Assembly: GCA_018674175.1 (NCBI GenBank)
Contig: JABHAT010000014.1
Coordinates: forward strand, 1 to 36,271
Reading direction: 5' to 3'
Length of the DNA stretch: 36,271 nt
DNA from: Gammaproteobacteria bacterium
Lineage (GTDB): Bacteria; Pseudomonadota; Gammaproteobacteria; Poriferisulfidales; GCA-002705445
Shown here: positions 1 through 36,271 of the stretch, in pieces
Layout of the letters: the number at the start of each line of letters is the position of its first letter
Numbering within the stretch: the first letter of the stretch is position 1
Position numbers and translations under genes: made by a program
The notes under the pieces: generated by a model
The model's database searches: none
What the model was told of the DNA's origin: nothing
The model's input: the letters and a program-made list of their open reading frames with translations, nothing else

Positions 1-112
1 AGCGCCTGCTGCTGCTGCTGAAGAAGCGCCTGCTGCTGCTGCTGAAGAAGCGCCTGCTGCTGCTGCTGAAGAAGCGCCTGCTGCTGCTGCTGAAGAAAAA
101 CCAAAAGAATAA
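1..112 (+). CDS. 3' end of an Ala/Pro/Glu repeat-tailed protein (partial, identity unknown)
   Basis: The reading frame starting at base 2 is open from the left edge to a TAA at 110-112. It encodes four perfect copies of APAAAAEE followed by KPKE and the stop. This strand is preferred because the peptide looks like the acidic, low-complexity C-terminal tails found on some ribosomal and nucleoid proteins, and because a proper stop follows. The gene converges on ispB, whose stop lies only 5 bases further on. The body of the protein is outside the window, so I do not assign a function. The GCG/CCT/GCT-rich composition is strikingly GC-rich against AT-rich neighbours, and the copies are identical at the DNA level. 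Confidence 0.6.
   Translation, partial: APAAAAEEAPAAAAEEAPAAAAEEAPAAAAEEKPKE
2..97 (+). repeat. Four perfect 24-bp tandem repeats
   Basis: The unit gcgcctgctgctgctg + ctgaagaa is repeated four times without a mismatch (2-25, 26-49, 50-73, 74-97). Each unit contains a GCT run, so there is a triplet microsatellite nested in a 24-bp minisatellite. The array probably extends left of the window, since base 1 fits the end of a preceding unit. Units are a multiple of three, so copy-number change would alter tail length without shifting the frame. Confidence 0.95.
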
Positions 113-117
113 AAATT

Positions 118-1089
118 CTATTTTTTCCTGTTTATAGAAAATTCTGCGAGAAAGTTTAATAAAGAACCAATTTCAGAATTTTCAACTACCTTCAAATTTT
201 CCTTTGCCGCACAAACAAATTCTTTAGCCTTGTCTTGGGTAAATTTAATTGAATTTGTTTCAATAATTATATCTCTCAAAATCATAAAATCTTCTACTTT
301 TCTATTTTGAATAATATCTTTTAAAACTTCTCGTTGTGTTTCAGTACAATTTTGAAATGCATAAATAAAAGGTAATGTAATTTTTCCTCCACTAAGATCG
401 TCTCCAATATTTTTTCCAATTTGCTCATTTGATTTGGCAGTATAATCTAATACATCATCTGAGATTTGAAATGCTAAACCAATATTTCTTCCATACATTG
501 CTAGGTTTTTTCTAACATTATCATCACAACCAGCAAGTACTGCGGTGCACTCACAAAGAGCTTCAAACAATGTAGCTGTTTTATATTCAATAACTCGCAG
601 ATATTGATCTGTATTAGTTTCTACTTGATCAACACACATTAGTTGCAAAACCTCGCCTTTTGCTATGGTGTTTGTCGCGTGCGATAAAATTTTCATGATT
701 TCCATATCCTCGAGTTCTACCATAATCTCAAATGATCTTGAATATAGGAAATCACCCACTAAAACACTTGCCTCATTTCCCCATACTTTATTTACCGTAT
801 CTTTGCCTCTTCGTTTACCTGATAAATCTACAACATCATCATGTAAAAGGGTTGCTGTGTGAATAAATTCTATAATAACTGCTAATTTATATGATTTTTC
901 TTTCTCTAAATTTAATGCCTTTCCAATAATTGCTACTAAAATTGGTCGAATTTTTTTTGAGGGGGCATCTATAATATATTTTGATACTTTTTCTATTAAT
1001 TCAATGTCAGACTCTAAATAGCTTTCAATATATGCCTTTATCTCTGTAATTTCCTTTTGCATATTCTCGTTTATAGTATTGTAATCCAT
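118..1089 (-). CDS. ispB: Polyprenyl (octaprenyl) diphosphate synthase
   Basis: Trans-prenyltransferase that extends farnesyl diphosphate with isopentenyl diphosphate to make the ubiquinone side chain. The 323-aa length is normal for IspB. The first aspartate-rich motif DDVVD is at residues 84-88, followed by the KRRG basic stretch, and the second motif DDVLD is at 211-215; both bind the Mg-diphosphate. The gene is divergent from rplU, the standard gammaproteobacterial arrangement. An AAGG ribosome binding site lies 7 bases before the ATG. UbiA at 18.8-19.6 kb would use its product. The exact chain length (C40 or other) cannot be read from the sequence. Confidence 0.93.
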   Translation of the reverse strand: MDYNTINENMQKEITEIKAYIESYLESDIELIEKVSKYIIDAPSKKIRPILVAIIGKALNLEKEKSYKLAVIIEFIHTATLLHDDVVDLSGKRRGKDTVNKVWGNEASVLVGDFLYSRSFEIMVELEDMEIMKILSHATNTIAKGEVLQLMCVDQVETNTDQYLRVIEYKTATLFEALCECTAVLAGCDDNVRKNLAMYGRNIGLAFQISDDVLDYTAKSNEQIGKNIGDDLSGGKITLPFIYAFQNCTETQREVLKDIIQNRKVEDFMILRDIIIETNSIKFTQDKAKEFVCAAKENLKVVENSEIGSLLNFLAEFSINRKK

Positions 1090-1167
1090 AGAATGACCTT
1101 AAATTTGTTATAATTTCAAATAATAACGGTAATTGTAACAAAATATCATTATATTCTTAACAATACA

Positions 1168-1196
1168 TTGACCTATATTTTGCATAAATGTAGAAT
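1168..1196 (+). promoter_or_regulatory. Sigma-70-type promoter of rplU-rpmA
   Basis: A TTGACC -35 box (1168-1173) and a TAGAAT -10 box (1191-1196) are separated by exactly 17 bases. The start codon of rplU is at 1232, giving a leader of roughly 30 bases. This is the best-matched housekeeping promoter in the ispB-rplU gap. No equally clear promoter for ispB was found on the other strand. Confidence 0.75.
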
Positions 1197-1231
1197 ACAC
1201 AGCCTAATATGTTAATTATAAAGAGAATGAT

Positions 1232-1546
1232 ATGTATGCTGTTATAAGTACTGGTGGAAAACAATACAGAGTTGCTAAAGGTGATACCATCCAAATAGAG
1301 AAGTTGGACAAAGATGAAGGGGAAACTGTTCATTTTGATAAAATATTACTAATATCAGATAACGGTAAAGTAAGTATTGGTAAACCATTTTTAGAGAAAA
1401 GCAAAATTGAAGGTGTTGTAAAAGCTCAAGGAAGGGATAAAAAAATTAGCATAATCAAATTTCATAGAAGAAAACATTTTAAGAAACAAGCTGGACATAG
1501 GCAGAGTTTTACTAAAGTTGAAATAACAAATATAGCTGAGGGTTAA
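1232..1546 (+). CDS. rplU: 50S ribosomal protein L21 (bL21)
   Basis: A 104-aa protein opening with MYAVISTGGKQYRV, the characteristic L21 start, and containing the basic central stretch KIIKFHRRKHFKKQ-like (residues about 75-90) that contacts 23S rRNA. Length matches the usual 103 aa. It is followed after 3 bases by rpmA, and the two are presumably co-transcribed from the promoter at 1168-1196. An AGAGAA ribosome binding site precedes the ATG. Confidence 0.97.
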   Translation: MYAVISTGGKQYRVAKGDTIQIEKLDKDEGETVHFDKILLISDNGKVSIGKPFLEKSKIEGVVKAQGRDKKISIIKFHRRKHFKKQAGHRQSFTKVEITNIAEG

Positions 1547-1549
1547 TAA

Positions 1550-1807
1550 ATGGCTCATAAAAAAGCAGGTGGTAGTACTAGAAACGGTAGAGATTCTGAG
1601 TCCAAAAGGCTTGGGGTTAAAAAATATGGTGGTGAACTAGTTAAAGCTGGTAATATTATTATTAGACAACGTGGCACTAAAGTTCATCCTGGTGAAAATG
1701 TTGGTTGCGGTAAAGATCACACTCTTTTTGCTAAATCTCCTGGTCATGTTCAATTTTCAATTAAAGGTCCAAAAAACAAAAAATTTGTAAGCATTATTTC
1801 TGCATAA
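1550..1807 (+). CDS. rpmA: 50S ribosomal protein L27 (bL27)
   Basis: An 85-aa protein starting [19 protein letters not shown], the diagnostic N-terminus of L27, whose tail reaches the peptidyl transferase centre. No extra N-terminal cleavage peptide of the Firmicutes type is present. It follows rplU by 3 bases and precedes obgE by 95 bases. Confidence 0.98.
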
Positions 1808-1853
1808 ATAATTTTAGTTTTTCTGATTTATCTTTTATATTAAAAATCGTATT

Positions 1854-1873
1854 TTATACGTTTAACGTATAAT
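1854..1873 (+). promoter_or_regulatory. Palindrome overlapping a TATAAT box upstream of obgE
   Basis: TTATACGT (1854-1861) and ACGTATAA (1865-1872) are perfect 8-bp inverted arms around a 3-base loop. The right arm overlaps a perfect TATAAT (1868-1873), about 30 bases before the obgE ATG. The -35 region is poor. It could be an operator on a local obgE promoter or a weak hairpin after rpmA. It is not followed by a solid T-run, so I favour a regulatory or promoter role with low certainty. Confidence 0.4.
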
Positions 1874-1902
1874 ATTTCTTATATTAATTCGAGATATGTA
1901 TT

Positions 1903-2916
1903 ATGAAATTTGTTGATGAAGTAGATATTGAGATAAAAGCCGGCAAAGGTGGAAACGGTATTGCAAGTTTCAGAAAAGAAAAATATATTGAATTTGGTGG
2001 CCCAGATGGCGGTGATGGCGGTGATGGCGGCAGTATATATTTAAAAGGCACAAAAAATTTAAATACACTTGCAGATTTCAGGACAAAGAAAAAATTTGAT
2101 GCCAAAAATGGTGAAAACGGCAAAAATAAAAATAAAACTGGTGCAAAAGGAGATGACTTAGATATTCTTGTTCCACTAGGAACAATTGTACTTAATGCCG
2201 ACAATGGTGTTTTAATAAGTGAATTAATGCATCACGGAGAAAGACTTCTTGTAGCAAAAGGTGGGAAACATGGTTTTGGAAATTTAAGATTTAAGTCGTC
2301 GACAAACAGAGCGCCTAGAAAAGCTACAAAAGGTACTGAAGGTGAAGAATTATGTTTAAAACTTGAATTAAAGCTGCTTGCAGAAGCTGGTTTTCTTGGA
2401 AAACCAAATGCTGGAAAATCTTCACTCATGAGAGCAATGACTAAAGCCAAACCTAAAGTTGCAAATTACCCTTTCACTACATTAAATCCTTCATTGGGTG
2501 TTGTTGATATTGGTTATGGAGAAAGTTATGTAATAGCAGATATTCCAGGCTTAATTGAAGGGGCAGCAGATGGTATCGGATTAGGTATGCAATTTCTAAA
2601 ACACCTATCTAGAACGAATATTTTACTACATATTATTGATATTCAAAATGTTGAAAATAATAAGGTGAATACTGATTTATCTGAGATTAATCTTGAATTA
2701 AAGAAATTTGATGAAGATTTGAGCAAAAAAAAACAATATATAATATTTAATAAAATTGACTTATTGTCATCAGAGGATCTAAATATTATTAAAAATGAGG
2801 TATATAAGTCATATGAGAAAAAAGATGTATTTTTTACATCTACAGTAAATAATAAGGGTATTGAAGAATTGAAAAAATACATATATAACGAATTAGAGAA
2901 ATTAAATACTAATTAA
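1903..2916 (+). CDS. obgE: GTPase ObgE/CgtA
   Basis: Essential ribosome-associated GTPase involved in 50S assembly and stress signalling. Residues 1-158 form the glycine-rich Obg fold (FGGPDGGDGGDGG near 31-43). The G domain follows: G1 GKPNAGKS at 166-173, G3 DIPGLIEGA near 211-219, and G4 NKID near 282. The 337-aa length lacks the long acidic C-terminal tail of the E. coli protein. It sits after rplU-rpmA, its usual position, and upstream of proB with a small unknown gene between. Confidence 0.96.
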   Translation: MKFVDEVDIEIKAGKGGNGIASFRKEKYIEFGGPDGGDGGDGGSIYLKGTKNLNTLADFRTKKKFDAKNGENGKNKNKTGAKGDDLDILVPLGTIVLNADNGVLISELMHHGERLLVAKGGKHGFGNLRFKSSTNRAPRKATKGTEGEELCLKLELKLLAEAGFLGKPNAGKSSLMRAMTKAKPKVANYPFTTLNPSLGVVDIGYGESYVIADIPGLIEGAADGIGLGMQFLKHLSRTNILLHIIDIQNVENNKVNTDLSEINLELKKFDEDLSKKKQYIIFNKIDLLSSEDLNIIKNEVYKSYEKKDVFFTSTVNNKGIEELKKYIYNELEKLNTN

Positions 2917-2972
2917 AAAAACTTTTTAATAATTTACAATAGTATAGAATAAAAAAAATATCTAAAAAAAGT

Positions 2973-3329
2973 ATGGCCTATAATACAAAAAACTTGAAAG
3001 ATTTAGAAAACTCAATATATGCATTACAAAGTAAAGCATATAATATTAATGAACAAATTAAAAAATATAGTAAATCTTTAGAATTAAAATCTGAAAAAAA
3101 AAATAAAAAAATAAATGCAAGTGATTTAGATAAAAAAATTTATTCAGATAATTCCAATAATAAATATACACAAATTAATACCTATTCTTTGAAAGAAAAA
3201 TTAGAGAATGAGGTTTTAGAGTTAAAAAAAAATCAAAAAAGACTAATTTTTGTTTTATACGTAACTATTTTATTAATTTTATTTTTTTTAATTACGGTTA
3301 TTGAATTAAAATTATTTGTGAAAATATAA
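2973..3329 (+). CDS. Small predicted membrane protein with coiled-coil region
   Basis: I do not recognise this 118-aa protein. Residues 1-90 are lysine/asparagine-rich, with heptad-like leucine and isoleucine spacing (for example LKEKLENEVLELKKNQKR) suggesting a coiled coil. Residues about 91-112 are a single hydrophobic segment (FVLYVTILLILFFLITVI), so it is probably C-terminally anchored in the inner membrane. It lies between obgE and proB on the same strand, 56 bases after obgE and 13 before proB, and is probably co-transcribed. No clear ribosome binding site precedes the ATG. Its extreme AT bias could be drift in a weakly constrained gene. Confidence 0.6.
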   Translation: MAYNTKNLKDLENSIYALQSKAYNINEQIKKYSKSLELKSEKKNKKINASDLDKKIYSDNSNNKYTQINTYSLKEKLENEVLELKKNQKRLIFVLYVTILLILFFLITVIELKLFVKI

Positions 3330-3342
3330 ACTGAGTATTACT

Positions 3343-4446
3343 ATGAAAGAAACTTGGGTAATTAAAATTGGAAGCTCGTTAGTTACAAAAAGTGCAACTG
3401 GACTTAATATTAAAAATATTAAAAGTTGGGCTTTACAAATAAATGAAATAAAAAAAAATAATATTAATGTAATTATTGTTTCATCAGGGGCTATAGCGGA
3501 AGGTGTTGGCAGATTAGGCTTAGTTAGAAGACCATCGAGCTCTAGTCAATTGCAAGCATTAGCTGCCATTGGGCAAATGGGTCTTGTACAAGCTTATGAG
3601 GTTGCTTTTAAAAAATATAATATCTTAACTGCTCAGATGCTATTAACTCATGAAGATTTAAGTAATAGAGAAAGATATTTAAACGCTAAAAATACTTTAA
3701 ATAATTTAATAAAATACAATGCCATTCCAATTATTAATGAGAATGATACTGTATCAACAGATGAAATTAAATTTGGTGATAATGATACTTTAGCAGCATT
3801 AGTAGCAAATTTGAGTCAAGCCAAGTTACTGATAATATTAACTGACCAAGATGGTTTGTATACTAGTGATCCAAAAAATAATAAGTCTTCTAAGCTTGTA
3901 GAGGAAATAGCTTTGTCTGATAAAAATTTGAATAAATATGCCGGTCCTAGTAATAGTGTTTTAGGTAGAGGCGGAATGATTACAAAAGTTTCTGCTGCAA
4001 GAAAAGCTGCAAAATCAAATACGCAAACAATTATTGCGAATGGGGCAAACAAAGATATTTTAATTAAAATATTAAATAAAGAAGATAATATTGGTACTAA
4101 GATTTTTAATAAAGATTCTGCTGTTAAGTCAAAAAAACAATGGATAGCAAATTCATTAAAAGTTAAGGGATCAGTAGTAATTGATATGGGTGCAAAAAAA
4201 GTTATTAAAAAATCTGGCAAGAGTCTTTTACCTATCGGAATAAAATCTATATCTGGAAATTTTAAAAAAGGCGATATGGTAACAATTTGCGACAGTAATA
4301 ATAAAGAAATAGCTAAAGGATTAACAAATTACAGCTCTAAAGAATTATTTAAGATAATTGGAAAATCTACTATGTCAATCAAGAAAGAATTTGATTTATT
4401 TGGTGGCGATGTTGTAATTCATGCAGATAACATGATTTTATCTTAA
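3343..4446 (+). CDS. proB: Glutamate 5-kinase
   Basis: Catalyses ATP-dependent phosphorylation of glutamate, the first step of proline synthesis. The amino-acid kinase domain (about residues 1-255) opens WVIKIGSSLVTK, continues with VIIVSSGAIAEGVGRLG, and has INENDTVSTDEIKFGDND for glutamate and metal binding. A C-terminal PUA domain (about 275-355) includes SLLPIGI and GDMV. The 367-aa length equals that of E. coli ProB. proA is not adjacent in this window. The stop codon overlaps the stop of rpsT on the other strand. Confidence 0.95.
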   Translation: MKETWVIKIGSSLVTKSATGLNIKNIKSWALQINEIKKNNINVIIVSSGAIAEGVGRLGLVRRPSSSSQLQALAAIGQMGLVQAYEVAFKKYNILTAQMLLTHEDLSNRERYLNAKNTLNNLIKYNAIPIINENDTVSTDEIKFGDNDTLAALVANLSQAKLLIILTDQDGLYTSDPKNNKSSKLVEEIALSDKNLNKYAGPSNSVLGRGGMITKVSAARKAAKSNTQTIIANGANKDILIKILNKEDNIGTKIFNKDSAVKSKKQWIANSLKVKGSVVIDMGAKKVIKKSGKSLLPIGIKSISGNFKKGDMVTICDSNNKEIAKGLTNYSSKELFKIIGKSTMSIKKEFDLFGGDVVIHADNMILS

Positions 4447-4706
4447 CTTAACTCAATAATTTGCTTATTAAGCCTACTTTTGTATCTGGCTGCCTTATTT
4501 TTATGTATTATTCCTTTAGAAACTCCAGAATCTATGACTGGTACTGCTATCTTATAATTTTCACCAGCAAGATTTTTATCTCCTGCTTCAATTGCCTTAA
4601 CAACATTTTTTACAAATGTTCTAAGTTTTGATTTTAAAGCTACATTTCTTTCTCTTCTAACTAAAGATTGTCTAGCTCTTTTTTTTGCTTGGGCAGTGTT
4701 GGCCAT
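4443..4706 (-). CDS. rpsT: 30S ribosomal protein S20 (bS20)
   Basis: The 87-aa product begins MANTAQAKKRARQ, the typical S20 N-terminus, and is rich in Lys and Arg throughout, as expected for a helical 16S-binding protein. An in-frame TTG 21 bases upstream is not chosen, because the ATG at 4704-4706 matches the family start and is preceded by AAAGG at about 11 bases. It converges with proB so tightly that both stop codons share the bases TTAA at 4443-4446. Confidence 0.96.
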   Translation of the reverse strand: MANTAQAKKRARQSLVRRERNVALKSKLRTFVKNVVKAIEAGDKNLAGENYKIAVPVIDSGVSKGIIHKNKAARYKSRLNKQIIELS

Positions 4707-4735
4707 GTAATTAAGTACCTTTATCAATGAAGTCG

Positions 4736-4766
4736 ATAATATGAGGTTTTATTACTAATTTGTCAA
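4736..4766 (-). promoter_or_regulatory. Candidate sigma-70 promoter of rpsT
   Basis: On the minus strand a perfect TTGACA (plus-strand 4761-4766) lies 19 bases before TATTAT (plus-strand 4736-4741), with CATATT as an alternative at 17 bases. The start codon follows about 30 bases downstream. The -35 box is excellent but the spacing is long, so the exact -10 is uncertain. Confidence 0.5.
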
Positions 4767-4796
4767 TAAGAAAGTAATAAATAGTTGGAAATTATA

Positions 4797-4802
4797 TATA
4801 AT
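4797..4802 (+). promoter_or_regulatory. TATAAT box placed for leaderless transcription of murJ
   Basis: A perfect TATAAT ends 6 bases before the murJ ATG, so it occupies -12 to -7 if the A of ATG is +1. No ribosome binding site is visible before this ATG. The -35 region (around 4774-4779) is poor. The arrangement predicts a transcript beginning at or next to the start codon. Confidence 0.45.
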
Positions 4803-4808
4803 CACTAT

Positions 4809-6392
4809 ATGTCGTCATCTATAAAAAGAAAATTCTTAAAAAATACACTTACAGTGTCTTCGTTTACTATGATTTCTCGAGTATTTGGCTATATACGTGA
4901 TGCGGCAATATTTATTTTTATAAGTAATTCTTCTGGTGCCTTAGATGCTTTTTTTGTTGCTTTTAGGATTCCAAATTTCTTTAGAAGAATATTTGGCGAG
5001 GGAGCTTTATCAACAGCCTATATTCCTGTGTTAAGTGATTTTAAAAATAATAAAGAAAAAGAAGATGTTCAAGAATTTATTAACGAATCTATATCAACAT
5101 TAACTTTTATACTAATAATAATCTCTGTAATAGGAGTACTTATAGCCCCAATTTTAATTTATCTAATTGCGCCAGGCTTCATTAATTCCGAGTATAATCA
5201 GGGTGAATTAGCAGGAAGTTTATTAAGAATTACCTTCCCTTATATGTTTTTTATTTGCTTAACGGCAGTTTTAGCAAGTATTTTAAATACTTACGATAGT
5301 TTTGCTATACCTGCACTTACACCAGCGCTTCTTAATATTGTGCTAATAATCAGTGTTATCTTTATATCTCCCTATTTCAAAGAGCCTATATTTGCTCTAG
5401 CATGGGGAGTTCTTATTGCTGGAATAATGCAACTTATTTTTCAGTTTTACCCTTTAGTAAAACTGGGTTTATTCCCAAAAATTAAATTTAAATATAATAA
5501 TAAACATCCCGGAATAAAAAAAATTAAAGAACTTATGCTTCCAGTCATTTTTGGATCATCAGTTACCCAAATAAACCTTGTGTTTGATACAATAATTGCT
5601 TCTTTTCTTATAACTGGAAGCATTAGTTGGTTATATATGTCAGATAGATTTATTGAGCTTCCTTTAGCATTATTTGGAATTTCTATTGCGACAGTTCTTC
5701 TGCCTAAATTGTCAGAATATTATAATAAATCTGATGATAAATCTTATAATGCAACATTAAACTGGGGTTTAAAAATTGCCATTATAGTATCTCTACCTAC
5801 TAGTATTGGATTAATATTGTTAGCTGAGCCAATATTAATAACTCTTCTTCAGTATAGAGAATTTTCTGTGCATGATGTAAATATGACTGCAATAGGAATG
5901 ATAGCTTTTTCAATAGGATTACCTGGAATGATTGGGGCAAAAATTTTAATAACAAATTATTATTCAAGAAAAAATACTAGTTATCCAGTTAGAGCAGCTG
6001 TAATAGCAGTAATATGTAATTTTCTACTAAATATTATTTTTGTAATATATTTAATAAAGTCAGAATTTAATGGCGCCCATGCTGGCTTGGCTCTAGCAAC
6101 CTCTATATCAGCTTACATAAATTTTTATTTATTATTTAAAACAGCTCTAAAAACTAAAATTATAGAAATAGATTTAAGTATTAAAAAAATATTTATTAAA
6201 TCTATGATTGCCACTATTATTATGGCCACATTTATTTTATATTTTGATTTAAATTTAAACACGTGGATAAATTTAAATTTAATTGGGCGATTAGGTAATT
6301 TATCTTTTATTATAATATCGTCAATAATATTATATCTTGTGCTTTTAGTAATGCTTGGAATTTTCCCAAAAAAATTAGTAACTAATAGATGA
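4809..6392 (+). CDS. murJ: Lipid II flippase MurJ (MviN family)
   Basis: Polytopic inner-membrane protein of the MATE-like MVF family that moves lipid II to the periplasm for peptidoglycan synthesis. The N-terminus (MSSSIKRKFLKN, then VSSFTMISRVFGYIRDA) and the following DAFFVAFRIPNFFRRIFGEGALSTA-like stretch are diagnostic. About 14 hydrophobic segments are visible across 527 aa. An in-frame TTG 24 bases upstream is less likely because the ATG reproduces the usual family start. It overlaps ribF by 4 bases (ATGA) and heads the murJ-ribF-ileS-lspA-ispH series. Confidence 0.95.
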   Translation: MSSSIKRKFLKNTLTVSSFTMISRVFGYIRDAAIFIFISNSSGALDAFFVAFRIPNFFRRIFGEGALSTAYIPVLSDFKNNKEKEDVQEFINESISTLTFILIIISVIGVLIAPILIYLIAPGFINSEYNQGELAGSLLRITFPYMFFICLTAVLASILNTYDSFAIPALTPALLNIVLIISVIFISPYFKEPIFALAWGVLIAGIMQLIFQFYPLVKLGLFPKIKFKYNNKHPGIKKIKELMLPVIFGSSVTQINLVFDTIIASFLITGSISWLYMSDRFIELPLALFGISIATVLLPKLSEYYNKSDDKSYNATLNWGLKIAIIVSLPTSIGLILLAEPILITLLQYREFSVHDVNMTAIGMIAFSIGLPGMIGAKILITNYYSRKNTSYPVRAAVIAVICNFLLNIIFVIYLIKSEFNGAHAGLALATSISAYINFYLLFKTALKTKIIEIDLSIKKIFIKSMIATIIMATFILYFDLNLNTWINLNLIGRLGNLSFIIISSIILYLVLLVMLGIFPKKLVTNR

Positions 6393-7306
6393 AAATAATA
6401 AGAGATATAAAAAATATTAAGATAAAAACCCCAATTACGGCAAGTATTGGGGGTTTTGACGGAGTGCATTTAGGTCACCAAAAAATCATAAAAAATATTG
6501 TTAACGAGTCATCAAAAAAAAATACAAAAAGCGCTATAATAACTTTTAACCCTCTACCAAAAATTTTTTTTGCTAAAAAGAATTTTGAAATACTATCTAT
6601 ACATAAGAAAATCCATATTCTAGAAAAATTTAATTTAGACTATTTAATAATATTACGATTTAATAAAGAGTTGATCTCCATGAGCTCAAAAGAATTTATT
6701 GAGGAGATATTAATAAATAAATTAAATATAAAATCTCTTACTGCTGGGGATGATTTTAAATTTGGTAATAATCAATCAGGCACTGTAAATGATTTATTAG
6801 AATATTCAAAAAATGGTTATTTTTCTATGAATATTGAAAATAAACATAGTATAGATAATGTGAGAATATCTAGCTCACAAATAAGAGAGGCTATTATTGC
6901 TAATGATTTTGAAAAAGCGTCAAAAATGCTTGGTAGACCATACTCTGTATCTGGTAAGATAATACATGGTGAAAAAAGAGGTCGAGAAATTGGTTTTCCT
7001 ACTGCAAATATAAAATTAGAGCCTAATATATTATTAAGTGGAGTATATGCTGTTTCTACCATCATAAGTGGTAATAAATACAATGCAGTTGCAAATATTG
7101 GTTACAAACCTACTTTTAGTGGCGAGCAATATTTATTTGAAGCTAATATTTTTAATTTCTCTGGTGATTTATATACTGAAAGATTGGAATTTAATATTAT
7201 TTCAAAAATTAGGGAGACAAAAAAATTTAGAGGTATAAGCGAACTAAAAGAATATATAAATAAGGATGTTTTGGAAGCAAAAAGAATTTTAAAAGAAAAT
7301 GACTGA
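6389..7306 (+). CDS. ribF: Bifunctional riboflavin kinase / FAD synthetase
   Basis: Converts riboflavin to FMN and FMN to FAD. The N-terminal adenylyltransferase domain (about 1-185) has the nucleotidyl-transferase signature GGFDGVHLGHQ at 21-31 and the ISSSQIREAI motif. The C-terminal flavokinase domain (about 186-305) has GEKRGREIGFPTANI and ANIGYKPTF. The 305-aa length is normal. The start overlaps the murJ stop and the 3' end overlaps ileS by 8 bases, implying translational coupling. No FMN riboswitch was seen upstream. Confidence 0.96.
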   Translation: MKIIRDIKNIKIKTPITASIGGFDGVHLGHQKIIKNIVNESSKKNTKSAIITFNPLPKIFFAKKNFEILSIHKKIHILEKFNLDYLIILRFNKELISMSSKEFIEEILINKLNIKSLTAGDDFKFGNNQSGTVNDLLEYSKNGYFSMNIENKHSIDNVRISSSQIREAIIANDFEKASKMLGRPYSVSGKIIHGEKRGREIGFPTANIKLEPNILLSGVYAVSTIISGNKYNAVANIGYKPTFSGEQYLFEANIFNFSGDLYTERLEFNIISKIRETKKFRGISELKEYINKDVLEAKRILKEND

Positions 7307-10097
7307 TTATAAAAATACATTAAATTTACCAAAAACTAATTTCCCCATGAAGGGCAATCTTCCATCTAGAGAACCATTAATTCAAAAAAAATGGGAAGAT
7401 GAAGATCTTTATAATAAATTACTAAGCTTAAATAAAAATTCAAAGAAATTTATATTACATGATGGGCCTCCTTATGCAAATGGAGATATACATATTGGCC
7501 ATGCTGTTAATAAAATACTAAAAGATATTATATTAAAATCTAAAATATTATCTGGGTACTCAACTCCTTTTGTACCTGGGTGGGATTGCCATGGTTTACC
7601 AATTGAATTGCAAGTTGAAAAGAAATTAAAAAAAGGTGTAGATATTTCTGATAAAGATTTTAGAAAACTGTGTAGAGAATATGCTGCAGAACAAGTTACG
7701 AGACAAAAAAAAGATTTTAAAAGATTAGGAATTTTGGCTGACTGGGAGAATCCATATTTAACTTCCGATAAAGAATTTGAATCCTCAACATTAAAAGTAT
7801 TAGAAAAAATATATAATAATGGACATTTACAAAAAGGTTTTAAGCCTGTTCATTGGTGTGTAAAATGTCAATCTGCTTTAGCAGAAGCAGAAGTTGAGTA
7901 CGAAGAAAAAGAATCTACTGCAGTTGATATAAAATTTTATTTTAAATTTCAAGATAATCTTTTAGAAACATTTAAAATTAAAGATCTCAAAGGTAAGGCT
8001 TCTGTTGTAATTTGGACAACCACTCCTTGGACGCTTCCTTCTAATAAATCTGTAGCTGTAAATAAAGATATTAATTATATTTTAATATCTGGTAACAATG
8101 AAAATTATGTTATCGCTAATGAACTATTTGATAAATTCAATGAACGTGTTGAAGGTGAATTCACTAAGATTGGATCTTGTCTTGGTTCTGATCTTGTAGG
8201 TTTTGCTTTAAAGCACCCTTTCCTTAATGATATTGTTGAAGTAATTGATAGCGATCACGTAACTACAGATTCTGGAACAGGATGTGTTCATATTGCTCCT
8301 GCACATGGTACTGATGATTTTTTATTAGGAAAGAGATTTGGATTAGAAATTTTAAACCCAATTTTAAGTAATGGTGTATTTTCAGGCAAACCAAATAACC
8401 TTAATGGCACTCACGTTTATAAACTTGATGACCCAATAATTGAATTATTATTTAATAACAATACATTGCTAAGTAAAAATAAATTTAGACATTCGTACCC
8501 ACATTGCTGGAGACATAAAACACCATTAATTTATAGGGCTACACCGCAATGGTTTATATCAATGAGTAAAAATAATTTGCTTTCCAGTGTGATCAAAAAA
8601 ACTTCTGACGTTAATTGGATACCATTATGGGGTGAAGCCAGAATAAAAGGTATGCTTGAGGGAAGACCAGATTGGTGTATTTCTAGACAAAGAAAATGGG
8701 GCGTTCCAATTACTTTATTAATTAATAAAAAAACAGGAGAGCCTCATTCTAATTCTTCAATTATATTTTCAAGAATATGTAAATTAGTTGAAGAGTATGG
8801 TATTGAAAAATGGTTTGATATTGGCATAGAAGAACTAATAGATAATCCTGAAGATTATGAGAAAGTTCAGGATACCTTAGATGTTTGGTTTGATTCTGGT
8901 TCATCACATTCAGCAGTATTAGAGAAAAAACCACAATTATCTTTTCCAGCTGACTTATATTTAGAAGGATCAGATCAGCATAGAGGTTGGTTTCAATCTT
9001 CTCTGATAACATCTGTAGCAGTATGTAATGAGCCTCCTTATAAAGCTGCAATGACTCATGGTTTTACTGTTGATGCAAAAGGTAATAAAATGTCTAAATC
9101 TAAAGGTAATGTTATTGCACCTCAAAAAATTATAGATAGACTGGGCTCAGATATACTTAGATTGTGGGTTGCATCTACTGATTCATCATCAGAAATGAAT
9201 GTATCTGAAGAAATATTAAATAGAACTTCAGATAAGTATAGAAAAATAAGAAATACAATAAAGTTTTTGCTATCAAATATTGCAGACTACGATCCTACGG
9301 ATTTATCTAATCAATCGATAACTATAGAATTAGATAAATGGATTTTAAAAAAAACATTTGCAGTCCAAGATGAAATAATAAAACATTATGATTCTTATAA
9401 TTTTCATTTACTATCTCAGACTATCCATAGTTTTTGTGTAAATGAACTCGGTTCCTTTTACTTAGATATAATTAAAGATAGGCAGTATACGTGTAAAAAA
9501 GATTCACAAGAAAGACTGTCAGCTCAACACACAATGTACTGTATTACAAAAATGCTTTTGCTTTGGATTGCTCCAATATGTCCACATACTGCAGAAGAGG
9601 CTTGGTCCCACATACCTAATAATAAAGATAAATCAATTTTTTATAATAATTGGTTTAACATAGATAATAGTCTTATAGGAAAATGTAATATTAATAATGA
9701 TAATTGGGATCATGTCATTGAAATAAAAAAAGTTGTATCCAAAGCTTTGGAAGAGAAAAGAGCTGAGAATATAATAGGATCACCACTTGATGCTGATGTA
9801 ATAATAAATTGCACTAGTGAACTTGAAAATATATTAAAAATTTTTGGGAATGAATTAAAATTCATTTTTATTACTTCAAGCGTGACTCTTAATAAACTTA
9901 ATAATGATAAAGTATCTGGCATTATAGGAATAAATGCCCACAAAATATCTGTTGATATTAAAAATTCTATCAATAAAAAATGTGAAAGATGCTGGCATAA
10001 ATGTGCAACTGTAGGGAAAGATAAAAAATATAGTAGTATTTGCTCTCGCTGTGTTTCAAATGTATATGGTGATGGAGAAGTAAGAAAAAATGCCTAA
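7299..10097 (+). CDS. ileS: Isoleucyl-tRNA synthetase
   Basis: Class I aminoacyl-tRNA synthetase with a CP1 editing domain. HIGH is at residues 65-68 within [15 protein letters not shown], and KMSKS is at 597-601. The editing-domain core [10 protein letters not shown] and [15 protein letters not shown] are present. The C-terminal zinc-binding region CERCWHKC...CSRC is intact near residues 897-923. At 932 aa it is full length. The type is the bacterial one (mupirocin-sensitive class by overall architecture; inference). It overlaps ribF by 8 and lspA by 8 bases. Confidence 0.98.
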
Positions 10098-10560
10098 GAA
10101 AAATTTAATAATTTTTTCAATAATATCTATCGTATTTTTTTTAGACTTTGTGACAAAAAATTACGCTATCACTAACTTATTGTTAAATCATTCTGAAGCA
10201 ATAAATACTTATTTAAACTTTACTCTTGCTTTTAACTATGGTGCTGCATTCAGTTTTTTAAGTGATGCTGGTGGATGGCAAAGGTGGTTTTTTGTAATAT
10301 TCAGTATTATAGTTGTTTTCTTTATCTCCTATATTCTAATTAAAGATAAAGAGTCAGAGTATATTTCCTATAGTCTAGTTTTAGGCGGCGCTCTTGGAAA
10401 TCTCTATGACAGAATATTTCTAGGATATGTTATTGATTTTATTGAATTTCATTATAATGACTTCTATTGGCCAATATTTAATATTGCGGATATTGCAATT
10501 TCTATAGGTGTTATATTATTGTTATACTCTATGTTTTTAAAAGATAATAAAAAAATATGA
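10090..10560 (+). CDS. lspA: Lipoprotein signal peptidase (SPase II)
   Basis: Inner-membrane aspartyl protease that removes signal peptides from prolipoproteins. Four hydrophobic segments fit LspA. The catalytic aspartates are recognisable as D116 in [15 protein letters not shown] and D134 in FNIADIAIS, 18 residues apart as in E. coli. The 156-aa length is typical. It overlaps ileS upstream and ispH downstream, the conserved ileS-lspA-ispH order. Confidence 0.96.
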
Positions 10561-11498
10561 ATATTATATTAGCAAACCCTAGAGGATTTTGTGCCGGTGT
10601 TGATAGAGCTATAGAAATTACCAATAAAGCGCTTGATATATTTGGGGCACCTATATATGTAAAGCATGAGATTGTTCATAATAAATATGTTGTAGACGAG
10701 TTAAAAGACAAAGGAGTTATTTTTATAGAAGATATAGAAAAAGTTCCTGAACATTCTATATTAATTTATAGTGCGCATGGTGTTTCTGAAGAGATTATAA
10801 AAGAATCAAATAAAAAAAAACTAAAAATCTTTAATGCGACATGTCCCTTAGTTACAAAAGTTCATATGGAAGTAGCAAGGTTATCAAAAAAGAATATAAA
10901 TACTATTCTTATTGGTCATAAAGGACATCCTGAAGTAGAAGGTACTATTGGTAGATATATTTCAGAATCAGACTCAAAAATAGTTTTAATAGAAAATGAA
11001 AGTGATGTAGAAAAGCTGAATTTCAATGAAAATAAAGAAGTTGCTTATGTAACACAAACTACACTATCAATTGATGACACAAGTAATATAATAAAAGTAA
11101 TTAAAGATAAATATAAAAATGTCATAGAGCCATCAAGAGGTGATATTTGCTATGCAACTACTAACAGACAAAATGCAGTTAAAGATTTAACTCTTAAATG
11201 CGATATAATTTTTGTAGTAGGATCTGAAAATAGTTCAAATTCAAATAGATTGAAGGAAATATCAACGCGTGCAGGCGTACCTTCATACTTATTAGATAGT
11301 GCTGATGATTTAGATGTCAAATGGTTATCTAATAAAAAAAACATTGGATTGACTGCTGGGGCTTCTGCGCCAGAAGTTCTAGTTCAGTCTATAATAAATA
11401 AACTAAAGGCTTACGGAGCAATCAATGTTATAAATTCAGCTGGAGTTGAAGAGAGCATAACCTTCAAGATACCAAAAGAATTAACAACTAAAAACTAA
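10557..11498 (+). CDS. ispH: 4-hydroxy-3-methylbut-2-enyl diphosphate reductase
   Basis: Last enzyme of the MEP isoprenoid pathway, a [4Fe-4S] protein producing IPP and DMAPP, which IspB would use. The three cluster cysteines are C12 ([12 protein letters not shown]), C96 ([11 protein letters not shown]) and C198 ([10 protein letters not shown]). The GHPEVEGT and SAHGVS histidine motifs are present. Length 313 aa is normal. It overlaps lspA by 4 bases. Its stop codon overlaps the stop of a small minus-strand ORF. Confidence 0.97.
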
Positions 11499-11587
11499 AA
11501 GTATCCTATTCCTGAAAGAGCAAAATATACTGTTAAAAGACAAATAATAATGCCTAATGATAATGCTACAATTCTAAAAATATCCAT
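11495..11587 (-). CDS. Predicted 30-aa single-span membrane peptide
   Basis: A short ORF with an excellent ribosome binding site, AGGAG five bases before ATG (plus-strand 11585-11587). The peptide begins MDIFRIVALSLGIIICLLTV and ends [10 protein letters not shown], so nearly the whole length is one hydrophobic helix with a single Arg near the N-terminus. The stop (plus-strand 11495-11497) overlaps the ispH stop. The ORF lies 73 bases downstream of thiO on the same strand. It is too short for domain recognition and I do not know its function. The size resembles small membrane subunits or regulators such as CydX or KdpF, but the sequence matches neither as far as I can tell. Confidence 0.55.
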   Translation of the reverse strand: MDIFRIVALSLGIIICLLTVYFALSGIGYF

Positions 11588-11623
11588 TATATCTCCTAAT
11601 TTATTTATACTTTTATTTTGACA

Positions 11624-11641
11624 TAAAAACAGCTGTTTTTA
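11624..11641. repeat. 18-bp perfect palindrome downstream of thiO
   Basis: TAAAAACAGCTGTTTTTA is self-complementary over 18 bases with no loop. It lies between the thiO stop and the small ORF. It could be a weak bidirectional terminator or a protein-binding site ahead of the small ORF. Only the central CAGCTG is GC-containing, so an RNA hairpin would be weak. Confidence 0.5.
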
Positions 11642-11660
11642 AATTAAAACTTTATAAATA

Positions 11661-12662
11661 TTAATTTATAAATTTTTCTACAATTTTAGCAGAAGATATT
11701 GCTGTTAATATTCCATATCTGTAATGACCAAAGTTATGAATTATTCTTCTGTTTCTTAAATCTCTATTTATATAAGGCTTACCGTTACCAGAATATGGTC
11801 TAAAACCAAAAGTCATTTTAGAATCTCTAATTTTTATACTCTTGTTAAATATTTCATAAACAAAATTTTTTAAATTTTTTTCTGCCTCTAAAGTCGTATT
11901 ATTTTCAAAACCTACATCTTCTAATGTCGCTCCTGCAATTATGTTATTGTCGCCACGAGAGAAAATATAATACTTATTATAAAGCAAGATATTATGTAGT
12001 AATTTTTCCTTAGTTTTAAAATGAAGCAACTGACCTTTTATTGGCTTTACTTTTACATGATCCTCACTAAATACTTCTTTGCTCCAGGATCCAGTTGTTA
12101 CGATTACAAAATCATAAATATGGTTTTTTGGTATATCTACATAACTATATATGTTATCAATATTTTCATTTTTAAAGACAACGCCCTCTCTCAATAAACT
12201 TTTTCTATAAAATTCTATTAGATTTTGAGGATTTAGAGTATTTATATTTTTTATTGAAAGATAATTTTCATATTTTTCTTTAATATTTTTTTCTTCTTTT
12301 ATTAATTTATTTTCTATAAAAATTGACTCTACAAATTTATTTTTTTTATACCATTTTTTTGCTAGATTTGTATTTTTTCCAAATATTATTAAATCTTTTT
12401 TTTCCCAACCAATTTTTTTTTTATCTATTGAGCTAAGATTTTCTATAAATTTGTTATATTCATTATGACCAGAAATACATAATTCTTGCATGTATTTTAA
12501 ATTTTCCCATGGGCTTAATGGAAATAGTATCCCTGCTGCTGCTCTTGAAGATTGTCCTTTTTTATTACTATCTACTATTGTTACATCAAAACCCTTTTTT
12601 TTTAGCTCATATGCGGTTGATAGGCCAACTATTCCCGCACCTAATATCAGACATTTTGTCAT
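11661..12662 (-). CDS. thiO: Glycine oxidase ThiO (FAD-dependent)
   Basis: FAD-dependent amine oxidase of the DAO family, expected to turn glycine into the iminoacetate used for the thiamine thiazole ring. The dinucleotide-binding motif LGAGIVGLSTAYELKKKG is at residues 7-24, followed by a VTIVD second strand and the SSRAAAGILFPLSPW substrate-region signature of ThiO. The C-terminal GFRPYSGNGKPYI and NFGHYRYGILTA stretches complete the FAD site. 333 aa is slightly short of the usual 350-370. It overlaps argB by 4 bases (ATGA) and ends the ubiA-to-thiO series. thiS and thiG are about 8 kb away on the opposite strand. Substrate assignment rests on family and on the presence of thiSG. Confidence 0.85.
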   Translation of the reverse strand: MTKCLILGAGIVGLSTAYELKKKGFDVTIVDSNKKGQSSRAAAGILFPLSPWENLKYMQELCISGHNEYNKFIENLSSIDKKKIGWEKKDLIIFGKNTNLAKKWYKKNKFVESIFIENKLIKEEKNIKEKYENYLSIKNINTLNPQNLIEFYRKSLLREGVVFKNENIDNIYSYVDIPKNHIYDFVIVTTGSWSKEVFSEDHVKVKPIKGQLLHFKTKEKLLHNILLYNKYYIFSRGDNNIIAGATLEDVGFENNTTLEAEKNLKNFVYEIFNKSIKIRDSKMTFGFRPYSGNGKPYINRDLRNRRIIHNFGHYRYGILTAISSAKIVEKFIN

Positions 12663-13516
12663 TTTTTTACCAATGTTCCTATTCCTTCATTTGTAAAAAT
12701 TTCTAATAACACTGAGTGTTGTATTCGTCCATCAACTATATGCGCCATTTTTACATTATTATTTATAGCATCTAGACAAGCTTGTATTTTTGGAAGCATA
12801 CCACCTGTTATAACATCATTTTTTATTAGTTTATTTATTTCTTCAAAATTTAATGAAGATATTAATTCTTTTTTCTTATTTAAAACTCCTTGCTGGTCTG
12901 TTAGAAATATAATTTTCTCTGCTGCTAGTTCTGATGCTATTTTACTAGCCGCTGAGTCAGCATTAATGTTATATATGTTATTGTTTTCATCAAAACCCAA
13001 TGGCGCAATAACAGGAATATAATTTGAGTCCAATAATTTACAAAAATAGTTTGTATCTATATTAGTTATTTCTCCAACATATCCATAGTCAGCTTTATCA
13101 GATATATATTTTTTTGCCTGAATATATTTATTTTCATTATTAGAAATACCTATTGCATTTGCACCATTACTGTTTATCAGTTCCACAATTTCTTTATTGA
13201 CTATGTTACTCAAAGTTTTTGATACTACTTCTATTGTTTTATTATCTGTGATTCTAATTCCGTCTACAAAATTTCTTTTTATTTTTACTCTTGATAATTG
13301 CTCATCAATTTGTGGTCCTCCACCGTGAACAACAATTACATTAATTCCAACTTGTTTCATTAATGCTATATCTCTCGCAAAACTATATTTTAAATCCTTT
13401 TCAACCATTGCCGCACCACCATACTTAACAATACAAATTTTTTTTGAAAATTTCTGTATAAATGGCAGGGCTTCTGTCAAAATTTTAATTACTTGTTCTG
13501 CTTTATTTTTTTCCAC
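12659..13516 (-). CDS. argB: Acetylglutamate kinase
   Basis: Phosphorylates N-acetylglutamate in arginine synthesis. The amino-acid kinase fold shows VKYGGAAM at about 29-36, VVHGGGPQI near 62-70, and IPVIAPLGFDENNNIYNINAD near 170-190. 285 aa is normal. The start is a GTG (plus-strand 13514-13516) lying 14 bases inside the end of algC, with AGAG seven bases upstream; no in-frame ATG lies before the catalytic core. The algC-argB pairing is the same as in Pseudomonas. Confidence 0.95.
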   Translation of the reverse strand: MEKNKAEQVIKILTEALPFIQKFSKKICIVKYGGAAMVEKDLKYSFARDIALMKQVGINVIVVHGGGPQIDEQLSRVKIKRNFVDGIRITDNKTIEVVSKTLSNIVNKEIVELINSNGANAIGISNNENKYIQAKKYISDKADYGYVGEITNIDTNYFCKLLDSNYIPVIAPLGFDENNNIYNINADSAASKIASELAAEKIIFLTDQQGVLNKKKELISSLNFEEINKLIKNDVITGGMLPKIQACLDAINNNVKMAHIVDGRIQHSVLLEIFTNEGIGTLVKK

Positions 13517-14894
13517 TTGGTATCTCTAATGTTGGGTCTATCTTTATTATTTCTTTTTTGAATTCCTCTTGTATATAAAACATTTCTTCTTTGGTGTCTG
13601 CTTCAAATCTCATCACTAAACATGGCGTTGTGTTTGAAGCCCGTAAAATTCCCCAACCATTAACAAAATCAGCTCGCACACCATCAATTTTTATTATCTT
13701 TGCTTCTGGAAACTTTGCATTATCCGCGAATTTTTTCATAAATTCATGCTGAAAGCCATCTTTATCAACTTTAATATTTAATTCTGGGGTTGAAAATGAG
13801 TTAGGTAGCTCTTTAAATAGGTCACTACTAGATTTACTCGTATTAGAAAGTATTTCTAACATTCTTGCCCCTGCATATATGCCATCATCAAAACCAAACC
13901 ACCTGTCTTTAAAAAATATATGTCCAGACATTTCACCACCTAAAATAGAGTCTATTTCTTTCATTTTCATTTTTATGTAGGAATGACCAGTTCTACACAT
14001 AACCGGCGTTCCTCCATATTTTTCTATATATTCAGGCAGATCTTTTGAAGATTTAACGTCAAAAACAATTTTCTGGTTTTTATTTATTGATAAAATATTT
14101 TTGGAAAATATCATTAATTGCCTATCTGGCCAAAGAACTTCTCCACTATTGTCAATAATAAGACATCTATCACCATCTCCATCGAATGCAATCCCAAGGT
14201 CACATTTATTTTTTTTTACAGAGCTTATTAAGTCAATTAAATTCTTTGGATCACTGGGGTTTGGGTGATGGTTTGGAAAATTACCGTCCACGTCACAGTA
14301 TAAATCTATTATTTCTAAACCTAATTTCTTAAAAATTTTTATTGCTACAGGACCTGCAATACCGTTTCCTGCGTCAATAGATATTTTTAATTTTTTATTA
14401 ATAACAATATTTTTTAAAACAGAATCTATATATTTTTCATCTATAATTATATTTTCTAATATTGAATTTTTCGGGTTTATTGCTTCTCTTTTATTTCCCA
14501 AAATATTTTTGTATATTTTCTGTATTTCTTCGCCTGCTAAAGCATGCCCATCCATTATAATTTTTAAACCATTATAATTTTTTGGATTATGACTTCCTGT
14601 TACCATAACTCCCGAATTAGATTTAAGTTGATTAACTGCAAAATATAAAAGAGGGGTTGGGACTTCACCAATATCTACAACATTTTTTCCTGATTCTAAA
14701 AATCCTTCTATCAAAGATTTTGTTAATGATTTACTAGATAACCTACCATCTCTTCCAATAATTATTGTATCGTTATTTTCTTTATATATTCTACTTAATG
14801 CTTCTGCTACACATTTAGAAGTTTTCTCAGTTAATTCTTCTTTATAAATACCTCTAATATCGTATGCTTTAAATATACTTTTTGGAATTTTCAT
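13503..14894 (-). CDS. algC: Phosphomannomutase/phosphoglucomutase
   Basis: Alpha-D-phosphohexomutase that interconverts hexose 1- and 6-phosphates for surface polysaccharide precursors. Phosphoserine S101 lies in VMVTGSHNP (97-104). The metal loop DGDGDR is at 238-243, the sugar loop GEMSGHIFF near 328, and the C-terminal phosphate loop RASNTTPCLVMRFEA near 428. The 463-aa length matches AlgC of Pseudomonas (also 463). It sits between dut and argB as in that genus. Whether it acts mainly on mannose or glucose phosphates cannot be read from sequence. Confidence 0.93.
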   Translation of the reverse strand: MKIPKSIFKAYDIRGIYKEELTEKTSKCVAEALSRIYKENNDTIIIGRDGRLSSKSLTKSLIEGFLESGKNVVDIGEVPTPLLYFAVNQLKSNSGVMVTGSHNPKNYNGLKIIMDGHALAGEEIQKIYKNILGNKREAINPKNSILENIIIDEKYIDSVLKNIVINKKLKISIDAGNGIAGPVAIKIFKKLGLEIIDLYCDVDGNFPNHHPNPSDPKNLIDLISSVKKNKCDLGIAFDGDGDRCLIIDNSGEVLWPDRQLMIFSKNILSINKNQKIVFDVKSSKDLPEYIEKYGGTPVMCRTGHSYIKMKMKEIDSILGGEMSGHIFFKDRWFGFDDGIYAGARMLEILSNTSKSSSDLFKELPNSFSTPELNIKVDKDGFQHEFMKKFADNAKFPEAKIIKIDGVRADFVNGWGILRASNTTPCLVMRFEADTKEEMFYIQEEFKKEIIKIDPTLEIPSGKK

Positions 14895-14896
14895 TA

Positions 14897-15355
14897 CTAA
14901 CTTGTTCCACTATGACCAAAGCCACCTGTAGATCTTTCTGTTTTTTTAAAATTTTCTACAAAGTTATACTCTATCTTAATAATGGGTATCAATAAATATT
15001 GCGCTATCCTATCTCCAGGATTTACGGAAAATATTTTTTTGCTGTTATTATATAAAGATACCATTAGCTCACCTTGATAATCTGAATCTATTAAACCTAC
15101 AGAATTACCAAGTATTATTCCATGTTTATGCCCAAGACCCGACCTTGGTAATATAATTCCAGCGTAGTCACTATCTTCAATAAAAAAAGCTAGGCCTGTG
15201 GGTATTAAAACAGTTTCACTTGGCGAGATTTCTATCTTATCATCAATACATGCCCTTAAGTCCATTGCTGCAGAACCCTCTGTCGCATAGGTTGGAATTG
15301 GAATATCAGTACCAATTTTCGAATTTAGAATTTTTACTTGTATTTTTTTTGACAT
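14897..15355 (-). CDS. dut: dUTP diphosphatase
   Basis: Trimeric dUTPase; hydrolyses dUTP to dUMP. All five motifs are present in order: [39 protein letters not shown] and [11 protein letters not shown] at the C-terminus. The ATG at plus-strand 15353-15355 is chosen over a GTG 9 bases upstream because AGGTGA lies 6 bases before it, giving 152 aa, close to the E. coli length. It follows coaBC by 9 bases; the ribosome binding site overlaps the end of the coaBC frame. Confidence 0.97.
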
Positions 15356-15364
15356 TTTTATCAC

Positions 15365-16549
15365 CTAATTATAAATATTTGATATTTCTTCAACAAATTC
15401 TACTGCCAAGTCTTTTTTATTTTTAAGATTCAATATTTTTTCCATACCCTCACCCCAAAATAAGGTAATTGAATTATTATTGTTATCAATACCTTCTGTA
15501 AAACTTACTTTGTTTGCTGCTACTACAGATATTTTTTTATTTTTTAGTTTTTTTAAAGCATTATTTTTTAATTCGCTAGTCTCTGCTGCAAATCCTATAG
15601 TAAATACATCATAATTCTCTGATATTGTTTGCAAAATATCTACATTTTTTATTAGATCTAGATTTATATCTTGATTACTTTTAATTTTATCGTTATTAAG
15701 ATTCTTGGCTATAAAATCTGATACTGCGGCTACCGAAATAAATATATCACAATCTAAGATATTATCTTCTACAGCAGACAGCATTTCTTTTGCACTTACA
15801 ACATCAATAGATTCGATACCTTCTTTTTGCATATAATTACATGGTCCTTTTACAAGAATAACTTTTGCTCCATTATTATGAAATGCATTGGCTATTTCAC
15901 AACCCATCATTCCAGAACTTCTATTAGATAAATATCTTACAGGATCTATATATTCTATTGTTGGCCCAGCAGTTATAATTATTTTTTTATCTTTAAATAA
16001 TTTAGATTTTTTTTTTGTTAATAGTTCAATATCTTCAATTATATCTACTGGTTCTTTCATGCGCCCTGATCCTATATCTCCACATGCCTGACTTCCATAT
16101 TCTGGTCCTGAGAAAAAAATTCCTCTTTTTTTTAAAATTTTATAGTTTTCTTGAGTTGCTTTATTTGCCCACATATTTTTATTCATGCTTGGAGCTAATA
16201 CCAATTTTTTATCGTATGCTAGACATATAGTTGATAGCATATCATCTGCTCTACCGTGTAATATTTTTGATAAAAATTCTGCTGTTGTTGGAGCAATCAA
16301 TATGATGTCAGCCCATCTCGCTAGGTCTATATGAAGCATAGGGGAATCTTTTTCAACTGCATTGTATGGATACACTTTTTCATTTGTTAGTGTCTCAAAT
16401 GTTAATGGGGTAATAAAATCCTCAGCTGTACGTGTCATAACAACTTTCACTAAATAATTTTTTTTAATCAATAATCTAGCTATTTCTGCTGATTTATAGG
16501 CAGCAATTCCTCCTGTTACACCAAGTAATATTTTTATTTTCTTGCTCAT
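15365..16549 (-). CDS. coaBC: Phosphopantothenoylcysteine decarboxylase / phosphopantothenate-cysteine ligase
   Basis: Bifunctional coenzyme A biosynthesis enzyme. The N-terminal FMN-dependent CoaC half (about 1-180) opens ILLGVTGGIAAYKSAEIARLL and contains APSMNKNMWANKATQENY. The C-terminal CoaB half (about 185-394) contains IIITAGPTIEYIDPVRYLSNRSSG. The ATG at plus-strand 16547-16549 is chosen over an in-frame TTG 15 bases upstream. It begins 1 base after the bioF stop, which suggests translational coupling since no clear ribosome binding site is present. coaBC-dut is a classic gammaproteobacterial pair. Confidence 0.96.
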   Translation of the reverse strand: MSKKIKILLGVTGGIAAYKSAEIARLLIKKNYLVKVVMTRTAEDFITPLTFETLTNEKVYPYNAVEKDSPMLHIDLARWADIILIAPTTAEFLSKILHGRADDMLSTICLAYDKKLVLAPSMNKNMWANKATQENYKILKKRGIFFSGPEYGSQACGDIGSGRMKEPVDIIEDIELLTKKKSKLFKDKKIIITAGPTIEYIDPVRYLSNRSSGMMGCEIANAFHNNGAKVILVKGPCNYMQKEGIESIDVVSAKEMLSAVEDNILDCDIFISVAAVSDFIAKNLNNDKIKSNQDINLDLIKNVDILQTISENYDVFTIGFAAETSELKNNALKKLKNKKISVVAANKVSFTEGIDNNNNSITLFWGEGMEKILNLKNKKDLAVEFVEEISNIYN

Positions 16550-16550
16550 T

Positions 16551-17723
16551 TTAAGATTGTACAAGATTTATTGATATCGTATGTAAAATATTTATTAAGT
16601 AATCAATATCATCTTCTTCGTGATCAACTGTCAATGAGACCCTAAGCCTCGAACTTCCTTCTTTTACTGTTGGTGGTCTGATCGCTGGAATATAAATACT
16701 TTTTTTTAGAAGTTCTTCGCTTATGTGCATTGCATCTTTACTACTACCTATTAACAAAGCTTGAATTTGTGAGTCACTTTCCAAAGATATAAATCCCGAT
16801 TTATGTATATTTTTTTTATAATAATTTATTAAAGAAAATAATTTTTCTCTTCTCCAGCTTTCTTTATTTATAATTTTCAAAGATTTCCTTGTAGCTTCAA
16901 CTGCATTTACTGGCAATGAAGTAGAATATATATAACTTCTAGATTTTTGCATAACATATTCAACATAATTTTGATCGCCAGAAAAAAAAGCCCCAAATGT
17001 GCCTATAGACTTTCCAAAAGTACCTGTCACAAAAATATTTTTTTCTTTACTTAACGAAGATCCATAAACTAACCCTCTTCCCTCTGGACCAAATACTCCT
17101 AAAGAATGTGCCTCGTCAATCAATAACGAAGATTTATGTTTCCTGGCTTTTATACTTAATTTTTTTATGTTAGCAATGTCTCCATCCATACTAAAAAGGG
17201 AATCACTAATGATAAGATTATTTTTTGCTTTGCATTTTAATATTATTTTTTCTAAATCCTTATAATCATTATGATTGTATCTTTTGAAATTTGCTCTAGA
17301 TAAGATTGAGCCATCTATTAACGATGCGTGATTCAACTGATCAGCAATAATATTATCACCTCTGGAAACTAATGATTTTATTACCCCAAGATTCGCTTGG
17401 TACCCAGTAGAAAATAGTAATGTTTTTTCTTGGCCTAAAAATTCTGAAATTTCTTCTTCTAATTTATGATGAGACGATGTATATCCTGATATTAGGGCTG
17501 AAGAACTTGTACTATAACCATGTTTGTCTAGTGCTATTTTTGCAGCATTTATGATTCTTTTATCGTTAGCCAGAGAAAGATAATCATTACTTGCAAAAGA
17601 AAGATACTCTTTATTTTTATAAAAGAAAAGATGAGAATTTCCAGAATCTTTTATCTTCCTAATTCTATAATTACCTGATAGCTTTATTTCTTTAAGATTT
17701 TTTTTTATTATTTTTTTTTCCAA
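16551..17723 (-). CDS. bioF: 8-amino-7-oxononanoate synthase
   Basis: PLP enzyme that condenses pimeloyl-ACP with L-alanine in biotin synthesis. K238 in FVTGTFGKSIGTFGAF is the Schiff-base lysine. The LLIDEAHSLGVFGPEGRG aspartate/histidine motif is at about 200-217, and SNDYLSL near 45-51 is the N-terminal signature. The most upstream plausible start is a TTG (plus-strand 17721-17723); no in-frame ATG lies before the core, and no ribosome binding site is visible, so the exact start is uncertain. 390 aa fits the family. Other bio genes (bioA, bioD, bioC) are not in this window apart from bioB. Confidence 0.93.
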   Translation of the reverse strand: MEKKIIKKNLKEIKLSGNYRIRKIKDSGNSHLFFYKNKEYLSFASNDYLSLANDKRIINAAKIALDKHGYSTSSSALISGYTSSHHKLEEEISEFLGQEKTLLFSTGYQANLGVIKSLVSRGDNIIADQLNHASLIDGSILSRANFKRYNHNDYKDLEKIILKCKAKNNLIISDSLFSMDGDIANIKKLSIKARKHKSSLLIDEAHSLGVFGPEGRGLVYGSSLSKEKNIFVTGTFGKSIGTFGAFFSGDQNYVEYVMQKSRSYIYSTSLPVNAVEATRKSLKIINKESWRREKLFSLINYYKKNIHKSGFISLESDSQIQALLIGSSKDAMHISEELLKKSIYIPAIRPPTVKEGSSRLRVSLTVDHEEDDIDYLINILHTISINLVQS

Positions 17724-17738
17724 ATTTATTTTTAATAA

Positions 17739-18773
17739 TTAATTAATTAATTTTAAATTATAAATATTTTGTTTTTTTTCTATTTTTGCTGTCTTTGCGT
17801 CATTAAGTCTATCAATTTGATCACTATCTCCTTCTATTTTCATACCAAGCTTACCAAATAATTCCCTATCTTTTTCAACTTCTACATTAGGTGCAGTTAA
17901 TAATTCTTCACCATAAAATACTGAATTTGCTCCTGCATAAAAACACAATGCTTGCATTGATTCAGCCATAGACTCTCTTCCAGCAGAAAGTCTGACATAG
18001 GTGTTTGGCATCATTATTCTTGTGGCAGCAATTGTCCTAACAAATTCTAGCTCATCAATTTTTTTGTTTTCATATAATCTTGTACCTTCCATTTGTACTA
18101 ACATATTTATTGGGACTGACTCTGGATGCTGATCTAAGTTTGCTAACTCTATTAAAAGTTTTGCCCTATCATCTCTAGATTCACCAAGTCCTAATATTCC
18201 GCCTGAGCAGACTTTAATGCCTGATTCTCTAACATATTTTAAAGTATTTAATCTATCTTGATAGTTTCTTGTGCTAATTACTTTTGTATAATATTCACGC
18301 GATGTATCAAGATTATGATTATAATAATTTAAACCTGATTTTGAGAGCCTTACTGCTTGATCTTCTGACAACATTCCAAGTGTTACGCAGCTCTCCATTC
18401 CTAGGTCATGAACTACGTCAATCATTTTAATAACCCTATCAATATTTTTATTACTTGGTCTTCTCCACGCTGCTCCCATACAAAATCTTGTAGACCCTTG
18501 ATCTCGAGCTAATGTGGCCTGCTTCTTTACCTCTTCTAAAGACATCAATGGTGTTGCTTCTATAGGATCATCGCTATGTATACTTTGTGAGCAGTAACCA
18601 CAATCTTCTGGGCAGCCACCCGTCTTAATTGATAACAGTGTGCAGACTTGTACCATATCTTTTTTATGATTTTGAATATGAGTATCATGTGCTTCAAACA
18701 ACAATTCATTAAATGACTTATTAAAAAGCTCTAAAACTTCTTCTAATTTCCAGTTATTACGTATATTACTCAT
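17739..18773 (-). CDS. bioB: Biotin synthase
   Basis: Radical-SAM enzyme inserting sulfur into dethiobiotin. The CxxxCxxC cluster ligands are C54, C58 and C61 in GGCPEDCGYCSQS. YNHNLDTSREYY and GGILGLGE are the usual core motifs, and ETVR-equivalent residues RLSAGRESM follow. 344 aa is full length. The start overlaps the ubiA stop by 4 bases (ATGA). It lies upstream of bioF in the same series. Confidence 0.97.
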   Translation of the reverse strand: MSNIRNNWKLEEVLELFNKSFNELLFEAHDTHIQNHKKDMVQVCTLLSIKTGGCPEDCGYCSQSIHSDDPIEATPLMSLEEVKKQATLARDQGSTRFCMGAAWRRPSNKNIDRVIKMIDVVHDLGMESCVTLGMLSEDQAVRLSKSGLNYYNHNLDTSREYYTKVISTRNYQDRLNTLKYVRESGIKVCSGGILGLGESRDDRAKLLIELANLDQHPESVPINMLVQMEGTRLYENKKIDELEFVRTIAATRIMMPNTYVRLSAGRESMAESMQALCFYAGANSVFYGEELLTAPNVEVEKDRELFGKLGMKIEGDSDQIDRLNDAKTAKIEKKQNIYNLKLIN

Positions 18774-19630
18774 AAAAGATACTCTCCATATATACCTAAG
18801 AAAATTAACAAACCTATATACTGATTATTTTTGAAAGCTATTATACAAAATTTTGGCTCTCTTTTTTTTATTAATATTTGATTATACACACCTACTAGCA
18901 TAGCGAGAATAAGAAAAAAGAAAAAAATGTAAGTATATTCTTCTAAATAACCAATATAAGCAAAAGTAGTATAAAAAATTGCCTGCAGTATGCCAATTAT
19001 AATTTTATCGTAAGCTCCGAAGAGTATTGCTGTTGAGTTTACACCTATCTTAATATCATCTTTTTTATCTGACATAGCATATATAGTATCAAACATAGTT
19101 ACCCAAATAACTGTTGAAAAAAAGAATATCCAGGAAATAAGGTTGGGAATTTGATTTGTTGATGCTGTATAAGCCATTAGGGTCGAAATTCCAAAAGTCA
19201 AACCGAGAAAAACTTGCGGGGCTATAAAAAATCTTTTTGTAAGAGGATAAGTGATAATAAATACTATTGCTATGCAAGCTATATAGACAGTTTTAATATT
19301 TAAAAAGATAAGCAGAGTAAGATTTATTATTGCTAAAATTGAAAATATTATGAAAACTTCTCTTTTACTAATTAAACTAGAAGCATATGGCCTATCTTTT
19401 GTTCTCTCAACATACTTATCAAAGTCTTTGTCAAAAAAATCATTCACAACACAGCCTATAGTTCTGGTTAAAATTACTCCTATGAGAAAAATTAAACTAA
19501 TTAAATTATAAATATTACCTTCTTGAGAATATGTAATTACCCAGAATGTTGGCCATAATAACAATAAAATACCAATGGGCTTATCCAGTCGCATTAGTTT
19601 AATATATAGGAAAAATTTATTTTTAAACAT
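18770..19630 (-). CDS. ubiA: 4-hydroxybenzoate polyprenyltransferase
   Basis: Inner-membrane enzyme attaching the polyprenyl chain (from IspB) to 4-hydroxybenzoate in ubiquinone synthesis. The prenyl-diphosphate motif NDxxDxxxD is N63-D71 in NDFFDKDFDKYVERTKDRP. The second aspartate motif FDTIYAMSDKKDD is near residue 182-194, and several membrane spans follow. The MRLDKPIGILLLLWPT stretch near residue 13 is a UbiA hallmark. 286 aa is normal. It heads the eight-gene minus-strand series. Confidence 0.95.
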   Translation of the reverse strand: MFKNKFFLYIKLMRLDKPIGILLLLWPTFWVITYSQEGNIYNLISLIFLIGVILTRTIGCVVNDFFDKDFDKYVERTKDRPYASSLISKREVFIIFSILAIINLTLLIFLNIKTVYIACIAIVFIITYPLTKRFFIAPQVFLGLTFGISTLMAYTASTNQIPNLISWIFFFSTVIWVTMFDTIYAMSDKKDDIKIGVNSTAILFGAYDKIIIGILQAIFYTTFAYIGYLEEYTYIFFFFLILAMLVGVYNQILIKKREPKFCIIAFKNNQYIGLLIFLGIYGEYLL

Positions 19631-19644
19631 GAAAGAAATAATTT

Positions 19645-19674
19645 AATATAGTTGGCATGAAAACTATAATACAA
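19645..19674 (-). promoter_or_regulatory. Candidate promoter of the ubiA-bioB-bioF-coaBC-dut-algC-argB-thiO series
   Basis: On the minus strand TTGTAT (plus-strand 19669-19674) is followed after 18 bases by TATATT (plus-strand 19645-19650). The ubiA ATG comes 14 bases after the -10 box, predicting a leader of only about 8 bases. No ribosome binding site is visible. It overlaps the divergent promoter of the carbonic anhydrase gene. Confidence 0.4.
19647..19668. repeat. Inverted repeat between divergent ubiA and carbonic anhydrase genes
   Basis: TATAGTT (19647-19653) and AACTATA (19662-19668) are perfect 7-bp inverted arms around an 8-base spacer, centred in the 51-base gap. Each arm overlaps the -10 region of one of the divergent promoters: TATAAT at 19665-19670 for the plus strand and TATATT at 19645-19650 for the minus strand. 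It may be an operator or simply the mirrored promoter elements. Confidence 0.5.
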
Positions 19675-19681
19675 CAAAAAA

Positions 19682-20209
19682 ATGACAATAAGAAAATTTA
19701 AAGATTTTGAGCCTAATATTCATAGTACAGCTTATGTGGATGAGGATTCTATAGTAATTGGTGATGTAAGTATTGGCGCAGAGTCTTCTATTTGGCCTAT
19801 GACTGTTGCACGGGGTGATGTACAAAAGATTATTATTGGAGAAAGAACTAATATTCAAGACGGTTCAATCCTTCATGTCACAAGTGATAATATTTTTACA
19901 CCAAGAGGAACTCCTTTGTTAATTGGGAATGATGTTACTATTGGCCATGGGGCAATACTTCATGCATGTACCATAGAAAATAAATGTCTAATAGGTATTG
20001 GAAGCATAATCCTAGATGGGGCAATTATTGAAAGTAATTCTATGTTAGCTGCTGGGAGTCTTGTAGGTCCAAACAAAATAATTGAATCGGGTATGCTATA
20101 TAAAGGATCCCCCGCAAAACCTGCAAGAAAATTAACTGAAAAAGAGTTAGAATATATTAGTTTTTCTTCTAAACATTATGTTAAAACCATTAAGCAACAC
20201 ATTAGTTAA
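19682..20209 (+). CDS. Gamma-class carbonic anhydrase-like hexapeptide-repeat protein (YrdA family)
   Basis: A 175-aa left-handed beta-helix protein. Hexapeptide repeats run from about residue 14 (VDEDSIVIGDVSIGAESSIW) to 135. Histidines placed as zinc ligands are seen in SILHVT and in TIGHGAILHAC, matching gamma-carbonic anhydrase and its YrdA/CaiE relatives. SMLAAGSLV and KGSPAKPARKLT close the fold. Enzymatic carbonic anhydrase activity is not certain for this subfamily. It precedes thiS by 3 bases. A TATAAT box at 19665-19670 is only 11 bases from the ATG, so the leader is probably about 5 bases. Confidence 0.85.
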   Translation: MTIRKFKDFEPNIHSTAYVDEDSIVIGDVSIGAESSIWPMTVARGDVQKIIIGERTNIQDGSILHVTSDNIFTPRGTPLLIGNDVTIGHGAILHACTIENKCLIGIGSIILDGAIIESNSMLAAGSLVGPNKIIESGMLYKGSPAKPARKLTEKELEYISFSSKHYVKTIKQHIS

Positions 20210-20212
20210 AGC

Positions 20213-20413
20213 ATGAATATAATAGTAAATGGCGATAAGATCTCCATAGAAAAAAATATCAACTTAGAAAATTTTTTAAAATTAAATAATATTAATAATA
20301 AAAATATTGTTATTGAAGTAAATAAAATAATAATTACTAAAAGTATGTGGAAAGAAAAGAAAATAAAAGAAGGCGATGTAATTGAAATTATTACAGCTGT
20401 TGGTGGTGGTTAA
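20213..20413 (+). CDS. thiS: Sulfur carrier protein ThiS
   Basis: A 66-aa ubiquitin-fold protein ending VGGG, whose C-terminal glycine is adenylated and thiocarboxylated to deliver sulfur to ThiG. The length and the [13 protein letters not shown] ending are diagnostic. It is followed after 2 bases by thiG, its partner. The N-terminal half is unusually Asn/Ile/Lys-rich, in line with the AT bias. Confidence 0.95.
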
Positions 20414-20415
20414 AA

Positions 20416-21186
20416 ATGAGTCTAATATTAAATAATAAATTGTATAATTCACGACTAATAATTGGAAGTGGGAAATATAAAAATTTTAATGAAACTAAGA
20501 ACGCTCTTAAATCTAGTGGCGCTGAAATGATCACGGTAGCAATCAAAAGAACTAATTTAGGTCAAGATACTAATCAAGAGAATTTGCTAAACTTTATAGA
20601 CTCAAAAAAATATAAAATTTTACCAAATACTGCGGGTTGTTTTACTGCTGATGACGCAATAAGAGTATCCCTATTAGGGAAAGAATTGTTAGGGGATAAT
20701 TTAGTTAAATTAGAAGTCCTTGCCGACAAAGATACTCTTTTACCAAATGAAGAAGAAACTTTAGTAGCTGCTAAAGAACTTGTGAAACTTGGTTTTTCCA
20801 TCATGGTTTACACAACTGACAATGTAGCCCTAGCCAAAGAACTAGAGGAGATTGGATGTATAGCTGTCATGCCATTGGCTTCACCAATTGGTACTGGCAA
20901 AGGAATAATGAATTCAAAAAATCTTAAAAAAATTATTTATAATGCAAATGTTCCAATCATAGTAGATGCTGGTATTGGCACAGCTAGTGATGCGACTATA
21001 GCAATGGAACTTGGTTGTGATGGAGTTTTATTAAACTCAGCCATAGCAATGTCAGATAACCCAATATTAATGGCTGAGGCAATGAAATATGCAGTTATAT
21101 CTGGAAGAAAAGCTTACGAAGCAAAAAGGATGGAAATAAGTGATATAGCTATACCATCAAGTAATAAAAAAAATTCAATATCATGA
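20416..21186 (+). CDS. thiG: Thiazole synthase
   Basis: Forms the thiamine thiazole phosphate from deoxyxylulose phosphate, ThiS thiocarboxylate and iminoglycine. The TIM-barrel protein opens [19 protein letters not shown]. The Schiff-base lysine lies in [10 protein letters not shown]. The [15 protein letters not shown] and [26 protein letters not shown] phosphate-binding motifs are complete. 256 aa is full length. It overlaps trmB by 4 bases (ATGA). ThiO at 11.7-12.7 kb would supply iminoglycine. Confidence 0.97.
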
Positions 21187-21848
21187 GCCAGCAAATTCGA
21201 CTTAAAAGCTATGTTAAAAGAAGTGGAAGGCTGACAAACTCTCAAAAAAAAATTTTAGAAAAAAAAGAATATAATATAAATTTTTTTAATTCAAATAAAA
21301 TATTAAGTTGCCAAGAATTATTTAATAATTATAACCCATGTATTTTAGATATTGGTTTTGGTGATGGAAAATTACTCACAGATATTGCAAAAAATTTTCA
21401 GGATTTAAATTTTATTGGATTAGAAGTTTACGATGCAGGAGTAGGAAATATATTAAAACAAATATCAGAAAATAAATTAAATAACTTAAAAATATCAAAT
21501 TGTGATGCAATTGAATTTTTGGAAAATTATATTACTGATAAAAGCTTATATGGAATTTCATTATTTTACCCTGATCCATGGCCAAAAAAAAAACATCATA
21601 AAAGAAGAATTATAGATGAAAGTTTTTTAAATTTAGTTAGCAAAAAAATTAATAAGGGTGGATTCTTAAAAATTGTTACTGACTGGTCTAATTATGCAGA
21701 TCATATTATTGAATTGCTAGATGAAAACTATAATTTTGCGAAAGAAAATGATAGATATTTATTTAAAAATAGAATTTTAACAAAATTTGAAAAACGAGGT
21801 ATATTGCTTGGCCATAGAATTACTGAATTGTGCTACAAAGTAAAATAA
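21183..21848 (+). CDS. trmB: tRNA (guanine-N7-)-methyltransferase
   Basis: SAM-dependent enzyme methylating G46 of tRNA. The SAM-binding motif [11 protein letters not shown] is near residues 55-65, and [15 protein letters not shown] near 127-141 is the TrmB signature. The C-terminal region has TDWSNYAD and TKFEKRG. 221 aa is a little short of the 239 aa in E. coli. thiS-thiG-trmB is the order seen in pseudomonads. It converges on sulP with one base between the stop codons. Confidence 0.95.
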
Positions 21849-21849
21849 A

Positions 21850-23673
21850 TTATTTATTTTTTATATTTTTTATACTTGCCTCATAAATTGAATCTAATCC
21901 TGCTGTATTTCTATTCATTGGGCACACTTCACTTTTGCAAAATGGTGGAGATACATTTGTACAACCTAGATCAGACCAAGCATATTCTATTGCATCGTCT
22001 ATTGTTCTATGAAAATTATTCTTCCATTGCCCTTTTGAATAACCTGTATCTGAAAAAATTTTAATTATTGGTTTATGAACCCTAGCAAAAAATAAATTAA
22101 TATTTTGCTCGTAAAGTCTGCTTGATAAGCTATGCAGTACTTCTTGACCTGTAGCATCTATCTCATTTATCGCTATAGCATCGATTATAAAGTATCTTAG
22201 CTCAGGTTTTGTCGCAACTCTCTCAATTACTTCATTCTCAAAATGCCCTGCATTTGTAAATATTAGTGGCCCGTCAAATCTCATTACCGAAATAGAGCAA
22301 CATTTAGGTATATTATTCGCGTCTGAATTTCTAAATACTCCTTGTGTATTTTTTGATAAACATATTACTCTTGGTCTCATTGATCTATAGCAATAACTTC
22401 CAAGAGACAAAACTATTCCGACTATTATTCCAAGCTCTAGTTCTGGCGCTAGTAATAAAGTTACAAAAAAGGTAATTATAGATATGATTGCATCATGTTT
22501 TTGAACTCTCCAAGCATATTTAATTGGCTTAAATTTAATTAAATTTATCACAGCAGTTATTATTACAGCCGCTAATGTTGCTTGCGGAAGGTGATATAAT
22601 AGTGGAGTTAAAAATAATAAAGTTATACCAACAACTAAACCTGTAACAACTGATGCAAATCCTGTTACTGCGCCTGCAGATATATTTACTGCTGATCTTG
22701 AAAATGATCCGGATACTGGATAACCTTGAAAAAAACTAGACACTATATTACTTAAGCCTTGTCCTATTAATTCTTGGTCAGCATCTAACCTTTGTTTTGT
22801 TTGAGTAGCCATTGCTTTAGCAATTGAGATTGCCTCCATAAATCCTATAAGGCTTATAGCTATAGCGACAGTTCCCAAGTTTATTAATTGATCAAAATCA
22901 ATTTGTGGCATCTGAATTGTAGGCAAACCATCTGGCACAACTCCAATTACTTTTCCACCATAGTTAGTCTCAAATTGAATATACCAAGAGATTACTGTAG
23001 TTATTACTACAGAAATCAGAACTGCTGGATATTTAATTGATATTTTTCTAGTAAGTAGAATTAAAAATATTGCCAAAAGACCCATTAATAAAGTCGGGGT
23101 ATGGGTACTAACTAATGATTCAGACAATACATTTATGATAGTCTGGTAGTGGTGTTCAGCTGATACCACACTGACGCCAAATAATTTTGATAATTGAGAT
23201 GTTGCTATTATTATAGCAGCAGCATTTGTAAATCCTGTTACAACAGGGTGAGATAGAAAATCAACTAGAACACCCATTCGCAAAAGACCTAACGATAGCT
23301 GAAAGATACCCACTAAAAAAGCTAGCATGATTGCATAAGCAACATATCCTGCAGGATCATTACTTGCAATAGGTTCTAAAGCTGCTGCTGTCAATAAACT
23401 TACAACTGCGACTGGCCCTGTAGCTAATTGCCTTGAAGAACCAAAGATGGAAGCTATTGCTACTGGCAGGAATGAAGCGTACAAACCGTAATATGGTGGC
23501 AGCCCTGCTAATTGCGCATATGCCATAGATTGTGGAACTAAAACTAAAGCGACAGTAAGCCCAGCCACTATATCTGCTCTTAATATTTTAGGATTTCGTA
23601 AATCCGTAATCCAATCCTTAAAAGGGAAAAACCTTTTTAAAATAAATTTTTGCAGTTGTTTGCCTATTACCAT
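21850..23673 (-). CDS. SulP/SLC26 anion transporter with STAS domain
   Basis: Membrane transporter for an anion such as sulfate or bicarbonate; the substrate cannot be inferred. The N-terminus has ADIVAGLTVALVLVPQSMAYAQLAGLPPYYGLYAS-like signature residues near 33-67, followed by multiple hydrophobic spans to about 430. A STAS domain follows (about 460-560: ISVMRFDGPLIFTNAGHF, then FIIDAIAINEIDATGQEVL). The last 37 residues after the STAS domain contain three cysteines (571, 579, 584). It starts 8 bases after glyS ends, so it may be co-transcribed with glyQ-glyS. Confidence 0.92.
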   Translation of the reverse strand: MVIGKQLQKFILKRFFPFKDWITDLRNPKILRADIVAGLTVALVLVPQSMAYAQLAGLPPYYGLYASFLPVAIASIFGSSRQLATGPVAVVSLLTAAALEPIASNDPAGYVAYAIMLAFLVGIFQLSLGLLRMGVLVDFLSHPVVTGFTNAAAIIIATSQLSKLFGVSVVSAEHHYQTIINVLSESLVSTHTPTLLMGLLAIFLILLTRKISIKYPAVLISVVITTVISWYIQFETNYGGKVIGVVPDGLPTIQMPQIDFDQLINLGTVAIAISLIGFMEAISIAKAMATQTKQRLDADQELIGQGLSNIVSSFFQGYPVSGSFSRSAVNISAGAVTGFASVVTGLVVGITLLFLTPLLYHLPQATLAAVIITAVINLIKFKPIKYAWRVQKHDAIISIITFFVTLLLAPELELGIIVGIVLSLGSYCYRSMRPRVICLSKNTQGVFRNSDANNIPKCCSISVMRFDGPLIFTNAGHFENEVIERVATKPELRYFIIDAIAINEIDATGQEVLHSLSSRLYEQNINLFFARVHKPIIKIFSDTGYSKGQWKNNFHRTIDDAIEYAWSDLGCTNVSPPFCKSEVCPMNRNTAGLDSIYEASIKNIKNK

Positions 23674-23681
23674 AATCTTTT

Positions 23682-25763
23682 TTAGTGACTCAAAATTGAA
23701 ATATTCGCTATATTAGTATAAAAATTATTAATAGAGTCTAATAGAGACAGTCTATTTAGTTTAATATTTTCTTCGTTAGTATTAATCATAACTTCATCAA
23801 AGAATATCTTTACATAAGGATTCAGAGTATTTAATTTTTCTAGATATTCTGCATAATTATTTTTCTCTAGAGCTAAATTAAGTTCATCTGTAATATTATT
23901 AATAGCATTATATAATATCTTCTCGCTAGATTCTCTTAGTAAATTTTCTTCAATATTTGAAGATAGAGTTAAATTAGATTTTTTTAAGATATTAGAAACT
24001 CTCTTAGCATTACCAAATAATTCTTCATAATTAGAATTCTCTAATATAATCTCCAATGCTTGAACTTTTTTTAACATTTCATAAGTGTTCAAAGTTTTAT
24101 TACTATTAATAACAGATAAAATTACGCTCTCATTGAAACCATAATCTTCTTTAAAAATTGATATTAACTTTTCTTTGAAAAAAGAATGGCAGGCCAGCAA
24201 ACCCTCTTTATTATCTTTTAATTCATCAAATTTACAGGAAATTACCCTAAAAGAAGTGTTGATCAATTGTGTTAAATTTATACTAAAGTTTGTTTTAATT
24301 AATATTCTTAAAAATCCATTTGTTGACCTTCTGACACCCAAGGGATCTCTAGTACCAGTTGGCTTTTCATTAACTAAAAATATTCCAACAACTGTATCTA
24401 ACTTATCTGCCATAGAAACAATTTGAGCATCAACACTAGATGGAATTTCGTCTTCGGCATTTCTAGGCGCATAATGTTCTCTAATGCCTTCAGAAACAAT
24501 ATTATTAAACCCTAGTTTTTTTGCATAATAGCAACCTATGTAACCTTGTAACTTGGGAATTTCCACAACCATATTTGATATTAAGTCTAATTTACATATC
24601 TCAGCGATTTCTTTAAACATGAGTTTTTTATCTGCATAACTTTGAGTATTTATATATGATGATAATTCAATAATCCTTTGAACTTTATCAAACATACTTC
24701 CAAGATTCTTATGGAAAATTAACCTTTTTAAAAAATCTTTTTTCTCAAAAATATTACTCGATAAGTCCTTAGATATAAAAAACTGCGCATCATCAAGTCT
24801 AGGATTTACTACTCTCTCATGACCCTTTACAATATTTTTATTTATTTTTACATTGGATATGCCAATAAAAAAATTAGTTATTTCTTTTTTTTTATAAACT
24901 AGAAAGTATTTTTGTGTATCTTGTATTACATATTCTAATACCTCTCTTGGTAATTCTAAATACTTTTTTGGAAAAGTACCTAAGAATACGTAGGGATATT
25001 CGACCATATTACTTAATTCATCAACTAATTTATAATCTACATTTTCCTCAAATTCATTTGATAAAATAATATTATATATTTCTTTTTGAATTATATCTTT
25101 CCTCACTTCCGTATCAATTTCTACGTTTTCTTTCTTAAGTAAAGTAAAATATTCATCATAATTGTTAACCCTAATTTTTTCACTTGAATTAATTTTATTT
25201 CCATATGTATAATTATTAGTATCAACGCCAAGTATTGTGGCTTGCAAATGTTTATTATCTAGCATTAATAGAATCCATCTTATTGGTCTTATAAATGAAA
25301 TATCAGCACTACCCCATCTCATTTTTTTTTGCTCTTCAACTTTATTTATAGATTCTTCTATAATCTTAGGAATTATATCTTTGATTTTAATTCTAGATTC
25401 TGGTTGTTCATATAAAATATATTTTTGACCATCAATCTCTTCTTCTTTTAATAAGTGTAGCTCTGTCTTATATTTTTTAGCAAAGCCCAAGCCTGTCTTC
25501 GTTGGATTATTAGAATTGTCATAGCATTTAGCTAGCGGTGGTCCTTTAATTATTTTTTTTTCTAAAATTATTTCTTCACTTATTTTATTAACTATAAATA
25601 CTAATCTTATATTTGTGTAGAAGTTATTTATTGAAGAGAAACTAATTGAATTTTTTTTAAAATTCTCTTCAATACTTTTTTTTATTTTTTCAGAAAAAAT
25701 ATCTAAATTTTTTGATGGTAAGTCTTCTACCCCAATCTCAAAAAGTAATTTTTTATTTACCAT
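23682..25763 (-). CDS. glyS: Glycyl-tRNA synthetase beta subunit
   Basis: Beta chain of the alpha2beta2 glycyl-tRNA synthetase. It opens LLFEIGVEDLPSKNLD, the family start, and contains KRMRWG-like KKMRWGSADISFIRPIRWIL near 143-163. An HD-like region and YYAKKLGF/IREHYAPRNAEDEIPSS lie near 420-450, followed by LDTVVGIFLVNEKPTGTRDPLGVRR near 460-485. 693 aa is typical. It starts 6 bases after the glyQ stop. Confidence 0.97.
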   Translation of the reverse strand: MVNKKLLFEIGVEDLPSKNLDIFSEKIKKSIEENFKKNSISFSSINNFYTNIRLVFIVNKISEEIILEKKIIKGPPLAKCYDNSNNPTKTGLGFAKKYKTELHLLKEEEIDGQKYILYEQPESRIKIKDIIPKIIEESINKVEEQKKMRWGSADISFIRPIRWILLMLDNKHLQATILGVDTNNYTYGNKINSSEKIRVNNYDEYFTLLKKENVEIDTEVRKDIIQKEIYNIILSNEFEENVDYKLVDELSNMVEYPYVFLGTFPKKYLELPREVLEYVIQDTQKYFLVYKKKEITNFFIGISNVKINKNIVKGHERVVNPRLDDAQFFISKDLSSNIFEKKDFLKRLIFHKNLGSMFDKVQRIIELSSYINTQSYADKKLMFKEIAEICKLDLISNMVVEIPKLQGYIGCYYAKKLGFNNIVSEGIREHYAPRNAEDEIPSSVDAQIVSMADKLDTVVGIFLVNEKPTGTRDPLGVRRSTNGFLRILIKTNFSINLTQLINTSFRVISCKFDELKDNKEGLLACHSFFKEKLISIFKEDYGFNESVILSVINSNKTLNTYEMLKKVQALEIILENSNYEELFGNAKRVSNILKKSNLTLSSNIEENLLRESSEKILYNAINNITDELNLALEKNNYAEYLEKLNTLNPYVKIFFDEVMINTNEENIKLNRLSLLDSINNFYTNIANISILSH

Positions 25764-25769
25764 AATTAA

Positions 25770-26639
25770 TTATTTTTTTATTAATGGAAAATTTAATTTA
25801 TTTCTGTTTTCTAAATATTTTTTAGCAACAAGAAAAGATAATTTTCTCAATCTTAATATATATGCTTGTCTTTCTGTTGAAGAAATAGCTTGCTTTGAGT
25901 CTAACAAATTTAAAGTATGTGAATTTTGAAGTAACATATCATATGCTGGAATTGGCAAATCTTTTGATAAGAGTTTATTACATTCTTTTTCCACATCTTC
26001 AAAGAGCTTAATTAATATTTTAGGTTCTACTAATTCAAAATTGTATTTTGAATTTTCTTCTTCGTTTTGCAAATATATTTCACCATAAGTAATATCATCG
26101 TTCCATTTAATATCGTATAAATTATCCACTGACTGAAGATGCATAGCTATCCTTTCTAAACCATACGTAAGCTCTCCTGCTACTGGCTTACATTCTATAC
26201 CCCCTACTTGTTGGAAGTATGTAAACTGACTTATTTCCATACCATTTAATTGTACTTCCCATCCAACTCCCGCTGCTCCTAATGATGGCGATTCCCAATT
26301 ATCATCAATAAATTTAATGTCATTTTTTTTTCTTACAACACCTAAGCTTTCTAATGATTCAATATATAGATCTTGAATGTCGTCAGGTGATGGTTTTAAT
26401 ATTACTTGGAGTTGATAATAATGTTGCAGCCTATTTGGGTTTTCTCCATATCTACCATCTGTAGGTCTTCTGCATGGTTGAGCATATACTGCTTTCCATG
26501 GTTCAGGCCCTAAAGCTCTGAGGAAGGTAGATGGGTGGAATGTTGCTGCCCCCACAGGGAAGTCATAAGGCTCTAAAGATACGCATCCCTTACTTGCCCA
26601 AAAAGACTTTAATTTAAATATAATTTCTTGAAAAGTCAT
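25770..26639 (-). CDS. glyQ: Glycyl-tRNA synthetase alpha subunit
   Basis: Class II catalytic alpha chain. Signatures include [27 protein letters not shown] near 10-36, [25 protein letters not shown] near 52-76, and [24 protein letters not shown] near 121-144. 289 aa is slightly shorter than the 303 aa of E. coli. It is transcribed away from glnA. A TATAAT box on the minus strand (plus-strand 26670-26675) is a possible -10 element, with a weak -35. Confidence 0.98.
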
Positions 26640-26734
26640 AATTTAAAGATATCCATACAAATAAGTTCTATTATAAAACAAAGTTCAGAATTTGAATTAT
26701 TAATATACTACTATATAAATCTCATATATTATTG

Positions 26735-26750
26735 AATTGTACAAACAATT
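26735..26750. promoter_or_regulatory. Inverted repeat upstream of glnA
   Basis: AATTGT (26735-26740) and ACAATT (26745-26750) are perfect inverted arms with a 4-base spacer. The site is centred about 72 bases before the start expected from the sigma-54 promoter. It does not match the TGCAC-N7-GTGCA NtrC pattern seen downstream of glnA, so the bound protein, if any, is unknown. Confidence 0.35.
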
Positions 26751-26787
26751 TAACACAATTTTAGTCATATTTTACGCCTAGTGTTAC

Positions 26788-26804
26788 TTGGCACATAATA
26801 TGCA
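26788..26804 (+). promoter_or_regulatory. Sigma-54 promoter of glnA
   Basis: TTGGCACATAATATGCA carries GG at 26790-26791 and GC at 26802-26803, exactly 10 bases apart, which is the invariant core of sigma-54 promoters; TGGCAC also matches the -24 consensus. Transcription would start near 26814, about 40 bases before the glnA ATG. NtrC encoded downstream is the expected activator. Confidence 0.8.
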
Positions 26805-26853
26805 TGCTTTAATAGCAATAATGAAATTAACGTAATACATATAGGAGCGAATA

Positions 26854-28260
26854 ATGTCAGATATAATGAAAACAATAAAGGAGAATGACGTAAAATTTGT
26901 TGATTTACGTTTCACTGATACAAAAGGTAAGGAGCAACATGTAACGATTCCCGTTGGTGCTGTAGATGAATCTTTATTTGAAGACGGAAAAATGTTTGAT
27001 GGTTCATCAATTGCTGGATGGAAAGCAATCAATGAATCGGACATGATTCTTAAGCCAGATGTAGATTCTGCAATCATGGACCCATTTTTTAGTGATGCCA
27101 CTCTAACTGTTAGGTGTAATATCATTGAGCCAAGTACTGGAGAGGGATATAGTCGTGATCCAAGATCTATAGCAAATAGAGCTGAAAAATATCTAATTGA
27201 TTCCGGTATTGCAGATACAGCATATTTTGGCCCAGAACCTGAATTTTTTATTTTCGATTCTGTGACATATGGAAATGAAATAGGTGAGTCTTTTTACAGA
27301 ATTGAATCTGAAGAAGGATGCTTTAGTTCTGGCGAACCTTATGCTGAAGGTAATACTGGACATAGACCTGGTATTAAGGGTGGTTATTTTCCCGTTCCGC
27401 CAGTAGACTCATTTCAAGATATACGTTCTGCAATGTGTAACGTGCTTGAAGAAATGGGAATTGAAACTGAAGTTCATCATCACGAGGTTGCTACTGCTGG
27501 CCAATGTGAAATTGCAACAAAATTTAATACGATGGTTAAAAGAGCAGATCAAAACCAAGTTATGAAATACGTTATACATAACGTAGCTCACAATTATGGT
27601 AAAACGGCAACATTTATGCCTAAGCCAATAATAAATGACAATGGGAATGGTATGCATGTTCATATGTCTCTCTTTTCTAATGGTGAAAATTTGTTTCTTG
27701 GGAATGAATATGGAGGTTTATCACAATTAGCTCTATATTATATAGGTGGTGTTATTAAACATGCAAAAGCTATAAATGCTTTCTCAAATGCTGCCACAAA
27801 TAGTTACAAAAGACTTGTTCCAGGATTTGAAGCACCAACAATCTTAACTTATTCAGCTAAGAATAGATCAGCAAGTATTAGGATTCCATATGTAGCAAAT
27901 GAAAAAGGTAGAAGAATTGAGGTGCGTTTCCCAGATGCATGTGGAAATCCTTACCTAACATTTACGGCATTAATGATGGCAGGTTTAGACGGCATAAAAA
28001 ATAAAATAGATCCAGGGCCAAATATGGATATTGATTTATTTGATGACCTAAGTCCAGAAGAAGAGGCTAAGATTCCTCATGTATGTTCTTCACTTGATGA
28101 AGCTCTTAGAGCGCTAGATTCAGATAGAGAATTTTTAAAAGCTGGTGGAGTTTTTGATGACGACACTATAGATGCATACATAGCTCTTAAAATGGAGGAA
28201 GTGCAAGCTTTTCAAGCTAACACTCATCCTTTAGAGTTTGAAATGTATTATAGCTTATAA
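26854..28260 (+). CDS. glnA: Glutamine synthetase type I
   Basis: Dodecameric enzyme making glutamine from glutamate, ATP and ammonia. Signatures are [13 protein letters not shown] near 49-61, PEPEFFIFD near 130-138, the ATP-binding [11 protein letters not shown] near 265-275, and the [19 protein letters not shown] region near 345-362. 468 aa equals the enterobacterial length (without counting variations). The adenylylation loop, normally NLYDLPP, reads DLFDDLSP here: residue 396 is Phe (codon TTT at 28039-28041) instead of Tyr, and there is one extra Asp. A strong AGGAG ribosome binding site precedes the ATG. It has its own terminator and is followed by glnL-glnG. Confidence 0.98.
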
Positions 28261-28283
28261 TATACCTCTGATTTATATTCACT

Positions 28284-28308
28284 AACGCCCTATTATAGGG
28301 CGTTTTTT
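28284..28308 (+). terminator. Rho-independent terminator of glnA
   Basis: AACGCCCTA (28284-28292) pairs perfectly with TAGGGCGTT (28296-28304) around a 3-base loop, and a T-run follows directly. It begins 23 bases after the glnA stop. It is the only strong GC-stem terminator seen in the window and separates glnA from glnL-glnG. Confidence 0.92.
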
Positions 28309-28319
28309 ATTTTTATTAA

Positions 28320-28336
28320 TGCACATTTTTTGTGCA
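28320..28336. promoter_or_regulatory. Near-consensus NtrC binding site upstream of glnL
   Basis: TGCACATTTTTTGTGCA is a 17-bp dyad, TGCAC-N7-GTGCA, matching the length and half-sites of the enterobacterial NtrC site; the symmetry extends one more base on each side (28319-28337). It ends 18 bases before a TATAAT box (28355-28360), so it covers the position of the -35 element of the glnL promoter. In E. coli, NtrC bound at the glnL promoter represses it; the same autoregulation is inferred here. Confidence 0.72.
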
Positions 28337-28354
28337 TTTACTCTAAAACTGATT

Positions 28355-28360
28355 TATAAT
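28355..28360 (+). promoter_or_regulatory. -10 box of a candidate glnL-glnG promoter
   Basis: A perfect TATAAT lies 43 bases before the glnL ATG. The -35 region (TGTGCA or GTGCAT at 28331-28337) is contained in the NtrC site. A second TATAAA at 28391-28396, 7 bases before the ATG, could give an almost leaderless transcript; no ribosome binding site is seen before glnL. Confidence 0.5.
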
Positions 28361-28403
28361 AATTATTTATTCAATTAAATATAGAAAATATATAAATTAT
28401 AGA

Positions 28404-29447
28404 ATGGATACATTTAACATATTAGATAATATTTCTACCTCCATAATAATTACCAACAAATTTATGGAAATAGTACATATAAATGCTTCAGGAGAAAGTT
28501 TTCTTCATAATAGTAAAGCTAATTTAGTGAAAACAAAAATTGAAGCTATCTTTGCGCATAAAAATAATATTATTGTAAATCAAGTTTATGATGCTATTGC
28601 ACTAAATCAATCATCAGTATCTAGGGACGTTGAAATATCTTTAAAAAACAAAGTTAAACATCATATAGATTGTAATGTTCAAGCAATATATATCGATAAT
28701 GAGAAATACGTGTTACTAGAAGTAAATCTAATTCAAAGGCAAAAGGACATAGAAAAAAATGCAAATTTTATTGATAGAGACAATACTACAAAAATGATAA
28801 CCAGATCAATCGCACATGAAATTAAAAACCCTTTAGGCGGAATAAAAGGTGCTGCTCAACTTCTTGAAAGCGAATTAAGTATTGCGCAAAAAGACTATAC
28901 AGATATTATTATTGGCGAAGTTGATAGATTAAGAAACTATATTGATAAAATGCTTGGGCCAAAAAATGAACCTTTTTTTGAGAGCATTAATATTCATTCA
29001 ATCGTAAATAGGGTTATAAAAATTTTAGATACTAAAAAAGATAAAAAATCTTTTTTTCTTGTAAATTTTGATCCAAGTATACCAAACGTAAATATTGATA
29101 AAGATATGATCATCCAGTCACTATTAAATATAGTAAAAAATGCACAAGAAGCTACAACAAATAATGGTGTTGTTGAATTAAAAACAAGGATTGAAAGAAA
29201 CTATACTATAAATTCTATAAAATATAAATTAGTTGTAGTTGTAAGTATTATTGATGACGGAATTGGCATTAGTGATGAAATTAAAAATAAGTTATTTTTG
29301 CCACTAGTTACTGATAAAGCTGAAGGCTCTGGTTTAGGATTATCTATATCCCAGAGATTAGTTTCACTAAATAAAGGAGTTATTGTATATACAGAAAATA
29401 AAGACAAGACTATTTTTAAAATTATTCTACCAATTGAGATCTATTAA
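28404..29447 (+). CDS. glnL: Nitrogen-regulation sensor kinase NtrB (GlnL)
   Basis: Cytoplasmic histidine kinase/phosphatase controlling NtrC. An N-terminal PAS domain (about 1-110) is followed by the dimerisation/phosphoacceptor domain with H138 in RSIAHEIKNPLGGIKGAAQLLE. The ATPase domain has an N-box in SLLNIVKNAQEA near 240, a G1 motif IDDGIGIS and a G2 motif GSGLGLSIS. No membrane span is present, as expected for NtrB. 347 aa is normal. It is followed after 2 bases by glnG. Confidence 0.95.
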   Translation: MDTFNILDNISTSIIITNKFMEIVHINASGESFLHNSKANLVKTKIEAIFAHKNNIIVNQVYDAIALNQSSVSRDVEISLKNKVKHHIDCNVQAIYIDNEKYVLLEVNLIQRQKDIEKNANFIDRDNTTKMITRSIAHEIKNPLGGIKGAAQLLESELSIAQKDYTDIIIGEVDRLRNYIDKMLGPKNEPFFESINIHSIVNRVIKILDTKKDKKSFFLVNFDPSIPNVNIDKDMIIQSLLNIVKNAQEATTNNGVVELKTRIERNYTINSIKYKLVVVVSIIDDGIGISDEIKNKLFLPLVTDKAEGSGLGLSISQRLVSLNKGVIVYTENKDKTIFKIILPIEIY

Positions 29448-29449
29448 AG

Positions 29450-30844
29450 ATGAGCGATTCTATGAAAAAAATATTTGTTGTTGATGATGATAAATCAATT
29501 AGGTGGGTTTTAGAAAAAGCTCTTACCAAAAATAATTATAAGGTATTTGTTTATGATGACCCAAAAGCTATGATTTTAGATATAGAAAATTTTAAACCTG
29601 ATGTAATAATTTCAGATATTAGAATGCCAGGAATGAGCGGTATAGATATGTTAGAAAAAATTAAAAGAGAATACCCAAAAATACCAATTATTATAATGAC
29701 TGCTTTTTCTGATTTAGAAACTACGGTTAGTTCTTTAAAGAAAGGAGCTTATGATTATATTACTAAGCCTTTTGATATAAATGAAACTGTTAAGTTAGTA
29801 GAAAAGGCAAGTAATAATTTAAGACAAGCTTATTCTCAAGATAAAATTAAATACACAAAAGACGTTTCAAAAATTATTGGTATGTCTGAATCAATGCAAG
29901 TTATATATAAATCCATTGGTAAAATTGCAAAAACAGATGTTGGAGTTTTAATACTTGGTAAGACTGGTACAGGTAAAGAATTAATAGCAAAAGCTATACA
30001 CGATAATAGCGATAGAAAAGATAATCCTTTTATTGCAATTAATACTGGAGCAATCCCAACAGAATTACTGGAATCAGAACTTTTTGGGCATGAAAAAGGT
30101 TCTTTTACTGGAGCTTATAGTCAAAGAATAGGTAGATTTGAGCAATCTACTGATGGGACCTTATTCTTAGATGAGATTGGTGATATGCCAATGGAAGTAC
30201 AAACTAGATTACTAAGAGTACTTCAAGAAGGTGAATTTTTTAGAGTAGGAGGTTCTAAACCAATTAAAGTAAAGACCAGAGTTATTACTGCTACTCACAA
30301 AGATCTGAAGATGCTTGTCGCAAAAGATCTATTTAGAGAGGATCTTTTGCATAGAATTAATGCTATTAAAATTATATTACCTAGTCTAAAGGACAGAAGA
30401 AGTGACATATTGGATTTAACTAACCATTTTATCAATATATATTCTGAAGAATATAAAACTCCACAAAAGAACCTTACAGACGACGTAAAAAAAATTTTTC
30501 TAAAGTATGATTGGCCAGGTAATATTAGGGAATTACAAAATATATGTAAATATTTGACAATCATGTCTTCTGGTTCTGAAGTCACATTAGAAGATCTTCC
30601 TAAAGAATTACTCAATGAAGTAGATGAATTAGAAAATATAAAAAGTTGGGAAGATATTTTAGAATTATGGATTTTGAAAAACTATAATAATAAATCAATA
30701 AATATTTCAAAAGATATTGATATCGCATATGAAAAAATATTAATTAAATCATCCCTAAAATTATCTAATGGAAATAAAACCGAAGCTGCAAAAATATTGG
30801 GCTGGGGAAGGAATACAATATCAAATAAAATTAAAAATAATTAA
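29450..30844 (+). CDS. glnG: Nitrogen-regulation response regulator NtrC (GlnG)
   Basis: Sigma-54 activator. The receiver domain (1-120) has the phosphoacceptor D56 in IISDIRMPG and the acidic pocket VDDD. The AAA+ domain (about 140-375) has Walker A GKTGTGKE, the sigma-54 contact loop GSFTGA at 217-222 (Ser in place of the commoner Ala), and Walker B FLDEIGD. A Fis-type helix-turn-helix closes the protein (NKTEAAKILGWGRNTISNKIK). 464 aa is close to the E. coli 469. A second in-frame ATG four codons in is an alternative start. The likely target is the sigma-54 promoter of glnA. Confidence 0.96.
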   Translation: MSDSMKKIFVVDDDKSIRWVLEKALTKNNYKVFVYDDPKAMILDIENFKPDVIISDIRMPGMSGIDMLEKIKREYPKIPIIIMTAFSDLETTVSSLKKGAYDYITKPFDINETVKLVEKASNNLRQAYSQDKIKYTKDVSKIIGMSESMQVIYKSIGKIAKTDVGVLILGKTGTGKELIAKAIHDNSDRKDNPFIAINTGAIPTELLESELFGHEKGSFTGAYSQRIGRFEQSTDGTLFLDEIGDMPMEVQTRLLRVLQEGEFFRVGGSKPIKVKTRVITATHKDLKMLVAKDLFREDLLHRINAIKIILPSLKDRRSDILDLTNHFINIYSEEYKTPQKNLTDDVKKIFLKYDWPGNIRELQNICKYLTIMSSGSEVTLEDLPKELLNEVDELENIKSWEDILELWILKNYNNKSINISKDIDIAYEKILIKSSLKLSNGNKTEAAKILGWGRNTISNKIKNN

Positions 30845-30861
30845 AGCTTAGTAATTTTTTA

Positions 30862-31914
30862 TCATTTGCAATCTAATCCTATTATTTCTGATATATTTCT
30901 GTACCCATTCTTTTCAATTATATTACTAAGTTCTTTATTAATCTTATTTGCAACATATGGGCCTTCATATACTAGTGATGTGTATAGTTGTAATAAGGAT
31001 GCTCCAGATTTAATTTTATCGAATGCACTCTTGCCATTATTTATGCCGCCAGCTCCTATAATTGGAATCTTATCTCCAAGTTTTTTATAAAATTTCTTAA
31101 TAGCCATATTTGAATAATCATTTAATGGTAAACCTGATAAACCTCCACTCTCTTCTTTATATTTACTCAATAGTTTGCTTTTGTTTTTAATAGTAGTATT
31201 TGTTAATATTAACCCATCAATATTTTTTTCTAAAAATATAGCAGATAAATTATTTATTTCTACGTCACTTATATCAGGTGAAATTTTAAAAAAAATTGGA
31301 ACTTTCGAGTTTTTCTCTTCTCTTATTTTTTTCACAGAATCTATTAATTTTATAATTTTACTTTCTTCGTGCTGCTCTCTTAAATTAGGAGTATTTGGTG
31401 ATGATATATTAATTGTAATATAAGCTGCTAAATCAAAAAAATTGTTAAAACAAAGTAAATAATCATCTATAATTGTGGCGTTTTTTTTATTAGGGCCAAT
31501 ATTTATGCCGCAAATACCATTTGGCTTTTTGTTCTGAATTCTTTTTCTTATACTTTTCATACCATGATTTGGAAAACCAAGTCTATTGATAATAGCTTTA
31601 TCTTCATACAATCTAAAAACTCGTGGTTTTAAATTTCCATCTTGTGGCTCTGGCGTTATTGTCCCAACTTCTGAAAATCCAAATCCTAATTTATGTATAT
31701 TATTATAAATTTCTGCATTTTTATCAAAGCCAGCAGCAAGCCCTACTGGATTTTCAAATTTCATATTAAGTATTGTTTGATTAAGATTTTTATATTTTTT
31801 GTTTGAAGAAACGCCAATTGATGCTAATGGAGACTTTATGAATTTAATTGCAATTTTGTGAGCTATTTCAGGATCAACTTTGTTTAAATAATATTTAAAT
31901 AATTTATACAACAT
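30862..31914 (-). CDS. pyrD: Dihydroorotate dehydrogenase (quinone), class 2
   Basis: Membrane-associated flavoenzyme of pyrimidine synthesis, passing electrons to ubiquinone. The N-terminal amphipathic helix region (LYKLFKYYLNKVDPEIAHKIAIKF) identifies class 2. The catalytic serine lies in NISSPNTPNLR near residue 170-180; FMN-binding signatures FENPVGLAAGFDKNAE and GAGGINNGKSAFDKIKSGASLLQLYT are present. 350 aa is normal. It follows gpsA by 35 bases and converges on glnG. Confidence 0.96.
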   Translation of the reverse strand: MLYKLFKYYLNKVDPEIAHKIAIKFIKSPLASIGVSSNKKYKNLNQTILNMKFENPVGLAAGFDKNAEIYNNIHKLGFGFSEVGTITPEPQDGNLKPRVFRLYEDKAIINRLGFPNHGMKSIRKRIQNKKPNGICGINIGPNKKNATIIDDYLLCFNNFFDLAAYITINISSPNTPNLREQHEESKIIKLIDSVKKIREEKNSKVPIFFKISPDISDVEINNLSAIFLEKNIDGLILTNTTIKNKSKLLSKYKEESGGLSGLPLNDYSNMAIKKFYKKLGDKIPIIGAGGINNGKSAFDKIKSGASLLQLYTSLVYEGPYVANKINKELSNIIEKNGYRNISEIIGLDCK

Positions 31915-31949
31915 TTTATACGTGTAATTACGTCCTCATATTTATAAAA

Positions 31950-32894
31950 TCAAACAAATTCTTTTGTTTGTTCTCTTACCAACAATTCATTGACAGCATC
32001 AGCAGGACTTATTTGACCATTTATTATATCAAATACTTTACTACATATAGGTAGATTTAATGAATGTTTTTTGATTAGTATATTGAGACCTTTGGAGGCG
32101 TATATGCCCTCTACTATATGCCCAATTTTTTTTTCCGCTTCTTTTATACTTAAACCTTTTGCAATCTCCAAACCAAAACTTCTATTTCTAGATAAATCAT
32201 CGTTCGCAGTTAAAACAAGATCTCCTAAGCCACTTAAACCGTAAATAGTTCGATCATTACAATTCAACATCTCTCCAAGACTTTTTATTTCTAATATTCC
32301 TCTTGTTATTAATGCTGCTTTTGCATTTGGTCCAAGACCTAGGCCATCTGATATACCTACTGCGACTGATAAAATATTTTTCATAGCACCTCCTAATTGG
32401 CAACCAATTATGTCATTAGATGCATAAACTCTAAAAAACTTACTATGAAACATTTCTGTAAATACTTCTAATACGTTTTTATTACTGGAGGCTATTGTAA
32501 CCGCTGTAGGTTTATTTTTTATAACCTCGGCTGCAAAAGATGGTCCAGATAGCACTGCTAAATTATTAGTTGAGGTAAAACTACTAAGTATTTGTGATGG
32601 GAATAAGCCTGTTTCTGCATCTATTCCTTTGCAAGCTAAAATAATTGGCCCTTCAAAGTTATTTTTTTTTATTATATTTCCAATTTCTTTTAGTGAGTTT
32701 ACTGGTGTTGCTATTATTACTGGAGATTTATTTTGAAAAACTTCATCTATGTTATTAATTTTCGAAATATTCTGGCTATTGTTTTCTTTGTTCCTAGAAT
32801 AAATAGTAATTTTTTTTTTATTTATTACTAAAGTGTGTGCAAGAGCTTTACCCCATGAACCAGCACCCACTATTATTGCATCAGTAGCTGACAT
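31950..32894 (-). CDS. gpsA: Glycerol-3-phosphate dehydrogenase [NAD(P)+]
   Basis: Makes sn-glycerol 3-phosphate for phospholipids from dihydroxyacetone phosphate. The dinucleotide fold is near the start (AIIVGAGSWGKALA), with SGPSFAAEV near 128-136. The catalytic lysine lies in GGAMKNILSVAVGISDGLGLGPNAKAAL-type sequence near 180-205, followed by GLSGLGDLVLTA. 314 aa is slightly shorter than in E. coli. It follows grxC by 24 bases; secB, usually between grxC and gpsA in gammaproteobacteria, is missing. Confidence 0.96.
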   Translation of the reverse strand: MSATDAIIVGAGSWGKALAHTLVINKKKITIYSRNKENNSQNISKINNIDEVFQNKSPVIIATPVNSLKEIGNIIKKNNFEGPIILACKGIDAETGLFPSQILSSFTSTNNLAVLSGPSFAAEVIKNKPTAVTIASSNKNVLEVFTEMFHSKFFRVYASNDIIGCQLGGAMKNILSVAVGISDGLGLGPNAKAALITRGILEIKSLGEMLNCNDRTIYGLSGLGDLVLTANDDLSRNRSFGLEIAKGLSIKEAEKKIGHIVEGIYASKGLNILIKKHSLNLPICSKVFDIINGQISPADAVNELLVREQTKEFV

Positions 32895-32918
32895 CTTATT
32901 TATATAATTTTTAATTGA

Positions 32919-33167
32919 TCATTCATTATTATCCAAACCACCTTCTAAATCTAAATCAACTAAATCATCAAATCCGCCAATGTGTTTTTCATCTAGAAAA
33001 ATCTGAGGCACTGATTGTCTTCCACCTGATAACTCCAGCATTTTTTCGAACATTTTATTATCTTGATCAATCCTGTACTCAACATAATTAATATTTCTTT
33101 TTTCAAGCAACATTTTTGCTCTTACACAATAAGGACATATAGCTGTTGAATAAATTTCTGCTTTCAT
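32919..33167 (-). CDS. grxC: Glutaredoxin 3-type dithiol glutaredoxin
   Basis: An 82-aa thioredoxin-fold protein with the CPYC active site (C11, C14), the cis-proline motif SVPQIF near 53-58, and the glutathione-binding GGFDDL near 65-70. These features and the size match GrxC. It lies 2 bases after the rhodanese gene, as in E. coli yibN-grxC. Confidence 0.95.
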   Translation of the reverse strand: MKAEIYSTAICPYCVRAKMLLEKRNINYVEYRIDQDNKMFEKMLELSGGRQSVPQIFLDEKHIGGFDDLVDLDLEGGLDNNE

Positions 33168-33169
33168 AA

Positions 33170-33592
33170 TTAACTTTTTACTACTGGAAGATTATCTGAT
33201 ACCCATGCTTCAAATCCACCTTTCATTGAGTAAACCTCATTAAAATTATTTTTTAACAGTATGTTTGATATTGTTGCAGATCTAACGCCTGACTTACAAT
33301 AAACAATCGTGGGTTTACTGCTATATTTTTTTATAGAATCTAAACTAGTTTCAACAGAAGAAAAGTTTATGTGTTTTGAATCTTTTATAGTTCCTTGGTT
33401 TAATTCTGAACTTTCTCTAACATCAAGAATAAAGGCATCTTTATTAATTAAAAAAACTGCATCTTGTGGTGTAATATTTTTAAATTTTTGAGTTAAGGTT
33501 TTATACTCATTAAATATAATAAAACCAAGTATTACAAAAAATAATATAAACAATACTGGGTTGTTTGAAATAAAATTATAATATTCTTCCAT
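33170..33592 (-). CDS. Membrane-anchored rhodanese-like sulfurtransferase (YibN-type)
   Basis: A 140-aa protein with an N-terminal membrane span (about residues 12-27, NPVLFILFFVILGFII) and a single rhodanese domain (about 40-138). The catalytic cysteine is C99 in the loop C-KSGVRS, so it can carry a persulfide. DVRESSELNQGTIKDSKHINF is the usual N-terminal rhodanese motif and GGFEAWVSDNLPV the C-terminal one. It lies 15 bases after an ArsR-type regulator and directly before grxC. The physiological sulfur donor and acceptor are unknown. Confidence 0.92.
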   Translation of the reverse strand: MEEYYNFISNNPVLFILFFVILGFIIFNEYKTLTQKFKNITPQDAVFLINKDAFILDVRESSELNQGTIKDSKHINFSSVETSLDSIKKYSSKPTIVYCKSGVRSATISNILLKNNFNEVYSMKGGFEAWVSDNLPVVKS

Positions 33593-33607
33593 GATGATTA
33601 TTTACTC

Positions 33608-33937
33608 TTACTTCCTTGGGGTACAAAAAACATCTCTCATCATTTCTAATAACTTTAAAGTTCTTTCATCGCTAACTCTGTAGAATACCTTGTTAGCTTC
33701 TTTTCTTGTTGCTAAAACTCCTTTGTCTTTCAATATACCTAAGTGTTGGGATATGTTGCTTTGAGATGTACCAACAGTATCAACTATATCTTGGACGCTA
33801 AATTCAGAGTCTCCAAGTATACATAAAATTTTAAGTCTTAATGGGTGAGACATAGCTTTTATAGAGCGTGATGCTCTATCTATATCATCTTGACTTACAC
33901 TACTATGATCGATTTTTTCTCTTGCAGCTTCAGACAT
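33608..33937 (-). CDS. ArsR-family regulator with SqrR/BigR-like cysteine pair
   Basis: A 109-aa winged-helix repressor: KAMSHPLRLKILCIL near 27-41, recognition helix TSQSNISQHLGILKDKGVL near 62-80, and the wing TRKEANKVFYRV. The only cysteines are C39 (in LKILCIL) and C105 (in VFCTPRK), 66 residues apart. The persulfide sensors SqrR (C41/C107) and BigR (C42/C108) have the same spacing and local context, so persulfide sensing is inferred; the metal-site ELCVCDL motif of ArsR/SmtB is absent. A strong AGAGGGA ribosome binding site precedes the ATG. It heads arsR-rhodanese-grxC-gpsA(-pyrD). Confidence 0.9.
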   Translation of the reverse strand: MSEAAREKIDHSSVSQDDIDRASRSIKAMSHPLRLKILCILGDSEFSVQDIVDTVGTSQSNISQHLGILKDKGVLATRKEANKVFYRVSDERTLKLLEMMRDVFCTPRK

Positions 33938-34000
33938 TAAGCTTCCCTCTTTTTTTATTTATAATTATTATTTTTAACTTATATTCATGTTACCAATCAA

Positions 34001-34018
34001 TATTAGATATGTCTAATA
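34001..34018. promoter_or_regulatory. Candidate operator upstream of the ArsR-type gene
   Basis: TATTAGA (34001-34007) and TCTAATA (34012-34018) are perfect 7-bp inverted arms around TATG. The site lies 64-81 bases upstream of the regulator's start, in the expected promoter region. ArsR-family dimers bind such dyads and commonly repress their own operon; binding here is inference. Confidence 0.55.
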
Positions 34019-34046
34019 AATTAATTATTAATAATTTTAGTAACTT

Positions 34047-34082
34047 ATAAGGTTTTTTATATCTATATTAGTATAACCTTAT
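34047..34082. repeat. Widely spaced inverted repeat in the arsR-ctpA gap
   Basis: ATAAGGTT (34047-34054) and AACCTTAT (34075-34082) are perfect 8-bp inverted arms separated by 20 AT-rich bases. It could be a second binding site for the regulator or an unrelated structure. The rest of this 264-base divergent gap holds only AT-rich promoter-like sequence and no ORF that I can support. Confidence 0.4.
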
Positions 34083-34166
34083 TGAGTTAAATAATTTTAA
34101 TACAATATATAAAAAAGGTTTTTGTATTCGTAAACTCTGAATTTTGCCATATAGCGAAATATTAGT

Positions 34167-34195
34167 TTGGCTCTGTGACCAAATTCTACTACTAT
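34167..34195 (+). promoter_or_regulatory. Promoter of ctpA placed for leaderless transcription
   Basis: TTGGCT (34167-34172) and TACTAT (34190-34195) are separated by 17 bases, and the ATG at 34202 follows the -10 box by 6 bases, so the A of ATG falls at +1. TTTGG (34166-34170) and CCAAA (34179-34183) form a small dyad over the -35 region. No ribosome binding site is seen. Confidence 0.45.
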
Positions 34196-34201
34196 AGTGT
34201 G

Positions 34202-35503
34202 ATGAAATTTATTAAGAATAAAAATATCTTGTTTGGCCTTTTAGCGATATTTTCAATAAGCACTTTATTTTACTTTAAAGATAGTAATCATGCTTACGCG
34301 GCCAAGACAAATTTACCTCTAAATCAGTTACAAGCATTTTCTGAAGTTTATCTAAAAATAAAACAAAACTATGTTCAAGATGTTTCAGATAAAGAGCTCT
34401 TTGACAATGCTATCAAAGGCATGCTTGAAGGCTTAGATCCCCACTCAACCTTTTTGAATGAAAAAGACTTTAAAGATCTTAAAATTGGAACAAAAGGAGA
34501 GTTTGGCGGGCTAGGAATAGAAGTAACTATGGAAGATGGATTTGTTAAAGTTATAACTCCTATCGATGATACCCCAGCTTTTAAAGCAGGTGTAAAACCA
34601 GGTGATTTAATTATTGAAATAGATGGTGGCTCTGTAAAAGGATTATCTCTCAATCAGGCAGTTGATTTAATGAGAGGAAAAGTTGGTGAGCCAATTTTAC
34701 TTTCTATAGCAAGGAAGGGAGAAAATGGACCTTTAGAAATTAAGATAGTTAGAGCTAAAATTAAAGTCAAAAGTGTAAAATATGAAATTATTCATGAAAA
34801 TTATGGATACATAAGAATTTCTAGCTTTCAAAATAAAACCGGGAAAAATCTTTATGACGCAATATCAGACTTAAATTCAAAATCAAAGGGAAACATAAAA
34901 GGTTATGTGATCGACATGAGAAATAATCCTGGCGGAGTTTTAGGTGCTGCAGTTGACGTTAGTGATGCATTTATAAAAGGCAAAAAAAAATTAGTATTTA
35001 CAAAAGGCAGGTCAGAAGATGCAATGTATGAATTTAAATCTAATAATATTGATCTAGCAGAAGAAAAACCCATTGTTGTTTTAATAAATGGTGGTTCTGC
35101 CTCGGCGTCCGAAATTGTTGCTGGAGCTTTACAAGATCACAAAAGGGCAATTATTATGGGCACCCAATCATTTGGTAAAGGTTCTGTTCAAACAATACTT
35201 CCTATTACGTCAAAAACTGCTGTTAAAATAACGACAGCAAGATATTACACTCCTAACGGGAGATCTATTCAAGCAACAGGAATTACGCCTGATATAATTG
35301 TTAAAGACCGCGAACTAAGCTCTTCATTAGATAATAAGATGCTAAAAGAGTCTGATTTAAAAGGGCATTTAAAAAATTCAGATAAGAAGAAGAATGAAGA
35401 TGTAAAGGAAGCTCAAGATAAAAGACTTGAAAAAGATTACCAATTATCAGAAGCAATAAACCTTCTAAAAGGCCTCAACATAATGTCTTCAAATAAAAAC
35501 TAA
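34202..35503 (+). CDS. ctpA: Carboxy-terminal processing peptidase (S41 family)
   Basis: Exported serine protease that trims C-termini of periplasmic proteins and peptidoglycan enzymes. Starting at the ATG at 34202 gives 433 aa with an N-terminal signal or anchor (MKFIKNKNILFGLLAIFSIS). A PDZ domain follows (about 90-170: GLGIEVTMEDGFVKVITPID). The S41 core has DMRNNPGG, the catalytic serine in GGSASASEIVAGALQD, and the catalytic lysine in SFGKGSVQT. The C-terminus is Lys/Asp-rich. An in-frame GTG 27 bases upstream would put polar residues before the signal and is less likely. It is divergent from the ArsR operon. Confidence 0.94.
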   Translation: MKFIKNKNILFGLLAIFSISTLFYFKDSNHAYAAKTNLPLNQLQAFSEVYLKIKQNYVQDVSDKELFDNAIKGMLEGLDPHSTFLNEKDFKDLKIGTKGEFGGLGIEVTMEDGFVKVITPIDDTPAFKAGVKPGDLIIEIDGGSVKGLSLNQAVDLMRGKVGEPILLSIARKGENGPLEIKIVRAKIKVKSVKYEIIHENYGYIRISSFQNKTGKNLYDAISDLNSKSKGNIKGYVIDMRNNPGGVLGAAVDVSDAFIKGKKKLVFTKGRSEDAMYEFKSNNIDLAEEKPIVVLINGGSASASEIVAGALQDHKRAIIMGTQSFGKGSVQTILPITSKTAVKITTARYYTPNGRSIQATGITPDIIVKDRELSSSLDNKMLKESDLKGHLKNSDKKKNEDVKEAQDKRLEKDYQLSEAINLLKGLNIMSSNKN

Positions 35504-35538
35504 TATAAATCAATACTTAAGTAAATGAAAAATAGATC

Positions 35539-35574
35539 TTGAGTGTTACTAAAACAATTGTATAATATCGCCCC
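35539..35574 (+). promoter_or_regulatory. dksA promoter with GC-rich discriminator
   Basis: TTGAGT (35539-35544) and a perfect TATAAT (35561-35566) are 16 bases apart. The bases right after the -10 box read ATCGCCCC (35567-35574), unusually GC-rich for this region. GC-rich discriminators are typical of promoters inhibited by ppGpp and DksA. The leader before dksA would be about 50 bases, with an AAGGA ribosome binding site about 11 bases from the ATG. Confidence 0.65.
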
Positions 35575-35625
35575 TGAATTAAATTTTTTTGTATCAATTT
35601 AAAAATTACAAGGAATAATAGTTAG

Positions 35626-36036
35626 ATGAAATATACTGAAGCAAAACTAAAAAAAGCTGCATCAAGTCGATACATGAATCAAGATCAGCTTGATTTCTTT
35701 AGAGAAAAGCTTATTGATATGAAAATAGAGCTAAGAAAGCATCTTGAAAATGAAAGATCAGAATTATCTCAGCAGTCAAAAGAATGTGATGATCTAGATA
35801 GAGCTCAAATAGAAGAAGAAATACATTTGCGCTTAAGAATACTAGATAGAGAATCTAAGCTACTTCCTAAAATAGATGAAGCCTTAATAAGGATAGATGA
35901 CGGTAGTTATGGTTATTGCTCAAATACTGGTGAGGCTATAGGTATTGAAAGACTTCTTGTCAGACCAACTGCTCTATTTTGTGCTGAAGAAAAAAGCAGA
36001 CAAGAGAGAATTGAAAAAGCATATAAAGATTCATAA
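35626..36036 (+). CDS. dksA: RNA polymerase-binding transcription factor DksA (two-cysteine form)
   Basis: Secondary-channel factor that works with ppGpp. The coiled coil (about 25-90) carries the tip motif DDLDRA, matching DxxDxA of E. coli DksA. The C-terminal zinc-finger region is FGYC-like YGYCSNTGEAIGIERL...RPTALFCAEE: of the four ligand positions, C98 and C119 remain, while 101 is Thr and 122 is Glu. Spacing is identical to E. coli (C114, C117, C135, C138). 136 aa versus 151 in E. coli. It may be a zinc-independent DksA, as known for the second DksA of Pseudomonas. Confidence 0.93.
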   Translation: MKYTEAKLKKAASSRYMNQDQLDFFREKLIDMKIELRKHLENERSELSQQSKECDDLDRAQIEEEIHLRLRILDRESKLLPKIDEALIRIDDGSYGYCSNTGEAIGIERLLVRPTALFCAEEKSRQERIEKAYKDS

Positions 36037-36068
36037 TTATAAAAAAAATGAACCTCTATATTTTTTTA

Positions 36069-36271
36069 TTACTTAACGTTGTTTTTTAACAAATCTGACA
36101 TTCTTGTTTTAACATTAGGCATCATTACAGTTGACTCAAATTTCATAACTGCTTTTTCCATATCAGCCTTGTTGCTTGCATCCGAAACTTGAATTAATCC
36201 AGCCATTGCCATCATTGCATGAGGTGAGCATTTATATAAATACAAGCCATTTACATCAAATTTAACAATTG
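36069..36271 (-). CDS. Pseudoazurin-like blue copper protein, C-terminal part (partial)
   Basis: The frame is open from the right edge to a TAA at plus-strand 36069-36071, giving 67 residues. The segment GLYLYKCSPHAMMAMAGLIQV carries Cys-X2-His-X4-Met, the type-1 copper ligand pattern of pseudoazurin (CTPHYAMGM in known members). Cys is encoded at 36228-36230, His at 36219-36221 and Met at 36204-36206. About 45 residues follow, helical and Met/Lys-rich, as in pseudoazurins. The N-terminal half with the first His ligand and the signal peptide is outside the window. Such proteins carry electrons in the periplasm, often to nitrite or nitrous-oxide reductase; the partner here is unknown. Confidence 0.85.
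   Translation of the reverse strand, partial: IVKFDVNGLYLYKCSPHAMMAMAGLIQVSDASNKADMEKAVMKFESTVMMPNVKTRMSDLLKNNVK

Follow-up and report, generated by a model that had tools for sequence, protein, structure and literature searches.

Reactive-sulfur sensors and the yibN operon

Among ArsR-family regulators, the defining feature of a persulfide-sensing group (SSN cluster 4) is a pair of Cys residues in helices 2 and 5, and rhodanese neighbours of these regulators have been mentioned in general terms (PMC10509353). HlyU of Vibrio and YgaV of E. coli both harbour such a pair. The former activates a hemolysin gene; the latter, which is not encoded at the E. coli yibN locus, controls anaerobic and other genes. 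BigR, from Xylella, Agrobacterium and Acinetobacter, is found in local operons with a sulfurtransferase function, which comprise genes for blh (ST/PDO) and YeeE/TauE transporters (as in Bosea, L203). SqrR, SoxR and sHdrR also belong to the ArsR group that senses sulfane sulfur and possess a conserved Cys pair, and their targets are genes of sulfur oxidation, namely sqr, sox or shdr (PMC12423496).

The yibN, grxC, secB and gpsA genes have been described as an operon in E. coli (PMC12282094). In this bacterium they are divergent from gpmM-envC, no ArsR protein is encoded at the locus, and YibN has an Asp at the position of the catalytic Cys. We found no published account, in the open-licence literature, of an ArsR regulator at yibN-grxC-secB-gpsA.

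The arsR locus and its distribution

The window analysed here, a stretch of 36,271 nucleotides, belongs to a gammaproteobacterial genome of 1.08 Mb; statements on the whole genome come from family and pattern searches of this 88%-complete assembly. According to the original prediction, the arsR gene codes for a protein with exactly two cysteines 66 residues apart and no ArsR metal motif, and it is followed at 15 and 2 bases by genes for a membrane rhodanese (C99) and a CPYC glutaredoxin. All these elements were confirmed. The arsR gene (33608..33937, minus strand) encodes a 109-residue protein that matches HTH_5 (42.9 bits, cut-off 22), the only HTH_5 protein found in the genome, and its two Cys residues are C39 and C105. 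The next gene (33170..33592, minus strand) codes for a yibN-type, membrane-anchored rhodanese (Pfam Rhodanese, 59.2 bits) whose single Cys, C99, is located in the catalytic loop CKSGVRS, C-terminal to a hydrophobic N-terminal stretch. Its alignment with E. coli YibN extends over the whole length of the proteins (32% identity, E 6e-29). The product of grxC (32919..33167, minus strand) is a glutaredoxin 3 (Pfam Glutaredoxin, 68 bits; NCBIfam TIGR02181, 104 bits for a cut-off of 90) with 51% identity to E. coli GrxC.

Two further genes follow on the same strand after gaps of 24 and 35 bp, respectively: gpsA (31950..32894), for an NAD(P)H-dependent glycerol-3-phosphate dehydrogenase (33% with E. 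coli GpsA), and pyrD (30862..31914), for a quinone-dependent dihydroorotate dehydrogenase. The former is an ancestral member of the locus, and the latter adjoins gpsA in most genus relatives and in locus L031. On the plus strand, ctp (34208..35503), for a C-terminal processing protease, is divergent from arsR, with dksA downstream; it is an ancestral neighbour that marks the locus. Terminator-like sites were not found between the operon genes, a result that the AT-rich DNA makes weak.

We collected orthologues of the regulator from a class sample of 275 gammaproteobacterial genomes at a threshold of at least 110 bits, with second copies stepping down to near 100 bits. They were present in 133 of these genomes, about half, nearly always at a yibN-type locus. 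At smaller scales, the regulator was found in 11 of the 12 genomes of the family and in 18 of the 20 of the order. Streamlined marine relatives with a single detected ArsR-family gene have kept the one at the yibN locus.

The gene order headed by arsR recurs in dozens of families. In 67 orthologous loci of the class-wide sample it reads <ctp <envC (<gpmI) | arsR> rhodanese> (grx>) (trx>) secB> gpsA>, with genes for rhodanese in 62 loci, secB in 61, gpsA and ctp in 60 each, envC in 58, grx in 40, gpmI in 34 and thioredoxin in 21; no rhodanese was detected nearby in the 5 remaining loci. At this fixed place, the neighbours of the probable sensor are genes with housekeeping roles in reducing thiols, exporting proteins and making lipids. 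The E. coli operon has the gene order of the window's locus type, except for the lack of ArsR. Given its orthologous genes and shared order, the window locus is a reduced version of that operon, in which secB, envC and gpmI are missing. As the same neighbourhood occurs with or without ArsR, the rhodanese-Grx-gpsA cluster is old and general, and the regulator alone calls for a special explanation. We detected no secB gene in the window's assembly or in the two other genus members of the class sample (G003 and G007). The lack of SecB in three genomes of one genus is unusual, as the protein is present in 250 of the 275 genomes.

Cysteine pair and placement of the regulator

C39 and C105 are invariant in all 69 class-wide orthologues and all 11 paralogues aligned, and neither set has conserved Cys residues in other alignment columns. 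The spacing between the two is 66 residues in 63 of the 69 orthologues. This set was obtained with a whole-protein search and is thus free of the pattern bias of another set, in which 98 of 98 proteins agree. The invariant cysteines, their spacing and the recurrent gene order together indicate that the arrangement in the window is not due to chance. In the predicted structure of the window ArsR (mean pLDDT 84), C39 is part of helix 2 (residues 32-41), and C105 is at the end of helix 5, just past residues 91-104. The protein thus has the helix 2/helix 5 Cys pair with conserved spacing that delineates SSN cluster 4.

In a phylogenetic tree, orthologues and paralogues cluster together as one clade (99/94), HlyU and YgaV join it (97/94), BigR and SqrR are outside this grouping, and SmtB, NmtR and CzrA are across another branch (88/84), although the details of this tree are unsure because of the short alignment and long reference branches. 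The HlyU references were those of V. cholerae (4k2e) and V. vulnificus (3jth). This position, next to HlyU and YgaV with BigR and SqrR close by, is not among unrelated ArsR groups without conserved cysteines and thus favours the original prediction. HlyU and YgaV are its nearest characterised relatives in the tree, with 32-38% identity in structural alignment. The top PDB matches by sequence are BigR (4e-18) and HlyU (6e-15), and the nearest solved structures to the predicted fold, which is common to all ArsR proteins, are HlyU and SqrR.

BigR has both cysteines at the same positions, but orthology with it was ruled out, with an NCBIfam NF040642 score of 79.4 bits for an equivalog cut-off of 155. 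In addition, neither blh nor YeeE-type transporter genes are present beside the window arsR, whose neighbours are the yibN-type rhodanese, grxC, gpsA and pyrD genes. Sequence and cysteine anatomy assign the window ArsR to the reactive-sulfur group already known, in which it represents a distinct clade apart from SqrR. Of the kinship with SqrR and BigR that had been proposed, membership of this group therefore holds, unlike orthology with BigR or inclusion among SqrR proteins. The clade of probable persulfide sensors is large and apparently uncharacterised, and its putative target operon appears to be unusual.

A paralogous ArsR protein with a Cys pair is encoded immediately after an NtrC-like gene in several loci (L192, L193, L195-L197, L199, L200), which represents a second conserved setting, and its cysteines are also invariant.

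Candidate operator, regulatory model and alternatives

Upstream of arsR, the family shares a candidate operator that does not feature in the original prediction (34001..34018), the perfect 7-4-7 inverted repeat TATTAGACATATCTAATA, with half-sites TATTAGA and TCTAATA around CATA on the arsR strand. It is included in a conserved promoter/operator block of 40 bp (33983..34022, minus strand), whose mean column conservation over 11 species is 94%, compared with 60-64% for the flanks. The best-placed arsR promoter, on the minus strand, consists of a -35 box, TAGACA (34010..34015), inside the left half of the palindrome, and a TG-extended -10 box, TAACAT (33987..33992), 17 bp away. The palindrome overlaps the arsR -35 box in 11 of the 12 family genomes, i.e., every one in which arsR was found, with an A/T variation at its centre. 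Its core, TTAGACATNTCTAAT, is upstream of arsR in all 11 gene-bearing genomes, and the reverse control gave 0 matches. Only two extra core sites were identified across the 12 genomes. We dropped the one in G003 as an operator, as it falls within a coding frame, and rejected the other, near znuB and a porin gene (G000 C12:25574), as other family genomes have no site there. The latter is a near-exact copy of the palindrome (L210:1501-1518, G000 C12:25574-25591) that abuts a Zur-box-like sequence, AATGTTATATTATAACATT, between znuB and the gene of a His-rich porin-like protein.

No single operator was found class-wide, with other families showing different enriched palindromes. ATTAT-N3-ATAAT dyads were detected in 9 of 70 cases for 0.15 expected, and TTAGA/TAGAC dyads in 5-6 of 70 for 0 expected; both vary in spacing and position. 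The former occurs at the arsR -10 box in other families. A TTAGAC-N3-GTCTAA dyad is present between arsR and gpmI, toward the divergent gpmI side, in six loci (L125, L129, L130, L134, L139, L144).

This distribution of sites is what one might expect of a local autorepressor, although family membership does not by itself tell repression from activation, because HlyU is an activator in Vibrio. The window ArsR most likely has HlyU/SqrR/BigR-like chemistry in a genetically local autorepressor. In our favoured reading, to which we give a probability of roughly 0.7, it senses sulfane sulfur through its two thiols and represses its own operon, arsR-yibN-grxC, and we infer both DNA binding and the nature of the inducer. 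The reduced dimer would bind the palindrome, thereby covering the -35 box, and block transcription. An increase in organic or inorganic per- or polysulfides, the presumed sensed species, would generate a polysulfide bridge between Cys39 and Cys105 and lower the affinity of the protein for DNA. Derepression would then yield the membrane rhodanese and glutaredoxin 3; the former, if active as a sulfurtransferase, would pass sulfane sulfur on, and thiols would be reduced or de-persulfidated. Putative read-through might extend this control to gpsA and pyrD. The original prediction went further, proposing that phospholipid and pyrimidine synthesis come under sulfur control. This part has no support other than adjacency: gpsA is present at the locus whether or not ArsR is encoded there, its proximity therefore says little about a sulfur control of phospholipid synthesis, and control of pyrD is a lineage-specific possibility only.

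The sulfide:quinone oxidoreductase (SQR) and an ETHE1-type persulfide dioxygenase (PDO), encoded elsewhere in the genome, would also handle sulfide and persulfide. The SQR gene (L109:1501-2628; E 1.5e-31 with human SQR, with sulfide:quinone oxidoreductases as the best PDB matches) is downstream of a DsrE-like gene (L109:843-1232), and the PDO gene (L121:1468-2190) codes for a protein matching ETHE1 with E 1.6e-56. A gene for a cytochrome-c-like protein with two CxxCH haem motifs is located just upstream of the latter (L121:550-1161). Several further rhodanese-domain proteins are encoded in this genome. With these genes, it is plausible that the cell both makes and uses persulfides. Class-wide, ETHE1-type PDOs were found in 64 of 134 ArsR-positive and 31 of 141 ArsR-negative genomes (p 8e-6, a statistic that ignores phylogeny). 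In contrast with SqrR systems, no matching palindrome was found upstream of the SQR gene of the window's genome, nor of its PDO gene, and control of sulfide oxidation by ArsR is therefore hypothetical.

A regulator serving sulfur transfer should accompany a working rhodanese. We thus compared the rhodaneses of ArsR-positive loci with those of ArsR-negative loci, located via secB. A C-x4-R loop is present in 60 of 66 ArsR-positive and 11 of 57 ArsR-negative loci (p 1e-16), or 47 of 50 and 8 of 41 at the family level; the ArsR-positive rhodaneses were fetched using the window protein as the query, with a possible slight bias toward canonical loops. Independent pairs taken from a SecB+GpsA tree were supported in 8 cases, with on average 5.7 in the same and 0.1 in the opposite direction (median p 0.03). 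The catalytic Cys alone gave a weaker contrast (64 of 66 versus 43 of 57), not significant with independent pairs. Across Gammaproteobacteria, ArsR is thus usually kept where the active-site loop of the rhodanese is intact. Two loci of family f134, L124 and L151, are exceptions, with both ArsR cysteines, a degenerate rhodanese loop and no Grx found. Of the coherent sulfur unit initially proposed, the supported part is that ArsR presence tracks an intact sulfurtransferase loop; the cluster itself did not arise as a sulfur unit but is the old yibN-grxC-secB-gpsA locus, found in E. coli without ArsR.

The reactive-sulfur sensor might mainly serve envelope biogenesis, with YibN, SecB and GpsA adjusted to sulfide stress. 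The conserved operon does couple ArsR to yibN, secB and gpsA, beside envC and ctp, and in E. coli, YibN, which contacts SecYEG and YidC, was copurified with the former and linked to the latter (PMC8082313, PMC12282094). We nevertheless regard this proposal as unlikely: ArsR is kept with a canonical rhodanese loop, and loci that retain YibN in a form with a degenerate loop usually have no ArsR, which points to sulfurtransferase activity, and the window's lineage has kept ArsR yet lacks secB.

Somewhat less probable still is a general thiol-redox sensor, in which a disulfide formed upon peroxide, disulfide or electrophile stress would release a glutaredoxin/thioredoxin-type response. Glutaredoxin 3 downstream and the Zn-ribbon thioredoxin in 21 of the 67 class loci would fit a disulfide-stress regulon. 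However, the peroxide sensor RexT uses two neighbouring helix-3 cysteines and belongs to a different SSN cluster, and HlyU, with its helix 2/helix 5 pair, is reactive toward persulfides but not toward H2O2 or GSSG (PMC10509353). The presence of ArsR also follows the sulfurtransferase loop. An ArsR/SmtB-type metal sensor, as might be suggested by the fold and by the second 17-bp operator core next to the Zur-box-like sequence between znuB and the His-rich porin gene, is very improbable, since the window ArsR has neither a helix-3 CxC nor the D/H...H/E helix-5 ligands of SmtB/CzrA-type proteins, metal sensors fall outside its clade, the znuB-side site is missing from other family genomes and no metal transporter genes are present at the locus.

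With a persulfide sensor as the preferred reading, we tentatively envisage, although the odds are somewhat against it, that the yibN-grxC-secB-gpsA operon of Gammaproteobacteria was widely or ancestrally controlled by a dedicated reactive-sulfur sensor. The regulator and the YibN loop would have been gained or lost together, which would make enteric YibN a relic whose sulfurtransferase role is gone and whose membrane-insertion role remains. The link between the sensor and the intact loop offers a direct handle on the function of YibN and would account for this function possibly not being apparent with the E. coli protein.
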